Made by a program: the position numbers and the translations under genes. A stretch of DNA of 64,000 nt from Betaproteobacteria bacterium (lineage in GTDB: Bacteria > Pseudomonadota > Gammaproteobacteria > Burkholderiales > SG8-41): the NCBI GenBank assembly GCA_028292435.1, contig JAQGMI010000006.1:62001-126000 (forward strand), written 5' to 3'. A model generated the notes under the pieces. The model ran no database searches. It was not told where the DNA came from and was given only the letters and a program-made list of their open reading frames with translations. This document shows positions 1 to 64,000 of the stretch, one piece after another (the stretch's first letter is position 1; every line of letters starts with the position of its first letter).

Positions 1-31
1 GCCCGGCCGTTTGGTAAACGTGGTAGTGTGA
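1..31 (+). CDS. leuS: Leucyl-tRNA synthetase, C-terminal tail (partial)
   Basis: Reading from base 2, the edge encodes PGRLVNVVV followed by TGA at 29-31. This matches the typical C-terminal end of bacterial LeuRS (a V-P-G-[KR]-L-[VL]-N-[IVL]-V type tail). Only the last nine codons are inside the window. The gene lies immediately before lptE, and leuS-lptE-holA is the usual betaproteobacterial order, which supports the call. LeuRS charges tRNA-Leu in the cytoplasm. Confidence 0.8.
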   Translation, partial: PGRLVNVVV

Positions 32-48
32 CCGTCGAGACCTTAAGC

Positions 49-570
49 ATGAATAAATCAACGTCATTGCCGCTACGCGTCTATGCCCTATTGATGGCGA
101 CGCTGCTCCTCGCGTCGTGCGGATTCCACCTGCGCGGCAAGGCCGACCTGCCGTTCGACTCGATGTACATAGTCGGCTCGCCCGGATTTACGACGCCGCT
201 CGCGCGCGCTGTCAGGTCGGGCAGCAAAACGCGCGTCACTGAAAATTCAAAAGAAGCGGACGTGACCCTGCAAATTCTAAGTGAAACGCGCGAACGCTCG
301 ATCCTTTCGTTGTCGTCAGCCGGCCGCGTGCTGGAATTGCAGTTGCGCTATCGCGTGAACTTTCGTTTGACCGACAAAGCGGGCAAGGAATTGATTGCGC
401 CCGATCAGATCCTGCTCAAACGCGATCTGCTTTACAGCGACTCCGATGTGCTCGGTAAAGAGCAGGAAGAGGCGCTGCTCTATCGCGACATGCAAAGCGA
501 CGCTGTCAACCAAGTCGTGCGCCGCTTGCAGGTGGCGCAACTCAATGCCGATGCGAAAGACCTGCGCTAA
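49..570 (+). CDS. lptE: LPS-assembly lipoprotein LptE
   Basis: Outer-membrane lipoprotein that plugs the LptD barrel and helps insert lipopolysaccharide into the outer leaflet. The 173-residue product starts with a lipoprotein signal peptide ending in the lipobox LLAS-C (lipidated Cys24), followed directly by GFHLRG, the usual start of mature LptE. An in-frame GTG at 28 would add seven residues and overlap the leuS stop, so I prefer the ATG at 49. The length is normal for the family. It lies between leuS and holA, its standard neighbours in betaproteobacteria, and is probably co-transcribed with both. Confidence 0.93.
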   Translation: MNKSTSLPLRVYALLMATLLLASCGFHLRGKADLPFDSMYIVGSPGFTTPLARAVRSGSKTRVTENSKEADVTLQILSETRERSILSLSSAGRVLELQLRYRVNFRLTDKAGKELIAPDQILLKRDLLYSDSDVLGKEQEEALLYRDMQSDAVNQVVRRLQVAQLNADAKDLR

Positions 571-606
571 AGCAGGATTGCGCGCTTCACGCCTTAGCGT
601 TGCATC

Positions 607-1626
607 GTGCGTATAACCACCGAACAACTCGCGCAACAACTCAAGCGCACGCTCGCGCCGCTCTACATCGTTTATGGCGATGAGCCGCTGTTAGCGCTCG
701 AGGCTGCCGATCGCATTCGCGCACGCGCGCGTGAAGACGGCCATGCCGAACGCGAAGTGCTGACCGCCGAACAGCATTTTGACTGGTCGCAGTTGAAAGT
801 CAGCCGGCAATCGCAATCATTATTCGCGAGCCGGCGTATCGTCGAAATCCGCATTCCCAGCGGCAAGCCGGGCAACGAAGGCAGCCAGGCGCTGCAGGAT
901 TACGCCGCCGATTTGCCACCCGACACGATCACGCTGATTGCGCTGCCCGACGTTGACTGGCGCGCGCAAAAAGGCGCGTGGTTCGGCGCACTCGATGCAG
1001 CCGGCGTGATGGTTGAAGCCGTGCAGGTCAAGCGCGACAAGCTGCCGGCATGGCTCGCCAGCCGCTTAAAAGCGCAGGACCAGACAGCCGACACCGAAAC
1101 GCTCGAGTTCATCGCCGACAAGGTCGAAGGCAATCTGCTCGCCGCGTATCAGGAAGTGCAGAAGCTGGCGCTGCTGTTTCCGCTCGGCGCACTGTCGTTC
1201 GACCAAATCAAGGCATCGGTGCTCGACGTTGCGCGGTTCGACGTGTTCGATCTGGGCGGCATCGTGCTCTCGGGCGACGCCACGCATCTCGTGCGCGTGC
1301 TCGACGGGCTCAAAGGCGAAGGTGCGGCAGCGCCGCTCATTCTGTGGTCGATGACGGAAGAGATTCGCGCCATCGGCCGCGTGCTCGCAGGCATGGCGGG
1401 CGGGCGACCGCTGCAGCAGGCGATGCGCGACGCGCGCGTCTGGGGACCGCGCCAGCAACTGGTCGAGCGCAACGTCGGCCGCTTCAACACGACGCAGATC
1501 GAGGCCGCGCTCGTGCACGCTGCCAGAATCGATCGCACGATCAAAGGGCTTGCGCGCGGCGACGTTTGGGATGAGCTGTTACAGCTGGGCCTGCGTTTCT
1601 CGCGCCGGCACGTCAAAGCCGCCTAG
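607..1626 (+). CDS. holA: DNA polymerase III subunit delta
   Basis: Delta subunit of the clamp loader, which opens the beta sliding clamp during DNA replication. The 339-residue product has the N-terminal PLYIVYGDEPLL stretch typical of HolA (a degenerate AAA+ P-loop region) and the middle FDVFDLGG-type segment, with normal length. It starts with GTG at 607, 36 bp after lptE. The lptE-holA pair is conserved across gamma- and betaproteobacteria, so an operon with leuS/lptE and perhaps proA is likely. No oddities seen. Confidence 0.93.
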   Translation: MRITTEQLAQQLKRTLAPLYIVYGDEPLLALEAADRIRARAREDGHAEREVLTAEQHFDWSQLKVSRQSQSLFASRRIVEIRIPSGKPGNEGSQALQDYAADLPPDTITLIALPDVDWRAQKGAWFGALDAAGVMVEAVQVKRDKLPAWLASRLKAQDQTADTETLEFIADKVEGNLLAAYQEVQKLALLFPLGALSFDQIKASVLDVARFDVFDLGGIVLSGDATHLVRVLDGLKGEGAAAPLILWSMTEEIRAIGRVLAGMAGGRPLQQAMRDARVWGPRQQLVERNVGRFNTTQIEAALVHAARIDRTIKGLARGDVWDELLQLGLRFSRRHVKAA

Positions 1627-1672
1627 CTGCGCGCGAACGCCTCTGGCCGCACGCGGCTGATAGAATCTGGCT

Positions 1673-2929
1673 GTGGACATTCAGACTTACATGACCAATG
1701 TCGGTAAACGCGCACGCGCTGCGGCACGGCTCGTCGCCAAAGCCGACGCCGCGACCAAAAACCGCGCACTCGTATTGACCGCCGAAGCGATCGAGCGCGA
1801 TGTCGCGCGCCTGCTTGCCGCCAATGCGCTTGACCTTGACGCGGCGCGCGCCAAAAAACTCGATGCGCCGTTGATCGATCGTCTGACGCTGAGCAAAAAA
1901 AGCATCGCCGAAATGGCCGATGGCCTGCGCCAGATCGCGCGTCTGCCCGATCCGATCGGTGAGATCAGCGAACTTGCCGAACAACCGTCTGGCATTAAAG
2001 TCGGGCGCATGCGCGTGCCGCTCGGCGTGATCGCGATCATTTATGAATCGCGGCCGAACGTAACGGCCGACGCCGCCGGCCTGTGCCTGAAAGCCGGCAA
2101 TGCATGCATCCTGCGCGGCGGTTCCGAAGCGCTGCACTCGAATCAGGCGATCGCCGCGTGCGTGCACGCAGGCCTCACAGCCGCCGGCCTGCCGGAGGAC
2201 GCAGTGCAGGTCGTCGAAACCACCGATCGCGCCGCGGTCGGCGAACTGCTGCGTATGAATGAATATGTCGACATCGTGGTGCCGCGCGGTGGCAAGGGAT
2301 TGATCGAACGCGTGATGCAGGAATCGCGGATTCCGATGATCAAGCATCTCGACGGCGTGTGCCACGTTTACATTGACGACAAAGCGGACATCGACAAAGC
2401 GATCCGCATTGCCGACAACGCGAAGACGCAGCGCCTCGGCACCTGCAACACGATGGAGACGCTGCTCGTCGCGCGCGGTATTGCCGAACGCGTCTTGCCG
2501 TCGCTTGCGAAAATCTACAAAGACAAAGGCATCGAGCTGCGCGGCGACGACGCGACGCGCAAGCTCGTGCCCGGCATCAACAGCGCGACGGAAGAAGACT
2601 GGTACACCGAATACCTGGCGCCGATTCTCGCGGTGCGCGTCGTCGACGATATCGATGCGGCGATGGACCACATAGCGCGCTACGGCTCTCAGCACACTGA
2701 CGCCATCGTGACCGAAGACAAAGCGCGCGCCGACCGTTTCATTCGCGAGGTCGATTCGAGTTCAGTCGTCGTCAATGCATCGACGCGCTTCGCCGATGGT
2801 TATGAGTACGGGCTCGGCGCGGAGATCGGCATTTCCACCGACAAACTGCACGCGCGCGGGCCGGTCGGCCTCGAAGGACTGACGTCGCGCAAATGGGTCG
2901 TCTTCGGTGAAGGCCAGATCAGGACTTAG
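1673..2929 (+). CDS. proA: Gamma-glutamyl phosphate reductase
   Basis: Second enzyme of proline biosynthesis, reducing gamma-glutamyl phosphate to glutamate semialdehyde with NADPH. The 418-residue length is standard. The catalytic cysteine is Cys258 in the [11 protein letters not shown] motif, and the C-terminal region carries the conserved [12 protein letters not shown] stretch. The start is GTG at 1673, 46 bp after holA. No proB is present in the window; in betaproteobacteria it normally sits elsewhere, with obg. Confidence 0.95.
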
Positions 2930-3029
2930 CCGGCCGCCAATCGCGCAGCATTCACGGGCGCGGCGTTCACGGCGACTACGCCATTCTTTTCTCACGTTTC
3001 TCCCGTCTGCGGCCTAAAGGATTTCTGCA

Positions 3030-4817
3030 ATGTCCAAGATCGTTGAAGTTAAAGTCCCCGACATTGGCGATTTTAAAAATATTCCCATCATCGAAATCCT
3101 GGTGAAACCGGGCGACCGCGTTGAGGCCGAAGAGCCGCTGATCGCGCTCGAATCCGATAAGGCGACCATGGAAGTACCGTCACCGTCGGCGGGTATCGTC
3201 AAAGAACTCAAAGTCAAAGTCGGCGACAAGGTTTCGCAAGGCACGCTCGTGTTGATGCTCGAAGCCGGAGAGGCAAGTGCGGGAGCGTCCGCCGCTGCCG
3301 AGGCGCCTGCAAAATCTGCGGCGCCTGCACCGGTTCCTGCAGCCGCGACGCCGGCGCCAACCGCGGCATCGTTCGCCGGCGGCGCCGATATCGAATGCGA
3401 TGTAGTCGTGCTCGGCGCCGGGCCGGGCGGTTATTCGGCGGCGTTTCGTGCCGCCGATCTCGGCTTGAAAACCGTGATCGTCGAACGTTATGCGTCGCTG
3501 GGCGGCGTGTGCCTCAACGTCGGGTGCATTCCCTCGAAGGCGCTGCTGCACGTCGCCGCGGTGATGGATGAAGCCGCGCATTTCGCCGACCTTGGCGTGA
3601 GCTTCGGCAAGCCGGCGGTCGATCTATCAAAGCTGCGCGCGCACAAATCGAAAGTCGTCGGCAAGTTGACGGGTGGGCTGGCGGCAATGGCCAAAGCGCG
3701 CAAAGTGACCGTAGTGCGCGGCTACGGGCAGTTTCTCGATCCGCAGCATCTTGAAGTCGAAGCGACGCAGGGCGACGGCCAGGACAAAAGCGGCAAAAAA
3801 AGCGTCGTCAAATTCAAGCACGCGATCATTGCGGCCGGTTCGATGCCGGTCAAACTGCCGTTCGTGCCCGACGACCCACGGATTGTCGATTCGACCGGCG
3901 CGCTGACGCTGCCATCGATTCCAAAGCGCATGCTGGTCATTGGCGGCGGCATCATCGGGCTCGAGATGGCAACCGTCTATTCAACGCTCGGTAGCCGGAT
4001 TGACGTGGTCGAAATGCTCGACGGCCTCATGCAGGGCGCCGACCGCGACCTCGTCAATGTCTGGCGTAAATTCAATACGGCGCGTTTCGATAAAGTCATG
4101 CTTAAAACCAAAACGGTCGCCGCCGAAGCAACGTCGGACGGCATCAAAGTTAAATTCGAAGGCGAGCAGGCACCCGCAGAACCGCAGGTTTATGACTTCG
4201 TACTGGTCGGCGTCGGCCGCAGCCCCAACGGCAACAAGATCGGCGCCGACAAGGCCGGCATCGCTGTCGATCAGCGCGGCTATATTGCGGTCGACAAGCA
4301 GATGCGTACCAACGTTGCGCACATTTTCGCGATCGGCGATGTTATCGGGCAGCCGATGCTTGCGCACAAGGCGGTGCACGAAGGGCACGTCGCGGCCGAG
4401 GCTGCTGCGGGGCAAAAATCTTTTTTCGATGCGCGAGTGATTCCATCGGTTGCCTATACCGACCCGGAAGTCGCGTGGGTCGGCCTGACCGAAGACGAGG
4501 CCAAGAAACAAGGTATCAAAGTCGGTGTCGGTAAATTTCCGTGGGCCGCGAGCGGCCGCGCAATCGCCAATGGACGCGATGAGGGCTTCACTAAATTGAT
4601 TGTCGACGAAGCAACGCATCGTGTTGTCGGGGGCGGCATAGTCGGCACGCATGCCGGCGATCTAATCGGAGAGATAGCACTTGCGGTCGAGATGGGCGCC
4701 GATGCGGGCGACATCGGCCAGACCATACATCCGCATCCGACGCTCGGCGAATCGATCGGCATGGCGGCCGAAGTATTCGAAGGCGTGTGCACGGACCTCA
4801 TGCCGGCGAAGAAGTAA
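3030..4817 (+). CDS. lpdA: Dihydrolipoyl dehydrogenase (E3) with N-terminal lipoyl domain
   Basis: Flavoenzyme that reoxidises dihydrolipoamide in the pyruvate dehydrogenase complex. Residues 1 to about 80 form a lipoyl domain with the lipoylated lysine Lys44 in ESDKATMEVPS. An Ala/Pro-rich linker of about 35 residues follows, then the E3 core: FAD-binding GAGPGGYSA, redox-active disulfide C161/C166 in GGVCLNVGCIPSK, NAD-binding GGGIIGLEMA, and the C-terminal HPHPTLGES catalytic His motif. At 595 residues it has the size of lipoyl-E3 fusions typical of betaproteobacterial PDH. Those are normally encoded next to aceE and aceF, but here proA is directly upstream and no aceEF is visible. Confidence 0.93.
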   Translation: MSKIVEVKVPDIGDFKNIPIIEILVKPGDRVEAEEPLIALESDKATMEVPSPSAGIVKELKVKVGDKVSQGTLVLMLEAGEASAGASAAAEAPAKSAAPAPVPAAATPAPTAASFAGGADIECDVVVLGAGPGGYSAAFRAADLGLKTVIVERYASLGGVCLNVGCIPSKALLHVAAVMDEAAHFADLGVSFGKPAVDLSKLRAHKSKVVGKLTGGLAAMAKARKVTVVRGYGQFLDPQHLEVEATQGDGQDKSGKKSVVKFKHAIIAAGSMPVKLPFVPDDPRIVDSTGALTLPSIPKRMLVIGGGIIGLEMATVYSTLGSRIDVVEMLDGLMQGADRDLVNVWRKFNTARFDKVMLKTKTVAAEATSDGIKVKFEGEQAPAEPQVYDFVLVGVGRSPNGNKIGADKAGIAVDQRGYIAVDKQMRTNVAHIFAIGDVIGQPMLAHKAVHEGHVAAEAAAGQKSFFDARVIPSVAYTDPEVAWVGLTEDEAKKQGIKVGVGKFPWAASGRAIANGRDEGFTKLIVDEATHRVVGGGIVGTHAGDLIGEIALAVEMGADAGDIGQTIHPHPTLGESIGMAAEVFEGVCTDLMPAKK

Positions 4818-4949
4818 TTTAACCACGGCACTTTCGCTAACAAGTTCGCGGCGGCCGGTTGTCTGCGATAATCGGCGCATGCTTCTTCAAGCGAAGCACT
4901 ACATGTCAGCGCCATGCTGGCGGCGGCTCAAGTGCCGGAAATAAATGCC

Positions 4950-5420
4950 ATGCGAATTTGGGTCGATGCGGATGCATGCCCGAATCCGATCAAGGAAATC
5001 CTGTTCCGGGCTGCGGAACGCACCAAGATCGAATTGACGCTGGTCGCCAACAAACCGCTGCGCACGCCACCTTCCGCCTACATTAATACCATCCAGGTAG
5101 AGGCCGGGTTTGACGTGGCGGACGACAAGATTGCCAAGGAAATTCGTGCCGGCGATCTCGTGATTACGGCCGATATTCCGCTCGCCGCAGCCGCCATCGT
5201 CAAAGGCGGATATGTGCTCGACCCGCGCGGCGAGCGTTACACCTCAGACAATATTGAAGCGCGGCTTTCCATGCGGCGTTTCATGGATGAACTGCGTTCG
5301 AGCGGCGTGGACACCGGCGGTCCGCCGCCATTCAGCCAGGCAGACCGCCAGGCATTCGCGCGGCAATTGGAACAGTTTCTCGCGCAATTTGCTCCCAAAC
5401 CGCCGCCGGGGGGCGCATAA
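4950..5420 (+). CDS. UPF0178 (YaiI/YqxD, DUF188) family protein
   Basis: Conserved cytoplasmic protein of unproven function in a PIN-like/NYN fold family. The 156-residue product begins [15 protein letters not shown], the family's signature N-terminus with conserved acidic residues, and continues with [10 protein letters not shown] and [10 protein letters not shown] chose ATG 4950 because homologues begin at MRIWVDAD; an upstream in-frame ATG at 4914 would add 12 residues unlike the family. It stands alone after lpdA. The family assignment is firm and the biochemical role is not known to me. Confidence 0.9.
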
Positions 5421-5453
5421 TCTATACTTATCCTCTCATCCAAGGACATGCCA

Positions 5454-5615
5454 TTGGCTAAACCTAATTATCAGTTTGAAAAGCGCCAGAAAGAGTTGGC
5501 GAAAAAGAAAAAGAAAGAAGAGAAACGCCTGCGAAAACTCGCCGAGCATGGGCCCGAGCCCGAAGCGAACGAGCAGAGTCCCGTCACCCCGCCGCCCGAA
5601 GGCGAAAAGCCCTAA
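5454..5615 (+). CDS. Small Lys-rich conserved protein (53 aa), TTG start
   Basis: Short open frame encoding a highly basic protein that begins MAKPNYQFEKRQKELAKKKK and ends in an acidic, Pro-rich tail. Small proteins with this N-terminus recur in betaproteobacteria as unnamed hypotheticals (my recollection, not searched). The start is decided by the ribosome-binding site: AAGGA at 5442-5446 lies 7 nt before TTG 5454 but only 1 nt before the in-frame ATG at 5448. The Lys/Glu run suggests a charged helix that might bind nucleic acid, but that is a guess. Confidence 0.65.
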   Translation: MAKPNYQFEKRQKELAKKKKKEEKRLRKLAEHGPEPEANEQSPVTPPPEGEKP

Positions 5616-5641
5616 TTACACGCAGACCGTTGCGTTAGCTC

Positions 5642-6016
5642 ATGGCAGTTACCAAAACCAAGCTGGCAAAGTGCATCCATCATCGGGTCCGGTTGCGGCC
5701 GCCCGCGCGGCGCTTCCGCGGCGTGACCGAGCTGCGCATCATGGACGATGACTGGCTGGTGCAGGAAACCGAAGACGAGCAAGTGCGTATTCGCAATATC
5801 CGCACCGATCATGTGGCGGTGCTCGCGTTCAATCAGATTCGCGAATATGTAACCGACCCCAAGCGCGAATTCGATGGTTTGCGCCATGGATTTCTTGAAC
5901 TCAAAGTTCAGGTGTTTTTACGCGGGCCGGAACTCGTGATCGAACCACGCCCGTCTGCCGCAAAAGTTCCAGCGCCCAAAAAGACCGGTGCGGCGCGCAA
6001 GCGCAAGACCAGCTGA
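5642..6016 (+). CDS. Conserved hypothetical protein
   Basis: A 124-residue product of unknown function. The middle has the texture of a real protein (RIMDDDWLVQETEDEQVRI, then HGFLELKVQVFLRG), with a basic Ala/Pro/Lys tail. The first 30 residues are basic and less protein-like and no clear ribosome-binding site precedes ATG 5642, so translation could begin at the ATG for MDDDW near 5741. It lies 26 bp after the small Lys-rich gene. No catalytic motif or membrane segment is visible. Confidence 0.5.
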   Translation: MAVTKTKLAKCIHHRVRLRPPARRFRGVTELRIMDDDWLVQETEDEQVRIRNIRTDHVAVLAFNQIREYVTDPKREFDGLRHGFLELKVQVFLRGPELVIEPRPSAAKVPAPKKTGAARKRKTS

Positions 6017-6048
6017 ACCGTTGCAAATAACGCAACCGAGCGATGCGC

Positions 6049-6411
6049 TCAGCTGCGAACGCGCTTCACTAACTTGTAAAATCCCTCGACGTCGCGCGTT
6101 TGCCGAAGCTTGTCAGCGCGCAATTCGAGCCTGATCTTCAGCAAGTCGGCGCACAACGCCCACCCCTCGGGCGTCGCAAGCGGTTCGAACAAGGTTGCAA
6201 TCCCATCCGAATGAGCATCCGCCGGTCCTTCGCCGACGAGATAGCCGATCGCGCTTGCGACATGCGTTTCCGGCACCGCAAACGCGAGCTGGATGCCGCG
6301 TTGCAGATCGTCGTAATCGTTGGCCGCCGGACTCATGCCGGATGCGACGGCATTTCGACGGCTCGTCCACCCGGCGTCGAAATCTTGACGAGACTTCGTG
6401 GTAATTGGCAT
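6049..6411 (-). CDS. Hypothetical protein
   Basis: A 120-residue product starting MPITTKSRQDFDAGW. It is a mildly acidic soluble protein with no recognised domain; motifs such as YDDLQRGIQLAFAVPETHV and a basic C-terminus are visible. The open frame extends upstream to 6516, but the extension is Cys/His-rich and unlike a protein start, so I prefer ATG 6411. It is convergent with the preceding plus-strand gene. I do not recognise the family. Confidence 0.5.
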   Translation of the reverse strand: MPITTKSRQDFDAGWTSRRNAVASGMSPAANDYDDLQRGIQLAFAVPETHVASAIGYLVGEGPADAHSDGIATLFEPLATPEGWALCADLLKIRLELRADKLRQTRDVEGFYKLVKRVRS

Positions 6412-6597
6412 TAGAAACCTCCCATGACGCCAACAAGTGCAAATCCCATGCCCGTGACAAGCGCGGTGCATGGAAATTGCTGCTGCGTATGGGAGGATCA
6501 GCGCGTCGAATTGCATGGTGCAATAGGCGCGCGAGCGGCGTCATCTTAAGCGGTGCATGACGCCGTACTATGCCGGCGGACTACATACCGCCGTAAA

Positions 6598-6984
6598 TTA
6601 CATGCCTTTGGCGAGTGCGACCACGAGATTGCCCTCGCGACTTTCAACTTCTATTTCGTACTGGCGCTTGGGGTCCGCGTCTTCGACGCCGCGGTGGCCT
6701 TGCGCCGTCTGCTCTTTCTTGGGCCACACGAGAAAACCTTTGACGGGAACACCGCGCTCGATCGCTTCGCTCACGTTGGCGTGATGGCGCGCGCCGGTCG
6801 AACGCTCGAGATCTTTGTCCTCGCACAACGTATAGCGATAGACGCCGCTGCTAACGCGTTTCAGCTGGTCCGACCATAAGGTGACCCATAACGTCGAGCG
6901 ATCCTCAGTCCATTTCGATGAGTCGTACCGCGTGCCGCCCACGGTGCCCAGATGCTCCCATGCGACGGTGATTTTTGGTTTCAT
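6598..6984 (-). CDS. Hypothetical protein
   Basis: A 128-residue soluble protein beginning MKPKITVAWEHLGTVGGT. It contains alternating charged and hydrophobic segments (STLWVTLWSDQL, PVKGFLVWPKK) suggestive of beta strands. An AAGGT-like weak ribosome-binding site precedes the ATG. No known domain, signal or membrane segment was recognised. It has the same orientation as the hypothetical gene at 6049-6411 but is separated from it by about 190 bp. Confidence 0.5.
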   Translation of the reverse strand: MKPKITVAWEHLGTVGGTRYDSSKWTEDRSTLWVTLWSDQLKRVSSGVYRYTLCEDKDLERSTGARHHANVSEAIERGVPVKGFLVWPKKEQTAQGHRGVEDADPKRQYEIEVESREGNLVVALAKGM

Positions 6985-7330
6985 GCTTTGACCTTGTAAT
7001 AGTGGCAGGCTGGTAGTGCAACCGTGTATTTTAACCCGTATCGCGAAACAGAGCGTAGTACGTGCGCTTTTTCACAGGTGAATTAAGCATTTACCCGGAA
7101 AATGGCGCTCGTTTTTTGGCACTGGCAGCAGAATTCCGCCGCCCACCCCACCACAGTAACCCTGACAGCGTCACTAGTACTTGAAATTGAAGGCCTTTTC
7201 AGGGGCAATCCACAAGCGTAAACTATTGGCCACCCAACAGTCGCTATTGCACCGTTTTACGGCTCAAGCGTTATGCGTCTTACACCATGGCTGAGCACTG
7301 CAGAACGATAAGGCATAACGAGGAGAAGAT
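6985..7330. other. Intergenic region upstream of the kor operon
   Basis: About 350 bp without a convincing gene, between a minus-strand hypothetical and the plus-strand 2-oxoacid oxidoreductase operon. It should hold divergent promoters, but I could not assign a confident -35/-10 pair. It ends with a strong ribosome-binding site, AGGAGAAG at 7321-7328, serving the TTG start of the first operon gene. Confidence 0.4.
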
Positions 7331-9154
7331 TTGAAGCCGACCGATATTCACCAGCCCGATTATTTCCACAAAGTCGTTGATTGCCAGTGGGCCTGCCCCG
7401 CCCACACTCCCGTTCCCGAATACATCCGCCTGATCGCCGCCGGCCGCTACAGCGATGCCTACATGGTCAATTGGGAATCCAATGTGTTTCCCGGCGTGCT
7501 TGGCCGCACCTGCGACCGTCCCTGCGAACCGGCTTGCCGCCGCGGTCGCGTTGAAGAAAATAATGGTGAGAAACCTGAACCCGTTGCGATCTGCCGCTTA
7601 AAGCGCGTCGCCGCCGATTACAAAGACGACATCACTGAGCGACTGCCGAAAGCGCCCGCCCAGAAAAACGGCAAGCGCGTCGCATTAATCGGCGCCGGGC
7701 CCGCCTCGCTCACCGTCGCGCGCGATCTTGCGCCGCTTGGTTACGACGTCACCGTGTTCGATGGCGACAAACAGGCCGGCGGCATGATCCGCACGCAGAT
7801 TCCGAAATTTCGCTTGCCCGAATCGGTGATCGACGAGGAAGTCAATTACATCCTGAACATCGGCGTTAATTTCCGCGGTGGCCAACACATCGACAGCCTG
7901 AAGCAGGTAGTGTCTGAAAAATACGACGCAGTCTTCGTCGGCACCGGCGCTCCGCGCGGCCGCGATCTTGAGCTCCCGGGACGCAAAGAAGCAGCGAAAA
8001 ACATTCACATCGGTATCGACTGGCTGAACAGCGTGTCGTTCGGGCACATTGAGAAAATCGGCAAGCGCGTCATCGTGCTTGGCGGCGGCAACACCGCGAT
8101 GGACTGCTGCCGTTCATCGAAGCGGCTCGGCGGCGACGATGTCAAAGTGATCGTGCGCTCGGGCTTCGAAGAAATGAAAGCGAGCCCGTGGGAAAAAGAA
8201 GACGCTCAGCATGAAGGCATTCCGATCCTGAACTTCCTCGTGCCCAAATCATTTACGCACGATCAGGGCAAGCTCACCGGCATGCTGTTCGAAAAAGTGA
8301 AGGCCGAGTACGACGCCAAAGGGCGCCGCAATCTCGTGCCGACGGGCGAACCGGACCAGCATTTCGAATGCGACGACGTGCTGGTTGCCGTCGGCCAGGA
8401 AAATGCATTCCCCTGGATTGAACGCGACATTGGCATTGAGTTCGACAAGTGGGGCATGCCGGTCGTCGACAAAGTCACGATGCAATCGACGATCCCGAAT
8501 GTGTTCTTCGGCGGCGATTCGGCGTTCGGTCCCAAAAACATTATCTGGGCCGTCGCGCACGGCCATGAAGCAGCGATTTCAATCGACAAGCTGTGCAATG
8601 GCGAAGATGTCAAAGATCGTCCGGCGCCGATGGTCAATCTCCAGTCCCAGAAGATGGGCATACACGAGTGGAGCTACGACAACGCGATCTCGAACGATCA
8701 GCGCTACAAGGTCCCGCTTAAAGACCAGAAAATCGCGCTGAAGAACATCAAGGTCGAAGTCGAACTCGGGTTCGATCCGAAGCTTGCGCTTGCCGAAGCC
8801 GAGCGCTGCTTAAATTGCGACGCCCAGACGGTATTCAGCGAGAAGCTGTGCATCGAATGCGACGCCTGTGTCGACATCTGCCCGATGGACTGCATCACCT
8901 TCACCGATAACGGCGACGAAAAAGAGCTGCGCACACGATTGAAGGCACCGGCCGACAATCTGACGCAAGACGTCTACGTCTCCACCACGCTCAAGACCGG
9001 CCGGATCATGGCCAAGGACGAGGACGTGTGCCTGCATTGCGGATTGTGCGCCGAACGCTGCCCGACAGGTGCGTGGGACATGCAGAAATTCCTGCTGCAG
9101 ATGACGTACGCCGGTCCGGGCTGCCGTAACAAGCCGCAACGCAAAGCCGCCTGA
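7331..9154 (+). CDS. FAD/Fe-S NAD(P)H oxidoreductase subunit of 2-oxoacid oxidoreductase (KorC-like)
   Basis: A 607-residue GltD-like flavoprotein that probably passes electrons between NAD(P) and the KorAB complex. Its N-terminus has GltD-type Fe-S cysteines (CQWACP and CDRPCEPACRRG). Two dinucleotide-binding folds follow (GAGPASLTVA for FAD, GGGNTAMDC for NAD(P)). The C-terminus has two ferredoxin-type clusters (CIECDACVDICP and CLHCGLCAERCP). The start is TTG 7331 behind AGGAGAAG. It is followed 7 bp later by the alpha subunit. The same composition (62-67, 37 and 66-72 kDa class subunits) is known for the 2-oxoglutarate:NADP oxidoreductase of Thauera/Azoarcus; substrate assignment here is inference. 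Confidence 0.85.
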   Translation: MKPTDIHQPDYFHKVVDCQWACPAHTPVPEYIRLIAAGRYSDAYMVNWESNVFPGVLGRTCDRPCEPACRRGRVEENNGEKPEPVAICRLKRVAADYKDDITERLPKAPAQKNGKRVALIGAGPASLTVARDLAPLGYDVTVFDGDKQAGGMIRTQIPKFRLPESVIDEEVNYILNIGVNFRGGQHIDSLKQVVSEKYDAVFVGTGAPRGRDLELPGRKEAAKNIHIGIDWLNSVSFGHIEKIGKRVIVLGGGNTAMDCCRSSKRLGGDDVKVIVRSGFEEMKASPWEKEDAQHEGIPILNFLVPKSFTHDQGKLTGMLFEKVKAEYDAKGRRNLVPTGEPDQHFECDDVLVAVGQENAFPWIERDIGIEFDKWGMPVVDKVTMQSTIPNVFFGGDSAFGPKNIIWAVAHGHEAAISIDKLCNGEDVKDRPAPMVNLQSQKMGIHEWSYDNAISNDQRYKVPLKDQKIALKNIKVEVELGFDPKLALAEAERCLNCDAQTVFSEKLCIECDACVDICPMDCITFTDNGDEKELRTRLKAPADNLTQDVYVSTTLKTGRIMAKDEDVCLHCGLCAERCPTGAWDMQKFLLQMTYAGPGCRNKPQRKAA

Positions 9155-9161
9155 GGACGGA

Positions 9162-11000
9162 ATGAAACAAATTACATCGACCAACGATTTCGTCGTCAAA
9201 TTCGCCAACGTCAACGGCTCGGGCTCGGCGTCGGCCAACGAGCTTTTCGCGCGCTCGATTCTGCGCATGGGCGTACCGGTAGCGCCCCGCAACATCTTTC
9301 CGTCGAACATCCAGGGCCTGCCGACGTGGTACGAAGTGCGCGTCACTGAAACCGGCTACCAGGGCCGCCGCGGCGGCGTCGATCTGATGGTCGCGATGAA
9401 TCCGCAAACGTGGGATGCCGACATCAAGGAAATTGAAGAAGGCGGTTACCTGTTTTACGACAATACCAAGTCGCTGCCGCAATCGAAATTCCGCACCGAC
9501 ATCAACGTGATCGGCATGCCGCTCACTGAAATCTGCAACGCCACTTACACCGACCCGCGCCAGCGCCAACTCTTCAAAAATATTGTATATGTCGGCGCGC
9601 TGTCCGCGCTGCTCGACATCGATCCGACCGAGATCGAGCGTCTGTTCTCGGAACAATACAAAGGCAAGGAAGCGCTGCTGCAGTCAAACGTGAAGGCGCT
9701 GCGGCTCGGCCGCGATTACGCGCAGCAGCATCTCGGCGGACCGATCGGGCTCAAGATCAAGCGCGCGGACAATGTCGGAAACAAGATTTTTATCGACGGC
9801 AACAGCGCGGCGGCGCTCGGTGCGGTTTACGGCGGTGCCACGGTGTGCGCGTGGTATCCGATCACGCCGTCGTCGTCGCTCGCCGAAGGGTTTATCAAGT
9901 ACTGCCAGAAACACCGTGTCGATCCTGCGACCGGCCAGAACAAATTCGCAATCGTGCAGGCCGAAGACGAGCTCGCGTCGATTGGCATGGTCATCGGTGC
10001 CAGCTGGAACGGCGCACGCGCATTCACGGCGACGTCGGGCCCCGGGATTTCACTGATGACCGAGTTCATCGGTCTCGCCTACTTCGCAGAAATCCCGGCG
10101 GTCATCGTTAACGTGCAGCGCGGCGGCCCTTCGACCGGCATGCCAACGCGCACCCAGCAGTCGGATGTGATCGCCTGCGCGTACGCTTCGCATGGTGACA
10201 CCAAGCACGTGCTGCTGTTCCCCGAAGACCCGACCGAATGTTTTGAGTTCACAGCCAAGTCGTTCGACCTGGCTGAGCGCCTGCAGACGCCGATTTTCAT
10301 GATGACCGATCTCGATATCGGCATGAACACGCGTTTATGCGCGCCGTTCCAGTGGGACGATAAGCAAGCTTACGACCGCGGCAAGATCATGACCTCGGCG
10401 ATGCTCGATTCCGGGCGCGACTTCGGCCGCTATCTCGACGTCGACGGCGACGGCATCGCGTACCGCACCTATCCGGGCACCCACGCCACGCGCGGTGGTT
10501 ATTTCACGCGCGGCACGACCAAGAACCGTTACGCGGGCTATAGCGAAACCGGGCCCGATTACATCGATAACGTGCAGCGCCTGCTGCGCAAGTTCGATAC
10601 GGCCAAGAAACTGGTGCCCGCACCGTTGCTTTATCCGGCGGAAAAGCCGGCGCGGTTCGGCGCGATTTTTTACGGCTCGACAAGCCCCGCCATGCAGGAA
10701 GCACTCGACGTGCTCGCCACGCGCGGCATTCATGTGAACGCGCTGCGCGTGCGTGCCTTTCCGTTCCAGGACGAGATCAACGATTTCGTCGCTTCGCACC
10801 CGTGGGTGTTCGTGATCGAGCAAAACCGCGATGCGCAATTGAAAACACTGCTCGTCAACGAAGCTAAGATCAACCCGTCGCGGCTCTTGTCCGTGCTGCA
10901 TTACGACGGCACGCCGATTACCGCCCGTTTCATCGTCGACCAGATCTCGCAGCATGCTGCTGCACGCACCGTCGTCCCGCTCAAGAAAGTGGTGTCATGA
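9162..11000 (+). CDS. 2-oxoacid:acceptor oxidoreductase, fused gamma-alpha subunit (KorA-like)
   Basis: A 612-residue subunit of a TPP-dependent 2-oxoacid oxidoreductase. Residues 1 to about 190 form the gamma domain (GGVDLMVAMNPQTW). A pyrimidine-binding alpha domain follows (AWYPITPSSSLAE, ATSGPGISLMTEF, RGGPSTGMPTRTQQSD), then the C-terminal transketolase-type domain. The enzyme family oxidatively decarboxylates a 2-oxoacid to acyl-CoA while reducing ferredoxin. It is translationally coupled to the beta subunit by an ATGA overlap. 2-oxoglutarate is the likeliest substrate by operon architecture, but pyruvate or a branched-chain oxoacid cannot be excluded. Confidence 0.88.
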   Translation: MKQITSTNDFVVKFANVNGSGSASANELFARSILRMGVPVAPRNIFPSNIQGLPTWYEVRVTETGYQGRRGGVDLMVAMNPQTWDADIKEIEEGGYLFYDNTKSLPQSKFRTDINVIGMPLTEICNATYTDPRQRQLFKNIVYVGALSALLDIDPTEIERLFSEQYKGKEALLQSNVKALRLGRDYAQQHLGGPIGLKIKRADNVGNKIFIDGNSAAALGAVYGGATVCAWYPITPSSSLAEGFIKYCQKHRVDPATGQNKFAIVQAEDELASIGMVIGASWNGARAFTATSGPGISLMTEFIGLAYFAEIPAVIVNVQRGGPSTGMPTRTQQSDVIACAYASHGDTKHVLLFPEDPTECFEFTAKSFDLAERLQTPIFMMTDLDIGMNTRLCAPFQWDDKQAYDRGKIMTSAMLDSGRDFGRYLDVDGDGIAYRTYPGTHATRGGYFTRGTTKNRYAGYSETGPDYIDNVQRLLRKFDTAKKLVPAPLLYPAEKPARFGAIFYGSTSPAMQEALDVLATRGIHVNALRVRAFPFQDEINDFVASHPWVFVIEQNRDAQLKTLLVNEAKINPSRLLSVLHYDGTPITARFIVDQISQHAAARTVVPLKKVVS

Positions 11001-12052
11001 CTTATCTCGCCAAACCGAAGCTCCATCATCCCGACCTGCCGAAAAACGCAGTCGGTCATACGCGCCGCGATTACGAAGGCCGGATTTCGACGCTGTGCGC
11101 GGGTTGCGGGCACGACTCGATTTCCGCCGCGATCATTCAGGCCTGCTGGGAAACCAATATCGAGCCGCACAAGGTCGCCAAGCTGTCGGGCATCGGTTGC
11201 TCCTCGAAGACGCCCGATTACTTTCTCGGCAACTCGCACGGCTTTAATAGCGTGCACGGCCGCATGCCGTCGGTAGCGACAGGCGCCAACCTCGCCAACC
11301 GTGAATTACTTTACCTGGGCGTCTCGGGCGACGGCGATTCCGCCTCAATCGGCATCGGCCAGTTTGCGCATTGCATGCGCCGCGGCGTCAACATGGTTTA
11401 CATCGTCGAGAACAACGGCGTCTACGGTCTTACCAAAGGCCAGTTTTCCGCGACCGCCGACAAGGGTTCGAAATCCAAGCGCGGCATCGCCAACAACGAT
11501 GAGCCGATCGACATGGTCGGTCTGGCCTTGCAATTAGGCGCGAGCTTCGTCGGGCGCAGTTTTTCGGGCGATAAGGATCAACTGGTGCCGCTGATCAAAG
11601 CGGCGATCGAGCATAAAGGTGCCGCCTTCATCGACGTCGTGTCGCCGTGCGTCGCGTTCAACAACCATTCGGGTTCGACCAAGAGTTACGACTACGTGCG
11701 CGAGCACAACGAAGCGGTGAACCGGCTGGATTTCATTAGCAGCCGCGAAGAAATTACCGCCGACTACCCACCGGGCACCGTCACGATGGTCACGCAGCAC
11801 GACGGCAGTGTCCTGCAATTACGCAAGCTCGCGCCGGATTACGATGCGACCGACCGCCTGAAAGCCATGGACTATATCCAGCAGCGCCACGCGCGCGGCG
11901 AAGTGGTCACGGGCCTGCTTTACGTCGACCCGAATTCGGCCGATCTGCACATGCATCTGAATACCGTTGAAGCGCCGCTGAACCGTCTTGGCGAGCGCGA
12001 GTTGTGCCCGGGCTCAGCCGCCCTCGAAAAAATCAACGCGTCCCTGCGCTAG
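10997..12052 (+). CDS. 2-oxoacid:acceptor oxidoreductase beta subunit (KorB-like)
   Basis: The 351-residue TPP-binding beta subunit. The TPP/Mg motif is visible as GDGDSASIGIGQF continuing to VENNGVYGLTKGQ, and Fe-S ligand cysteines lie in LCAGCGHDS and IGCSSKTPDY. It completes the three-gene operon with the upstream flavoprotein and gamma-alpha subunit and begins inside the alpha gene's stop (ATGA at 10997-11000). It ends 14 bp before the convergent soxA, so a shared bidirectional stop region must lie in a very small space. Confidence 0.9.
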   Translation: MTYLAKPKLHHPDLPKNAVGHTRRDYEGRISTLCAGCGHDSISAAIIQACWETNIEPHKVAKLSGIGCSSKTPDYFLGNSHGFNSVHGRMPSVATGANLANRELLYLGVSGDGDSASIGIGQFAHCMRRGVNMVYIVENNGVYGLTKGQFSATADKGSKSKRGIANNDEPIDMVGLALQLGASFVGRSFSGDKDQLVPLIKAAIEHKGAAFIDVVSPCVAFNNHSGSTKSYDYVREHNEAVNRLDFISSREEITADYPPGTVTMVTQHDGSVLQLRKLAPDYDATDRLKAMDYIQQRHARGEVVTGLLYVDPNSADLHMHLNTVEAPLNRLGERELCPGSAALEKINASLR

Positions 12053-12066
12053 CCCGCCGGCAGTAA

Positions 12067-12861
12067 TCAGCGCCGCACGCCCGGCGTCTCGACCGGCAAA
12101 CCGCCTTCGCGCCACGCGAGATACAGCTCGAGATCGAGAAACTCGGTCGATCCCTGCGGCAGCAGTTCAGCGCGCACGCCCGACAAACAACTCCGGAACC
12201 GTCGATGCAGCGAACCCATCGTCTGCCATTCGAGCCGATAGATCGGATAAGCCACACCGTGTCCCTGGCTGATCGTTTCGGGCCCGAGCTTCTTGCCCCA
12301 GTTGTCCTGATGACATTGCGCGCACGATAGATTCATCTGGCCGATGCGCCGGTAGTACATCGCGCGCCCGGCTTCGTAGTTCTTGCGGTTCTGCCAGTCG
12401 ATCGTCACATTCATCGGCATGCCGCGCGATTGCTGGCCGATGTAAGCCGTCAGCCCGAGCAATTCCGCCGACTCGTATTTGAACGGTTCCGTCTGCTGGC
12501 GGCGCGCCTGGCATTGCTGAATGCGGCCTTCGACGTTGATCAGACGCGCGGTGCCGCGATCGATCTGCGGATACTTCGCCGCAACGCCTTTCATGCTTGT
12601 CTTCGCGTCGCCGTGGCAGGACGCGCACGACTTGCCCTCTTTGCCGGCGGCCTGTTGCCACAAGGACTCGCCGCGCGAAAGCCACAACATGCCGGGATTC
12701 GAAAAATCGTCGTGCTGAAGGTCACGCACCTCCGGGCCAGTAAAATCGAGGCCCGACTTGAGCGGCTGCGGCTTTACGGCTTGCTGCGCACCCAATGTGC
12801 CGCCCGCGAGCGCGAGGCTTGCAAACAACAAGCCCGCGCGCAGCCGGCGACCCAACGTCAT
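12067..12861 (-). CDS. soxA: Sulfur-oxidation diheme cytochrome SoxA
   Basis: Periplasmic c-type cytochrome that with SoxX joins thiosulfate to the SoxY carrier cysteine. The 264-residue precursor has a signal peptide (cleavage near Ala25), two heme-binding motifs, CASCH (C79-H83) and CAQCH (C180-H184), and the conserved RSCLSG segment whose Cys225 corresponds to the persulfide heme-ligand active-site cysteine. It is therefore of the diheme type. It is the last gene of soxXYZA, overlapping soxZ by 4 bp. No soxB follows: korB lies convergently 14 bp away. Confidence 0.93.
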   Translation of the reverse strand: MTLGRRLRAGLLFASLALAGGTLGAQQAVKPQPLKSGLDFTGPEVRDLQHDDFSNPGMLWLSRGESLWQQAAGKEGKSCASCHGDAKTSMKGVAAKYPQIDRGTARLINVEGRIQQCQARRQQTEPFKYESAELLGLTAYIGQQSRGMPMNVTIDWQNRKNYEAGRAMYYRRIGQMNLSCAQCHQDNWGKKLGPETISQGHGVAYPIYRLEWQTMGSLHRRFRSCLSGVRAELLPQGSTEFLDLELYLAWREGGLPVETPGVRR

Positions 12862-13178
12862 CCGTTCACCGTGAGCTGGACGCGCTCCGTGCCGGTCTCG
12901 CCTTTGTCGTCGATCCAGTCGAATACCAGATCGCCGCTGTCCTGCGCGATGGTAAAAAAACTGATCGACGGATTCGCCGCAATACCCGATCCCATCTCGG
13001 CACGAAATATTTCCGCGCCGTTATAGCGGCACACGAGTTTATTCACGACGTTCTTCGGCGCGGGCTTGCCGCTGTCGTCGAAACGAAATCCGGTTTCCAT
13101 TGGATGCTGGATCGCGATGCGGATCTCGATCACGTCGCCGCGTTTGGCGCTTTTCGGAACTTGAATGCGTGCAGTCAT
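12858..13178 (-). CDS. soxZ: Thiosulfate-oxidation carrier complex subunit SoxZ
   Basis: The 106-residue partner of SoxY, forming the SoxYZ carrier. Typical features are the N-terminal ARIQVPKSAKRGDVIEIR, the central HPMETGFR, and the C-terminal Ig-like strand pattern with VQLTVNG. No signal peptide is present, as expected, because SoxZ is exported in complex with SoxY. The start follows the soxY stop by 4 bp and the end overlaps soxA, giving a tightly packed operon. Confidence 0.93.
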   Translation of the reverse strand: MTARIQVPKSAKRGDVIEIRIAIQHPMETGFRFDDSGKPAPKNVVNKLVCRYNGAEIFRAEMGSGIAANPSISFFTIAQDSGDLVFDWIDDKGETGTERVQLTVNG

Positions 13179-13182
13179 GATT

Positions 13183-13644
13183 TCACGTTGCGTCGTAACA
13201 CGCCGAAAGCGTGACGACGACGTCGGCGCTCGCGGACCAGAACGAGCCGTCCGACAGCGCGGCGATTACGAGCACACGTTGCGTGCCGCCGAGCCTGACG
13301 CGCGTGCTGACCTGCGCGCGCCCGGCGCGCGGCCCGAAATAAAAGTTCGCGATGTTCGGGCGCGGATTGCGCGGGCCGTATAGATGAATGCTTTTAACGT
13401 AGTCGCTGGCCGTCATCGGGCTGTCGACGCTGACTTTCAGGCTCACTGAATTGCCGTTATCGGCAAATTCCGGCACCTCGAGCTTAACGCGGCCGGTTTG
13501 GACGATGGCGCCGCCTGTCACTTTGTGCACCATGACTTCAACCGAATCGCTCTGGTCGTCCGCCGCGCGTGCAGGCAGCATCGGCCATGCGCAGAATGCG
13601 AGCAGGCGTGCAATGAAACCCCGGCGGCTGAAACGATTCAACAT
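13183..13644 (-). CDS. soxY: Thiosulfate-oxidation carrier protein SoxY, variant C-terminus
   Basis: The 153-residue substrate-carrying subunit of SoxYZ, which binds sulfur intermediates on a cysteine of its flexible tail. The start at ATG 13644 gives a twin-arginine signal (SRRGFIARLL) and a body with SoxY-like features (YVKSIHLYGPRNPRP, FYFGPRAGRAQVSTRVRL). The canonical tail ends in GGCGG; here it ends SACYDAT, with one Cys (C149) but none of the flanking glycines. The tail may be a bona fide variant. The open frame runs upstream into soxX, but that extension overlaps the soxX coding sequence and was rejected. Confidence 0.88.
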   Translation of the reverse strand: MLNRFSRRGFIARLLAFCAWPMLPARAADDQSDSVEVMVHKVTGGAIVQTGRVKLEVPEFADNGNSVSLKVSVDSPMTASDYVKSIHLYGPRNPRPNIANFYFGPRAGRAQVSTRVRLGGTQRVLVIAALSDGSFWSASADVVVTLSACYDAT

Positions 13645-13646
13645 GT

Positions 13647-14108
13647 TCAGTCCTGCAAAGTCAGCAAATAGGCGATGACATCCTCGACTTGTTGCGCGGT
13701 CAGCAGTGGCTTGCCGACGTAAGTGGACGCCACGCGTTGCAGCCCTTCCGTACGGTAATACGCCGGCATCACGCTCAGGCTGTTGATCCGCGTTGAATCG
13801 ACGAGCCGCAGGCGCAACTGCGGCGCCGTCACGCGCTTGCCGACGCCCGCGAGCGGTGGTCCGATGTTGCCGAGCGGTGTGTCGCCCGCATCCGGGAAGG
13901 TGTGGCACAAAAAGCAATTGCCGCCTTCGCGGCTCAATGCCGCGCTTTTACCGCGCGCGGGATCGCCGGGCAGGCTGGTAAGCGGTGCGGATATCTGCCC
14001 GTCAGCGACGCGATATGCAACGAGCGCTTCGGCCGCATGCGCCAACGAAATCGACGCGCCGGCGAACGCCAACATCGCTGCAATCGATAATTTTCGCCGG
14101 GTTCTCAC
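13647..14108 (-). CDS. soxX: Sulfur-oxidation monoheme cytochrome SoxX
   Basis: A 153-residue periplasmic cytochrome c, the SoxA partner. It has a signal peptide (cleavage after AHA-A near residue 26), one heme site CFLCH (C65-H69), and a likely axial Met at M114 in SLSVMPAYY. It heads the soxXYZA operon, with its stop 2 bp from the soxY start. The upstream 238 bp to the divergent cupin gene should contain the promoter, but I see no sure motif. Confidence 0.9.
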   Translation of the reverse strand: MRTRRKLSIAAMLAFAGASISLAHAAEALVAYRVADGQISAPLTSLPGDPARGKSAALSREGGNCFLCHTFPDAGDTPLGNIGPPLAGVGKRVTAPQLRLRLVDSTRINSLSVMPAYYRTEGLQRVASTYVGKPLLTAQQVEDVIAYLLTLQD

Positions 14109-14346
14109 GCGCGCTCATCCTGTCCGGCGCCAACATCAATGCCTGACGCGGCGCTCAAGGCGCGCCAGCTCACTGATCGGGATTCACTCACAACAAGTCC
14201 TCTCATTACTGCCTGGCGCGCCTCGCAAGCCGGGCGCGCAGCAGGCAGATGAGGTTATGCCGGCCGCCAGCCTCGGTCAAGTCGGCACCCGCGCCGCCGC
14301 AGTACGCACGCTAAAATCGCAGCTTCCACTTGAAGAAAGAACGCAC

Positions 14347-14676
14347 ATGCAAATGACCGGCATCCCGTTTGGCGTCATCGACTGGTCAACCGTCGACGCA
14401 GTTGACTATCCGGGCATCGGCGGCAAGGCGACGTGGCGCACGCGCGAATTCGGCGGCATTCGCGTGCGCATGGTCGAATACTCGCCCGGTTATCTCGCCG
14501 ACCACTGGTGCAGCAAAGGTCATGTCGTGTTCGTCATCGAAGGCGAATTCGAATCCGAACTCGCGGACGGCCGCAAATATCGGCTGACTGCCGGCATGAG
14601 TTATCAAGTTGCTGACAATGCGGAACCGCATCGCTCGTTCACCACGACCGGCGTCAAACTTTTTATCGTCGATTAA
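14347..14676 (+). CDS. Small cupin protein (DHWC-motif type)
   Basis: A 109-residue single-domain cupin. The first cupin motif region reads GYLADHWCSKGH and the second includes LTAGMSYQVAD and EPHRSFTT, with several candidate metal ligands (His/Cys/Glu). It resembles the small DHCW-type cupin family found widely in proteobacteria; the function is unknown. A GAAGAAAGAA stretch upstream of ATG 14347 serves as ribosome-binding site. It is isolated between the divergent sox operon and convergent mtgA. Confidence 0.8.
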   Translation: MQMTGIPFGVIDWSTVDAVDYPGIGGKATWRTREFGGIRVRMVEYSPGYLADHWCSKGHVVFVIEGEFESELADGRKYRLTAGMSYQVADNAEPHRSFTTTGVKLFIVD

Positions 14677-14698
14677 ACGACTAGCCTCAGGTACCCGC

Positions 14699-15427
14699 TC
14701 AAGGTACCGCCGCCGAGTTCATGCGCGACAGAATGATTTCCTTGCGCTTCAAAAGATACGGCGTTTCGCTGCCGCGCGCGTAGCGGCGCGGGCTCGGCAC
14801 CATAGCCGCGAGCTGCGCCGATTGCTCGCTCGAAAGGTTGGCCGCGGTCGTCTCGAAGTGATGATGCGCGGCCGCCTGCGCGCCGAAAACGCCGTTGCCC
14901 CATTCGATCACGTTCAGGTATATCTCGAGTATGCGGCGCTTGGTCATGATGGTTTCGATCATGACCGTGATGACCGCCTCCTGCGCTTTGCGCCACCACG
15001 TTCGTTCGCCCGACAGGAACAGGTTTTTCGCGAGCTGCTGGCTGATCGTCGAGCCGCCCGACACCACCTTGCCTTTTTTCTGGTTGCGCTCGTACGCTTT
15101 CTGGATGCCTTCCCAGTCAAAGCCGTCATGATCGAGAAACTTGGCGTCCTCGGCCGCTACTATGGAGCGCTTGAGGCTGGTGGCAATCCGGTTATAAGGC
15201 ACCCACTGATGCTGAAGCAAGGCGCCCGGGGTCTTCTCGCGAATGCGCTCCACGCGTGCGCGCATGAACGCTGTCGTCCCCGGGTCGTGATCGACCCAAT
15301 ACCAGATGTGAATCAGAAACCAGAATTGCACGAGTGCAAGTGCGGTCACTGCGAGCAGCAGCGGATACCAGATGCAGCGCCAGAGAAATTTCATGCTGAT
15401 CGGCTGCCGCTTTTTAGCGTCCGGCAC
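14699..15427 (-). CDS. mtgA: Monofunctional biosynthetic peptidoglycan transglycosylase
   Basis: Inner-membrane glycosyltransferase (GT51) that polymerises lipid II into glycan strands. The 242-residue product has one N-terminal membrane segment (about residues 15-40) and the GT51 motifs: AAEDAKFLDHDGFDW with the catalytic Glu, GGSTISQQLAKNLFL, the RRILEIYLNVIEWG region, and LAAMVPSPRRY. The length is normal. The start overlaps the aroE end by 14 bp, and the aroE-mtgA pair is a standard betaproteobacterial arrangement. Confidence 0.94.
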   Translation of the reverse strand: MPDAKKRQPISMKFLWRCIWYPLLLAVTALALVQFWFLIHIWYWVDHDPGTTAFMRARVERIREKTPGALLQHQWVPYNRIATSLKRSIVAAEDAKFLDHDGFDWEGIQKAYERNQKKGKVVSGGSTISQQLAKNLFLSGERTWWRKAQEAVITVMIETIMTKRRILEIYLNVIEWGNGVFGAQAAAHHHFETTAANLSSEQSAQLAAMVPSPRRYARGSETPYLLKRKEIILSRMNSAAVP

Positions 15428-16232
15428 GCAACTTGGTAATCACCGGCCGGGTTTGCGGCTCGACGCCGCGCCAAATCTTGAACGCCGCAGCCGCCTGCTC
15501 GACCAGCATGCCGAGTCCGTCAGCGGTGCGCGCGCCGTGCGCTTGGGCAAACGTCAAAAACGGTGTCTGTCGGCCGTAAACCATGTCATAAGCGAGCGCG
15601 TCCGGGCCAAACACGGCCTGAGGTAATGGCGGCATTTCATCGCGCAAACCGGCTGAGGTTGCATTGATGATCAGGTCGAATTGGGCCGTGGCGAGATCGG
15701 GATAACCGACAGCGGTGACTTGAGTCGCTTTTGACGACAACGTGTACCGCGCGACGAGTTCGGTCGCCTTGTGCACGGTCCGATTCGCGATCACCAGCGA
15801 TTGCGGACAAGCATCCAGAATCGGCTGCACGACGCCATACGTTGCGCCGCCCGCGCCCATCACGAGCACGCGTTTGTCGCGGAGCGAAAACCCGAGATTG
15901 CGTTCAAGATCGGCGATCAAGCCAATCCCGTCCGTGTTGAAGCCCTCTACTTTGTCGCCGCGAAAGTCGAGTGTATTGACTGCGCCCGCCGCGACCGCCG
16001 ACGGTGCGGGTTCGCACATGCGAAATGCGTCAAACTTGAACGGCACCGTCACGTTGATGCCCTTGCCGCCGTCGCTGCGAAATTTGTTTACGACCGCGGT
16101 GAATGCATCGAGCGGCGCGAGCAATTTTACGTACTCGATGTCCTGCCCGGTCTGGCGCGCGAATGCAGCGTGAATTTCAGGGGACAGGCTGTGACCGACC
16201 GGATTGCCCACGACAGCGTAGCAGTCACTCAT
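15414..16232 (-). CDS. aroE: Shikimate dehydrogenase (NADP+)
   Basis: Reduces 3-dehydroshikimate to shikimate in aromatic amino acid biosynthesis. The 272-residue product shows the substrate site GNPVGHSLSPEIH, the catalytic Lys region GINVTVPFKFDA, NADP-binding GAGGATYGVV with the following ANRTVHKA, and a C-terminal GLGMLVEQAA. The length is standard. It lies between tonB and mtgA in a probable operon, with 9 bp separating it from the tonB stop. Confidence 0.95.
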   Translation of the reverse strand: MSDCYAVVGNPVGHSLSPEIHAAFARQTGQDIEYVKLLAPLDAFTAVVNKFRSDGGKGINVTVPFKFDAFRMCEPAPSAVAAGAVNTLDFRGDKVEGFNTDGIGLIADLERNLGFSLRDKRVLVMGAGGATYGVVQPILDACPQSLVIANRTVHKATELVARYTLSSKATQVTAVGYPDLATAQFDLIINATSAGLRDEMPPLPQAVFGPDALAYDMVYGRQTPFLTFAQAHGARTADGLGMLVEQAAAAFKIWRGVEPQTRPVITKLRAGR

Positions 16233-16241
16233 CGGCCGCCG

Positions 16242-17207
16242 TTACTCGGTCGAAAGCTGATCGGCGCGAGTAAATGTCCAGGTGCGGGTGATACTGAGAA
16301 TGTCCGTATCCTTGGCGATGTCGGCGGGAAAAGCCGCGTAAGGCGCGCCGAGCAGCACGATGCGGCGGGCGGCATCATCGAGCACCTTTTGTCCGGACGA
16401 ACGATTGATCTCGATGTTGTCGACGGTACCGTCCGGCTTGATTGAAACGGTGAGCTGCAGGCTGCCGTACATTTTCTGGTTCCTGGCAGCCTCGGGATAG
16501 TTGAGCGTGCCGACGCGCTCGATCTTCTGGCGCCAGTCTTCTATATAACGCGCGAAGCGGAATTCCTGCGCGCGCGCGCCAAGAAAGCGCCGTCGCGGCC
16601 GCTTTTGATAAGCATCCCAGTCTTTGGAAATCTGCGCTTCAAGCCGCGCGATCTCGAGACTCTTGCTCATGATGTCGGCTGCGTTCGGCGCGGTCCTGGG
16701 CTCGGCTTGGGGATCCGGCTGAGGCACGGCGGATTCGACCTTGGCCTGGGATTGCATCTGCGTCATCAGTTTTTGCGCTTCGACTTCAAGCTGCTTGACG
16801 CGCCTGGACTCCATCGTGAGTTCGGTGGTCTGCTTGTCGTTTCGCGTCACCGGCAGCGGGCTTGATGCACGACGGTCGAGATCGGTATTGCCGCCGCCGT
16901 CGAGGTTATGCTGCGCGACTGCGTCGGCGTTCAGCGGTTTGGTGTTCGACCGCGAATTGACGAGAATCACTTCGAGCGCCGGCGCGACGCTGTCGAGCTT
17001 CGACAGATCGGGTGGCCGGAAGGTCACGCCGAACAATACGATGGCATGCACCAACAGCGATGCGCCTACGGCGTATTGGAAGCGTGAGAGATCGTCCATC
17101 TCAAGCAGGGTGCGCTTAAAAGCAGAAAATTGGGCCGTGAACGGCAGATCCAGTGGGATCAAGCTTCTCCCATAAGGCATCAATCGATTCGAGCTGGTCA
17201 GGCTCAT
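16242..17207 (-). CDS. tonB: TonB-family energy transducer protein
   Basis: Inner-membrane-anchored protein that transmits proton-motive force to outer-membrane receptors. One membrane segment (QYAVGASLLVHAIVLFGV) is followed by a long charged periplasmic region and a C-terminal TonB domain (TLNYPEAARNQKMYGSLQL, then VSIKPDGTVDNIEI). The gene sits upstream of aroE-mtgA, a known betaproteobacterial neighbourhood. The start is uncertain: the long form starts at 17207, but ATG 17099 gives MDDLSRFQYAVG, which places the membrane helix near the N-terminus as in most homologues. No exbBD genes are nearby. Confidence 0.82.
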   Translation of the reverse strand: MSLTSSNRLMPYGRSLIPLDLPFTAQFSAFKRTLLEMDDLSRFQYAVGASLLVHAIVLFGVTFRPPDLSKLDSVAPALEVILVNSRSNTKPLNADAVAQHNLDGGGNTDLDRRASSPLPVTRNDKQTTELTMESRRVKQLEVEAQKLMTQMQSQAKVESAVPQPDPQAEPRTAPNAADIMSKSLEIARLEAQISKDWDAYQKRPRRRFLGARAQEFRFARYIEDWRQKIERVGTLNYPEAARNQKMYGSLQLTVSIKPDGTVDNIEINRSSGQKVLDDAARRIVLLGAPYAAFPADIAKDTDILSITRTWTFTRADQLSTE

Positions 17208-17307
17208 AGCGGCTATTCTACTTAAAAATGACTATGGTGTGTACAAATACGTTATTTGACAGGTATTTGCAAGCTATTTTTAAGGTCGTTTAGAGATAAT
17301 GGCCGGA

Positions 17308-19170
17308 CTATGCGGACACGTTAGCGGGCGCTAACGAAGGCGCGATGTAATCGGCGTGGATGGCCAAATCCCACGGATCCACCTTCAGCACCGCCAGTTT
17401 TGCCGCATCCCCCGCGCGAACGTCATGCAAAGACGGCACACGAATTACCAGCGGCAGGCGATCGCAGCGGACGAGATTCTCGCGCAACACGGTCGCGTCG
17501 AGCATGCTGACGTTTTCCTGCTCGAGCCACCGCAGGCACCAGTAGCGCTCCATGTTGCGCTGAAATTCGGCGTAAGCCTCGTAAGCGAGCTCGAATTCGC
17601 GCAGCGCCGCCAGCAGGGCTTCGTCGCCAGCCTGATACGGCGGCGGTTTGCCTGCGAACAATGCAAGCAACTGGCGCTGATTGACGAGATCGATGTAGCG
17701 GCGAAGCGGCGAACTTGCCCACGCATACTGCTCGACGCCAAGCCCGTCGTGACGCGAGGCAACCGTCGTCATGCGCGCGACGCCGCCGCTTTGCGCCCGG
17801 TAAATCGCGACATAGCCGGCGCGCGCGAGCTGCCCGCCCCATTCGGCGTTCGCATAAATCATGAGTTCCGAAACGACTTTGTCGATCGGCGAACCGCGTT
17901 TGCGCTCGACGATGCGCACGCGCTCGTCTTCGACATAAAAATTGTATTCCGTGCGCTGCATTTCCGGGTTGTCGGCCTTGCCGCGCGCGGCCTGCAAGTG
18001 CCGGGCGAACTGCCACAGAAACTGGAGATCGGTGCCGAACTCGTGGGCGATCGTACCTGCGGCCAGGGTATCGGCATTGAATACGGATTCGAGTTCGCCG
18101 ATGCGCAGGTTCGCTTCGATCGGCACGAGCTCGCACCGGCTGCGCGTGCCGGTGATCGCGCCTTGCGCGTTCACTTCGGCGTATAGCGACAACACGCTGC
18201 GCGCCGCGCCTTCGGCCAGCGTAAATGCGTCGATCGCGGCATCCGGCAGCATGGTGATTTTGCGGCCGGGAAAATACACCGTCGACAGCCGCTCGCGCGC
18301 AACGGCCTCGAAGGCCGACCCGGGAACGATGCCGAGCGCGGGCACGGCGATATGTATGCCGACTTCCGTATTGCCGTTCGCGAGCGACGTCACCGAGAAC
18401 GCGTCGTCGATTTCAGTCGTCGTCTCATCGTCGATACTGAAGGCGCGCACGTCCGCGAGCGGCAGATCGGCGGGCACACCGAGTGGCGCGGCGTCATCGA
18501 ATGCCGTGCCGCGCGGAAAGTACTCGAATAGAAACTTATTCAAATGATAGTCGTGGGGTGTGGCGAGCGCGCCGCAATGCGCCATCACGCGCGCCGGCGG
18601 CAGCTTCAGCGTTTCGCATGCGGCTTCAAACGCTTTCCATTCGAGCGCATTTTTGTCGGGCGCATAAAGCAGCTTCGAAACCAGCGGCGTGAATTCGGGT
18701 GGCAGGCGGCCCGCGACGATCTCTTCGGCCCAGCGCTGTTTCTGCTCGGCCTGCAGGCGCTTTTTCTCGACGCTCGCGAGGGCGGATTTCAGGGATTCGG
18801 CGGGCGCAGCTCTGTAGCGCCCCCGGCCTTTCTTGTAGAAATACATCGGTGCGCCGTGCAACGTGTAGAGCAGCGCCGCGGACTCGACAGCGCTTGGCGC
18901 ATGGCCGAAATACTCCTTGCCAAGCGTGTCGAATGAAAACTCGTCGGCGCCGCAGCATTCCCACAGAAAGTCGACGTCGACGGCGGCCGCAACCTGCTGG
19001 GCCGCATCGACAAACGCAGCCAACGCAGGCTGATCGAAACGCAGCAACACCGCGGCTGATTTTATTTTGCTGCGCTTGCCGTGCGCCGCTTCAATCTGCA
19101 GCGACGTGTCGTTGTCGGCCAGAATCGCGCCGACTTTGAAAGCGCCTTCTTCTTCGTAAAAAACGTTCAT
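17308..19170 (-). CDS. RNase II-family exoribonuclease (RNB domain)
   Basis: A 620-residue 3'-5' exoribonuclease of the RNase II/R superfamily. The RNB catalytic motif is visible as FSIDDETTTEIDDAFS, with the conserved aspartates that bind Mg, followed by VGIHIAVPALGI, RKITMLPDAA and the late SPLRRYIDLVNQRQL segment. It is shorter than RNase R and lacks an obvious C-terminal S1/basic tail. This is the form found next to tonB-aroE in betaproteobacteria. It probably functions in mRNA decay. Confidence 0.9.
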   Translation of the reverse strand: MNVFYEEEGAFKVGAILADNDTSLQIEAAHGKRSKIKSAAVLLRFDQPALAAFVDAAQQVAAAVDVDFLWECCGADEFSFDTLGKEYFGHAPSAVESAALLYTLHGAPMYFYKKGRGRYRAAPAESLKSALASVEKKRLQAEQKQRWAEEIVAGRLPPEFTPLVSKLLYAPDKNALEWKAFEAACETLKLPPARVMAHCGALATPHDYHLNKFLFEYFPRGTAFDDAAPLGVPADLPLADVRAFSIDDETTTEIDDAFSVTSLANGNTEVGIHIAVPALGIVPGSAFEAVARERLSTVYFPGRKITMLPDAAIDAFTLAEGAARSVLSLYAEVNAQGAITGTRSRCELVPIEANLRIGELESVFNADTLAAGTIAHEFGTDLQFLWQFARHLQAARGKADNPEMQRTEYNFYVEDERVRIVERKRGSPIDKVVSELMIYANAEWGGQLARAGYVAIYRAQSGGVARMTTVASRHDGLGVEQYAWASSPLRRYIDLVNQRQLLALFAGKPPPYQAGDEALLAALREFELAYEAYAEFQRNMERYWCLRWLEQENVSMLDATVLRENLVRCDRLPLVIRVPSLHDVRAGDAAKLAVLKVDPWDLAIHADYIAPSLAPANVSA

Positions 19171-19251
19171 GCGGGATACCGGAGACGAGCGCGCCGGCGT
19201 GCGGAATTGAGCGAGGCGCGGATTATAACTGAAGGTCTGGCGCGCCTTGCG

Positions 19252-19806
19252 TCATAGCAGAAATTCGAGTGCCGCATCGGCGTGGTCGGCGAAATCGCTG
19301 AAGCCGTGATCGCCGCCTTCGATGACGAGCTGCCGCGCGCCGGCGTATTTTCTGACTGCATCGTGATAATCGAGCACCTCGTCGCCGGTCTCCACCATCA
19401 GCAGGTAACGCTGCGGATCGAGAGCCGGCACTTCGAGCGCGCGCAACTCGGCCACATGTACGAGCGTGAAATCGTATTCCTCGCCGTTGTGAAAATTTTT
19501 CTGGCGGCCGACGTGCCCGGCAAGCAGCTCATACGGGCGCACGGCCGGATTCACGAGCACCGCACGAAATCCATGCCGCTCGGCAAGCCAGGTCGCGTAA
19601 AACCCGCCGAGCGAACTGCCGACGAGTACCGAATGAGGGTGCCGCACGGCAAGCGCATCGAGCGCGGCCGCGGCGGCGGCGGGGGAATGCGGCAATGCCG
19701 TCGCGATAAATTCATCGCGACGACCGCGCGCCGCAAGGCGTTCATGCAGCACGCGCGCCTTGAACGACGCGGGAGAACTATTGAAGCCGTGAATGTAAAT
19801 CAGCAT
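19252..19806 (-). CDS. YqiA/YcfP-family alpha/beta-fold esterase
   Basis: A 184-residue cytoplasmic hydrolase. It starts MLIYIHGFNSSPASFKA, typical of YqiA. The nucleophile is Ser65 in VGSSLGGFYA, followed by TGDEVLDY (candidate Asp) and GGDHGFSDF (catalytic His). The length matches E. coli YqiA. The physiological substrate is unknown. It ends 80 bp before the RNase gene and begins 3 bp from the amidase stop, so it may be co-transcribed with the amidase. Confidence 0.88.
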   Translation of the reverse strand: MLIYIHGFNSSPASFKARVLHERLAARGRRDEFIATALPHSPAAAAAALDALAVRHPHSVLVGSSLGGFYATWLAERHGFRAVLVNPAVRPYELLAGHVGRQKNFHNGEEYDFTLVHVAELRALEVPALDPQRYLLMVETGDEVLDYHDAVRKYAGARQLVIEGGDHGFSDFADHADAALEFLL

Positions 19807-19809
19807 GCA

Positions 19810-20994
19810 TCACGCCGCGAGACGGGACGCGATGTCGAGCAATAGCATGTCATTGCCGCGTGCGGCGACGAGCGAGATGCCGAGCGGGCAGCCGTCGAAC
19901 CTGGCGAGCGGCAAGCTGATTTGCGGGAGCCGCGCCAAGCCGGCAATGCAAAGCAGACTCATCGCACGACCGCGAAAATCGTCGAGGTCCGCGGCCGGCG
20001 TGTTTCGCATCGACGCGATGGTGTGCACGGTCGGCAGCACGAGCAGCGCGTTATCGCGCAGCAACTCATCCATGCGCGACGCAATGACCTCCCGTTGTAC
20101 TTTCAATGGCGCGACATCAGCCGGAGAGACCGTCGCCGCCCATTCAAAACGTTCGCGCACGCCGGGACCAAACTGCGGCTTGGCCCGCTGGATCCATTCA
20201 GCGTGCTGTGTCCAGGCTTCCGCGGCCTGTAGTTTGCGGAACACCTGGAACCACTGCGGCAAACCTTCACTAGACACAATCACCTTGCGCGGAGCGCCGA
20301 GCAGCGCCGTCAGCGAGGCGAGCGCCGGTTCGAATTGCGTTTGGACCTGGCCATCGACGAGCGCGAAAGCGTCGTCGGCGTAGAGCAATGCGCCAGGCGT
20401 CGGCGCCGGCTTGTCGTCTTCGAGCAACACTCGGCTCACGCGTTCGAGCAGACGTGCATCGCGTGCAAACCAACCCGCGACATCGAAACTCGCCGCCAGC
20501 GCGCACGCGCCTTCCATCGGCAGGCGTCCGTGCGTCGGGCGCAGACCGTAAATTCCGCAGAAGCTCGCGGGTGCGCGCACCGAGCCGCCGGTGTCGGAGC
20601 CCAATGCAAAATCAACGAGACCTGCCGCCACCGCTGCGGCCGATCCGCTCGACGAGCCGCCGGGAATGCGGCCCGGTGCATTGACGTTGACTGGCGTGCC
20701 GTAATGCGGATTCTCGCCGTTCAGGCTGTACGCCATTTCGTCGGTGTGTGTCTTACCGACAATCTGTGCGCCAGCGTCGATGAGTCGTTGCACGACCGGC
20801 GCGGTCGCAGTGGCGGCAGCATGGGTTTCGAGCCAGGCCGGGCTGCCGAACCCGGTTTTATGCCCGGCAATGTCGTACAGGTCTTTGATGCCACAGCTGA
20901 GGCCCGCGAGCGGACCGCCGCCAATAGCCGCGACTTCCGCGTGCGTGTGCCGGCAAAAAGCGCCGATCGCGTCGCGTTTAAGAACGTCATTCAT
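19810..20994 (-). CDS. Amidase signature-family hydrolase
   Basis: A 394-residue member of the GatA/AtzF amidase family, which hydrolyses C-N bonds of amides. The Ser-cisSer-Lys triad is readable: Lys37 in SCGIKDLYD, the GGSSSGSAAA loop, and nucleophile Ser138 in GSDTGGSVRAP. I placed the start at ATG 20994 (MNDVLKRDAIGAF), because the upstream extension overlaps the divergent promoter region. It is shorter than GatA, and no gatB/gatC are present, so a catabolic amidase is more likely than the tRNA amidotransferase. Confidence 0.9.
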   Translation of the reverse strand: MNDVLKRDAIGAFCRHTHAEVAAIGGGPLAGLSCGIKDLYDIAGHKTGFGSPAWLETHAAATATAPVVQRLIDAGAQIVGKTHTDEMAYSLNGENPHYGTPVNVNAPGRIPGGSSSGSAAAVAAGLVDFALGSDTGGSVRAPASFCGIYGLRPTHGRLPMEGACALAASFDVAGWFARDARLLERVSRVLLEDDKPAPTPGALLYADDAFALVDGQVQTQFEPALASLTALLGAPRKVIVSSEGLPQWFQVFRKLQAAEAWTQHAEWIQRAKPQFGPGVRERFEWAATVSPADVAPLKVQREVIASRMDELLRDNALLVLPTVHTIASMRNTPAADLDDFRGRAMSLLCIAGLARLPQISLPLARFDGCPLGISLVAARGNDMLLLDIASRLAA

Positions 20995-21070
20995 GCGCGC
21001 ATTGTAACGTGCGGGTAACGGCACCAAACGCTGTGATAACATTTCTCTCTCCGCGCAATCGCTTGCACGC

Positions 21071-21499
21071 ATGAAAAACGAAACCGAACAATTGCTGAGT
21101 TACATCGAGAGCAATATCGCGCGCACGCTTGCCGACTGTACGACCTGCGGCAAGTGTTTCGACGCGTGTCCGATGACACAGTACTCGGACAAGCTCACGG
21201 GCAAAACAGGCGGTCAAGTCGTTACGGGCATCCGCGCCCTGCTCGCCGGCGAAACGGCGACAACCGAAGCGCTCGAATGGACGCGTCTTTGCACGCAATC
21301 CGCGCGCTGCGTTCCGGCTTGCCCCGAGAAAGTCAACCCGATGCTGATGATGCGGCTTGCGCGGATCACAGCGCTCGGCTCGACCGGCGGACCTGCGTTG
21401 ATGGCCGACGGCAAACGCGACCCGAATTTTTTCCGGCGCATCAATGCATTTTCGGCCCTGCAATTTTCCGACGCCGAAGTTGCGGCGTGGCAGCGCTAG
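21071..21499 (+). CDS. HdrC-like 4Fe-4S dicluster protein with one altered cluster
   Basis: A 142-residue ferredoxin-like protein resembling heterodisulfide reductase subunit C. The first cluster motif is complete (CTTCGKCFDACP). In the second, CTQSARCVPACP, the second cysteine of the usual CxxCxxCxxxCP is replaced by Ser, so it may hold a 3Fe-4S or an alternatively ligated cluster. It is followed within 10 bp by an HdrB-like protein, forming an electron-transfer pair. The partner dehydrogenase is not evident. Confidence 0.82.
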   Translation: MKNETEQLLSYIESNIARTLADCTTCGKCFDACPMTQYSDKLTGKTGGQVVTGIRALLAGETATTEALEWTRLCTQSARCVPACPEKVNPMLMMRLARITALGSTGGPALMADGKRDPNFFRRINAFSALQFSDAEVAAWQR

Positions 21500-21507
21500 T
21501 GGCAGCC

Positions 21508-22350
21508 ATGCGCGAACGCGTCGTTTTCTGGTATGGCTGCAATGCGGTTCGCCACGGCGACATTATCCACGGCGCGATTGAGTTGCTGCGCGCGGTCGGC
21601 ATCGACTCAGACCCGGCGGGCGGCCCCGCCTATTGCTGCGGCACGTCGAAAGACGGCAACCTTGCGGCAGCAGCCGGCATGGCGTCGCGCACCGTCGATA
21701 AATTTAACGAATCGGGTCACGACAAGGTCGTGACGTGGTGCCCGTCGTGCCATCGTCATGCGGGCACTTTCATGGAAGGTGTTAATCCGGCCCGATTCGA
21801 GGTTTCGCACATCACGCAGATGCTGCACGAGCGTCGCCATCTGCTTGCGCCGCTGCTCACGCACGCGATCGAGCGCCGCGTCGTACTGCATACGCACAGC
21901 GGCTTTCATGAAGTCGATGCATATCCGCTGATTGCCGACCTGCTGCGCCTGATTCCGGGGCTCGAGCTGGTGATCACTGATTACGCAGCGCCCGGCCACA
22001 TGTGCTCGGCGGTTTCGGCAGTGCCGGCGGCATTGAAGGACGTCATGCGCCAATCGGTCGCCCTTTGCAATGAAAACGGCAGCGACACGCTCGTCACCGC
22101 GTTTCACGCGTGCCAGCGCATCCTGTGCGGGCTGGCGACCACCGACGGCATCAAAGCCGTCAACTACGTCAATCTGCTGATTGAAGCGATGGGGCTGACA
22201 CCGCCGCCCGACGAATACGCCGAATGGAAGAATGCGGGTTCGGAAGCCGCGCTCAGGGAAAAAATTGGCGCCGAGCGCATTGCCAAAATCGGCCCCGACT
22301 TCTTCGCGAAGCACGTGATGCCGGAGCTGCGCAAGCTGCCCGAAAAGTAA
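21508..22350 (+). CDS. HdrB-like CCG-domain (cysteine-rich) Fe-S protein
   Basis: A 280-residue protein with cysteine-rich CCG domains as in HdrB, GlcF and related subunits. The first domain keeps the pattern (YGCNAV, YCCGTS, TWCPSCH). The second is degenerate: HTHSGFHE has no Cys, HMCSAV has one, and FHACQRI has one of the usual CxxC pair. ATG 21508 is my start; an in-frame GTG at 21499 overlaps the upstream TAG and is possible. Together with the HdrC-like gene it probably forms a soluble or membrane-associated electron carrier. Confidence 0.82.
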   Translation: MRERVVFWYGCNAVRHGDIIHGAIELLRAVGIDSDPAGGPAYCCGTSKDGNLAAAAGMASRTVDKFNESGHDKVVTWCPSCHRHAGTFMEGVNPARFEVSHITQMLHERRHLLAPLLTHAIERRVVLHTHSGFHEVDAYPLIADLLRLIPGLELVITDYAAPGHMCSAVSAVPAALKDVMRQSVALCNENGSDTLVTAFHACQRILCGLATTDGIKAVNYVNLLIEAMGLTPPPDEYAEWKNAGSEAALREKIGAERIAKIGPDFFAKHVMPELRKLPEK

Positions 22351-22371
22351 CGCGCCGTCGTTCCCGCCGAC

Positions 22372-23973
22372 ATGAACATGAATTCTTCCTGGGCCGCGCG
22401 CGGCATGGTCGTCGCGCCGCATTCGCTTTCGGCGCAGTCGGGTCTTGCGGTATTGCGCGACGGCGGCAACGCACTCGAAGCGATGGTCGCTGCAGCGGCC
22501 GCCATTTCGGTCGTCTATCCGCACATGAACGGCATCGGCGGCGACAGCTTCTGGCTCATTCACGAACCGGGCAAAGAGGTCGTCACGATCGACGCGTGCG
22601 GACGCGCCGCGGGCCGTGCAAGCATGGACTTTTATCGCACGCATCAAGTCGATTCGATTCCGATGCGCGGCCCGCTCGCGGCGAACACGGTCGCCGGCAC
22701 GATCTCCGGCTGGGCGCTCGCGCTCGACTACAGCACGAAGCAATGGGCGGGACGCGTGCCGCTCACGCGCCTGCTCGACGATGCGACGCACTACGCCGCG
22801 GACGGCATCGTCGTCACCCAAAGCCAGGCGACCAACACCGCGAATAAGCTCGCGGAACTGAAAGACATACCGGGATTCGGCGAACGATTTCTCGATAACG
22901 GCAAAGTACCCGCGGCAGGCGCCCTGCTGCGTCAACCGGTCATTGCGGCGACGCTGCAGCATCTCGCCAAATACGGTCTCGCCGATTTTTACGAAGGCGA
23001 ACTCGCGCGCTCGATGGCCGGTGACCTCGCCACACTCGGCAGCCCGCTTATGCTCGCGGATTTCGAAGGCCACGCCGCGGAACTGCGTGCGCCGGTCATG
23101 CTGGAGCACAGCCGGGGAAACCTCTACAACATGGCGCCGCCGACGCAAGGCGCGGTGTCGCTCATGATTCTCGGCATTCTCGATCGCCTGCACATCGGGC
23201 GAGTCGCGCCGGACAGTGCCGACTTCGTCCACCTGTGCGTCGAAGCAACCAAGCAGGCGTTCATGGTGCGCGATCGCCATATCACCGATCCGGCTTTTAT
23301 GAGCGTCGATCCGCAGCAATTGCTCGCCGCCGACGCGCTCGACAAGCTCGCTGCAGCGATCAAGCGTGATACCGCATTGCCGTGGGGCGCGCAATCGATA
23401 CGCGGCGACACGGTCTGGATGGGTGCGATCGACAGTAAAGGTCGCGCGGTCAGTTTCATTCAAAGCATTTATCACGAGTTCGGCAGCGGCGTCGTGTTGA
23501 AAGGCAGCGGCGTCAACTGGCAAAACCGCGGCTGCAGTTTTTCGCTCGACGCGCGCGCGCTCAACGCTTTGCAGCCGCGGCGCAAACCATTTCACACCCT
23601 GAATCCGGCGCTCGCACGGCTGAACGACGGGCGCACGATTGTGTACGGCACGATGGGCGGCGACGGCCAGCCGCAGACGCAGGCAGCGGTCTTCACGCGC
23701 TACGCGACGTTCGGTCACGGCATGCAACAGTCGATCTTCGCGCCTCGCTGGCTGCTTGGCCGCACCTGGGGCAATGCCACCGATACACTGAAACTCGAAG
23801 CGCGTTTCGAGCTCGCGCTCGTCGCCGAACTCAAACGCCGCGGCCATGACGCCGAAGTCGTTGGCGAGTGGGATGAAACCGTTGGCCACGCCGGCGGCAT
23901 CGCGCGCCACGCGAACGGCGCGCTCGAAGCAGGTTTCGATCCGCGCAGCGACGGTGCCGCCGCCGGTTATTGA
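22372..23973 (+). CDS. Gamma-glutamyltransferase family protein
   Basis: A 533-residue N-terminal nucleophile hydrolase of the GGT superfamily, self-cleaved to expose a catalytic threonine. That residue is likely Thr347 in RGDTVWMGAIDSKG, followed by conserved SFIQSIYHEFGSG and YGTMGGDGQPQTQA. The N-terminus HSLSAQSGLAVLRDGGNALEA is typical. No signal peptide is visible, so it is probably cytoplasmic and may act on a gamma-glutamylated or related catabolic substrate (as in some oxamate amidohydrolase-like members) rather than glutathione. Confidence 0.9.
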   Translation: MNMNSSWAARGMVVAPHSLSAQSGLAVLRDGGNALEAMVAAAAAISVVYPHMNGIGGDSFWLIHEPGKEVVTIDACGRAAGRASMDFYRTHQVDSIPMRGPLAANTVAGTISGWALALDYSTKQWAGRVPLTRLLDDATHYAADGIVVTQSQATNTANKLAELKDIPGFGERFLDNGKVPAAGALLRQPVIAATLQHLAKYGLADFYEGELARSMAGDLATLGSPLMLADFEGHAAELRAPVMLEHSRGNLYNMAPPTQGAVSLMILGILDRLHIGRVAPDSADFVHLCVEATKQAFMVRDRHITDPAFMSVDPQQLLAADALDKLAAAIKRDTALPWGAQSIRGDTVWMGAIDSKGRAVSFIQSIYHEFGSGVVLKGSGVNWQNRGCSFSLDARALNALQPRRKPFHTLNPALARLNDGRTIVYGTMGGDGQPQTQAAVFTRYATFGHGMQQSIFAPRWLLGRTWGNATDTLKLEARFELALVAELKRRGHDAEVVGEWDETVGHAGGIARHANGALEAGFDPRSDGAAAGY

Positions 23974-24000
23974 CTCTGCAGCGATGACTCGAAGGTCGAC

Positions 24001-25596
24001 ATGAATACGGATGTGTTGATCGTGGGCGGCGGCCCGACCGGGCTGATGCTCGCCAACCAGCTCGCGCGGCGCGGCTTGCACTGCATGATCGTCGACCGGC
24101 ATTCGGGTCCGGCGCAGCAGACGCGGGCGATGGCCGTGCATGCGCGCACGCTCGAGATCTATTCCAGGCTTGGGATCGCGGAACGCGCGCTCGAGCTGGG
24201 CCGCCGCGGCAACGGCGCCAATTTGTGGGCGCGGGGAAAACGCACGGCGCGCGTACCGCTTGGCGATATCGGTAAAAGCATGAGCCCATATCCGTTCGTG
24301 CTGATGCTGGGACAGGACGACAACGAACGCATCATGGGCGAACACCTGCGCACGTTCGGTGTGGACGTCCAGTGGAACACCGAACTGACCGCGCTCCGCC
24401 AGGAACCCGGCCACGTTACCGCGACGCTTAAACAACCTGACGGTTCGTCGCGTGAGGTTACAGCCGCCTATGTCGCTGGCTGCGACGGCGGGCATAGCGC
24501 CGTGCGCACGCTGTCCGGCATCACTTTTCCAGGTGCGCCTTACGAGCATGTGTTCTTCGTCGCCGACACCGAGGCGACCGGCCCGATGATCGTGGACGAA
24601 CTGAATGTCTATCTGTGGCGCGACGGTTTTCATCTGTTTTTCCCGATGCGCGGCGAGGACCGCTGGCGAGTCATCGGCATACTGCCGAAAAAATTTCGGG
24701 CGCGAGACGATGTAACGTTCGACGAGTTAAAAGACGATATACGCCGCGAGGCCGGCGCCGACCTGAATTTCAAGGCGTGCAACTGGTTCTCGACATATCG
24801 CATCCATCATCGCGCCGCGGAAAAATTCCGGGACCGGCGTTGCTTTCTGCTCGGCGACGCCGCGCACGTCCACAGCCCGATGGGTGGCCAAGGCATGAAC
24901 ACCGGCTTGCAGGATGCCTACAACCTCGCGTGGAAACTGGCGCTGGTCGTCACTGGCCGCGCGAACGCAGGCCTGCTCGACTCCTACGAAGCGGAGCGCA
25001 TGCCGGTGGCGCAGCAGTTGCTACGTACCACCGATCGCGCCTTCACGCTGCTGGTTTCGGAAAACTGGGTAGCAGCGCTTTTACGCACGCGCATCCTCGC
25101 GCGCGTAGCAGCTTTTGCCATGACTTTTGAGCGGGCCCAACAGATCGCGTTCCTGACCATCTCGCAGACCGGCATCGGCTACCGCGCGAGTCCGCTGTCG
25201 CAAACGCTCGAAGGGCTGCCCGACGGTGCGCCGCGCGCGGGCGACCGTTTCCCGTGGCTGCGGCTCAAGCTCAAGGTCAACGGTTCGGTCGAAGATTTAT
25301 ATCAGCAACTCGACGATACGCGCTATACGTTAATCATTACCGGACAGCCGCTGCCGCCGACAGCATTCGATTCCGCCGATCTGCTGCACGTCCTCCACAT
25401 TCCCGACGACGTGCACAACGTCCGTGAACTTGCTGACCACCGCATCGCGGGGCCGGCTTTTTATTTGCTGCGTCCCGACGGCCATATCGGACTCGCCGGC
25501 ACGCGAATTGAACCTGCTGCGGTCACACGCTATCTCGCCGCAACCGGAATACTGTCTCTGAAAACGGAAGGTGCGGCTGCGACGGCACTTGCATAG
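24001..25596 (+). CDS. FAD-dependent aromatic monooxygenase (PheA/TfdB family)
   Basis: A 531-residue class A flavoprotein hydroxylase. It has the FAD-binding GGGPTGLMLANQLA motif, the middle GCDGGHSAVR (DG motif) and the C-terminal GDAAHVHSPMGGQGMN that contacts FAD ribose. A thioredoxin-like C-terminal domain appears present (residues about 420-531), as in phenol hydroxylases. It lies 27 bp after the gamma-glutamyltransferase gene and is probably co-transcribed. The likely role is hydroxylation of a phenolic compound; the substrate cannot be read from the sequence. Confidence 0.88.
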   Translation: MNTDVLIVGGGPTGLMLANQLARRGLHCMIVDRHSGPAQQTRAMAVHARTLEIYSRLGIAERALELGRRGNGANLWARGKRTARVPLGDIGKSMSPYPFVLMLGQDDNERIMGEHLRTFGVDVQWNTELTALRQEPGHVTATLKQPDGSSREVTAAYVAGCDGGHSAVRTLSGITFPGAPYEHVFFVADTEATGPMIVDELNVYLWRDGFHLFFPMRGEDRWRVIGILPKKFRARDDVTFDELKDDIRREAGADLNFKACNWFSTYRIHHRAAEKFRDRRCFLLGDAAHVHSPMGGQGMNTGLQDAYNLAWKLALVVTGRANAGLLDSYEAERMPVAQQLLRTTDRAFTLLVSENWVAALLRTRILARVAAFAMTFERAQQIAFLTISQTGIGYRASPLSQTLEGLPDGAPRAGDRFPWLRLKLKVNGSVEDLYQQLDDTRYTLIITGQPLPPTAFDSADLLHVLHIPDDVHNVRELADHRIAGPAFYLLRPDGHIGLAGTRIEPAAVTRYLAATGILSLKTEGAAATALA

Positions 25597-25656
25597 CGTG
25601 ACGGAGGCTTTGTGCCTCGTGCGGGCGCGCATAGTTCACTTTAGGTCAGGAGTCTG

Positions 25657-26136
25657 ATGATGATGATGGACGCGAATGAATGGCAAAAACTGGCGAAGGC
25701 GCTGCGCGACCTGCACCGCACGCTGGTCGAGATCGCGCGCGAAGAATACGACCGCTCGCATCTGACGCAGGTATCGCCGGGCGAGCTGCTGCAACTGCTG
25801 ACGACCAACCCCGAATTCGAATGGCTGCGCGGCTTGTCCGAGCTGATGGTCGACCTCGATGTGCTGCACGATGCCGCCGCGGCCGAGCGGGCAGAGGTCG
25901 CGACCGCGATTCGCGGCGCGGTCGAACATCTGCTGTCGAATGCGCAGGCGCCGGCCGGCCTCTTCGCCGAACGCTATTGGCCTTACGTGCAAAACAATCC
26001 GCGCCTTGCTATGGCGCACGGCGCACTCAAACAGGCGCTCGGCACGTGGCCGCCCGCGCAAATCGACACCACCACTTTGCTGCACGAGCGTCATCGGCTC
26101 GCCGAGAAAGCGCGTCATCTCACCAAACGCAAGTAG
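25657..26136 (+). CDS. Conserved hypothetical alpha-helical protein
   Basis: A 159-residue soluble protein, almost entirely helical by composition (WQKLAKALRDLHRTLVEIAR, LRGLSELMVDLDVL). There are four consecutive in-frame ATG codons at 25657-25668; GGAG at 25649-25652 suits the later ones. It has no signal peptide and no catalytic motif. It lies between the flavin monooxygenase and amidohydrolase genes. Unnamed proteins of this type are common in proteobacteria; I do not know a function. Confidence 0.75.
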   Translation: MMMMDANEWQKLAKALRDLHRTLVEIAREEYDRSHLTQVSPGELLQLLTTNPEFEWLRGLSELMVDLDVLHDAAAAERAEVATAIRGAVEHLLSNAQAPAGLFAERYWPYVQNNPRLAMAHGALKQALGTWPPAQIDTTTLLHERHRLAEKARHLTKRK

Positions 26137-26203
26137 TTCGTTTGCCGCGCAATTCCCCGTGTGCTACGGTGCGCCTACATCGTAGTGCCAAGGGAGAACA
26201 ATA

Positions 26204-27574
26204 ATGAAAACACGTCATGCGTGCGCGGTCGTCGGATTTCTGTTCGTAACGAATGCAGGCGGCGCCGAACTCGCGGTGCCGCCAGAACCCTGGCGCGGCG
26301 CGGGCCCGATCCCCTGCGTCGGCTCGGACGGCGGCGTGACGCAATGCGTGTCTGCGCCCAAGGTGACCGCGGTGAAAGCCGGACATCTGTTCGACAGCAA
26401 GACTGGCAAGCTGCTTGCGAAGCAGGTAGTGCTGCTTGAGGGTGAACGCATCGCCGCAGTCGGTGCCGAAGGCAAAATTAAAATTCCTGCCGGCGCGCGC
26501 GTCATCGATCTAAGCAAAGCAACGGTGCTGCCCGGCCTCATCGACGCGCACACTCACATGTTCAACAATCCGAAACCCGGCATGTCGCGCGAGGCGTCGA
26601 CGCTGATTGCCGTGCAGAACCTGCAAGCTGATTTACGCGCCGGATTTACCTCGGCGCGCGACATGACTTCGCACGGCAACGGTTATGCCGACGTCGATAT
26701 GCGCAATGCGGTCAATGAAGGCCGTCTCGACGGGCCGCGCTTCCAGGTCGCAGGGCGCGGCATCGGCTGGAGCAGCTCGCCACCGCCGGCCGCACCCGAA
26801 GACAAGCTCGGCAGGCAGGTCGTGCGCTCGGCGGACGAAGCGCGCGCTGCAGTGCGCGAGCAGGTCGAACATGGCGTCGATCTCATCAAACTGTATCCGA
26901 CGGGCGCCTATTCGTTCAACCCCGCTGGTGAAGCCCAATACGTCCTCACTTATCCGATGCCGGTACTGCAGGCGCTGATCGACGAGGCGCACCGCCTTGG
27001 CAAGAAGACCGGCTGCCATGTATATGGCGGCGAAGGCCAGAAAAATGCAATCATCGCCGGCTGCGACACCATCGAGCATGCGTTCGGATTAAACCAGGAG
27101 CAGGCCGACATGATCGTGCAAAAAGGCCTGTACTACGATCCGACGATCGTGCGCTACACCGAGCCCTATATGGACGACGACGACAGCAAGAAAACCGGCG
27201 GCAAGTACCGGATCATCCCGATCTTCGAAAAAGCGGTGACGCTCGCCGCGGCAACCAGGGGAATGAAAGTCATGGTCGGCAGCGGCGCCGACGGTTCGAC
27301 CTTCGCCCACGGCTCGCAGGCCATCGAATTCGAGTGGCTCGTCAAGCGCGCGGCGATGACGCCGGCGAGCGTGATTCGATCGGGCACCATCATCAACGCC
27401 GAAGCGATGGGCTGGGGCGACCGCGTCGGCTCGATCGACAAAGGCAAGTACGCCGACATCATCGCCGTGTCCGGCGACCCGACCGTGGACATCACCGAAC
27501 TGCAGCGCGTGAAGTTCGTGATGAAAGGCGGCAAGGTCATCAGGAACGAATTGCCGCAGTCCGCGCGCAAATAG
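26204..27574 (+). CDS. Exported metal-dependent amidohydrolase
   Basis: A 456-residue member of the amidohydrolase superfamily (imidazolonepropionase-like/prolidase-like branch) with an N-terminal signal peptide. Metal-site motifs appear in order: HTH in LIDAHTHMF, the possible carboxylated Lys in GVDLIKLYPTG, His in KTGCHVYGG and TIEHAFGL, and the Asp region VGSGADGSTFAHG. A C-terminal KYADIIAVSGDP strand completes the composite beta domain. It probably hydrolyses a small cyclic amide, lactone or dipeptide in the periplasm. Confidence 0.87.
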   Translation: MKTRHACAVVGFLFVTNAGGAELAVPPEPWRGAGPIPCVGSDGGVTQCVSAPKVTAVKAGHLFDSKTGKLLAKQVVLLEGERIAAVGAEGKIKIPAGARVIDLSKATVLPGLIDAHTHMFNNPKPGMSREASTLIAVQNLQADLRAGFTSARDMTSHGNGYADVDMRNAVNEGRLDGPRFQVAGRGIGWSSSPPPAAPEDKLGRQVVRSADEARAAVREQVEHGVDLIKLYPTGAYSFNPAGEAQYVLTYPMPVLQALIDEAHRLGKKTGCHVYGGEGQKNAIIAGCDTIEHAFGLNQEQADMIVQKGLYYDPTIVRYTEPYMDDDDSKKTGGKYRIIPIFEKAVTLAAATRGMKVMVGSGADGSTFAHGSQAIEFEWLVKRAAMTPASVIRSGTIINAEAMGWGDRVGSIDKGKYADIIAVSGDPTVDITELQRVKFVMKGGKVIRNELPQSARK

Positions 27575-27653
27575 TTTTACTACCAGTTTTACTACCATTC
27601 ACATCAGCGGCCGCGCGCGGAGCAATCATCCGCGCTGACGCTAGGAACAGGCA

Positions 27654-28931
27654 ATGCTCACTCGCATCGGCAAGTACGAAATCAAGCGCCTGCTCGGCAA
27701 AGGCGCTTCGGCGTCGGTCTATCTTGCTACTGACACGTTTACGAATCTTGAAGTCGCGCTCAAGGTCATCGACCCCGAAGCGCTGAAGGACCTTCAGCAG
27801 GGCAGAATTCTGCGCTCGCAGTTTTTGAACGAAGCATCGCTCGCCGGCAAGCTCAACCATCCGCACATCGCGGCAATTCTCGATGCAGTGGTCACCGAAG
27901 ACAGCGGCCACATCGCGATCGAATACGTGCCGGGGGGCGATCTCTCGCAGCGCATCAAGGCGAACGCGCTGTTCTCGGTCGTCGATGCGATCCAGGTTGC
28001 GTTCAAGTGCTGCGGCGCGCTCGACTATGCATTTCGCCAGGGCGTCGTGCATCGCGATATCAAGCCGGCGAACATCATGATCGTCAAAGACAACGACGTG
28101 AAGATCACGGATTTCGGCGCGGCGCTGCTGCGCCGGAGCGATATCACGAGCCTGCTGCACGTCGGTTCACCCGCATACATGTCGCCTGAGCAGATCGCCG
28201 GCGAAACGCTGACCGAACAAAGCGACATGTTTTCGCTCGGCATCGTGCTCTATGAAATGCTCACCGCGCACCGCCCGTTCGCCGCACCGACGGTGCATGC
28301 GATGCTCGAACGCGTGACTAGCGGCGAATTGCCCGTGGCGCCGAGCAAGTTGCAGAACGGCATACCCCAGGAACTCGACGCAATTGTGCTGACCGCGCTC
28401 GCGCGAGCGCCGTCCGCGCGCTTCGGGACGTGGGCTGACTTTGCGCTCGAGATGGTGAAAGTCGGCAGGTTGAGCGTCTATCAGCAGACGATCAGCGATA
28501 TCGAGCGCTTCGATGCACTGCGCCGCGTGGCGATGCTCAACAAGCTCGACGACGGGCAAACCTGGGAACTCGCGCGCGCCGGACGCTGGACGCGCCTGCC
28601 GCCGCACAGCCAGATCATTCGCGAGGACGAGCCCGGCACGAGTCTCTTCTTTCTCGCCAAGGGCCAGGCCAAAGCGAGCCGGCATGGCCAGCCGCTGAAC
28701 GTGATCGGCGCCGGCGAATGCTTCGGCGAGATGAGCTATATACGCGACGCGCAAAATCGGCAGGCGACGGTCGAATCGCTGACCGAAGTCGTGATCGCCG
28801 AGTTTGAAAGCTCGCAGCTCGAATTGACGAGCCCCGGCTGCCAGCTGCATTTCACGCGCGCAATCGTGCGCACGCTGGTCGAGCGCCTTGAAATGGCGAA
28901 TGCCCGACTCGCGAACGCCGCGAAAGCATAA
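27654..28931 (+). CDS. Serine/threonine protein kinase with C-terminal cyclic-nucleotide-binding domain
   Basis: A 425-residue Hanks-type kinase. The kinase domain (residues 8-265) has the glycine loop LGKGASASVYLA, Lys in VALKVI, the catalytic HRDIKPANI, DFG, and SPAYMSPEQ. After a linker, residues about 300-415 form a CAP_ED-like jelly-roll (IIREDEPGTSLFFLAKGQA, GAGECFGEMSYI). There is no membrane segment, so it is cytosolic, unlike PknB. Kinase activity may be gated by a nucleotide or another small ligand bound in the C-terminal domain. No cognate phosphatase or FHA protein is adjacent. Confidence 0.9.
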   Translation: MLTRIGKYEIKRLLGKGASASVYLATDTFTNLEVALKVIDPEALKDLQQGRILRSQFLNEASLAGKLNHPHIAAILDAVVTEDSGHIAIEYVPGGDLSQRIKANALFSVVDAIQVAFKCCGALDYAFRQGVVHRDIKPANIMIVKDNDVKITDFGAALLRRSDITSLLHVGSPAYMSPEQIAGETLTEQSDMFSLGIVLYEMLTAHRPFAAPTVHAMLERVTSGELPVAPSKLQNGIPQELDAIVLTALARAPSARFGTWADFALEMVKVGRLSVYQQTISDIERFDALRRVAMLNKLDDGQTWELARAGRWTRLPPHSQIIREDEPGTSLFFLAKGQAKASRHGQPLNVIGAGECFGEMSYIRDAQNRQATVESLTEVVIAEFESSQLELTSPGCQLHFTRAIVRTLVERLEMANARLANAAKA

Positions 28932-28947
28932 TCAACGGAGGAACCGC

Positions 28948-31095
28948 ATGTCCCGCATTAAATTTGGCGCGTCTTTAGCCATCGCAATTTCGCTCGCGCT
29001 GCTGGCATTGAGCGCGCCGTCGCACGCGCGCATCACCAAAATCGTGATCGACGAAAAAATTTCGCCCGCGTTTTGCAAGGGCGGCACCTGCCCTTCCTTC
29101 GGCGGCGCCGGCCAATACGAGCAGATCTCGGGCCGTGCATTTGGCGAACTCGATCCCGGCGATCCGCTCAATTCCATCATTCAGGATATTGCGCTCGGTA
29201 AAGACGCCGACGGCAAGGTGCGCTATGTCACGAGCTTCGTGATCACCAAGCCGGTCGACATGACAAAAGCGAGCGGCCTGCTCTGGCATGACGTGCCCAA
29301 TCGCGGTCGCCCCCTGTTGCTCGCGCCGATGGAACGCGGTTTCGGCGATGTCGGTCTCACGAGCGGCTGGCAAGGCGACAACGCGAGCATGCGGCCCGGT
29401 CTGGGCACCGCCGTGCGCCCGACGATGACGGCGAACGGGAATCACTGGCTGCAGCTGCCGGTCGCAAAAAATCCGGATGGCTCGCCGGTGACCGGCCAAA
29501 TCATGGGCCGCATCATCAATCGCGCGGGCATCGCGGCGCAGCCGTTGATTGTGCAAACCAATCCGCTGCCGTACCTGCCGGCGAGCCTCGACACTGCGCA
29601 GGCGAAACTCGTGTCGCGCGATCACGAATCTATGGAAGGGGTGGTGACCGGCGAAACACCGATCGCTGCTTCCGACTGGAAATTTTGCGGCGGCGGCACT
29701 TTCGACTCGCCGCAAGCGCTCACGCAGTTGCCGGTGCACATCTGTCTCAAAGGCGGCTTCAATCCGGCGAAGCTTTATCAGGTCGTGTATACCGCGAAGG
29801 ACGCTTACCTGCTCGGCGTCGGTTTTGCGGCGTGGCGCGATCTCGCGTCCTTCGTGAAGTACGCGGACAAAGACGATGCGGGCACCGCGAATCCGCTCGC
29901 CGGCCGCATCAAGCACAGCATCACGCGCGGCCGCTCGCAGGCCGGCAATTATCTGCGCGGCTGGCTGCATCTCGGTTTCAATCAGGACGAAGCGAAGCGC
30001 ATCGTGCATGACGGCATGTGGCCGATCATCGCCGGCCGCCGCATCGCGCTCAACATCCGCTGGGCGCAGCCCGACGGCGTCATGGAACTGTATCAACCGG
30101 GCAGCGAAGGGCCGCAATGGTGGGTGCGCTATCCGGATGAAGCGCGCGGCCTGCCCTTGCGCAGCATCCTCGACCGCTGCGAAGCGTCCAAAACCTGCCC
30201 GAAGATCATCGAGCACTTTGGCGGCACTGAAATCTGGGATCTCAAGCTCGGGCCCGAATGGGTCGGCACCAGTGCGAAAGAAGACATCGCGCTGCCCGCC
30301 AACGTGCGCCGCTATTACGTCGGCGGCTCCTCTCACGGTGGCGGCGTCGGCGGTTTCGATACGAGCCTTCCGAGCGTGGGCCTTTCCACCAAGCCGGTCG
30401 AGTGTCCGGGCAACAACTCGGGCGTCGGTGTGCTGCCCGCCAATCCCATGCCGCACGGCGAAATCGTCAACGCGCTGACGGTGCATTTTCGCGATTGGGT
30501 GATGCGCAATACGACGCCGCCCGCGAGCCGCTATCCGACATTGCGCGAGGGCCAGCTCGTCGAGGCCAATAAAACGGCGATGAAATTTCCGACCATTCCG
30601 GGGCTGCGCGCGAGCGCGCCCGAAGCGGGCTTCATCAATCCGGTGCTCGACTACGACTGGGGCAATAACTTTGACCCCAACGACGGCACTGGCGTGCTCG
30701 GCAATCCGGTGCCGCCGATCAAACGCGTGATCAAAACGCTCGTGCCCAGGGTCGATGCGGACGGCAACGAACTCGGCGGCGTGCCGGTAGTTCTGCGCGA
30801 GGCGCCGCTCGGCACGTATCTCGGCTGGAACATTACCGCCGGCGGCGCAATGCCATTTCATAAGGATAAGCTGTGCACGTATGCAGGCGGCATGGTTCCA
30901 TTCGCGAAGACCAAAGCCGAACGCGCCGCCAGCAACGATCCGCGCCCCTCGCTTGAAGAACGCTATACCGACCATGCGGGTTACGTTGCCGCGGTCAAAA
31001 AGGCGGCTGCCGGCGCGGTCGCGCAAAAATTTCTGCTGCCCGAAGATGCCGCCGCTTTGATCGCCGCCGCCGAAGCGAGCGCGGTGCTGAAGTAA
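28948..31095 (+). CDS. Exported alpha/beta-hydrolase-domain protein (Abhydrolase_10-like)
   Basis: A 715-residue precursor with a clear signal peptide (SLALLALSAPSHA-R). It resembles the large secreted alpha/beta-hydrolase-domain family; the candidate nucleophile is Ser in RGRSQAGNYLRG and a His/Asp lie in the C-terminal half. Cysteine pairs suggest disulfides (FCKGGTC, DRCEASKTC). The start at ATG 28948 has a good CGGAGGA site; an earlier in-frame start would overlap the kinase gene. The substrate is unknown. The downstream cupin and FMN reductase are in the same orientation. Confidence 0.82.
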   Translation: MSRIKFGASLAIAISLALLALSAPSHARITKIVIDEKISPAFCKGGTCPSFGGAGQYEQISGRAFGELDPGDPLNSIIQDIALGKDADGKVRYVTSFVITKPVDMTKASGLLWHDVPNRGRPLLLAPMERGFGDVGLTSGWQGDNASMRPGLGTAVRPTMTANGNHWLQLPVAKNPDGSPVTGQIMGRIINRAGIAAQPLIVQTNPLPYLPASLDTAQAKLVSRDHESMEGVVTGETPIAASDWKFCGGGTFDSPQALTQLPVHICLKGGFNPAKLYQVVYTAKDAYLLGVGFAAWRDLASFVKYADKDDAGTANPLAGRIKHSITRGRSQAGNYLRGWLHLGFNQDEAKRIVHDGMWPIIAGRRIALNIRWAQPDGVMELYQPGSEGPQWWVRYPDEARGLPLRSILDRCEASKTCPKIIEHFGGTEIWDLKLGPEWVGTSAKEDIALPANVRRYYVGGSSHGGGVGGFDTSLPSVGLSTKPVECPGNNSGVGVLPANPMPHGEIVNALTVHFRDWVMRNTTPPASRYPTLREGQLVEANKTAMKFPTIPGLRASAPEAGFINPVLDYDWGNNFDPNDGTGVLGNPVPPIKRVIKTLVPRVDADGNELGGVPVVLREAPLGTYLGWNITAGGAMPFHKDKLCTYAGGMVPFAKTKAERAASNDPRPSLEERYTDHAGYVAAVKKAAAGAVAQKFLLPEDAAALIAAAEASAVLK

Positions 31096-31121
31096 TTTCA
31101 AACATCGAGAAAGACAAAACA

Positions 31122-31568
31122 ATGAAAAAACTCGCTGGCATTTTGATCATCGTCGCATCGACCGCTGCAGTCACCTGGTCCGTCGCGGCAGGCTTTCCGA
31201 AGCGCGTGCATTACATCAATCACGACAAAGTCACGGCTGCGTTCGTCAAGGGCGGCCGCCTGATCGAGGAGGAAGGGCTCACCGTGATTGCGAATCGCGG
31301 CGTGCAGCGCGGCTCTGAAATCCACGGCAAGACCAATCATGTCTTCATCATCGTCGACGGCGAAGCGGACTTCGTCACCGGCGGCAAGATGCTCGATGCC
31401 AAGGAAACCGCGCCGGACCAGATCCGCGGTTCAGGCATCGAAGGCGGGACGGTTCATCATCTGACCAAAGGCGACGTCATCACCATTCCGGCGAATACGC
31501 CGCACCAGTGGAAAGACACGTCGAAGACCGGTTCGGTCGGTTACTACGCGGTGAACATCGAAATGTAA
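31122..31568 (+). CDS. Exported cupin-domain protein
   Basis: A 148-residue protein with an N-terminal signal/anchor (GILIIVASTAAVTWSVAAG) and a single cupin domain. It has EIHGKTNHVFIIVDGEADF as motif 1 and GDVITIPANTPHQWKD as motif 2, containing His ligands for a metal. It sits 26 bp after the large exported hydrolase, so periplasmic co-function is plausible. No specific activity can be assigned. Confidence 0.82.
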   Translation: MKKLAGILIIVASTAAVTWSVAAGFPKRVHYINHDKVTAAFVKGGRLIEEEGLTVIANRGVQRGSEIHGKTNHVFIIVDGEADFVTGGKMLDAKETAPDQIRGSGIEGGTVHHLTKGDVITIPANTPHQWKDTSKTGSVGYYAVNIEM

Positions 31569-31612
31569 TGGCGGTTGAACAACGGTTGTCGCAAAGGCAC
31601 GGAGTGTAGGCC

Positions 31613-32170
31613 ATGACAAAAATTCTCGGCATATCCGGCAGCCTGCGCAAAGCATCGTTCAATACAATGCTTTTGAACCAGGCGGCAAAGCTGACGCCCG
31701 AGGGCGTGCAATTCGAAATCGGCACGATCAAAGGCATTCCGCTTTACGACGGCGATGTCGAAGATGCGGACGGCATCCCGTCGGCAGTGCAGGCACTCAA
31801 AACGCGAATCATGGATTGCGACGGCCTGCTCATCGTGACGCCGGAATACAACAACAGCCTGCCCGGCGTGCTCAAGAACGCCGTGGACTGGCTCACGCGC
31901 CCGCCCGCAGATTCGCCGCGGGTGTTCGGCCAGCGCCCGATCGCCATCATCGGCGCAACACCCGGCAACTTTGGCACGACGCTTGCGCAGACCGCCTGGC
32001 TACCGGTATTGCGCACGCTCGGCACTCGTCCGTACTTTGGCGGCCGCCTGATGGTTTCGCGCGCGGAAAGCGTGTTCACCGTGGCCGGCGACATCACCGA
32101 CGAAGCAGTCACCGCGCAAGTGCGAAAATTCATGCATGGCTTTGTGGAATTTGTGCAGTCGTGCCGCTGA
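31613..32170 (+). CDS. NADPH-dependent FMN reductase
   Basis: A 185-residue flavodoxin-fold reductase. The phosphate-binding loop GISGSLRKASFN and the flavin-contacting TPEYNNSLPGVLKNAVDW are diagnostic of the FMN_red/ChrR/azoreductase family. The protein is soluble and would reduce FMN, quinones or metal ions with NAD(P)H. It lies after the exported cupin with a 44 bp gap and may be separately transcribed. Confidence 0.92.
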   Translation: MTKILGISGSLRKASFNTMLLNQAAKLTPEGVQFEIGTIKGIPLYDGDVEDADGIPSAVQALKTRIMDCDGLLIVTPEYNNSLPGVLKNAVDWLTRPPADSPRVFGQRPIAIIGATPGNFGTTLAQTAWLPVLRTLGTRPYFGGRLMVSRAESVFTVAGDITDEAVTAQVRKFMHGFVEFVQSCR

Positions 32171-32258
32171 CTCGCCGGCCGCGATGGAACCAAACGCGCG
32201 GATTCAAATCTCACTGGCTTGATCAATCAGGGCGCGGCGAACGAAGCGCCGGCGAATC

Positions 32259-32708
32259 ATGAGCGAAACCAATCCGTACGACGAATTCATGCTCGACCAC
32301 ATTCGCAATGCGCGCAATTATCTTGCGCTGCCGGACGCGAGCCATCACGCAGCCGGCATCAATCCATTGTGCGGCGACGAAATGAACGTGTATGCGAACG
32401 TGGTTGACGGCCGCATCAGCGCCGTCGGTTTTCAATGCTCATGCTGCGGCATTTCGATGGCATCGGCATCGGTCATGACCGAACTCATGAAATCGGCAAC
32501 CATAAGCGACGTAAAGCCGCTCTTGCGCGCGTTCATCCAGGCCGTCAGCAGCGACGATCAATCGACCGCGCACGCGCTCGATCCCGGGCAACTCGAACTT
32601 CTGCAGGCGGTGCGCGCATTGCCAAGCCGCCGCAAATGCGCGGCGCTGCCATGGTTAACGCTCGAGGCCGCGCTCGACGGCCGTGCCCAAGCCGTCTCAG
32701 TCGATTAG
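32259..32708 (+). CDS. SufU/IscU-like Fe-S scaffold protein
   Basis: A 149-residue NifU_N-type protein. The ligand set of SufU is visible: Cys38 and Asp40 in PLCGDE, Cys63 in the CSCCGISMAS region (with extra cysteines at 60 and 62), and Cys127 in RRKCAALPW. This matches SufU spacing (C41-D43-C66-C128 in Bacillus) better than IscU. No sufBCDS genes are nearby, so it is an orphan here and might serve zinc-dependent sulfur transfer or scaffold functions with a distant Suf operon. Confidence 0.85.
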   Translation: MSETNPYDEFMLDHIRNARNYLALPDASHHAAGINPLCGDEMNVYANVVDGRISAVGFQCSCCGISMASASVMTELMKSATISDVKPLLRAFIQAVSSDDQSTAHALDPGQLELLQAVRALPSRRKCAALPWLTLEAALDGRAQAVSVD

Positions 32709-32726
32709 ATCAGCGCGCCTGCGTCT

Positions 32727-33128
32727 TTACCGACGGCCGCCTCTGCCGCCGCCGGTACCGGACATTGAGCCGCGCTGCCGGTTGGCAGCTGTTGTAGATC
32801 CGCCGATATCGCCCGTCGTCGTCACCGCGCCGGCGTCAACCGACTGAGGCGCCGCGCTCGTCCGGTCCGATCGCCTGAAGCCGTCGACGGTTGTTCCGGT
32901 CGCGGTTCCAGTCAGTCCATTGACCGCCGGAATTCCCCTCAGCGTCGCAGCACCGGTGGTGGCCGTCGGGCCGGCACCCGCAATCACTCGCGGTCCGACA
33001 ATTTCACTCCTGAGCACGCAATGCGGACCGTTGCGGTCCATACACGCCGGATTTTCATCAAAAACGCTTTGCGACACGGCCGGCGCACTCGCGGCGAGTA
33101 ACGTAAGCAGCAACGGGATTTGTTTCAT
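32727..33128 (-). CDS. Secreted low-complexity protein
   Basis: A 133-residue protein with a signal peptide (LLLTLLAASAPAVSQ) and a mature part rich in Gly, Thr, Ala and Arg that ends in a Gly/Arg run. Two cysteines lie early (PACMDRNGPHCV). A strong GAAGGAG site precedes the ATG, which supports it as a real gene. There is no homology I recognise. It is convergent with the Fe-S scaffold gene and shares orientation with the small lipoprotein at 33147. Confidence 0.6.
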   Translation of the reverse strand: MKQIPLLLTLLAASAPAVSQSVFDENPACMDRNGPHCVLRSEIVGPRVIAGAGPTATTGAATLRGIPAVNGLTGTATGTTVDGFRRSDRTSAAPQSVDAGAVTTTGDIGGSTTAANRQRGSMSGTGGGRGGRR

Positions 33129-33146
33129 TGCGGACTCCTTCGTTTT

Positions 33147-33332
33147 TCAACAGCAACCCGGACCGGGCGAGATCGTGCACGGGACTCGGCAATCTGCATC
33201 AAGCAGCGGATCCCGTTTATGCATGTCACCAAGCCCCATCGGGTAGGACCCCGGCGTTGACTGACCGCTGCTCGCGCATCCTGCGATAAGCGCGGCGAAG
33301 ATGACTGACAAGACCGTCAGACGAACACTCAT
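33147..33332 (-). CDS. Small Cys-rich lipoprotein (61 aa)
   Basis: Starts MSVRLTVLSVIFAALIAGC, a lipoprotein signal with lipobox LIAGC. The mature part is about 43 residues with three more C-terminal cysteines (DCRVPC and GCC). I chose ATG 33332, which follows an AAAGG site; the open frame reaches eight codons further. It lies 18 bp upstream of the low-complexity secreted protein, suggesting a two-gene unit. Function unknown. Confidence 0.6.
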   Translation of the reverse strand: MSVRLTVLSVIFAALIAGCASSGQSTPGSYPMGLGDMHKRDPLLDADCRVPCTISPGPGCC

Positions 33333-33386
33333 GACGCCGCCTTTCTTTCTGGACACGATTTCAATTCGACCACGCAGCGCGCCTTC

Positions 33387-33430
33387 CCGTTCAATGCCCG
33401 TTCAATGCCCGTTCAATGCCCGTTCAATCG
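33387..33430. repeat. Tandem 11-bp repeat, four copies
   Basis: The unit CCGTTCAATGC occurs three times perfectly at 33387-33419, then a fourth degenerate copy ends CG. It lies in the intergenic region between the divergent lipoprotein gene and the BON-domain gene. It could be a slippage product or a direct-repeat operator. No gene covers it with confidence. Confidence 0.85.
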
Positions 33431-33578
33431 TCGAGAGCACGAGGCTGCGCGGCGGAAAATATGTACGGTCGCGCACAGACCTGTGTGCGGTATCAAACAC
33501 AATGAACGGCACGGCGGAAATTTATCGTCAGCCGCCGCACACGCTGAATTTTTTCCATGCCAACCGAAAGGTGAAAAC

Positions 33579-34199
33579 ATGAATCCCGGATTTGCAGCGA
33601 CACTCGCAGTCGTCGCTTTTTTGCTTGCTCCTGCGTCGGCGTACAGCGCCGATAAGAGCACGACTGAAACTATAAAAGATGCCGTTGCCGACTCTTCGGT
33701 CACGGCAAAGATCAAAGCCGAATTTGCCAAGGACAAGACCGTCAGCGCGACCAGCATCAAGGTCGACACCGACGACAGCGGCATCGTGACATTGTCGGGC
33801 ACGGCGAAAAGCAAGGCGGAAGCCGACCAGGCGGTAAAAATCGCGCGCGATACCAACGGCGTCGTTTCGGTAAAAAACAACATCGCCATCAACGACGGCG
33901 GCGCGCGTTCGAAGGACAGCACGAGCGACACCGGCAAGACCGCGAGCGCAAAAGAAAGCGTAAAAGAAGCGGTCGGCGAGGCGACGGTCACAGCCAAGAT
34001 CAAGGCTGCGTTCGTCAAGGACAAAACCGTCAGCGCGACCAGCATCAAGGTCGATACCGAAGACAATGGTGTCGTGACGCTGGGCGGTCATGCCAAAAGC
34101 AAAGAAGAAGCCGATCAGGCGATCAAGCTCGCGCGCGATACCAACGGCGTCATTTCAGTCAAGAACAACATCGTCATCGGCGACAGCCGCTCGAAGTAA
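33579..34199 (+). CDS. Periplasmic protein with two BON domains (OsmY-like)
   Basis: A 206-residue precursor with a signal peptide (FLLAPASAYSA) and two BON domains of about 65 residues, each ending in DTNGV[VI]SVKNN. The linker contains Lys/Ser/Thr-rich low complexity. OsmY-type proteins act in the periplasm under osmotic or envelope stress. The two domains share near-identical DNA (33729-33770 against 34017-34058), pointing to a recent internal duplication or gene conversion. ATG 33579 follows GAAAGGTG. Confidence 0.9.
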   Translation: MNPGFAATLAVVAFLLAPASAYSADKSTTETIKDAVADSSVTAKIKAEFAKDKTVSATSIKVDTDDSGIVTLSGTAKSKAEADQAVKIARDTNGVVSVKNNIAINDGGARSKDSTSDTGKTASAKESVKEAVGEATVTAKIKAAFVKDKTVSATSIKVDTEDNGVVTLGGHAKSKEEADQAIKLARDTNGVISVKNNIVIGDSRSK

Positions 34200-34311
34200 T
34201 TTCCGCGCGGACGTGGCGCTCTCCTCCGGCTTGCCGAACGAAAGCAGCGCTGCGGCCGCGTGTGAGCGAGCGTTGCTCGCTATACTACGGGCCTCACTCG
34301 AGGAACCCGTC

Positions 34312-34512
34312 ATGGAATTGCGTCTCGAAAAGATAGAAATTAAATTGAGTCTTGCTGAAGACATGCTCGAAGAACTCAATAAGACCGTATACCGGCAGCA
34401 ACGCCGCATCGAGCAACTCGAGCAGGCAATGGAAATGTTGCGTCAGCAAGTGCAGACCGCCATGCCGGCGGAGCAGCGGACACTCAACGAGGAAGTGCCG
34501 CCCCACTATTAG
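34312..34512 (+). CDS. slyX: SlyX family protein
   Basis: A 66-residue coiled-coil protein beginning MELRLEKIEIKLSLAEDML. It continues with the SlyX heptad pattern (ELNKTVYRQQRRIEQLEQ) and ends PPHY, which is characteristic of SlyX. A GAGGAA site precedes ATG 34312. The function of SlyX is undefined. It is isolated between the BON gene and a convergent exported protein. Confidence 0.9.
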   Translation: MELRLEKIEIKLSLAEDMLEELNKTVYRQQRRIEQLEQAMEMLRQQVQTAMPAEQRTLNEEVPPHY

Positions 34513-34518
34513 AAGTAA

Positions 34519-34848
34519 TTACCTCACGTGGGTAACGTCCGCTTCGCATTCCAGCGCACGGGCGTCGATCGGCGCGCCGGCGACGCCGGTATCGCGGGCC
34601 AGTTGTTTATTGAAGCGCTCGAGTACCCCCGCGGTTTGCGCGTGTACGGTTTGATTGGTTGCCGCATCGAGCTGCCGGATTTCCTGCCAACGGTTTTCGG
34701 CGACGAGATTGCTGCGCAATTCGCTGTCGTGTTTACGCTGCAGCATGCCGGCGACGCTGTTTGCGCCCGAAATCTCATCGGTCGCCTGCGCCGGGATCGT
34801 GAAGGTCAACGCGAGTAAGGCAGTCAGAGTTGCAAGGGTCGATTTCAT
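34519..34848 (-). CDS. Exported hypothetical protein
   Basis: A 109-residue precursor whose signal peptide runs to PAQA-T (about residue 22). The mature part is helical and charged (RKHDSELRSNLVAENRWQE). ATG 34848 follows a GAGGA site, so the longer open frame to 34944 is not needed. There is no recognisable domain and only one Cys near the C-terminus. The gene ends 6 bp from the convergent slyX stop. Confidence 0.65.
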   Translation of the reverse strand: MKSTLATLTALLALTFTIPAQATDEISGANSVAGMLQRKHDSELRSNLVAENRWQEIRQLDAATNQTVHAQTAGVLERFNKQLARDTGVAGAPIDARALECEADVTHVR

Positions 34849-35103
34849 TTTTTCCTCATACCAAATGATGCTGCGGCGATTGACGTTCAGGCTGTAGCGA
34901 TTCGAGGATTGTCGGCTCGATCTACGGCCAGGTCTGTCTGCCAACGCGCTTAGAGGCCTTTTTATCGACGAAGCGGTTGCCGCGGCAGGCTTAAGACGCT
35001 TGCCGGCGATGTCACCACGCCGTGAGCAGGGTCATCGGCGGGAACGTAGCGCCTGCCTTCTTCATCCAATGCCACACGAACCATATGAAATGAGGCAGCA
35101 CGC

Positions 35104-35817
35104 ATGAAGACGGCATCTTCAACATCACCCGGCTCGGCATCGTCAGATCTTGCGCTGGTCCGACAGACCCTGCAGGGCGACGACAAGGCATTCGAACTCA
35201 TCATGCGCCGGAACAATCGCACGCTCTATCGCGCGGCGCGTGCGATTCTGCTTGACGATGCGGATGCCGAGGACGCCGTTCAGGAGGCGTATCTGCGCGC
35301 GTACCGCGCACTCGGCGGCTTTGAGGGCGAGGCGCGGCTCACGACGTGGCTCACGCGCATCGTCATCAACGAAGCGCTCGAACGGTTGCGCAAGCGCAAG
35401 CGGGAGGCCGGCACCGTTTCCCTCGAGAACGTAGTGGACCTGGAAATGCACATGAACGACACGAGCAATGGAAACGCCGGCGGCAGGCGTGCCGAGGGGC
35501 CGGAATCGGCCGCCATGCGCGCGCAAACGCGGCGCCTGCTTGAGCAGAAGATCGATCAGTTGCCGTCAGCATTCCGCACGGTATTCATATTGCGCGCGCT
35601 GGAAGAGATGTCGGTCGAAGAGACCGCGGCCTGCCTCGACCTCAACGGAGCGACCGTACGCACGCGCTACTTTCGCGCCAAAAGCCTGCTGCGCGAATCG
35701 CTGGCAAAGGAGATCGATCTGGTGTTCGAAGATGCGTTCGCTTTTGCGGGCGACCGCTGCGACCGCATCGTGAATACGGTCCTCGAACGAGTCAGGCTTT
35801 TGCGCGCAAAGCGCTGA
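35104..35817 (+). CDS. ECF-type RNA polymerase sigma factor
   Basis: A 237-residue sigma-70 family regulator with region 2 (FELIMRRNNRTLYRAARAIL, DAEDAVQEAYLRAYRAL) and region 4 (LPSAFRTVFILRALEEMSVEE, then a helix-turn-helix ATVRTRYFRAKSLLRESL). The region 2-4 linker is long and polar. No anti-sigma gene is adjacent. The next genes encode a ferritin-like protein and a cytochrome c, suggesting a stress or oxidative-response unit. The target promoters were not determined. Confidence 0.92.
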   Translation: MKTASSTSPGSASSDLALVRQTLQGDDKAFELIMRRNNRTLYRAARAILLDDADAEDAVQEAYLRAYRALGGFEGEARLTTWLTRIVINEALERLRKRKREAGTVSLENVVDLEMHMNDTSNGNAGGRRAEGPESAAMRAQTRRLLEQKIDQLPSAFRTVFILRALEEMSVEETAACLDLNGATVRTRYFRAKSLLRESLAKEIDLVFEDAFAFAGDRCDRIVNTVLERVRLLRAKR

Positions 35818-35881
35818 AGCCCGCCGTCATCGTCACAATAATTTAACTCGGCATTTCAACTCACAAAAAAGGAACACGACA

Positions 35882-36469
35882 ATGCAACTCATCCAGTTGA
35901 TGCAGGATCCCCTCTTTGCAGCCGGCCGCCGGGCGTTCATCGGCAAGTCAGGTGTTTTGCTGTCTGCCACTGCCGTTGCATTGCTCGCCGGACGCGACGT
36001 ATTGGCCGCCGATTCAAAAGAAGCTTCTTCGCGGGCCGGTGACGACGTGCGCATTCTCAATACGGCGCTCGGCGCCGAACACCAGGCGGTGGCTGCCTAC
36101 CAGGTCGGCGCCGAGAGCAAATTGCTCGATAAGCCGGTGCTTGCCCTCGCAGTACAGTTCCAGGGCCATCACAAAGAGCATATCGACGTTCTGTCGAAGA
36201 CCATCAGCAAGCTCGGCGGCAAGCCGGTCAGCGCGCTGGCGAAATATACTTTTCCGACCGATAAGCTAAAAACGCAAGCCGACGTGCTGCGTTTCGCTGC
36301 GGGACTTGAGCAGGGTGCGGTGAGCGCATACCTCGGCGCGGTGCCCGCATTTCAAAACCGCGATCTGTCGAAGGCCGCGGCGAGCATACTCGGCGACGAA
36401 GCGATGCACTGGGCAATCCTGCGCAATGCGCTGGGCGAAGTTCCCGTACCGTCGGCATTCGTGTCCTGA
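35882..36469 (+). CDS. Tat-exported ferritin-like domain protein
   Basis: A 195-residue protein with a twin-arginine-like signal (AGRRAFIGKSG) and a four-helix ferritin-like domain. Candidate diiron ligands are Glu/His in LGAEHQAVAAYQ, HHKEH, LEQGAVSAY and GDEAMHW. It lies 64 bp after the ECF sigma gene, with AAAAAAGGAA preceding ATG 35882. It may be a peroxide- or iron-related periplasmic protein; activity is not established for this family. Confidence 0.85.
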   Translation: MQLIQLMQDPLFAAGRRAFIGKSGVLLSATAVALLAGRDVLAADSKEASSRAGDDVRILNTALGAEHQAVAAYQVGAESKLLDKPVLALAVQFQGHHKEHIDVLSKTISKLGGKPVSALAKYTFPTDKLKTQADVLRFAAGLEQGAVSAYLGAVPAFQNRDLSKAAASILGDEAMHWAILRNALGEVPVPSAFVS

Positions 36470-36506
36470 GCGTTCAGACGGGCAGCGCAGGTTACAGATT
36501 CGGCCA

Positions 36507-36926
36507 ATGATGAAAGTCTGCCGCCACGCCTCTGTGATCTGCGCACTGCTGCTGCAAATAAGCATTGCGGCCGCAGCGAATCAACCGGCGCCCAGCGCCG
36601 GAAATGCTGTCCGCGGCGAAGAAGTCTACGCACGGTGCATGGCCTGTCATGCATTGACTGAAAACCGGATCGGCCCCAAACACTGCGGCGTGTTTGGCCG
36701 CCGCGCCGGCACTGCGCCGGGGTTTGATTACTCGCCGGCGATGCGGCGTGCCGGCATTACCTGGGATGCAAAGTCTCTGAACGCATTTCTCAGCGACCCG
36801 ATGAAATATCTGCCGGGTACATCGATGGTGTTCGCAGGCGTGCCCGATTCGCAGGAGCGCGCGGATGTCATCGCCTGGCTCAATGCGGCGCGCGAAAAAT
36901 CGCCAGTTTGTTCAGTGAAAAGGTAA
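36507..36926 (+). CDS. Class I c-type cytochrome
   Basis: A 139-residue exported cytochrome with a signal peptide (ISIAAAANQ), heme site CMACH, an IGPKHCGVFGRRAG loop typical of mitochondrial-type cytochrome c, and the axial Met in YLPGTSMVFAG. It carries two further cysteines near the C-terminus and in KHCGVF. It follows the ferritin-like gene by 37 bp and may carry electrons in the periplasm for a partner not encoded here. Confidence 0.9.
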   Translation: MMKVCRHASVICALLLQISIAAAANQPAPSAGNAVRGEEVYARCMACHALTENRIGPKHCGVFGRRAGTAPGFDYSPAMRRAGITWDAKSLNAFLSDPMKYLPGTSMVFAGVPDSQERADVIAWLNAAREKSPVCSVKR

Positions 36927-37002
36927 CGGCCGCAAGTATCCCGACAGGGCCGTTGATTTACTTGCTTGACTGCGCCACCTCACCGGTGGAAGCTCCTGCC
37001 GC

Positions 37003-37980
37003 ATGTCACCTTTTTTCACGCTGGCGTTGCAGGTTTTCGTGTCCGCGACCTGCACCGCGCTTTTCTCTCTGTGCGCGTACGCGCAAGCCGACTATCCCGC
37101 CAAACCGATTCGCATCGTGATCGGCACGCCCGCAGGCGGCGGCAGCGATCTGATGGCACGCCTCGTCAGCCAGCGTCTCACGCAGGCGTGGAATGCGATC
37201 GTCGTCGTCGAGCCGCGGCCCGGCGTTGCCGGCAATCTCGCCGGTGAGTACATCGCAAAATCGGCGCCCGACGGTTACACGCTGTACGTGTGCTACGGCA
37301 CCCACACCGTGAACCCGAGCCTGTATGCAAAATTGCCGTACGACGCAATCCGCGACTTCACGCCGATTACCCTGATCGCGCGCCAATACAATGCGCTGGT
37401 CGTGCATCCGTCGGTGCCCGCCCGTTCCGTCAACGAACTGATCGCGCTTGCAAAGAAGCAGCCGGGCAAACTGAGCTACGGCTCATCCGGCAACGGCAGC
37501 CCCAATCATCTGGGCATGGAGCTCTTCAAAATCAACGCGCAGATCGATCTCGTGCACATCCCGTACAAAGGCGCTGCACCATCGCGCATCGACTTGCTCG
37601 GCGGGCACACGGATCTCATGTTCGATGTACTGCGCACCGCATTGCCGTATCGCGACGCCGGACGCATGCGCATGCTGGCGCTTGGCAGCCCGCAGCGCTC
37701 GTCGCTCGCGCCCGACCTGCCGACCATGGCGGAAGCCGGGTGGAAAGGCATCGAAGTGCTGACATGGCACGCGCTGATCGCGCCCGCCGGCACACCGGCT
37801 GCGATCGTCGAGCGATTGCAAACTGAAATTCAGCGCGGACTCGCCGGTTCGAAAGAAAAACTCGCGGGCGATGGAATTGAAATCGTTGCCGGTTCGCCTG
37901 CCGACCTCGATGCATTCATGCGCGCCGACATGGCGAAATGGGCCGGCGTCATCAAGACCGCGAAGATTCGACCCGATTAG
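37003..37980 (+). CDS. Bug/TctC-family periplasmic substrate-binding protein
   Basis: A 325-residue tripartite tricarboxylate transporter receptor. It has a signal peptide and a mature N-terminus YPAKPIRIVIGTPAGGGSDLMAR. The usual Bug landmarks follow: GVAGNLAGEYIAKSAPDGYT, DFTPITLIA, LSYGSSGNGSPNHLGMEL and VHIPYKGAAPSRIDLLGG. It binds small carboxylates or related solutes. No tctA/tctB membrane genes are present, so it is an orphan receptor like most Bug proteins in this window. Confidence 0.92.
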   Translation: MSPFFTLALQVFVSATCTALFSLCAYAQADYPAKPIRIVIGTPAGGGSDLMARLVSQRLTQAWNAIVVVEPRPGVAGNLAGEYIAKSAPDGYTLYVCYGTHTVNPSLYAKLPYDAIRDFTPITLIARQYNALVVHPSVPARSVNELIALAKKQPGKLSYGSSGNGSPNHLGMELFKINAQIDLVHIPYKGAAPSRIDLLGGHTDLMFDVLRTALPYRDAGRMRMLALGSPQRSSLAPDLPTMAEAGWKGIEVLTWHALIAPAGTPAAIVERLQTEIQRGLAGSKEKLAGDGIEIVAGSPADLDAFMRADMAKWAGVIKTAKIRPD

Positions 37981-38006
37981 CCGCCTCGGGGCTGCCGTCG
38001 TGATTT

Positions 38007-38897
38007 TTACTGCGCGAGTTTAAAGCCGCGCTCGGGCGGCGTCCCGGCTTCGAAGTGCACCGGCGTCAACGCCGGTACGACGACTTGGTCGCAGGTCTTC
38101 TGCACGTGGAACGCTTCGATCGGCGGCACCCACTTCTCTTTCGCCTCGCACGTCACTTGCACGCAGCTGATGCTTTTCAGCCACGCGCACACTTTGAGGT
38201 CTGAGCCGTCGGCGCGCGTCAGCACCGTCAAAAACGGCGAGCCTGCGTAATGCGGGCTGCTCCCGCCCGCTTCTCTGCTGACGTCCGAGAGCACTGTAAA
38301 AAAACTGCCGTTCACTTCGAGCAGCGACAACACCCGTTCGACGAAAAGCGACAGCGTCGTGGTATACGAAAAACCGCCGACGACGTCGGTGATGAGCTTG
38401 AAGCGGCCGAGTTCATCCGGCTTGTATTCGCGCAGCCGGCGCCCAAATAAATACACAATTTTGTCCGGCGGCAGCGTCGCTGCTTTCGCCTGCCAATCTT
38501 CGGTGCGGCGGTCTTCGATCGAGATCGCGACGGCCTGCGCTTTGCCGCCGCGCTCCTCGCGCCCCTCGAAATGCAGCATGTCGAACTTCGGCGTGTAGTA
38601 ATCGAGAATCGCCTGGCCGCGGCCCGCGCCGATATCGAGCCAGCGATCATCGGGCCGCAACACGCCGAGCGCGCGATCGAATTCTTCGGGGAGCGCCTTC
38701 GTGTATGAAAGCAGCGAGCGGTCGATCGTGTAGCCGGCGGGCACTTCGGCGCCGCGGCTTTGGTAGATGGCTTCCTGGCGCGCCAGTTCTTCGATAAGCG
38801 CGACGTCACCGCTTTCGGCGGCGTGCGCAAGACTCGCAGCCAGGCCGATCAGCAGCGCGAACGCGCGCCGCCGAAATTTGATGCCGCCGACGGCCAC
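38007..38897 (-). CDS. Exported protein with SAM-methyltransferase-like fold
   Basis: A 296-residue precursor with a signal peptide (LLIGLAASLAHA-A). The mature part contains a class I methyltransferase-like motif I (RWLDIGAGRGQAILDYY), then VYLFGRRLREYKPDEL and KLITDVVGGFSYTT, reminiscent of later strands. Cytoplasmic SAM enzymes do not normally carry export signals, so this may be a non-catalytic or periplasmic derivative. Four cysteines cluster near the C-terminus, possibly as disulfides. No functional assignment is possible. Confidence 0.7.
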   Translation of the reverse strand: MAVGGIKFRRRAFALLIGLAASLAHAAESGDVALIEELARQEAIYQSRGAEVPAGYTIDRSLLSYTKALPEEFDRALGVLRPDDRWLDIGAGRGQAILDYYTPKFDMLHFEGREERGGKAQAVAISIEDRRTEDWQAKAATLPPDKIVYLFGRRLREYKPDELGRFKLITDVVGGFSYTTTLSLFVERVLSLLEVNGSFFTVLSDVSREAGGSSPHYAGSPFLTVLTRADGSDLKVCAWLKSISCVQVTCEAKEKWVPPIEAFHVQKTCDQVVVPALTPVHFEAGTPPERGFKLAQ

Positions 38898-38907
38898 CCG
38901 GCTTGCG

Positions 38908-39405
38908 TTAGCGCGCGCTTGCTGCGGGCGCTTTTTTCTGGTCCGGGTGATCGGCGCTCATGACGGCGCGGAACACGAGCACGGGAATCGACACGCGATG
39001 CAGCACGCGCGTCGCTTCGCTGCCCATCAGCACCGACACGAGCCCCTTGCGCGAGCGCGACGTCATGACGATGAGATCGCATTTGCGTTCGTTGGCGGTG
39101 TTGATGATCGCGTCGAACGGCTGCGAGTTGGTGGCGATTTCGGTATCGCATTCGACACCCTGCGCGGCCGCCGTTTTCTTGACGAACGCGAGAAAACTTT
39201 CGGCGCGCGTGCGGGCCTCTTCTGCCATCTTGCCGGGCAGCGTCGGATCGTAGGAGCTGTCTTCGGCCATCGTCATGCGGTAATCCGGCACGACGTGGAT
39301 GCCGGTGACGCGGGCGCCGCATAGTTTCGCGAGTTCGATACCACGCTCGATGGCGCGTTCGGAGTGGCCTGACCCGTCGGTCGGCATCAAGATATGTTTA
39401 AACAT
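38908..39405 (-). CDS. Universal stress protein (UspA family)
   Basis: A 165-residue UspA-fold protein. The N-terminus ILMPTDGSGHSERAIERGIEL and the ATP-binding-type C-terminal stretch GSEATRVLHRVSIPVLVFR (G-x-x-x-x-x-x-h-x-x-x-x-x-PV) are typical. It ends 10 bp upstream of the exported methyltransferase-like gene. The proposed role is general stress survival; the specific trigger is unknown. Confidence 0.9.
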   Translation of the reverse strand: MFKHILMPTDGSGHSERAIERGIELAKLCGARVTGIHVVPDYRMTMAEDSSYDPTLPGKMAEEARTRAESFLAFVKKTAAAQGVECDTEIATNSQPFDAIINTANERKCDLIVMTSRSRKGLVSVLMGSEATRVLHRVSIPVLVFRAVMSADHPDQKKAPAASAR

Positions 39406-39445
39406 CGCTCCTCCTCGTCCTTTTTTAAGCGGTTCCCATTAGACG

Positions 39446-40597
39446 CTATTTTGGCAGATTCGTGCCAGAGGTTTCGTACGTACGGCTGAGCGCGCCGCCG
39501 GTGCCCAGCATTAACCCGTTGACCCAGAAAACCGCTGGCAGCCCGAAGGCCGAACCGACAAACCCGAAAATGACCGGCCCGACGACCCGGGTGAGGTGGT
39601 TCACCGCCATGCGCAGACCAAGCGCCTCTCCGGAGCGGCCCGCTACTGAGTTGCTGAACATCTGCATGGTCACGATCGGCTGGCCGCAGCCCATGCCGAG
39701 ACCGAAGGCGAACGCCACGATGGCGAGCGCCGTGGCCCCCGAAAACATGGGCAGCACCGCAAAACTCACGGCGCCGACAAAAAATGCCCACGCCAGCACG
39801 CGATCTTCCTTATAGCGCGCAATCAGGCGCACGAGCACCAGCCGCACCACGAACGCCGCGGCGGAATTCATTGCAAGCACGACGCCGATCGCCGACGCGG
39901 ACAAGCCCACGCCGTGCGCGTAAACGGGCAGGTAAAATTGGAACAGGTCTTGGCCAGTTTGCAGCAGGCTGCTGGTCGCGAGCGTGCGGCTCACGCCCTT
40001 GGCGGCGAGCATTTCGCGGATGCCGCCGCCCGCGTCCTTGGTGCGCCCCGTGCCGCGCGGCAGCGAGGCACCCCAGATTGCCAGCATGCCCAGCGGCACG
40101 AGCGCCAGCAGCGCGAGCGGCAGGCACGATGCGTTGTAGTCGAGGTGCTCGATGGAAAAGCCGGCGATCAGCGGGCCGGCGAGACTGCCGACCGAATTGG
40201 TCAGGCTGTAATTACTGAAGCTTTGCGTCCGGTTCTGCGGCGTGCTGAGCAGGCCGACCACATTTTGCAGCGACACGTTGTAAATCGACAGCGAAATGCC
40301 GTTGGCCGCGGCGGCGATGAAAATCGACGTAATGCCGGGATAAAAATAGGGAATGAGAATGCCAAGCCCGCCGCCGAGCGCGCCGATCACCAACAGCCAG
40401 CGCGAGCCAAACCGGTCGGCGAGCTTGCCGGCGTGCCATGACAGCAGCGCCGGAAATGCGGAGAACGTCGCGGCGAGCAGGCCCACGGTCGCCGGCGCGG
40501 CGCCGAGATTCAGCGCATACAGCACGAGCAAAACGCGGCCGGCGCGCATGCTGCTCATGTTGAACAATGCGAGCGCGAGGGCGAAATTGAGCGACAT
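39446..40597 (-). CDS. MFS transporter
   Basis: A 383-residue major facilitator with about 11-12 hydrophobic segments and the loop 2-3 motif HAGKLADRFGSRWLLV (a variant of GxLaDrxGrkxxl). It starts inside a short cytoplasmic lead (MSLNFALALALF). The substrate is not predictable. It precedes the stress-protein gene at 38908-39405 on the same strand with a 40 bp gap. Confidence 0.9.
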   Translation of the reverse strand: MSLNFALALALFNMSSMRAGRVLLVLYALNLGAAPATVGLLAATFSAFPALLSWHAGKLADRFGSRWLLVIGALGGGLGILIPYFYPGITSIFIAAAANGISLSIYNVSLQNVVGLLSTPQNRTQSFSNYSLTNSVGSLAGPLIAGFSIEHLDYNASCLPLALLALVPLGMLAIWGASLPRGTGRTKDAGGGIREMLAAKGVSRTLATSSLLQTGQDLFQFYLPVYAHGVGLSASAIGVVLAMNSAAAFVVRLVLVRLIARYKEDRVLAWAFFVGAVSFAVLPMFSGATALAIVAFAFGLGMGCGQPIVTMQMFSNSVAGRSGEALGLRMAVNHLTRVVGPVIFGFVGSAFGLPAVFWVNGLMLGTGGALSRTYETSGTNLPK

Positions 40598-40759
40598 CGC
40601 CCGAGTCTAACCAATAAACGAACGCGATGTAAAAATGACGGCTGCTTTTCGGCATCCCGCGCAATACGGTGCGCTCGCTCCATCAACTTACCTTGACGCG
40701 GCTTGCGCACTGCCTGAAGCTTTGGTTCTCAACCGTGTTGTCATTCTCAGGAGCCGTTC

Positions 40760-41656
40760 ATGCAGCATTGCTCGCTTTGGTGTGCCCGTGCATTATTTTT
40801 AATCTTGCTTCCACTCTATGCGCACGCAGCGGCGCCGGAAGTGGCGATCGAGTCGCGTGAGGCCGAAGGTTTGCATTACCTGACCGCGGGCAAGGGCGAC
40901 GCGGTGATTCTGCTGCATGGCTACACGCAAACCTCACGCATGTGGCGGCCCCTCATTCCGCTGCTCGCCGCGAATTTCAAAGTGATCGCGCCTGACCTGC
41001 CCGGCATCGGCCTGTCGCAGATACCCGCCAAGGGTCTCGACATGAAAAACGCCGCGATCCGCATCCACGCGCTCGTTAAAGCGCTGGGCATCACCAAGGC
41101 ACGCGTCGTCGGTCATGACATCGGGCTCATGGTTGCGTACGCGTATGCGGCGCAGTTTCCCGCGGAAACCGAAAAACTCGTGGTGATGGATGCATTCCTG
41201 CCGGGTGTTGCCGGCTGGGAGGCCGTCTACAACCATCCGGCCATCTGGCATTTCCGCTTCAATGGCGAAACGCCCGAAGCGCTGGTCAAAGGACGCGAGC
41301 GGATTTACTTCGAACACTATTGGAACAATTTTGCCGCCGATCCCAAGCAGTCCATTTCGGAAATCGATCGCAAAGCGTATACGACGGCGTATGCCCAGCC
41401 GGGCCGCATGCGCGCGGGCTGGGCTTACTTCGTGTCATTTCCGCAGGCGGCGAAAGATTTCGAACAACTCGCGAAAACGAAACTGACGATGCCGGTGCTT
41501 GCGATCGGCGGCGAAAAAGCGAACGGGACCTTGCTCGGCGAACAGATGAAGCTCGTCGCCACCAATGCCAAAATGATCGTACTCAAAGGCAGCGGCCACT
41601 GGGTCATGGAAGAACGGCCGAAGGAAACGATCGACGCGTTGCTGAATTTTCTTTAG
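40760..41656 (+). CDS. Exported alpha/beta hydrolase (epoxide hydrolase/haloalkane dehalogenase-like)
   Basis: A 298-residue precursor with a signal peptide (FLILLPLYAHA-A). It has the HGYTQTSRMW oxyanion region, the nucleophile Asp120 in VVGHDIGLMVAYAYA, and the C-terminal His in GSGHWVMEE. Asp as nucleophile (GHD instead of GxSxG) is the hallmark of the epoxide hydrolase / dehalogenase subgroup. A periplasmic location is unusual but seen for such enzymes in betaproteobacteria. The substrate is unknown. Confidence 0.88.
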   Translation: MQHCSLWCARALFLILLPLYAHAAAPEVAIESREAEGLHYLTAGKGDAVILLHGYTQTSRMWRPLIPLLAANFKVIAPDLPGIGLSQIPAKGLDMKNAAIRIHALVKALGITKARVVGHDIGLMVAYAYAAQFPAETEKLVVMDAFLPGVAGWEAVYNHPAIWHFRFNGETPEALVKGRERIYFEHYWNNFAADPKQSISEIDRKAYTTAYAQPGRMRAGWAYFVSFPQAAKDFEQLAKTKLTMPVLAIGGEKANGTLLGEQMKLVATNAKMIVLKGSGHWVMEERPKETIDALLNFL

Positions 41657-41859
41657 TTCTTCTTGTCGTCGCCGCCCGTCACCGCCCTGACACCGGCGCG
41701 CGCGACATCCACCGTTGCGCCTACGACGCTCGCGCCCGCTTTGACGACGGTGGCGCCGACCGTCACCGCTGCATCGGTAACGGCGACGACGGCGCATCCG
41801 CTCAGGCTGCCGACGAGCAGGGCGAGCAACCCGGCCCGGATGCCCGCCCTGTTCTTCAT
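41653..41859 (-). CDS. Small Ala/Val-rich lipoprotein (68 aa)
   Basis: Starts with a lipoprotein signal whose lipobox is LSGC (Cys22). The mature 47 residues are Ala/Val/Gly-rich with repeated GATVV/GASVVGATV units and a charged GGDDKKN end. A GGAG site precedes ATG 41859. It overlaps the hydrolase gene on the other strand by 4 bp. Such small entericidin-like lipoproteins are common; function unknown. Confidence 0.6.
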   Translation of the reverse strand: MKNRAGIRAGLLALLVGSLSGCAVVAVTDAAVTVGATVVKAGASVVGATVDVARAGVRAVTGGDDKKN

Positions 41860-41877
41860 TCCGCTATCTCCTGCGGC

Positions 41878-42063
41878 TTAGCGAAAGCCGCGATGAGACT
41901 GGTGGTGCCTGTGGTGCCGCTGATGGCGCACTTTATGAAAATCGCCATGGCGGACCTGGTGGAAGCCGGCGTCGCGATGCTCGAAGGATTTCGCCTCGAC
42001 GGCGGATACGGACAAGCCCAGCGCGGAAACCAGTGCAAGTGCAAACAGTTTTTTCGTTAACAT
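41878..42063 (-). CDS. His-rich exported small protein (61 aa)
   Basis: A signal peptide (ALALVSALGLSVSAVEA-K) is followed by a mature segment of about 37 residues holding 12 histidines plus many Arg/Gln (HQVRHGDFHKVRHQRHHRHH). A GAGGAG site precedes ATG 42063. It resembles periplasmic metal-binding or acid-buffering peptides. It lies 18 bp upstream of the small lipoprotein gene, so the two may be co-transcribed. Confidence 0.65.
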   Translation of the reverse strand: MLTKKLFALALVSALGLSVSAVEAKSFEHRDAGFHQVRHGDFHKVRHQRHHRHHQSHRGFR

Positions 42064-42281
42064 TTGAGTCTCCTCGGTAAGTGGTGAGGCAGATGCCGTC
42101 ACCTGACGATTCAGAGACTACGCGCCCCGCTGGCGCGCACCACGACTCTTACAGTGACTTACGCCGCTTACAAATCAGTTACGTTTATGTCACGCGCCTA
42201 AGCCTCGCTTGACGCGCGCGCCGCCGTGACCGAAGCTTCGGCGTTCCACCCATCCGGCATGTTTTTCCACAGGAGTATATT

Positions 42282-43166
42282 TTGTACGAAGGCTTCAAGA
42301 AGTTCGACGTCCAGACCAGCGATCCGCAAGTCAAAATTCACGGCGTTATCGGCGGCAACGGCCCGCCTTTGCTGCTGTTGCACGGCAACCCGCTCACGCA
42401 CGTGCACTGGCACTTGGTCGCGCCCCGTCTCGCCAAGAACTACACCGTGGTGGCCGCCGACCTCCGCGGCTACGGCGACAGCGGCAAGCCGCGCGGCCTG
42501 CCCGACCACAGCAATTACACCTACCGGCGCATGGCGCTCGACCAGGTCGAAGTCATGCAGCATTTCGGCTTCGAGAAATTCTTCCTCGGCGGCCACGACC
42601 GCGGCGGGCGCACCGCATTCCGCATGGCGCTCGATCATCCCGAGCGCATCCTCAAGTTCGCGAGTTTCGACGTCATCCCGACGCACCATGTGCTGACGCA
42701 TATCACGCGCGAATGGGCGTTGAATTCGTACCACTGGTTCTTCATGGCGCAGCCGTACGATATTCCCGAGAAATTGCTTGCCGGCAACGAGCGCTATTAC
42801 ATCGACCAGAAGCTCACGAAAATGGGCATCGGCAAAGGCGGCTTCACCGAAGAGACGCTCGCCGAGTACCGCCGCTGCTGCACGGCGGAGAACCTGCACG
42901 GCGTGTGCGAAGACTATCGCGCCGGCGCGACGCTCGACTTCGACATGGACAAAGCCGATTTCGAAGCCGGCCGCAAAGTAAGCTGCCCGTCGATTATTTT
43001 CTGGGGCGAGAAAAGCCATACCGAGAAAATGTTCGACGCGCGTGCCGCATGGCCACAGTACGCCGCCGATATTTACAAGCTTTGCCCGCTGCCGTGCGGC
43101 CACTATCCGGCCGAGCAGGTGCCCGACCTCGTGTACGACGAGTTGAGCGCATTTTTGAAGGCGTGA
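42282..43166 (+). CDS. Fluoroacetate/haloacetate dehalogenase-like alpha/beta hydrolase
   Basis: A 294-residue cytoplasmic hydrolase. Asp106, Arg107 and Arg110 in GGHDRGGRTAF match the nucleophile and carboxylate-binding arginines of fluoroacetate dehalogenase. Asp130 (SFDVIPT) and His151-Trp152 (SYHWFFM) fall at the same relative spacing as its D134 and halide-pocket H155-W156, and a late CGHYPAEQ supplies the catalytic His. Dehalogenation of a haloacetate or hydrolysis of an epoxide are both possible; residue matching favours the former. The start is TTG 42282 behind AGGAG at 42271-42275. Confidence 0.85.
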   Translation: MYEGFKKFDVQTSDPQVKIHGVIGGNGPPLLLLHGNPLTHVHWHLVAPRLAKNYTVVAADLRGYGDSGKPRGLPDHSNYTYRRMALDQVEVMQHFGFEKFFLGGHDRGGRTAFRMALDHPERILKFASFDVIPTHHVLTHITREWALNSYHWFFMAQPYDIPEKLLAGNERYYIDQKLTKMGIGKGGFTEETLAEYRRCCTAENLHGVCEDYRAGATLDFDMDKADFEAGRKVSCPSIIFWGEKSHTEKMFDARAAWPQYAADIYKLCPLPCGHYPAEQVPDLVYDELSAFLKA

Positions 43167-43232
43167 TGCCGCAAAGCGCCTGAGCGCGCGTGCGGTATGA
43201 TGCAAGAAAACTTTCGATTGGAGGAGATCTTC

Positions 43233-44231
43233 ATGTCATACGCACGCTCGCTGGTATCCGCGCTCATGGTCGTCGTCGCAGCACTCACCGTGCTGCCGAC
43301 AGAAAACGTTTACGCGCAACCCAATCCATATAAGGCCGTTGATGGTTGGCCGAAGCTGCCCGCCGGGCGCTCGTGGGGCGCGGTCGGCGCCGTTGACGTC
43401 GATCGCAACGGCACGCTGTGGGTATTCGAGCGCTGCGGCGGCATTCGCTGCGACGATTCGAAGCTCGATCCGATCATGGCGTTCGACCGCTCGGGCAACC
43501 TGATCAGAAGCTTTGGCGCGGGCATGTTCGTGTTCCCGCACGGCCTCGGCCTCGATCGCGACGGCAATGTGTATGTGACCGACGCCGAGGGCAAAGACGG
43601 CAAAGGCCACGTGATGGTGAAGTTCAGCCCCGAAGGCAAAGTGTTGCTGACGCTGGGCAAACCGGGCACGCCCGGCGCCGGCACCGATCAATTCAATCGT
43701 CCGACCGACGTCGCGATTGCCGCCAACGGCGATATCTTCGTTTCCGACGGCCACGGCGGCGATTCGAACGCCCGCGTGATGAAATTTTCGAAAGACGGCA
43801 AGTTCATCAAGACCTGGGGCAAGAAAGGTTCCGCGCCGGGAGATCTTTCCGAACCGCATTCGATCACCATTGACCAGCAAGGCCGCGTGATCGTCGCCGA
43901 CCGCGGCGACAACAATCGCATCCAGATTTTCGACGCGGATGGCAATTTCATCGCTGAATGGAAACACCTCGGCCGGCCGAGCGGCGTATACGTCGATGTG
44001 AACGACAACCTGTACGTCGGCGACACACTGCCGCAGGGCAAGCGCACGCCAGGCAAGAAAGACGGCATCTGGGTCGCGAGCGCCAAAGACGGCAAGGTGA
44101 TCGCTTTCATTCCGGATCTCGGCGCCACCAAAGAGTCGTCAGACGCGCCTGAAGGCGTCGCCGCTGACGCCGCCGGCAATGTGTATGCCGCGCAGACCAC
44201 TTCGCGCAACGTACGGAAATACTCGAAGTAA
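43233..44231 (+). CDS. Exported NHL-repeat beta-propeller protein
   Basis: A 332-residue precursor with a signal peptide ending near ENVYAQ. The mature protein has NHL-type repeats (FPHGLGLDRDGNVYVTDAEG, FNRPTDVAIAANGDIFVSDG, EPHSITIDQQGRVIVADRG) forming a six-bladed propeller like peptidylglycine lyase domains. The start is ATG 43233 after GGAGGAG. It probably binds or processes a small ligand; no catalytic residues could be assigned. It precedes a Bug receptor gene by 25 bp. Confidence 0.87.
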   Translation: MSYARSLVSALMVVVAALTVLPTENVYAQPNPYKAVDGWPKLPAGRSWGAVGAVDVDRNGTLWVFERCGGIRCDDSKLDPIMAFDRSGNLIRSFGAGMFVFPHGLGLDRDGNVYVTDAEGKDGKGHVMVKFSPEGKVLLTLGKPGTPGAGTDQFNRPTDVAIAANGDIFVSDGHGGDSNARVMKFSKDGKFIKTWGKKGSAPGDLSEPHSITIDQQGRVIVADRGDNNRIQIFDADGNFIAEWKHLGRPSGVYVDVNDNLYVGDTLPQGKRTPGKKDGIWVASAKDGKVIAFIPDLGATKESSDAPEGVAADAAGNVYAAQTTSRNVRKYSK

Positions 44232-44256
44232 TTCTAACGGCGTCGCCGAGCGCAGC

Positions 44257-45231
44257 GTGAAATTTAGCGTCGATTCGTTGTTTCACGCATGCGCGTTCGC
44301 CGGCGCAATGCTTCTATCGCTGGCGGCGCTCGCCGCTTATCCCGACAAGCCGGTGCGCGTGATCGTCGCGCAGCCCGCCGGCGGCAATGCGGATCTCGTG
44401 TCGCGCTCGTTCGCGCAAAAGCTGACCGACAGATTCGGCGTGCAGTTCGTCGTCGACAATCGCGGCGGCGGTGGCGGCATCATCGGCACCGAGCTCGTGA
44501 TCCGCGCCGTGCCCGACGGCTATACGCTGCTGATCGTGCCGACGGCGCTGGGCACCAATCCTGCGCTCGTCAAAAATCTGCCGTTCGACGCGCGCCGCGA
44601 TCTCGCGCCGATTTCACAACTGACCGCGGGCCCGAACATCATCGTCGTGCCGGTCAACAGTTCGTTCAAGAATCTTGGCGACATCATCGCCGCCGCGCGT
44701 GCGCAGCCCGGCAAATTAAGCTTCGCATCGTCAGGACTCGCCAATGCAACGCATATGGCCGGCGAGCTTTTTAAATACATGGCGAAGGTCAACATCCTGC
44801 ACGTGCCGTATAAGGGCTCGCCCGCGGCTATGGTCGCCGTATCGGCCGGCGAAACGGAACTTGCCGTCGCCGGTATTGCCGGCTCGATGCCGCTGATCCG
44901 CAGCGGCCGCATACGCCCGATTGCGACGACGGGTGCAAAACGCTGGCAGACGCTGCCCGACGTGCCGACGATTGCCGAATCGGGCGTGCCCGGCTATGAA
45001 AGTTCAAATTGGTACGCAATGTTCGCGCCGTTAAAGATGCCGTCGAAAATGATTAATCAGATCTACAGCGAGATTTCAACGATCGCGAAAAGCGCCGACA
45101 TGCGCAGCCGCCTCATTCCGGATGGCCAGGAGCCGCTCGGCACGACGCCGAAGGAATTAGAAGTGCATCTTGCGAATGAGATTGCGAAGTGGACGGAGCT
45201 GGGGAAGGCGGCGGGGTTGACGGCGAATTAA
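44257..45231 (+). CDS. Bug/TctC-family periplasmic substrate-binding protein
   Basis: A 324-residue receptor. GTG 44257 gives a signal peptide (AGAMLLSLAALAAYP). The mature part has YPDKPVRVIVAQPAGGNADL, GGIIGTELVIRAVPDGYT, LSFASSGLANATHMAGELF and HVPYKGSPAAM. It is an orphan Bug, no tctAB being present. An upstream open frame adds 26 residues that overlap the propeller gene, so GTG is preferred. The ligand is probably a carboxylate or amide. Confidence 0.9.
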   Translation: MKFSVDSLFHACAFAGAMLLSLAALAAYPDKPVRVIVAQPAGGNADLVSRSFAQKLTDRFGVQFVVDNRGGGGGIIGTELVIRAVPDGYTLLIVPTALGTNPALVKNLPFDARRDLAPISQLTAGPNIIVVPVNSSFKNLGDIIAAARAQPGKLSFASSGLANATHMAGELFKYMAKVNILHVPYKGSPAAMVAVSAGETELAVAGIAGSMPLIRSGRIRPIATTGAKRWQTLPDVPTIAESGVPGYESSNWYAMFAPLKMPSKMINQIYSEISTIAKSADMRSRLIPDGQEPLGTTPKELEVHLANEIAKWTELGKAAGLTAN

Positions 45232-45438
45232 ATTCCTTATAACAGCGCAGCGCTATATTCACCTTTCCGTTAAGGGGAAGACCCCGGATGGAATAGATTT
45301 GATGGATTTCAGGGCCCCCTCCCCGGGAGGAGCTTGCTGCGCCAGGGTGGCGAAAGAACGTAGTCGAAGTGACGGGTACGGCTCGGGCCCGCATCGCGTG
45401 AAGCACGCATAAATTGATTATTTGCGGTAATGCTTAAT
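45232..45438. other. Intergenic junction at the left edge of the AT-richer island
   Basis: No convincing gene. It contains GC-rich palindrome-like stretches (GGGGAAGACCCC near 45275-45290, CCCCTCCCCGGGAGG near 45315-45330). It ends with TAATTCATTCCGACCCCATT near 45434-45453, whose complement AATGGGGTCGGAATGAATTA resembles end sequences often seen beside REP-associated transposases and toxin-antitoxin genes (from memory, not searched). Base composition drops just to its right. Confidence 0.4.
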
Positions 45439-45961
45439 TCATTCCGACCCCATTTGTTCTGAATTCTTCGAGTCTGAAGTCGCCGATCGGCCGGAAACCA
45501 AAAGCCCTCGAGAACCTAAAAATTTTGCCCAAGATGTCGCGCAATTTTCTGCCAACTCAATAAGTCCAAATTGATGAACTTCGCTCAGTCCATCCGCGAA
45601 AATCGTCCACACGTATTTTGTGTCCCTTTCCACTTGAGTCATCGCTAGCAAGATAACCAAAGGCAAACGTTCCGGTGAACACTGGTCGGTTGTCAATTCG
45701 AAAGTGTTTCGATCCATTGCAAATGCTTCGGCAAAGATAAAGGGAGGTATCACTGTCAAACAGCGCCTGAAGATCGCTCGAGGTTACAACCCCGGAATTT
45801 TCCAGCCAATCGCGAAGGTGGTAGCAATTCTGGAAAAATGCGAGCACCAAATCAATATGCTCGTTGTGCGGTTCGCTTGCGTTGATTTTACGAATTCGCT
45901 CACGCCAACGAAGTAAGCGATCATATTGACTCTCCCAACCCTGCGCGCTCCGCAATTCCAT
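45439..45961 (-). pseudogene. Frameshifted helical gene relic (HEPN-like hypothetical)
   Basis: Two overlapping minus-strand frames appear to be halves of one gene. The 5' frame (45961 down) reads a helical protein with FFQNCYHLRDWLENS and CRSICNGSKHFR, a pattern seen in HEPN-like hypotheticals. The 3' frame (to 45439) carries the expected C-terminal half (ADGLSEVHQFGLIELAENC, then SWAKFL). The frames switch somewhere within about 45620-45690. The lower GC matches the adjoining HEPN operon. Sequencing error is an alternative to genuine decay. Confidence 0.55.
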
Positions 45962-46103
45962 TCAAATCTCACGCTAAAGACCAATTTGACGAGAAACCGA
46001 TAATTTCTAAACACTGAATAAGGTCTGGTTAAGCCTTGTAGCATACGTTTTCGATATTTCTCCTCGATCTACGAAACTAGATATGAACCTGTTGTTCACA
46101 TTT

Positions 46104-46847
46104 TTAGGAAAAGACAATCGATACGATGTCTTCTATGAAGCTAGAAACTTTTTTGACGCCAGGGCGATATTTTCCCGGGTGTCCGGACCGGTTCCGAAGG
46201 TTCAACGCCTCTTCTAGAGTGTCTTTCTCGTTCTTGTCTAGGATTCCAATATCTTTTGCCGCGAGCAACACAATAGAATCCTTAATGTACGCGAAGTCCT
46301 CAATCCGGCCTACGTGCCTAGCCTTCTGATCGTGTTTTTGTATTGCAGTATTTAATCTGGGTATACCACCGTTCAGAATCCGGTTTTGGATGGTGCGGAT
46401 TGCGCCGCTCCATGCGAAGACTACGCACGCACGCAGAGCCCCCACCTGCAGACATTTCACAGATTCTTCGAGATAATTTCTTATCTCTGGATCGGAAATA
46501 TCGTTCAGCAGTCCTTCGAGCGTACCGATGCCGTGTTCGACCTCGACATCTTGCGCAGGCAAGTTCAATAAACTGCGAATTTCCTGACGTCCAGACTCCG
46601 TTAGTGACCACAATCGCAACTTTCCCTGAACGCCGGGCGTATCCACAAAATGGCCGGCCTTGCCTATCACGTCGGCCACATTTAGCTTTGCCGAACGAGG
46701 CACGCGAGCAGATATAAGAGCGGTTCGAATTTGGTCAGTCGTCAGCGCGGCTGCGCTGTCGTATCGTTCCTTGAAATATAAAACTGCGAGAACACGGGCT
46801 TGATGGGTTCTTTTCAATAGCGGAGCTAGAAACTCAACAAGTGTCAT
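46104..46847 (-). CDS. Winged-helix plus HEPN-like domain protein
   Basis: A 247-residue protein. Residues 1-95 look like a winged-helix segment (LTTDQIRTALISARVPRSAKLNVADVIGKAG, then LWSLTESGRQEI). Residues about 120-245 form an alpha-helical domain (VGALRACVVFAWSGAIRTI) with R218-N-R-S-G-H223, the Rx4H motif of HEPN ribonucleases in ALNLRNRSGHPGK. Its start overlaps the stop of the upstream gene by ATGA (46844-46847), indicating a bicistronic operon. The module is AT-richer than its surroundings. A role in defence or toxin-like RNA cleavage is inference from the HEPN motif. Confidence 0.78.
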   Translation of the reverse strand: MTLVEFLAPLLKRTHQARVLAVLYFKERYDSAAALTTDQIRTALISARVPRSAKLNVADVIGKAGHFVDTPGVQGKLRLWSLTESGRQEIRSLLNLPAQDVEVEHGIGTLEGLLNDISDPEIRNYLEESVKCLQVGALRACVVFAWSGAIRTIQNRILNGGIPRLNTAIQKHDQKARHVGRIEDFAYIKDSIVLLAAKDIGILDKNEKDTLEEALNLRNRSGHPGKYRPGVKKVSSFIEDIVSIVFS

Positions 46848-47350
46848 TTAACGTCCGGCTCTCGCTTTTTAGTGCCCTTCTTTACGGAATAAGTTGTTTT
46901 AACAAAAGCCTCCCCATGTACTGTCGGTCGATATTGACCGCGGCCGGCTCTTGTAAATAGCTTTTTACCGTCCTCGAGCGCATTTATGAATGTCATATCC
47001 GGGCGCTCCGGGATGGTAAGTCCCACGTCCTCGGCGAGTTGTCGTATTTCGTCAATAGAGAAAGGTTCTGCACCGTACTCGCTGAATAAGTATGCCGCGA
47101 TAGATTTGAGATTGTCCGCGGGCTTTTCGTGGGAATATTTTGCAAAAAATACCCCTCTATCAATAGCGGCATCCGTGTTTCCAGGGTTGACTAGTTCGGC
47201 GGGCGGCTTGCCTCCAGCGTGTAAATGTCCAACTACGTAGTCTTGGAGCAATGTGAATGCGGTAGCTCGAATTTCGGAAGGCAATTTTTCCAAAATTTTT
47301 CCGATTTCCTCTAATCTAGATACACGTTCACGGTATGTTTTATCGTCCAT
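46844..47350 (-). CDS. Hypothetical partner protein with winged-helix-like C-terminus
   Basis: A 168-residue protein that is first in the two-gene operon. It is helical at the N-terminus (YRERVSRLEEIGKILEKLP). Residues about 90-155 look like a winged-helix domain (EPFSIDEIRQLAEDVGLTIP then DGKKLFTRAGRGQYRPT), and the tail is basic. No known family was recognised. Tight coupling to the HEPN-like gene suggests joint function, for example as a regulator, adaptor or antidote. Confidence 0.7.
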   Translation of the reverse strand: MDDKTYRERVSRLEEIGKILEKLPSEIRATAFTLLQDYVVGHLHAGGKPPAELVNPGNTDAAIDRGVFFAKYSHEKPADNLKSIAAYLFSEYGAEPFSIDEIRQLAEDVGLTIPERPDMTFINALEDGKKLFTRAGRGQYRPTVHGEAFVKTTYSVKKGTKKREPDVK

Positions 47351-47752
47351 GGATGGCCTTTTTGGTGTGCTCGACTTTTTTGCCCGGGGTGATAAGGGCT
47401 AGGCGGAATAAAACCTCATTACGTTAGCATAAATCTGCCGGTTGGCTCGAAAGCAACAAATAGCGAAAAAGTCAAAAGCCACGCTCGATTATTGTTTTTC
47501 TCTGAAGAACGTCCGCGCTGGATCGTGAACAACGGTGCGTCGTGTGTCTTGATAATGCGGATCGCACGCAGCCGCTATAACGCCAGTCGCATTTCATCAC
47601 GGTCGCGCGGAGTTCCCTCCGCCCTTCTTACCGCATCGCCTAATAACTTCCGCCGCATGCGTGGAAGCTAGGCATTGCGACGACACTTACGGTTCGTCGC
47701 CACGATAAAATAAGCAAGATTGTTGACCTTATCTATCTGCAAGGAAATATGA
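47351..47752. other. Intergenic region at the right edge of the AT-richer island
   Basis: About 400 bp with no gene. Its left part is AT-rich and should hold the promoter for the minus-strand HEPN operon. From 47631 on it is a diverged copy of the leader of the Bug gene at 50089 (see the repeat entry), so the recombination junction between island and duplicated Bug locus lies near 47600-47631. Confidence 0.5.
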
Positions 47753-47850
47753 ATGCGCATCTCAACCGCTGCAATCGGCGTCGCAATGTTGGGCGCAGCC
47801 GGAAGCGTAATTGCGGCTGCGCCGGCTGACGCACACTATCCCTCCCGCCC
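47631..47850 (+). repeat. Duplicated leader and signal-peptide region (copy of 49967-50165)
   Basis: Starting at CCGCATCGCC (47631 and 49967), the two regions align through TAATAACTT, CGGTTCGTCGCC, CGATAAAATAAGCAA, CTGCAAGGAA and into the coding start MRI[SF]TAAIGV. Shared motifs occur in the same order with substitutions and small indels. The duplication thus covers the promoter, ribosome-binding site and signal peptide of one Bug gene. Confidence 0.8.
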
Positions 47851-48236
47851 CATCCGCTGGATCGTGCCCGTACCCGCCGGCAGCAGCGGCGACTTCGTAA
47901 CCCGCATCGTCACTCAGAAAATCGGTGAGAAATGGGGCCAGCAAATCATCATCGACAACCGGGCCGGCGGTTCGGCGATCATCGGCAGCGACATTATCGC
48001 AAAGGCATCGCCGGATGGTTATACGTTCGGCACTTTATTGACCTCATGTAGTCAATCCGGCTGTTATCAAGAACCTGCCCTATGACACGCAGCGCGACTT
48101 CACCCCGATTACGCTCATGGTGACGGTACCCAACGTGATTACCATGTATGCCGGCGTGCCGGCCACCACGCTGAAGGACATTATCGCGCTGGTGAAGGCG
48201 AACCCCGGCAAGTACAACTATGGAACGCCCGGCGAC
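47753..48236 (+). pseudogene. Truncated mosaic Bug/TctC pseudogene
   Basis: The first 33 codons match the signal peptide of the Bug gene at 50089, while 47852-48233 is almost identical to 49071-49454 of the Bug gene at 48975. A 2-bp deletion near 48041 (TTGACCTC instead of TTGACGCCTC) shifts the frame, so translation ends after 110 residues at 48085. Homology stops abruptly at 48233 (GGAACGCCCGGC), followed by unrelated sequence. It is therefore a chimera of two neighbours that is also frameshifted and 3'-truncated. Confidence 0.88.
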
Positions 48237-48274
48237 GTTCAGTCGGAACAGCGGCAGACGTCTGCGTGGTACGT

Positions 48275-48676
48275 TCAAACTCTCTCTGGTTGAGCGCACG
48301 CGAACCTGCGCAACTTGTCGAGCAGAGTGCCGTCGAACACTGGCATCCAGTCGTCGCTCGGCGCAACTTCTTCGACGACGCTGCCTTCGCCCATATGATC
48401 GGCGTGCAATGCAAACTCAAGCGTGCGCATGCGCGGGGTGATGCAATCAAATTCGCTTTGTGCGCGGGACGACAGATGGGATACGCCGTAGGGCGAAAAT
48501 CGCGGCGCTTTGAGGTCGATCAGATCGTGCATGCGCGCGATGTCGCCCTCGCGCGAGATACTGGCTGAGTTGGCATACGCGATGTAGTCGTCATGGTCAT
48601 TGACGACGATCCAGGTGTCCGCGACGGCGTTACCGGTCAGCGCCAGCAACAAAAAAACACAACTCAACCGGTTCAC
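48275..48676 (-). CDS. Exported protein resembling surface-adhesin protein E
   Basis: A 133-residue precursor from GTG 48676, preceded by a GAGGGG site, with a signal peptide (FLLLALTGNAVA-D). The mature part follows the adhesin E-like pattern: WIVVNDHDDYIAYANSASIS, ARMHDLIDLKAP, SSRAQSEFDC, HMGEGSVVE, then a final Cys in RRFACAQ. An upstream ATG at 48721 is possible but weaker. It sits between the Bug pseudogene and the intact Bug gene, oriented against both. Confidence 0.75.
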   Translation of the reverse strand: MNRLSCVFLLLALTGNAVADTWIVVNDHDDYIAYANSASISREGDIARMHDLIDLKAPRFSPYGVSHLSSRAQSEFDCITPRMRTLEFALHADHMGEGSVVEEVAPSDDWMPVFDGTLLDKLRRFACAQPERV

Positions 48677-48974
48677 GCGCCGCCCCTCGGTATATTTTTT
48701 GTAGTGTGCTCCCAAGGTCATGCTCCGAGAGTCACGGTCTGGCAAAGTTGCATCTAACTGCGCAAGCGCATTCATTGTCTTTGTTCGATCGCTGCCGGCA
48801 ATCGTTTCTTGCGACAACTATTGCCCGCTGCGGGGGATGCGCCGAGCGGAACGATGCTGATGTTCGGCAGCTTGCTCCAGTCCGGTTAACATCCCGTCTG
48901 TGATGTCCGTACGATTTCGTATTCCTACGTCTGCACTTTAAGCTTACACGGCTTAACCAACAAGATTTACAAGC

Positions 48975-49949
48975 GTGAAAGAATTTGTGCATCGATTCTC
49001 CGTTCTATTCCTAATCGCATCGGCCACTGCCTCCGCCGCCGCGCAGCCCGAAAACTATCCCTCGCACCCGATCCGCTGGATCGTTCCCGTACCCGCGGGC
49101 AGCAGCGGCGACTTCGTAACGCGCATCGTCACCCAGAAAATCGGCGAGAGTTGGGGCCAGCAAATCATCATCGACAACCGCGCCGGCGGTTCGGCGATCA
49201 TCGGCAGCGACATCATCGCCAAGGCATCGCCGGACGGTTATACGTTCGGCACTCTATTGACGCCTCACGTGGTCAATCCGGCCGTTATCAAGAACCTGCC
49301 CTATGACACGCAGCGCGACTTCACACCGATCACGCTAATGGTGACGGTGCCCAACGTGATGACCATGTATGCCGGCGTGCCGGCCACCACGCTTAAGGAC
49401 GTTATCGCGCTCGTGAAGGCAAATCCCGGCAAGTACAACTATGGAACGCCCGGCACGCTGACCTCCGGACACCTGACGATGGAGATGCTGAAGCTCGCCG
49501 CGGGCATCGACATCGCGTACGTTCCCTACAAAGGCGGCGCGCCGGCCATTACGGATTTGATCGGCGGGCAGATTCAGTTCCTGATCAGCGGCCCGCCGGG
49601 CGTGCTGCCGCATATCAAGAGCGGGCGCCTGAAAGCCGTGGGGACGACGGCATTGCAGCGCCTGCCGTGGCTGCCCGACACGCCGACCTTCGCCGAATCG
49701 GGACTGCCGGGCTTCGATACTTATGGCTGGTACGGCATCTTCGCGCCGGCAAAGCTGCCGCGCGAAATCGTCAACAGACTGAATGCGGATATAGCGCGCG
49801 TCCTCAAACTGCCCGACATTCGGGAAAAATTTGCGACGCAAGGCGCGATACCCGTCGGCAATACGCCGGAAGAATTTGCCGCCTGGCTCAAGCGCGAGAC
49901 CGACGTGTGGGGCAAGATCGCGCGCGAGGTCGGGCTGAAGGCAGATTGA
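48975..49949 (+). CDS. Bug/TctC-family periplasmic substrate-binding protein
   Basis: A 324-residue receptor starting at GTG 48975, with signal peptide VLFLIASATASAAAQ and mature YPSHPIRWIVPVPAGSSGDF. It has GGSAIIGSDIIAKASPDGYT, DFTPITLMVTVP, YGTPGTLTSGHLTMEML and VPYKGGAPAITDLIGGQIQF. It is the intact parent of the mosaic pseudogene at 47753. No membrane TctAB components are nearby. It may deliver its ligand to a distant TTT transporter or act in signalling. Confidence 0.93.
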   Translation: MKEFVHRFSVLFLIASATASAAAQPENYPSHPIRWIVPVPAGSSGDFVTRIVTQKIGESWGQQIIIDNRAGGSAIIGSDIIAKASPDGYTFGTLLTPHVVNPAVIKNLPYDTQRDFTPITLMVTVPNVMTMYAGVPATTLKDVIALVKANPGKYNYGTPGTLTSGHLTMEMLKLAAGIDIAYVPYKGGAPAITDLIGGQIQFLISGPPGVLPHIKSGRLKAVGTTALQRLPWLPDTPTFAESGLPGFDTYGWYGIFAPAKLPREIVNRLNADIARVLKLPDIREKFATQGAIPVGNTPEEFAAWLKRETDVWGKIAREVGLKAD

Positions 49950-50088
49950 AGCGCGTGTTTGTTTGACCGCATCGCCTTAATAACTTTCATCGCTTGCATC
50001 GACGCGAGGCATTTCAACAACGCTTTCGGTTCGTCGCCGCGATAAAATAAGCAACATCATCGAACTTAATCAACTGCAAGGAACTTGA

Positions 50089-51060
50089 ATGCGCATCTTC
50101 ACCGCTGCAATCGGCGTCGTCATGTTCGGCGCAACCGGCAGCGTAATTGCGGCTGACGCACACTATCCGTCCCGGCCGGTGCGTGTGATCGTTCCCTACC
50201 CCGCCGGCGGCAGCCTCGATCTTATCGGTCGCATTTACGCGAAAGCGCTCGGCGACACTTTCGGCCAACCCTTCATCGTCGACAATCGTGGTGGCGCCAA
50301 TGGCAATGTCGGCACGGAGGCTGTCGCCAACGCCGCGCCGGATGGCTATACGCTGGTGGTGACCTCGAGCTCCAATCTCACCATCAATCCGAACATTTAT
50401 CGCCGCATGGCATTTGATGTGCAGCGCGATCTTGCGCCTGTCAGCCTGGTCGCGGTTCAACGCAACGTATTGGTGGTGTATCCCTCGCTGCCGGTGAAAT
50501 CAGTGAAGGAACTGGTCGCGCTGGCGAAGGCCAAGCCCGGCAGCATTAATTATGGATCCTCCGGCGTCGGATCGTCGGCGCATATGTCGGCGGAATTATT
50601 TCGCCTCGTCACTGGCGCGGAAATGACTCACGTGCCCTACAAGGGCGTGGGCCCCGCCACCAATGATCTGATCGCGGGGCAGATTCCGTTGATGTTCAAC
50701 AATCTCGCCGTCTCCACGCCGTTCGTAAAAAGCGGCCGTCTGCGCGCGCTGGCTGTCACCGGCAGCGGACGGCATCCTGCGTTGCCGCAAGTGCCGTCGA
50801 TGGCGGAAGCCGGTTTTCCCGGCGTGGATGTTTCCCTGTGGGAGGCACTGTTGGCGCCGGCAGCGACGCCGCCCGACATCATCGCGAGGCTCAATGCTGA
50901 AACCGTCAAGGCCGCGCAACTTCCCGAAGTGAAAGAACGGCTGGCGAGTGCCGGCGCAGACGCTTCAGCCGGCACGCCGCAGCATCTCGCGCAAATGATC
51001 CGCGGCGAAACGGCGAAGTGGGCGAAGGTCGTTCGGGACGCGAAGATTCCACAGGAGTAA
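50089..51060 (+). CDS. Bug/TctC-family periplasmic substrate-binding protein
   Basis: A 323-residue receptor with signal peptide MFGATGSVIAAD and mature YPSRPVRVIVPYPAGGSLDL. It has GGANGNVGTEAVANAAPDGYT, INYGSSGVGSSAHMSAELF and HVPYKGVGPATNDLIAGQI. A CAAGGAA site precedes ATG 50089. It is followed 44 bp later by a flavin monooxygenase, which suggests uptake of an aromatic acid coupled to hydroxylation; this is inference from adjacency. Confidence 0.93.
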   Translation: MRIFTAAIGVVMFGATGSVIAADAHYPSRPVRVIVPYPAGGSLDLIGRIYAKALGDTFGQPFIVDNRGGANGNVGTEAVANAAPDGYTLVVTSSSNLTINPNIYRRMAFDVQRDLAPVSLVAVQRNVLVVYPSLPVKSVKELVALAKAKPGSINYGSSGVGSSAHMSAELFRLVTGAEMTHVPYKGVGPATNDLIAGQIPLMFNNLAVSTPFVKSGRLRALAVTGSGRHPALPQVPSMAEAGFPGVDVSLWEALLAPAATPPDIIARLNAETVKAAQLPEVKERLASAGADASAGTPQHLAQMIRGETAKWAKVVRDAKIPQE

Positions 51061-51104
51061 GAATACAAAATGCGTAACATCGCCCGGCCGGTTCATCGCA
51101 AGAT

Positions 51105-52250
51105 ATGAACGTCGCTATCGTTGGCGGCGGTATCGGCGGACTCGCCACTGCTTTGGCCATGATTCAGGCCGGCTTTAAGGTCACAGTGTACGAACGCTCG
51201 GCGAAACTCGTCGATCTCGGCGCGGGAATCACGCTAGCGCCCAATGCGACGCGCGTGCTTTATCACCTCGGTCTGGGGCCCACGCTGGAAGAAACCGCGG
51301 TCACGCCACCGCAGACGGAGTACCGGCATTACCGGACCGGCGCCGTGATCATGCGCCTGATGACGAAGGACTTTCGCGCGCTCTATGGCGCGCCCTACTT
51401 GCGGCTGCACCGCTGGGATTTGCAGCACGCAATGATCACGCGCCTCGCCGCGGTTGCACCGGGGGCGCTGCGGCTTGGATTTAGCGTTGACCGGCTCGAG
51501 TCGAGCGGTGAACACGTAACATTACGGTTCGCCAATGGTCAGGTTGAAACAGCGGATATCGTGATTGCAGCCGACGGCATCCGCTCCGCTATTCGCGAGA
51601 CGTTGTTCAATCCGGCGCCGCCGGGGTTTGCCGGCTTCGTGGCATGGCGCGGTCTGGTTGATACGTCTCAACTGCCGCCCCATCTGCAGGAATCAGCTGT
51701 CGCGTTCGGACACGGGCGGCACATTAACCGCTACCTGGTTCGCCGCGGCGAGTTGCTGAACTTCATTGCGGTTGCGCGCCGTGACAAGTGGGAGGCCGAG
51801 GGCTGGACTATCCCCGCGCCACTGGACGAATTCCTGGCGGAGTTTTCCAGCTTTGACGAAGGCACTCGCACGATCATTTCGAAGCCCGTACTCGGACAGG
51901 TTTTCAAATGGGGATTATTCGGCCGCCCGTGGCTCGAACAATGGTCGGCGGGCCGGGTCGTTTTATTGGGCGACGCGGCGCATCCGATGCTGCCATTCCT
52001 GGGTCAGGGTGCGGCCAACGCGCTGGAGGATGCGATGATACTCACGCGCTGCCTCGCATCCGAATCCAATCCTGAGCGCGCGTTCGCGCTGTATCAAAAG
52101 ACCCGTGCCTCGCGCGTTCGCGCCGCGACCGAACAGGCAGCGCGGCGCGGCGAGCGTTATCTCGGCGAACCCAACGCAGACAGTCTGAAAGGCAACGAGC
52201 CTGGCGAGGAATATGCCTACGATGCAGTGGGCGGGCCTTTGGGTGGTTGA
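51105..52250 (+). CDS. FAD-dependent aromatic-ring hydroxylase (salicylate hydroxylase-like)
   Basis: A 381-residue single-component flavoprotein hydroxylase. It has the FAD motif VGGGIGGLATALAMIQAG, the DG motif IAADGIRSAIRE and the C-terminal GDAAHPMLPFLGQGAANALED. It resembles NahG and 3-hydroxybenzoate 6-hydroxylase. Its Bug neighbour may bind the aromatic acid substrate. The gene ends directly before the long palindrome at 52257. Confidence 0.9.
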   Translation: MNVAIVGGGIGGLATALAMIQAGFKVTVYERSAKLVDLGAGITLAPNATRVLYHLGLGPTLEETAVTPPQTEYRHYRTGAVIMRLMTKDFRALYGAPYLRLHRWDLQHAMITRLAAVAPGALRLGFSVDRLESSGEHVTLRFANGQVETADIVIAADGIRSAIRETLFNPAPPGFAGFVAWRGLVDTSQLPPHLQESAVAFGHGRHINRYLVRRGELLNFIAVARRDKWEAEGWTIPAPLDEFLAEFSSFDEGTRTIISKPVLGQVFKWGLFGRPWLEQWSAGRVVLLGDAAHPMLPFLGQGAANALEDAMILTRCLASESNPERAFALYQKTRASRVRAATEQAARRGERYLGEPNADSLKGNEPGEEYAYDAVGGPLGG

Positions 52251-52256
52251 GTGGGT

Positions 52257-52980
52257 CTCAAGCTTCCCCGTGGCAGACGGGGTGCTGATTTTAGATCTCC
52301 GGGGATACCCCGGTTTAAATCTCCGGGTGGCAGACCCGGGGCTGGTCACTTTCTCTTGAGTCGCCAAGAGAAAGTAACCCAAGAGAAGGCGACCCCAGCG
52401 AGACGCGCTGCGCGTTCCCTGTGCTGCTCGACGTGAAAAGCGGCTCAAAAAACTCGCTCGCAGAATGAGAAGACACGTAAGGGTTGCGAGCTCAAACAGT
52501 TTCTCGCCGACGTCCCTTTTCACGTCTGCGACTGCTCGGCGTCTCAGAAGGGGTAGTTTGCGGATGGAGTCGTAATGAGAACGACCGAGAGATTCTTAAG
52601 TGGGTAAGTTTTAGCCCAAAACACTCAATCCTCACACTTCATCGCGCGTCTCGATGGTGCTCGCCGATTAATCCCCTCGTGAGACGCCGAGCAGTCGCAG
52701 GCGGAAAAAGGGCCGTCGGCGAGGACTGTCTGAGCTCTCGCACCTTCAATGTGTTTTCTCAAACATCGAGAGCGAGTTCCACAGCCGCTTTTTCCGACGA
52801 GCAGCACAGGGAACGCGAAGCGCGTCTCGCTGGGGCGGCCTTTTCTTCCGTTAGCTTCTTTTGGCCGTGCAAAAGAAGGTAACCAGCGCCGGGTCTGCCA
52901 CCCGGAAAGATTGAGACCAGCCCCCCCGTCTGCCACGGGGCGATTGAAACCAGCCCCGGGTCTGCCACCCGGAAAAAGCT
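52257..52980. repeat. Long imperfect palindrome (about 300-bp arms, about 115-bp spacer)
   Basis: The left arm (52257-52555) and right arm (52670-52980) are inverted copies. For example, CTCGCCGACGTCCCTTTT with CGACTGCTCGGCGTCTC on the left pairs with the same text reversed on the right, and GCGTTCCCTGTGCTGCTCG pairs with CGAGCAGCACAGGGAACGC. Each arm ends in one or more GGGTGGCAGACCC-type small palindromes. Short open frames inside look spurious. It fills the gap between the hydroxylase gene and the malic enzyme stop codon. It resembles a mobile or dispersed repeat rather than a gene. Confidence 0.88.
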
Positions 52981-54625
52981 AATACCGCGGGTCGTACATC
53001 GACGCATGCGCCTGCGCGAGCAAATCTTCCGGCAGTTTTTCCTGGGCGAGGCCGTGCTTGTGCGCGGTCTTCGCCAATCCGGCCGCGATATGCGCCGACA
53101 CTTCGCGCACGCGGCTTAACGACGGATACAGGCTGCCCTGCGCGAGATCGGATTCGGTGGTCAGGCTCGCCAGCGTGTGCGCGGAGCCCATGAACATCTC
53201 GTCGGTGATGGTGCGCGAGCGACTCATGATTGCGCCGAGCCCGATGCCGGGGAAAATATACGAGTTGTTGCCCTGCCGCGGCACGAAGGTCTTGCCGTTC
53301 AGCGTCACCGGATCGAACGGGCTGCCGCACGCGAACAACGCGCGCCCGGCGGTGTAGCGGTAAGCCTCTTCCGCCGTGCACTCGGCTTGCGAAGTCGGGT
53401 TCGACAATGCAAACACGATCGGCCGCTCGTTCAGTTTCGCCATCTCTTCCAGCACTTCTTTCGTGAACGTGCCGCCTACCGCCGACACGCCGATGATCGC
53501 GGTCGGCTTCAGCGCGCGGATCGCATCGAGCAATCCAACGACCTCTTTGTGCTCGTGCGCATAGGCGAGCTTGTGATGCGCGAGATCTTTGCGCGCCTTG
53601 ACCACCAGCCCTCTGCTGTCGACGAGCCAGTTACGGTTGCGCGCAGCCTTTTGGTCCAGCCCCTGCGCCATCATCGCGGTGGTGACGAGATCGGCGATGC
53701 CGGTCGCCGCTTCGCCCGCGCCGAGAAACAGCACTCTTTGCTCGGCGATGCTCTGACCGGTGATGCGCAGCGCGGAAAACATGCCGGCCAGCGCGACGGC
53801 CGCGGTGCCCTGGATATCGTCGTTGAAGACGCAGGCGCGGCCGCGATATTTTTCGAGCAGGCGGAAGGCGTTCTGATTGGCGAAGTCTTCGAACTGGATC
53901 ACAACGCCGGGAAACACTTCTTCGGCGGCAACCATAAATTCTTCCACCAGGTCGTCGTAGGCCTGTCCGCGCAGGCGGCGCTGACGCAGGCCCATGTAAA
54001 ACGGATCGACGAGCAGCTCGCCGTTGTCGGTGCCCGTATCTATCATTACCGGCAGGCACTGCGCCGGATGCACGCCGGCGCACGCCGAGTAAAGCGCAAG
54101 CTTGCCGACCGGGATGCCCATGCCGTTGGCGCCCAGATCGCCCAGGCCCAGGATGCGCTCGCCGTCGGTGACGACGATGAGGCCGGCGCGATGCGGCCAG
54201 TTACGCAGCATCGAAGCGATGTGCCCGCGATCGTTCGGTGTGATGAAAATACCGCGCGGGCGCTGGAAAATCATGCCGAACTTCTGGCACGCGAGGCCGA
54301 CGCCTGGCGTATAGATGATGGGCTGCATCTCGTCGATGTGATCGACGATTACACGGAAAAACAGCGCCTCGTTGCGATCGTGCAGCGCATTCAGCGCGAT
54401 ATATTTCTCAAGCGAGTCGGGCAGTCGCTGCAGCGAGCGCATGAAACGCGCGACCTGCTCCTCCTGCGTCGAGATATGCGGCGGAAATAAACCGCGCAGA
54501 CCCAGCGCTTCGCGCTCCTCTGCCGTAAACGCGCTGCCTTTGTTCAGCAGCGGATCGTGCAGAAGATCGACGCCGCGACGCGACGGATTTCGGGGTTCGA
54601 GATTTTTTTTGATTGGGGCATTCAT
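52979..54625 (-). CDS. maeA: NAD-dependent malic enzyme
   Basis: A 548-residue oxidative decarboxylase converting malate to pyruvate and CO2. Motifs: YTPGVGLACQKFG, the metal/substrate site FEDFANQNAFRLLEKYRG followed by FNDDIQGTAAVALAG, Rossmann LGAGEAATGIADL, and SNPTSQAECTAEEA. The size and motifs match SfcA/MaeA. The start is ATG 54625 behind AGGAGGA; the longer frame to 54733 has no such site. It feeds pyruvate from C4 acids, consistent with the surrounding carboxylate receptors. Confidence 0.93.
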   Translation of the reverse strand: MNAPIKKNLEPRNPSRRGVDLLHDPLLNKGSAFTAEEREALGLRGLFPPHISTQEEQVARFMRSLQRLPDSLEKYIALNALHDRNEALFFRVIVDHIDEMQPIIYTPGVGLACQKFGMIFQRPRGIFITPNDRGHIASMLRNWPHRAGLIVVTDGERILGLGDLGANGMGIPVGKLALYSACAGVHPAQCLPVMIDTGTDNGELLVDPFYMGLRQRRLRGQAYDDLVEEFMVAAEEVFPGVVIQFEDFANQNAFRLLEKYRGRACVFNDDIQGTAAVALAGMFSALRITGQSIAEQRVLFLGAGEAATGIADLVTTAMMAQGLDQKAARNRNWLVDSRGLVVKARKDLAHHKLAYAHEHKEVVGLLDAIRALKPTAIIGVSAVGGTFTKEVLEEMAKLNERPIVFALSNPTSQAECTAEEAYRYTAGRALFACGSPFDPVTLNGKTFVPRQGNNSYIFPGIGLGAIMSRSRTITDEMFMGSAHTLASLTTESDLAQGSLYPSLSRVREVSAHIAAGLAKTAHKHGLAQEKLPEDLLAQAHASMYDPRY

Positions 54626-54727
54626 GATTCTTCCTCCTGAAGGGCCTATTATTCCACAGCGGGCACCCCGCGGGAGTAGCATCACTGCATCGGCACGCTT
54701 AATTATTGATGCCCGGGGGAGTCTCTC

Positions 54728-55693
54728 ATGCAATTCAAAAATTTTTTGCTGATGGCACTGTTGCTCGCGCTTTCAATCGAGGGCGCAGCGCAGAGTTATC
54801 CAACCAAACCTGTGCGCATCGTTGTCGGCTTCGCCGCCGGCGGCGCGACCGACATCGCGGGCCGGCTCATCGCGCAAAAACTTTCCGAGGCGACGGGCCA
54901 GTCGTACTTCGTCGACAACCGTCCGGGCGCGAGCGCCACGATCGGTTCGGAATTTGTCGCACGTTCGGCACCCGACGGCTACACGCTGCTGATCGCGGCG
55001 ACGACTTCACATTCGATTTTGCCGAGCCTGATGACGAAGCTCTCGTACGATCCGCTGCGCGACTACGCGCCGGTGAGTTTGCTCGCGACGTCACCGCTGC
55101 TGCTCGCGCTGCATCCCTCGCTGCCGATCCGCTCCGTCACCGACATGATCAAGCTCGCGCGCGCGAAGCCGGGCCAGTTGAGCTTCGGCGCCGGCGGCAC
55201 CGGCACGCCGCCGCATATGGCGGGAGAACTCTTCAAGCAGATGGCGGGCGTGCAGATGCTCTACGTGCCGTACAAAGGCGAAGCGCCGGCAATCTCCGAT
55301 CTCATCGGTGGCCAAATCTCTCTTATCTTCTCGAACGTCGTCGCCGTGCTGCCGCAAGTGCAGGCCGGACGTTTGCGCGGCATCGCGGTAACCGCCGAGA
55401 ATCGCCTGCCCACGCTGCCGGAATATCCGACCGTCGGTGAATCCGGCGTGCCGGGCTTCGCGGTGGATTCGTGGTTCGGTCTCGTCGCGCCGGCAGGCAC
55501 GTCGAGCGATGTGATCGCCAAGCTCAATGCCGACACCGGGCGCGGCATGAATCAACCCGACGTTCGCGATCGCCTCGCCAGCCAGGGACTATTCGTAAAG
55601 ACCGGCACGCCGGCGGAACTCACTTCGTTAATGCAAAGCGAAATCGCGAAGTGGAAAAAGGTGGTGACAGCAGCAGGCCTGAAGTTTGACTGA
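54728..55693 (+). CDS. Bug/TctC-family periplasmic substrate-binding protein
   Basis: A 321-residue receptor with signal peptide LLALSIEGAAQS and mature YPTKPVRIVVGFAAGGATDI. It has GASATIGSEFVARSAPDGYT, LSFGAGGTGTPPHMAGELF and YVPYKGEAPAISDLIGGQIS. A GGGAG site precedes ATG 54728. It is divergent from the malic enzyme gene with a shared 100 bp promoter region. An orphan Bug like the others. Confidence 0.93.
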   Translation: MQFKNFLLMALLLALSIEGAAQSYPTKPVRIVVGFAAGGATDIAGRLIAQKLSEATGQSYFVDNRPGASATIGSEFVARSAPDGYTLLIAATTSHSILPSLMTKLSYDPLRDYAPVSLLATSPLLLALHPSLPIRSVTDMIKLARAKPGQLSFGAGGTGTPPHMAGELFKQMAGVQMLYVPYKGEAPAISDLIGGQISLIFSNVVAVLPQVQAGRLRGIAVTAENRLPTLPEYPTVGESGVPGFAVDSWFGLVAPAGTSSDVIAKLNADTGRGMNQPDVRDRLASQGLFVKTGTPAELTSLMQSEIAKWKKVVTAAGLKFD

Positions 55694-55699
55694 ACTTGG

Positions 55700-55760
55700 C
55701 AGTTTTCTTTTTCCGGGGCTACCCCCCGGACGATTGAACGCGGTCACCGGGACAAAACCC
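55700..55760. repeat. GC-rich hairpin between Bug and DUF3014 genes
   Basis: TTTTTCCGGGGCTACCCCCCGGACG at about 55709-55733 can form a CCGGGG/CCCCGG stem with a CTA-type loop. It resembles the CCGGGGATACCCCGG hairpin in the left arm of the long palindrome. It could act as a terminator for the Bug gene, though no T tract follows. Confidence 0.55.
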
Positions 55761-55873
55761 CCTCCTTGAACTTCACCCCGACCCTCAAGTCATATTTCAA
55801 TCCCGTAGGAACGAACAACTACGCTCGCCCGCGCGGTAATTTTTACCGCGCCGGTTTATCGAAGAGGAAGCGA

Positions 55874-56719
55874 ATGCCCAAAGTGTTTTGGTGGCTGGTT
55901 GCGATTGGAGTAGTCGCGGTCATCGGGCGCGCCGTATATGTCGCGGTCGCGCCGGCGCCCGATTTGCATCTCCCGCCGGTCGCCGAGCGGCCCGCCGAAC
56001 CGTCGCCCGAAACGAAGTCGCCGGAAACGGAAACGCCGTCGCAGGCTGCCGCCGAAAACGAAGTGCATTATCCGATTGAACCTCCTGCGCAGGAGAAGCC
56101 GCTGCCCGCACTCGATAAAAGCGACGCAACGCTGAGAGCCGCGCTCAACGATCTGGTGCGCGACACATCGCTCGTCAATCTTTTTCAGCCGAACGAATTC
56201 GTGCGCCGCGTCGCCGCCACCGTCGACAATATTCCGCGCCAGAAAATTGCGCAGCGGATCATTGCGACTAAGCCCGCGCCTGGCACGTTCGCCGTCACCG
56301 GCAAGGGCGACAATCTCGAGATCGCCCCGCATAACGCCGCGCGCTATGCGCCCTTTATCCGGCTGATGAACGCGGTCGATACGGAAAAATCGGTCGGCGT
56401 GTACATTCATTTTTATCCGCTGTTCCAGCGCGCATATGAAGAGCTTGGGTATCCGAAGAGCTATTTCAACGACCGCCTGATCGCGGCGATCGACCATCTG
56501 CTCGCAACGCCCGACGTCAAGGGACCGATCAAGCTCGTGCGGCCGAAGGTTTTTTATCTCTACGCGGATCCGAATCTCGAAGCGCTTTCCGCCGGACAGA
56601 AGACGTTGATTCGCACGGGGAATGAAAATGCTGTGAAGATAAAAGCGAAGCTGCGCGATTTGCGGGCAGAGTTGGTGAAGCAGGGGAAGCCACAGGCGCA
56701 GCCAGCGAATAAGAAATAA
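55874..56719 (+). CDS. DUF3014 family membrane-anchored protein
   Basis: A 281-residue protein with one N-terminal membrane helix (VFWWLVAIGVVAVIGRAVYV), a Pro/Glu-rich linker (residues about 30-85), and a DUF3014 domain. Its signature is visible as LPALDKSDATLRAALNDL followed by PNEFVRRVAATVDNIPR. The start is ATG 55874 after GAAGAGGAAG; the upstream frame is discarded. The function of DUF3014 is unknown. It is likely anchored in the inner membrane facing the periplasm. Confidence 0.87.
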   Translation: MPKVFWWLVAIGVVAVIGRAVYVAVAPAPDLHLPPVAERPAEPSPETKSPETETPSQAAAENEVHYPIEPPAQEKPLPALDKSDATLRAALNDLVRDTSLVNLFQPNEFVRRVAATVDNIPRQKIAQRIIATKPAPGTFAVTGKGDNLEIAPHNAARYAPFIRLMNAVDTEKSVGVYIHFYPLFQRAYEELGYPKSYFNDRLIAAIDHLLATPDVKGPIKLVRPKVFYLYADPNLEALSAGQKTLIRTGNENAVKIKAKLRDLRAELVKQGKPQAQPANKK

Positions 56720-56739
56720 GCGTCGACGCTGTCGTCTTC

Positions 56740-56805
56740 ATCCCGGGGGGGTAGCCCCGGTGCTAGTCTCAATCTTCCAGGTGGCAGACCCGGAGATTGA
56801 AACGT
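56740..56805. repeat. GC-rich hairpins sharing the GGTGGCAGACC core
   Basis: The stretch CCCGGGGGGGTAGCCCCGG (about 56745-56763) forms one imperfect stem. AGGTGGCAGACCCGGAGATTG (about 56778-56799) carries the same core as the long palindrome. It lies between two convergent genes (DUF3014 and a lipoprotein), the expected place for a bidirectional terminator. Confidence 0.6.
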
Positions 56806-56838
56806 CTTCCTAAAAAACGAGGCCTGCCCTCGTTCTCG

Positions 56839-57264
56839 CTAAGTCGCTACCCCAATCGAATACTGGAAATTCACATTCTGAATTTCCGTCAGCGACCACT
56901 TGCCGCCTTTGAGGTCGTACTTCAACCGCAATCGCCCCGACACCTGCACGCTGTACTCTTCGGGCTTCGGATTGTTGCGCGTCGTCATATGGACTTCGAT
57001 GGTGAGCTGGTTGCCGGTGCGGGTGCTCTCGATGATTTCGACCTGCTTGTCTTCAGATGCTTCGAATGTCCATTCGTCCGCCGGGCCTTTGCCGGCGACA
57101 TCTGAAATTGCCAGCACTTTGCCGACAACGTCTTTCTTGATCTGCTCGGCGCTGACTTCGGATTTGTCTGCGACGGCGACGGTCGGCGTGGACGTCGCGG
57201 TTTCCGGCAGCTTGTTGCAGCCGGCCGCGAGCACCGCAGTGAAAATCAGGATGAATCGCAACAT
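56839..57264 (-). CDS. Lipoprotein of unknown function
   Basis: A 141-residue precursor with lipobox LAAGC (Cys16), a Thr/Val-rich spacer, and a folded C-terminal domain of beta-strand character (DEWTFEASEDKQVEIIEST, SGRLRLKYDLKGGKWSLTEI). It is probably outer-membrane anchored. It lies 45 bp upstream of, and in the same orientation as, the 3' end of the selenoprotein gene, so the two could be co-transcribed. No family recognised. Confidence 0.75.
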   Translation of the reverse strand: MLRFILIFTAVLAAGCNKLPETATSTPTVAVADKSEVSAEQIKKDVVGKVLAISDVAGKGPADEWTFEASEDKQVEIIESTRTGNQLTIEVHMTTRNNPKPEEYSVQVSGRLRLKYDLKGGKWSLTEIQNVNFQYSIGVAT

Positions 57265-57309
57265 AGGATGGCTAGTATAGCCGCCGCTTCTCTGCCCGGC
57301 TAAAAATGC

Positions 57310-59013
57310 TCAATTCTGCTTTGCCGGGAACGTCATCTTCTTGGTGACCGGATTGACGTAGCCGCCCCACAGCACCATCACGCGATTGCGATGCGGATCG
57401 CCGCAAACCATGATGTGGATCATGTCGGGGCTCGGCAGGATGCGCACGAAATCGTCCGGACCGACGAGATACTCGGGCGGATAAATGCCGCGATCAACGG
57501 CGTCCTTGATGGTGAACGCTTCGGAGTGCCCGTACTTGAGCACGAACTCGAGTTCGCGGAAGGTGACGCGCGCGTGCTCATAGATGTATTCGCGGATTTT
57601 CTGCTTGGTGTAACCCGCGTCGGCGAGCGACTTCGCGACCGGCGGCGCAATCAAAATGCTCACCATGTTGCGAAAGCCTCTGGGGCCGCGCTCGGCAAGC
57701 CGCGCGAGGCAGGGCTTCTTCGTCAATTCGAGACTCAGGAAATCAAGCGCGGTCTGCGCGGCCGTCTGGTCGGGTGTGCCGTAAATCGCCGGCGCCCAGC
57801 CCCAGGTCACGCTCGCGCAGGCCGTCACCGTGCTGTCCTCGCGCGTGAAACCATGCTCGACGTGAAACGGCTGCCATGGATTGTCGGTATCGTTTTCGGC
57901 GAGCGTAAAACATTGCGGATAGCCGAACGTGCCCATGTAATTGCGGCCCGGCTTGTAACCGGCAATGTTCCTGACGATCATGCCGAGCGCGCGCCCGATC
58001 GACGGATTGTTGCCCTTTGAAATCAGATGAGCGCCGCTCTCGATGCCCATCTTTTTCACCGCCGGCCCGTTGACGAGCAGATAAGGGAACACACCCCACG
58101 TCGTGCCGATGTTCGCGAGGTTGTAGTCGTTGTCGGCAATCGCTTCGACCAGCGCGATCAAGAGCGGCATCGATTCGGGACCGCAGCCTGCCATGATGGC
58201 GTTCGCCGCAATGTTGGTCGGCGTCGCTTCGAGATTCGCCTGCGCCAACACCGCGATGCGCTCATTCGGCTTGCGGTCCGTGTACTTTAGAAATTCCTGC
58301 ACGCGCTCGAGCGTCGGCGGAATGATCGGCAGCTCATCGGTCCAGCCCTGGTTGCGGAAATACTCGTTGACGTCTTCGAACGTGCCTTCGTAAATGATTT
58401 CATCCGCGCCGCGTGAGGTCTTCGCCACCGTGCCGCTGCCGCCATCGCGCGGCTTGGTCAGGTGATCGACGATGCGATCGAACAGAACCGTCTCCACGTT
58501 CTTGACCACGACTTCTTCCGGGTGCACGCCGACCGCGCCCGGATATTCGCCGATGCGTAAATCGGCCATCCCTTCGGCCTTCGCCACTGCTTTCGCGATT
58601 GTCGTGAATCCCGTGGTCGTGATGACGACGCTCGGGATGCCCGCCTTTTCTGCTTCTACCGCCGGCCTCACCGAGGACGGAGTGCAGGTCCCTCAACCAC
58701 CGTTGCCGGTGATGATCGCATCGACGCCTTTCTCTTTCGCGATCGCTGCGATTTCTTTGGCAATGCGTTTCTGCGTTTCCGGATCGCCGCCGACATAGAC
58801 AATCGGAAATTCATCGTATGGAATGATTTTGATGTTCTTGTATTTTTCCCTGAACAACCGGCGATAGGTCTGAAACATCAGCTCGCCTTTGAAGTGGTTG
58901 TTGTACACCTCGCCGATGGTTTTACCGTCGAGCGTGTCGAGGTGGCGGCTGATGTTTGTGGTCGTGCCGAGCGGGCGGCCTTCGGGGCTGATGACGCTGA
59001 GATTTTCTTTCAC
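57310..59013 (-). CDS. Predicted selenoprotein, UGSC/GrdB-like, Sec encoded by TGA at 58693-58695
   Basis: One 567-residue protein read through an in-frame TGA. Residues 1-106 read SVISPEGRPLGTT, HLDTLDGKTIGEVYNN and GVDAIITGNGG. Codon 107 is TGA, followed by GTCTPSSVRPAVEAEKAGIP, the Sec-G-[ST]-C motif of UGSC proteins and of glycine reductase GrdB (UGTCT). The frame then stays open for 460 codons with protein-like sequence (NIAANAIMAGCGPES, GYPQCFTLAEND, ILPSPDMIHIMVCGDPHRN). The start is GTG 59013 after AAGGA. The C-terminal two-thirds is a domain of unknown function. A nonsense mutation is the alternative, but the motif, intact downstream frame and hairpin argue for Sec. Confidence 0.88.
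58658..58683 (-). promoter_or_regulatory. Predicted bacterial SECIS hairpin
   Basis: Twenty nucleotides after the TGA, the coding strand can fold as ACU-CCG-U-CCUC-GGU-GAGG-C-CGG-C-GGU. CCUC/GAGG and CCG/CGG pair around a U/C mismatch, a further ACU/GGU pairing sits beyond one bulged C, and the apical loop is GGU. A small apical loop with an early G, about 16-37 nt from UGA, is the accepted bacterial SECIS form recognised by SelB. The fold was judged by eye only. Confidence 0.7.
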
Positions 59014-59197
59014 GGAATAATCCTTGAAGGTTTGCGCCCTGCAACCTGAGCGCTGGTTGCTTTCATTCTCCCATTCCCATCGCAGATTGCGCAAATCGCC
59101 CTTCCGGTCAGTCGCCCGCGTTCGACCCGACGTGCAACGCTTGCTAAACTACGGCCTCCCTTGCCGCTTCTCCACGTTTCCTTTCCTCAAAAACCGG

Positions 59198-60169
59198 ATG
59201 AAATTCACTCGCACGGTCTTACGCTGTTCGACGCTTGCACTGATCGCCGCATCGCCCGCGCTGTTCGCGCAGGATTATCCGAATAAGCCGGTGCGCCTCA
59301 TCGTCGGCTTTGCGCCCGGCGGCGGCACCGATGTGTTCGCGCGAATCATCGGCAACGAGATGACCCGCGCGTTCGGCCAGCAAATCATTGTCGACAATCG
59401 TTCCGGCGCCAACGGCGTGGTCGCCGCAAACCTCGTATCCCGCGCCACACCTGACGGCTACACCGTGATGATCATTCTTTCGTCGCACGTGATCAACGCG
59501 CTCTCGTACAAAGACCTGCAGTTCGATGCGATCAACGACTTCACGCCGGTGACCGCACTGGCGACCACACCTTATGTGCTGACCGTTCATCCGTCGCTGC
59601 CCGTGAACTCCGTGCAGGAGCTGATCGCGCTCGCCAAAGCGAAGCCCGGCTCGATCAATTACGCGTCGGCCGGCAACGGTTCGATTCCGCATTTGTTTCA
59701 GGAACTCATGGATAGTAAAGTCGGCATCAAGCTGACGCACGTGCCGTTCAACGGATCGGCGCCGGCGCTGACCGACCAGCTCGCGGGCCGCGTGCCGCTG
59801 CTGATGCAGAGCGTGCTGCAGTGCATGCCGCATCTGAAATCGAACCGCCTGAAAGCGCTCGCGATCACTGCCGGCAAGCGCAATGCCGCGCTGCCCGACG
59901 TGCCGACGCTCGCGGAGAGCGGCGTGCCCGGATACGACGCCGATCAATGGTGGGCGATGGTGACGCCGCGCGGCTTGCCGAAACCCATCCAGACCAGGCT
60001 GCACGGCGAACTCGTCAAGATAGTGCTCGCGCCGAAGACAAAAGAATATCTAGCGTCGCAGGGTTTGGAAGCGATGGGCACCACGCCCGAGCAGCTCTCG
60101 ACCATCATGAAAAACGAATACGCCAAATGGGCGCCGCTGTTCAAGCAGGGCCTGGTGAAACCGGAGTGA
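59198..60169 (+). CDS. Bug/TctC-family periplasmic substrate-binding protein
   Basis: A 323-residue receptor; signal peptide LALIAASPALFAQ, mature YPNKPVRLIVGFAPGGGTDV. It has GANGVVAANLVSRATPDGYT, INYASAGNGSIPHLFQELM and HVPFNGSAPALTDQLAGRV. ATG 59198 is preferred; the open frame upstream lacks a signal peptide. It starts a probable operon with an amidohydrolase (2 bp gap) and an old-yellow-enzyme homologue, suggesting uptake and catabolism of one organic substrate. It is divergent from the selenoprotein gene. Confidence 0.93.
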   Translation: MKFTRTVLRCSTLALIAASPALFAQDYPNKPVRLIVGFAPGGGTDVFARIIGNEMTRAFGQQIIVDNRSGANGVVAANLVSRATPDGYTVMIILSSHVINALSYKDLQFDAINDFTPVTALATTPYVLTVHPSLPVNSVQELIALAKAKPGSINYASAGNGSIPHLFQELMDSKVGIKLTHVPFNGSAPALTDQLAGRVPLLMQSVLQCMPHLKSNRLKALAITAGKRNAALPDVPTLAESGVPGYDADQWWAMVTPRGLPKPIQTRLHGELVKIVLAPKTKEYLASQGLEAMGTTPEQLSTIMKNEYAKWAPLFKQGLVKPE

Positions 60170-60171
60170 AG

Positions 60172-60909
60172 ATGAAACGCATCGATTGCGAAATGCACAT
60201 CGGCAAATTTACCGGTGATTTATACGCGTGGCTCGATCACCCGATCGGCCCCGAGGAACTCGAAAGCGTGCTCGACGAGCATAACTTCGACATGACGCTC
60301 GTGATGCCGCCGATCACGCAGAAGCCGGACAATGCGTCGGTCGGCAAGGCGCTGCGCGGTCATCCGCGGCTCGCGGGTTTTGCGGTCATCAATCCGTGGG
60401 AGCCCGATGGCGGCGTCGCCGAGCTCGAGCGCGCGGTCGGCGAATGGGACATGAAAGGCCTGAAGCTCGTGCCTTTGCGCCACGGCTACGACATCGACAC
60501 CGAAACGCCGATTCGCGTCATGCAATGCGCCGAGCGTCTCAAGCTGCCGGTGTCGATTCATTCAGGTTCGCACTACTGCCTGCCGTGGCAAATCGCCGAT
60601 CTCGCCAAAAAATTTCCCACGGTGCCGATCATCATGGACCACATGGGCTGGCGCTACTACGTCGATGGCGCGATCAACGTTGCGATGACGACGCCGAATA
60701 TTTATCTCGAGACCGCGATGGTGAGCCAGCCCGGCTACATCAAACTGGCTGTTAATAAGATCGGCGCCGAGCGCGTCATTTACGGCTCCGACTATCCGAC
60801 CGGCGATCCGGGCTCGATGCTCGCGACCGTTAAGGCCGCGCGCCTGAAACCCGACGAAGAGGCGCTTGTCCTGGGCGGCAGCCTCGCGAAGCTGCTGGGC
60901 ATCCAATGA
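60172..60909 (+). CDS. Amidohydrolase family (TIM-barrel metal-dependent hydrolase, Amidohydro_2-like)
   Basis: A 245-residue protein of the Amidohydro_2/ACMS decarboxylase-like group. It has MHIG at the first metal region (C-E-M-H), SIHSGSHYCLPW for the middle His, MDHMGW, and the late Asp in RVIYGSDYPTGDP. It overlaps the next gene by ATGA (60906-60909). It probably hydrolyses or decarboxylates a small ring or lactone; the first HxH motif is degenerate (EMH), so its metal set may be reduced. Confidence 0.85.
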   Translation: MKRIDCEMHIGKFTGDLYAWLDHPIGPEELESVLDEHNFDMTLVMPPITQKPDNASVGKALRGHPRLAGFAVINPWEPDGGVAELERAVGEWDMKGLKLVPLRHGYDIDTETPIRVMQCAERLKLPVSIHSGSHYCLPWQIADLAKKFPTVPIIMDHMGWRYYVDGAINVAMTTPNIYLETAMVSQPGYIKLAVNKIGAERVIYGSDYPTGDPGSMLATVKAARLKPDEEALVLGGSLAKLLGIQ

Positions 60910-62087
60910 AAAACGAATCCGCGAGCGCGCCGCCTGCGCCGCTGCTCTTCAAGCCGTTGACCATGCGCGGCATCACGGCGCGCAATCGCGTCGTCGTCTC
61001 GCCGATGTGCCAGTACGCATCCGATCCGACGGGCGCGCCGACCGACTACCATCTCGTGCATCTCGGCCAGTTCGCGCTCGGCGGCGCGGGCATCGTGTTC
61101 TGCGAGGAAACCTCGGTCGACGAACGCGGCCGCAAAACGCATCACTGCGCGGGCATCTATCGCGACGAGCATATTCCCGTCTACCGCCGCATCAACGATT
61201 TCATTCGCGAAGCCGGCGCGATTCCCGCGATGCAGCTGGGTCATGCCGGCCGCAAAGGCTCGGGCTGCACGCCATGGGAAGGTTATCGCCAGTTGACCGC
61301 CGAAGACGCGGCGCGCGGCAGTCCGCCGTGGCAGACCGTCTCGGCATCCGAATTGGCGCTAAACGAAACGGCCGCGCCGCCGCACGCGCTCGATCGTAAC
61401 GAAATCCGCGCGCACGTCGAAGATTGGCGCGTCGCGGCGCTGCGCACCGCCGAAGCGGGCTACGACATCGTCGAAGTACATTGCGCGCACGGCTATCTGC
61501 TCCATCAATTCCTGTCGCCGCTCTCCAATCTTCGCACCGACGCTTATGGCGGCGATCTCGAAGGCCGTATGCGCCTGATTCTCGAAATCGTCGAGGCGGT
61601 GCGCGGTGCATGGCCGCAGGACCGGCCGGTGTTCATGCGGGTTTCCGCGGTCGACGGGGACAACAGCCAATGGAGCATGGACGATACCGTCGCGCTCGCG
61701 CGCGCGGCGCAACAACGCGGCGTCGAGGTGATCACCACGTCGTCCGGCGGCATCAACGGCGCGATGTCGGCGAGCATCGTGCCGCGCCGTCCCGGGTATC
61801 ACGTTGAATACGCCGAGCGTGTGCGGCGCGAAACCGGCTTGCTCGCCATCGCCGTTGGCCTCATCACTGAAGCGCGGCAGGCCGAAAACATCCTGCAAAA
61901 CGGTCAGGCCGATTTGATCGCGCTCGCGCGCGAGCTGCTGTGGAACCCGCACTGGCCCGTGCATGCGGCCAAAGAGCTTGGCGTACCAAACTATCTTGAC
62001 CTGCTGCCGAGAGGTTACGGCTGGTGGCTGCGCAGGCGCGAGGAGATTCGCAGAATCACGCTCGAAGATATGGCCAGGAGTCCGTAA
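60906..62087 (+). CDS. Old yellow enzyme-family NADH:flavin oxidoreductase (YqjM-like)
   Basis: A 393-residue FMN enzyme. N-terminal LFKPLTMRGITARNRVVVSPMCQYAS has the YqjM-class Cys in PMCQYAS. HLGQFALGGAGIVFCE, QLGHAGRKGS, the His pair in VEVHCAHGYLLHQFLSPLSN (H...N type), and FMRVSAVDGD follow. It reduces activated C=C bonds with NAD(P)H. It is co-translated with the upstream amidohydrolase. Its stop codon lies inside the 18-bp perfect hairpin at 62077-62128. Confidence 0.92.
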   Translation: MKNESASAPPAPLLFKPLTMRGITARNRVVVSPMCQYASDPTGAPTDYHLVHLGQFALGGAGIVFCEETSVDERGRKTHHCAGIYRDEHIPVYRRINDFIREAGAIPAMQLGHAGRKGSGCTPWEGYRQLTAEDAARGSPPWQTVSASELALNETAAPPHALDRNEIRAHVEDWRVAALRTAEAGYDIVEVHCAHGYLLHQFLSPLSNLRTDAYGGDLEGRMRLILEIVEAVRGAWPQDRPVFMRVSAVDGDNSQWSMDDTVALARAAQQRGVEVITTSSGGINGAMSASIVPRRPGYHVEYAERVRRETGLLAIAVGLITEARQAENILQNGQADLIALARELLWNPHWPVHAAKELGVPNYLDLLPRGYGWWLRRREEIRRITLEDMARSP

Positions 62088-62128
62088 CCTAGTGAAACAC
62101 GTGTGCGTTGCACTAGGTTACGGACTCC
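62077..62128. repeat. Perfect 18-bp inverted repeat spanning the OYE stop codon
   Basis: GGAGTCCGTAACCTAGTG (62077-62094) and its exact complement CACTAGGTTACGGACTCC (62111-62128) flank a 16-nt loop. The left arm contains the TAA of the upstream gene. A third piece, GTAACCTGATG, follows at 62131 and holds the next start codon. No T tract follows, so a classical terminator is doubtful. It may be a site for a regulator or an RNA processing hairpin. Confidence 0.9.
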
Positions 62129-62138
62129 ACGTAACCTG

Positions 62139-63395
62139 ATGCGCATTGCGCTGCCGGGCAATGCCGCGTTCACCGGCTATTGGGTCGCCGAAACGCTGCT
62201 CGCCCTCGGCCAGGAAATCTTTCTGGTCGCCGTCGGCTGGCAAATTTACGATCTCACCGACAGCGCATTGAGTCTGGGCCTAATCGGGCTCGCGCAGTTC
62301 CTGCCCCAGTTTCTGCTCGCGCTGCCCGCCGGCCACGTTGCCGACAATTTCGATCGGCGGCGCATCACTGCGTTATGCCAGATCATCAAGTTCGTTGCCG
62401 TCGCTGCCATCGCTGCTGAAAGCTTTGCCGGCGCGATTTCGATTCCGATGCTCTATGCGTGCACGTTTGTCTTTGGCGTGTCGCATGCCTTTCAACAACC
62501 GGCGTTGCGCGCATTGATGCCGACGCTCGTCGCCCGCAATGAGCTGGCGCAGTGCATCGCGTGGACTGCCGGCGCCAAGAAAGCGGCGATCATCGCCGGG
62601 CCGGCGCTCGGCGGGCTCATTTATTTGCTCGGCCCCGTCGCCGCGTACGCCGCGGGCGCCGTGTGCTTTCTCGCCGCAGGCGTGCTGTTGGCGCGCATTC
62701 GCCTGCAAGGCGAAGCGCCCGCGCGCGAACCGATGACCATGGTTTCGTTGTTCGGCGGCATTTCATTTATCCGGCGGCGCCCCGTCATCCTGGGCGCGAT
62801 GTCGCTCGACTTGTTCGCGGTGCTGCTCGGCGGTGCGACCGCACTGTTGCCTGTTTATGCGCGCGACATTCTCGAAGTGGGTCCGGGCGGTTTGGGCCTG
62901 CTGCGCGCCGCGCCCGCGATCGGCGCCGTGCTGGTCTCGCTGCTGCTCATACGCATGCGGCTCGAGCGTGGCGTCGGCCGCACGCTGTTTGCATCCATTG
63001 CCGTCTTCGGGCTTGCAACGGTCGTGTTCGGATTTTCGCGTTCGTTCGAGCTGTCCTTTGCCGCGCTCGTCGTTCTCGGCGCGTCGGACATGGTCAGCAT
63101 GGTGATTCGCCAGTCGCTGGTCCAGTTGCAGACCCCCGACGGCATGCGCGGCCGGGTCGGTTCGGTGCACTCGATTTTTACCGGCACGTCGAATCAACTC
63201 GGACAGTTCGAGTCCGGCGTCGTCGCGGCCTGGCTCGGCAGCGTCGCCTCCGTTGTCATCGGCGGCGTGGGCACGCTGCTCGTTTGTGTTTTGTGGATTT
63301 ACTGGTTTCCAGCATTGTGGAAAGTGGATCGGCTGGTCGCGGACGAGGCTCTTCCGGGAATCACGCCGGATGCAAAGGCGACGGGTTCGTCGTGA
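62139..63395 (+). CDS. MFS transporter (EntS-like MFS_3 type)
   Basis: A 418-residue transporter with about 12 hydrophobic segments. It shows the EntS/MFS_3 features LGQEIFLVAVGWQIYDLTDS, LALPAGHVADNFDRRRI (loop 2-3 motif) and a late LQTPDGMRGRVGSVHSIFTG. ATG 62139 is preferred because the earlier in-frame start lies in the hairpin. It follows the old-yellow-enzyme gene with a 51 bp gap. Likely an efflux or uptake permease for the cluster's substrate. Confidence 0.9.
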   Translation: MRIALPGNAAFTGYWVAETLLALGQEIFLVAVGWQIYDLTDSALSLGLIGLAQFLPQFLLALPAGHVADNFDRRRITALCQIIKFVAVAAIAAESFAGAISIPMLYACTFVFGVSHAFQQPALRALMPTLVARNELAQCIAWTAGAKKAAIIAGPALGGLIYLLGPVAAYAAGAVCFLAAGVLLARIRLQGEAPAREPMTMVSLFGGISFIRRRPVILGAMSLDLFAVLLGGATALLPVYARDILEVGPGGLGLLRAAPAIGAVLVSLLLIRMRLERGVGRTLFASIAVFGLATVVFGFSRSFELSFAALVVLGASDMVSMVIRQSLVQLQTPDGMRGRVGSVHSIFTGTSNQLGQFESGVVAAWLGSVASVVIGGVGTLLVCVLWIYWFPALWKVDRLVADEALPGITPDAKATGSS

Positions 63396-63400
63396 TTCGT

Positions 63401-63433
63401 TCAAGCTTCCGGGTCTGCCACCCGGAAGCTTGA
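63401..63433. terminator. Bidirectional terminator hairpin
   Basis: TCAAGCTTCCGGGT, loop CTGCC, ACCCGGAAGCTTGA: a 14-bp perfect stem between the convergent MFS and LOG genes. The inner part is the dispersed CCGGGTCTGCCACCCGG core. An A-rich stretch follows on the plus strand rather than a T tract, so rho-independent function is likely but not certain. Confidence 0.7.
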
Positions 63434-63456
63434 GAAGCAAACCCATAACAAAAAAA

Positions 63457-64000
63457 CTAAAGCGTCGGTCCCGGCTTTCCTAACGCATGTTCGGCGAGTT
63501 CCTTCACGATGTAATCGTACGCCTCGTCGATCGAATCGGTAAACCGCATCAATTTCAAATCGGCGGCGTTGATCGTGCCGTGGCGCACGAGCGCGTCGAA
63601 GTCGATGACCTTGCGCCAGTACTCGGCGCCGAACACAACGATCGGCATGTGCTTGCGCATCTTGCGCGTCTGCACGAGTGTGAGCAGTTCGAATAGCTCG
63701 TCGAGGGTGCCGAATCCGCCGGGGAATACGATCACCGCTTTCGCGAGATAGGCGAACCAGAACTTGCGCATGAAGAAGTAATGGAAATGGAACGCCAGCG
63801 CTGGCGTCACATACTTGTTGTCGAACTCTTCGATCGGAATCGAAATCGTGAGCCCGACGTTCGGACCGCCGGCTTCGGCCGCGCCGCGATTGGCCGCTTC
63901 CATGATGCCGGGGCCGCCGCCGGTACATACGACGAAGCGCCGTTCATGGTGGTCGATTTCCTTTGACCAATTCGTCAGGCGAAACGCAAGCTCGCGCGCC
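63457..64000 (-). CDS. LOG family protein (TIGR00730-like), 5' end beyond the window
   Basis: Rossmann-fold protein of the LOG/cytokinin-riboside phosphoribohydrolase-like family. The frame is open to the window edge; the visible 180 codons include CTGGGPGIMEAANRGA and PGGFGTLDELFE, the two family motifs (nucleotide-binding and catalytic PGGxGTxxE). The internal ATG at 63903 is therefore not the start. It corresponds to the large LOG type. The 5' part, on the minus strand beyond base 64000, is missing. Confidence 0.92.
   Translation of the reverse strand, partial: ARELAFRLTNWSKEIDHHERRFVVCTGGGPGIMEAANRGAAEAGGPNVGLTISIPIEEFDNKYVTPALAFHFHYFFMRKFWFAYLAKAVIVFPGGFGTLDELFELLTLVQTRKMRKHMPIVVFGAEYWRKVIDFDALVRHGTINAADLKLMRFTDSIDEAYDYIVKELAEHALGKPGPTL

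Follow-up and report, generated by a model that had tools for sequence, protein, structure and literature searches.

A UGSC-family gene with an in-frame UGA and a recurrent partner domain in a betaproteobacterial genome

A 64,000-nucleotide stretch of a draft Betaproteobacteria genome (the window) carries on its minus strand two open reading frames that share a phase and are separated by a TGA codon. The question raised by this locus is whether the two frames are a single selenoprotein gene and, if so, what the product might do. An ordinary ORF listing yields frames at 58693-59094 (133 aa) and 57310-58671 (453 aa), which is the split that the original prediction had expected of ordinary gene calling. 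With the TGA read as selenocysteine (U), the minus strand at 57310-59013 encodes 567 residues followed by a final stop. The sole internal stop is the TGA at residue 107 (58693-58695, minus strand), which lies in the context GNGG-U-GTCTPSS with the motif U-G-T-C. The proposal that the two frames are one gene was borne out by this 567-codon frame with its single internal TGA. The GTG at 59013 is likely to be the start of the selenoprotein gene because it is preceded by AAGGA and because alignments of close homologues begin at residue 2-4 of the window protein. The features of the locus are as follows.

57310 to 59013, minus strand: whole predicted selenoprotein gene, 567 aa; start GTG 59011-59013, stop TGA 57310-57312; single internal TGA, upstream AAGGA, full-length homologues.
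58456 to 58995, minus strand: UGSC domain, residues 7-186; Pfam PF24696, E 2.7e-26, 93.2 bits against a cut-off of 25; alpha/beta in the model.
58693 to 58695, minus strand: predicted UGA codon for selenocysteine, residue 107; TGA in 30 of 30 aligned homologues.
58662 to 58680, minus strand: bacterial SECIS-like hairpin CCGTCCTC-GGT-GAGGCCGG, from fold and synonymous conservation; loop starts 20 nt past the UGA.
57313 to 58431, minus strand: partner domain, residues 195-567; without Pfam or NCBIfam match; alignments of 19 and 66; model pLDDT 88.3.
59024 to 60169, plus strand: Bug/TctC solute receptor, a divergent neighbour on a separate transcript; PF03401, E 1.4e-67.

Full-protein matches at E ≤ 1e-100 were found in 37 of 74 genomes of the same family (the source genome included), with a TGA inside every match listed. 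The TGA occupied column 107 in all 30 extracted sequences (29 homologues and the window). One partial match among the 30 (L203) has three more TGAs outside its matched range. It had been proposed that homologues be checked for U or C at this column. Around loci found with the partner domain (described below), the Sec column held U in 77, C in 5 and an unreadable residue in 1 of 83 UGSC hits, with few exceptions elsewhere. Neither U nor C was present in two remote fused copies of a relative (L121 and L122 of genome G004), and Met was seen by eye in fused plasmid copies of Sporomusa termitida and Vibrio europaeus (L170, L177). These four proteins are possible non-redox descendants; such divergent UGSC-partner members without U and C therefore suggest a fold able to do something without a selenol. 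The Sporomusa and Vibrio copies lie near aconitase X and DUF126 genes. Selection was measured on orthologues of more than 62% identity (22 with the window), which gave 20 usable comparisons per region with the window as reference. Median dN/dS was 0.18 upstream of the TGA, 0.16 across residues 108-190 and 0.19 across residues 200-560.

Synonymous codon use was most conserved straight after the TGA. The 15-codon segment from codon 108 ranked 4 of 501, the remaining segments in the top eight overlap it, and codons 110, 112 and 114-117 showed zero synonymous differences despite a dS of ~1. In most of the 22 orthologues the hairpin here has the sequence CCGKCCTC-GGY-GAGGCCGG. Its stem is free of mismatches in 13 of them and has one mismatch in 9, including the window, where a T opposite C leaves four pairs, the mismatch and three pairs. 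Bacterial SECIS elements are expected to hold a loop G within a certain range of distance from the UGA. A hairpin with such a loop G was found in 17 of 18 UGSC genes of the source genome and in 75 of 75 others, against 53% and 56%, respectively, of control segments from the same genes. The free energies of the UGSC hairpins were below those of the controls (Wilcoxon 1.4e-4 for the source genome, 4e-13 for the others). Because the loop-G criterion is lenient, perfect stems were also counted: stems of at least 6 pairs occurred in 94.6% of 93 UGSC genes versus 21.4% of codon shuffles, and the stem centre was identical in 78 of the 93. A search of Rfam returned no family for the hairpin, the only two matches being at chance level and on the opposite strand.

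The source genome (a 5.17-Mb draft, 90.6% complete, with 8.1% contamination) was searched for the selenocysteine machinery, as had been suggested, and SelA, SelB, SelD and tRNA-Sec were all present. SelB (445.6 bits), SelA (590.2 bits) and SelD (417.7 bits) scored above their curated cut-offs, and the tRNA-Sec (77.2 bits, anticodon tca) was also called by ARAGORN. The SelD frame (G000:C147:54661-55587) has a single in-frame TGA, so the SelD of this organism is probably a selenoprotein too. On contig C82 (locus L026, G000:C82:1-13000), positions 3573-10895 of the minus strand carry selA, selB, a TrxR-like gene, tRNA-Sec, a Bug gene and a UGSC fusion, all on one strand. The TrxR-like gene of this sel cluster contains CADC, and its flavoprotein product is probably a reductase. 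As judged from sequence, the features expected of a UGSC selenoprotein are thus present: a UGA within U-G-[ST]-C, a hairpin after the UGA and Sec machinery in the genome.

The window protein exceeded the gathering score of Pfam family PF24696 (93.2 bits versus 25, covering model positions 2-171 of 172) and fell short of the NF041046 equivalog cut-off (62.8 bits versus 125). By these scores it is within the Pfam UGSC family and outside the NF041046 equivalog. With its relatives in PF24696 and NF041046 it shares the entire N-terminal domain, the U-G-[ST]-C motif and the hairpin past the UGA, but it differs from them in carrying an extra domain of 370 residues. Similarity to glycine/betaine reductase selenoprotein B and to PrdB was local and weak, being confined to residues 70-143 around the Sec (E down to 4.9e-7), and none of the respective cut-offs was reached (PrdB, 29.4 versus 300; GrdH, 26.2 versus 775; GrdB, 21.8 versus 602.2). 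In a wide alignment of 84 members, 9 gave a GrdB match at E ≤ 0.01; the 84 include partner-only rows unable to match. The original description of the protein as a UGSC-family selenoprotein distantly resembling GrdB and PrdB at the Sec site agrees with these values (Pfam UGSC, 2.7e-26; PrdB, 4.9e-7; GrdH, 3.6e-6, the last two scoring far under their cut-offs). The GrdB and PrdB reductases have a pyruvoyl partner subunit, GrdE or PrdA. No GrdE/PrdA-like subunit was recognised in the partner domain by Pfam or NCBIfam.

A structural model of the fused protein had a pLDDT of 90.5 and a pTM of 0.92, and it places the Sec between a strand (99-105) and a helix (110-123). The modelled UGSC domain matched Rossmann-like proteins, PurE among them, with Z ~10 in a tool that may miss folds outside its list; these matches indicate only a common alpha/beta arrangement. 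The UGSC domain shares a Sec-x-x-Cys motif with thioredoxin-fold selenoproteins, and a thioredoxin-like fold was guessed for it in the accessible text of a 2008 paper (PMC2398784), whereas the best matches of the model are instead to Rossmann-like proteins. Foldseek with the fused model gave no match at E ≤ 0.001, and sequence searches of the protein and both profiles against solved structures gave chance-level hits only.

The region after the UGSC domain had been described as a long novel domain. It stands as novel in that no Pfam family (66 members scanned) or NCBIfam family matched it, but it is not unique to the window protein, since the genome contains 19 copies of this partner domain. 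From sequence comparison, the C-terminal 370 residues are a widespread UGSC partner family, more often encoded by a separate gene beside a short UGSC gene. Asp226, Asn336, Arg341 and Glu373 are invariant in 66 partner rows, and Cys277 of the MAGCxPE motif is kept in at least 90% of them. Among the partners of the source genome the Cys is present in MAGC or a close variant in 17 of 19, and Gly is found in the fusions on contigs C121 and C140. The model of the partner alone (pLDDT 88.3) had a best Foldseek E of 0.07 and a best VIA Z of 6.2. These values are at noise level and no fold was assigned, which is no proof of a new fold. In one partner gene on contig C121 (L033, 11075-12718) the open frame starts with a CETC stretch that looks thioredoxin-like by eye and to which Pfam gives no family.

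Proteins of this kind are already known, because a fusion of UGSC to a conserved unknown domain, 'Unknown_1', was printed in 2008 in a Global Ocean Sampling study (PMC2398784). The partner domain is likely to be Unknown_1, the two having been compared by their descriptions. In both arrangements UGSC is fused with a conserved, functionally uncharacterised domain, and such fused domains as a rule contain one or more conserved Cys (PMC2398784). The same study places UGSC fifth by number among aquatic-metagenome selenoproteins (255 Sec and 21 Cys sequences in its Table 2); its accessible text gives no function for UGSC, and paralogous expansion, split pairs, co-occurrence and a TrxR link were not found there. 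A literature search, within the text accessible to it, found no description of the partner family, the split or fused module, the redox link or the scale of expansion. Nor did it find anything on SAR202 selenoproteins or on selenocysteine paralogous expansion in metagenome-assembled genomes.

The source genome contains 19 partner domains and 18 UGSC domains, and in each of the latter a single TGA stands at the same column. Six pairs are fused (the window, C114, C82, C127, C121 and C140). Eleven unfused UGSC genes directly adjoin a partner, in either order, and one of the eleven has two partners next to it. One partner (C51:51490) is without a UGSC gene, and a UGSC gene near a contig end on C101 is without a visible partner. 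Across 60 genomes, including this one, the partner was found in 39 and UGSC in the same 39, genome by genome. Among 299 genomes of the phylum, partner and UGSC occurred in the same 4, again including this one; in one of the four, G201, the UGSC frame contains no stop.

Scanning named genomes with the partner as the sole query returned at least 585 loci, of which the best 80 were analysed. These best 80 come from Betaproteobacteria, Chloroflexota, Rokubacteria, Nitrospinota, Alphaproteobacteria, Actinomycetota, Bacillus dakarensis, Natrialba asiatica and others. UGSC lay near the partner in 75 of them and was absent in 5, as at the one locus of the source genome; some of these partners are at contig ends. 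Around the same best 80 loci there were 86 UGSC hits, some of which are fragments of one domain, and the Sec column was visible in 83. Twenty-eight of the 86 hits were in frame with the partner (L095 twice), and 58 were in separate frames, 33 to 889 bases off. The MAG records of L041, L053, L083, L089 and L092 carry the title Bordetella parapertussis and isolate names that look environmental, and their species label seems to be wrong. When 108 partner domains were placed in a quick tree, the fused or split state required 11 changes, 4 of them forced by well supported branches. The paralogues of the source genome are scattered in this tree, and the window copy sits on a long branch among fused copies from Betaproteobacteria and Chloroflexota.

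A larger set was found in the relative G004 (98% complete, 2% contamination), which had given 59 matches in the first search. Its loci yielded 60 hits. The motif contains U in 54 of these, of which 34 are fused to a partner, 19 lie adjacent to one and 1 stands alone; the 6 others are the two remote fused copies without U or C and four fragments. Of the 54 U copies, 51 are almost complete; the motif of one is UESC, and this copy has probably decayed. The highest pairwise identity among the 54 domains is 72% and the median is 26%, which weakens the idea that the copies are co-assembled strains. The suggestion that G004 lies above the largest known selenoproteome, taken as 39, was dropped, as the accessible text of a 2026 review gives 57 and 63 genes for the largest bacterial selenoproteomes, the latter in a Methylomirabilota MAG (PMC13188914). 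At 12 plasmid loci the Sec column was U in 2 (Acidovorax sp. T1 and Paracoccus ferrooxidans), C in 8 and Met in 2. In P. ferrooxidans, plasmid pFER4 carries a UGSC gene (L173, 5360-5929) whose annotation shows two in-phase hypothetical proteins of 96 and 81 codons; with selB 4.4 kb off, it appears to be a selenoprotein of a cultured strain that was annotated wrongly.

The adjacent Bug/amidohydrolase/OYE operon had also been taken as a hint of a catabolic redox role. Those genes are on the opposite strand and so do not share an operon with the selenoprotein gene: the plus strand of the window carries the divergent Bug gene and then the amidohydrolase, OYE and MFS genes. No match to the amidohydrolase, OYE, MFS or lipoprotein-like neighbour of the window was found at 20 orthologous loci (up to ~6 kb per side, several cut by contig ends), and the amidohydrolase and OYE were dropped as pathway markers on this ground. 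Bug relatives were found at 19 of the 20. They occurred at 14 of 16 loci of the source genome and at 30 of 80 other loci (best 80 of at least 585). Six Bug/TctC receptors lie within the 64-kb window, among them 54728-55693 and 59024-60169, so their presence may be background.

Neighbour genes were clustered using a coding score. Over the 20 orthologous loci and the window, the most frequent were those for a GMC oxidoreductase (11 of 21), an MR/MLE protein of the enolase superfamily (10), a GNAT acetyltransferase (9) and MmgE/PrpD (7), followed by LysR, MFS and cupin genes (5 each); the window itself is without GMC, MR/MLE, GNAT and MmgE/PrpD genes. TrxR-like frames were present at 8 of 80 loci (best 80 of at least 585). 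Seven of these lie within 135 bases of UGSC on the same strand, all within one subclade of the quick tree. TrxR-like frames also occur at 6 of the 12 plasmid loci, as in the order partner-UGSC-trxB in Roseovarius sp. THAF8. The neighbours vary widely and none that is catabolic is constant; gene context therefore does not fix the reaction.

At the level of sequence, the UGA is kept as a coding position, followed by a hairpin, in a genome with Sec machinery; both parts of the protein are under purifying selection, and they keep steady company. From this we infer Sec insertion itself and the action of UGSC and partner as one enzyme. Our main reading, to which we give a probability of about one-half, is that the protein is a two-part selenoenzyme, distantly GrdB/PrdB-like, that would carry out a reductive step on small organic acids, with the chemistry deduced rather than observed. 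The partner domain, with its conserved Asp, Asn, Arg, Glu and usual Cys, would bind the acid, and the selenolate of U-G-[ST]-C would attack or reduce it there. The Sec of GrdB and PrdB is thought to attack or reduce the substrate in the same manner. The oxidised Sec-S-Cys pair would then be re-reduced by a TrxR-like flavoprotein, either directly or via thioredoxin. The many paralogues beside differing catabolic genes and Bug/TctC receptors would act on differing substrates. For the orthologous group of the window, the substrate would likely be an acid on which a GMC oxidoreductase also acts, together with a MmgE/PrpD or enolase-superfamily enzyme.

The TrxR-like neighbours would also be expected if the same selenoprotein were a general thiol-disulfide oxidoreductase or peroxide scavenger, with the Sec reducing oxidised thiols or peroxides together with thioredoxin reductase and the partner serving as a docking or regulatory part. 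The U-x-x-C motif, the thioredoxin-like fold assumed in the accessible text of the 2008 paper (PMC2398784) and the CETC stretch upstream in the C121 partner frame, thioredoxin-like by eye and without a Pfam family, are consistent with such a role. However, the UGSC model matches Rossmann-like proteins (PurE and others, Z ~10), and 18 to 54 diverged copies per genome, many by different catabolic genes, would be better explained by diversity of substrates than by a housekeeping defence. We regard this role as unlikely.

Less likely again is that the partner is a separate hydrolase or lyase for which UGSC is merely a redox switch or auxiliary subunit. Such a division of labor would account for partners without an adjacent UGSC (C51:51490 in the source genome; 5 of 80 loci, best 80 of at least 585), and the partner model gave hints of cyanuric acid hydrolase/barbiturase (Foldseek E 0.07) and of a chorismate-mutase-like half (Z 6.2). 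These structural scores are at noise level, however, and in both genome samples (60 and 299) every partner-bearing genome had UGSC. A genuine stop at the TGA, a sequencing error or a pseudogene lesion would be conceivable in a draft genome with 8.1% contamination, but these readings were rejected as very unlikely in view of the same-column TGA in all 30 sequences (the window plus 29 homologues, the latter taken from other assemblies), dN/dS values indicating purifying selection past the TGA, the conserved hairpin and the Sec machinery.

If the two-part selenoenzyme reading is extended to the whole family, UGSC and its partner could make up a new superfamily, whose members would be two-part reductases that depend on selenium and are distant counterparts to the glycine and D-proline reductases. 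We put this forward tentatively, as a possibility that we hold with less than even confidence. The superfamily would have radiated in uncultured Burkholderiales-like bacteria and would occur also in Chloroflexota, Rokubacteria, Alphaproteobacteria, Actinomycetota and, with Cys, in haloarchaea, each paralogue reductively opening or stripping a different small organic acid. If this is true, single genomes devote dozens of selenoproteins to UGSC-partner reductases.

The recurrent UGSC-partner pair, as seen in sequence, suggests that a large family of selenium enzymes has so far gone uncharacterised. One family supplies 54 Sec copies in a single genome, a number near the largest whole selenoproteomes of 57 and 63 in the accessible text of the review (PMC13188914). 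UGSC readthrough also accounts for paired hypothetical fragments produced by gene callers, for example in Paracoccus ferrooxidans. A steady partner, a possible reductant and recurrent operons make the function of UGSC testable, in cultured strains as well.
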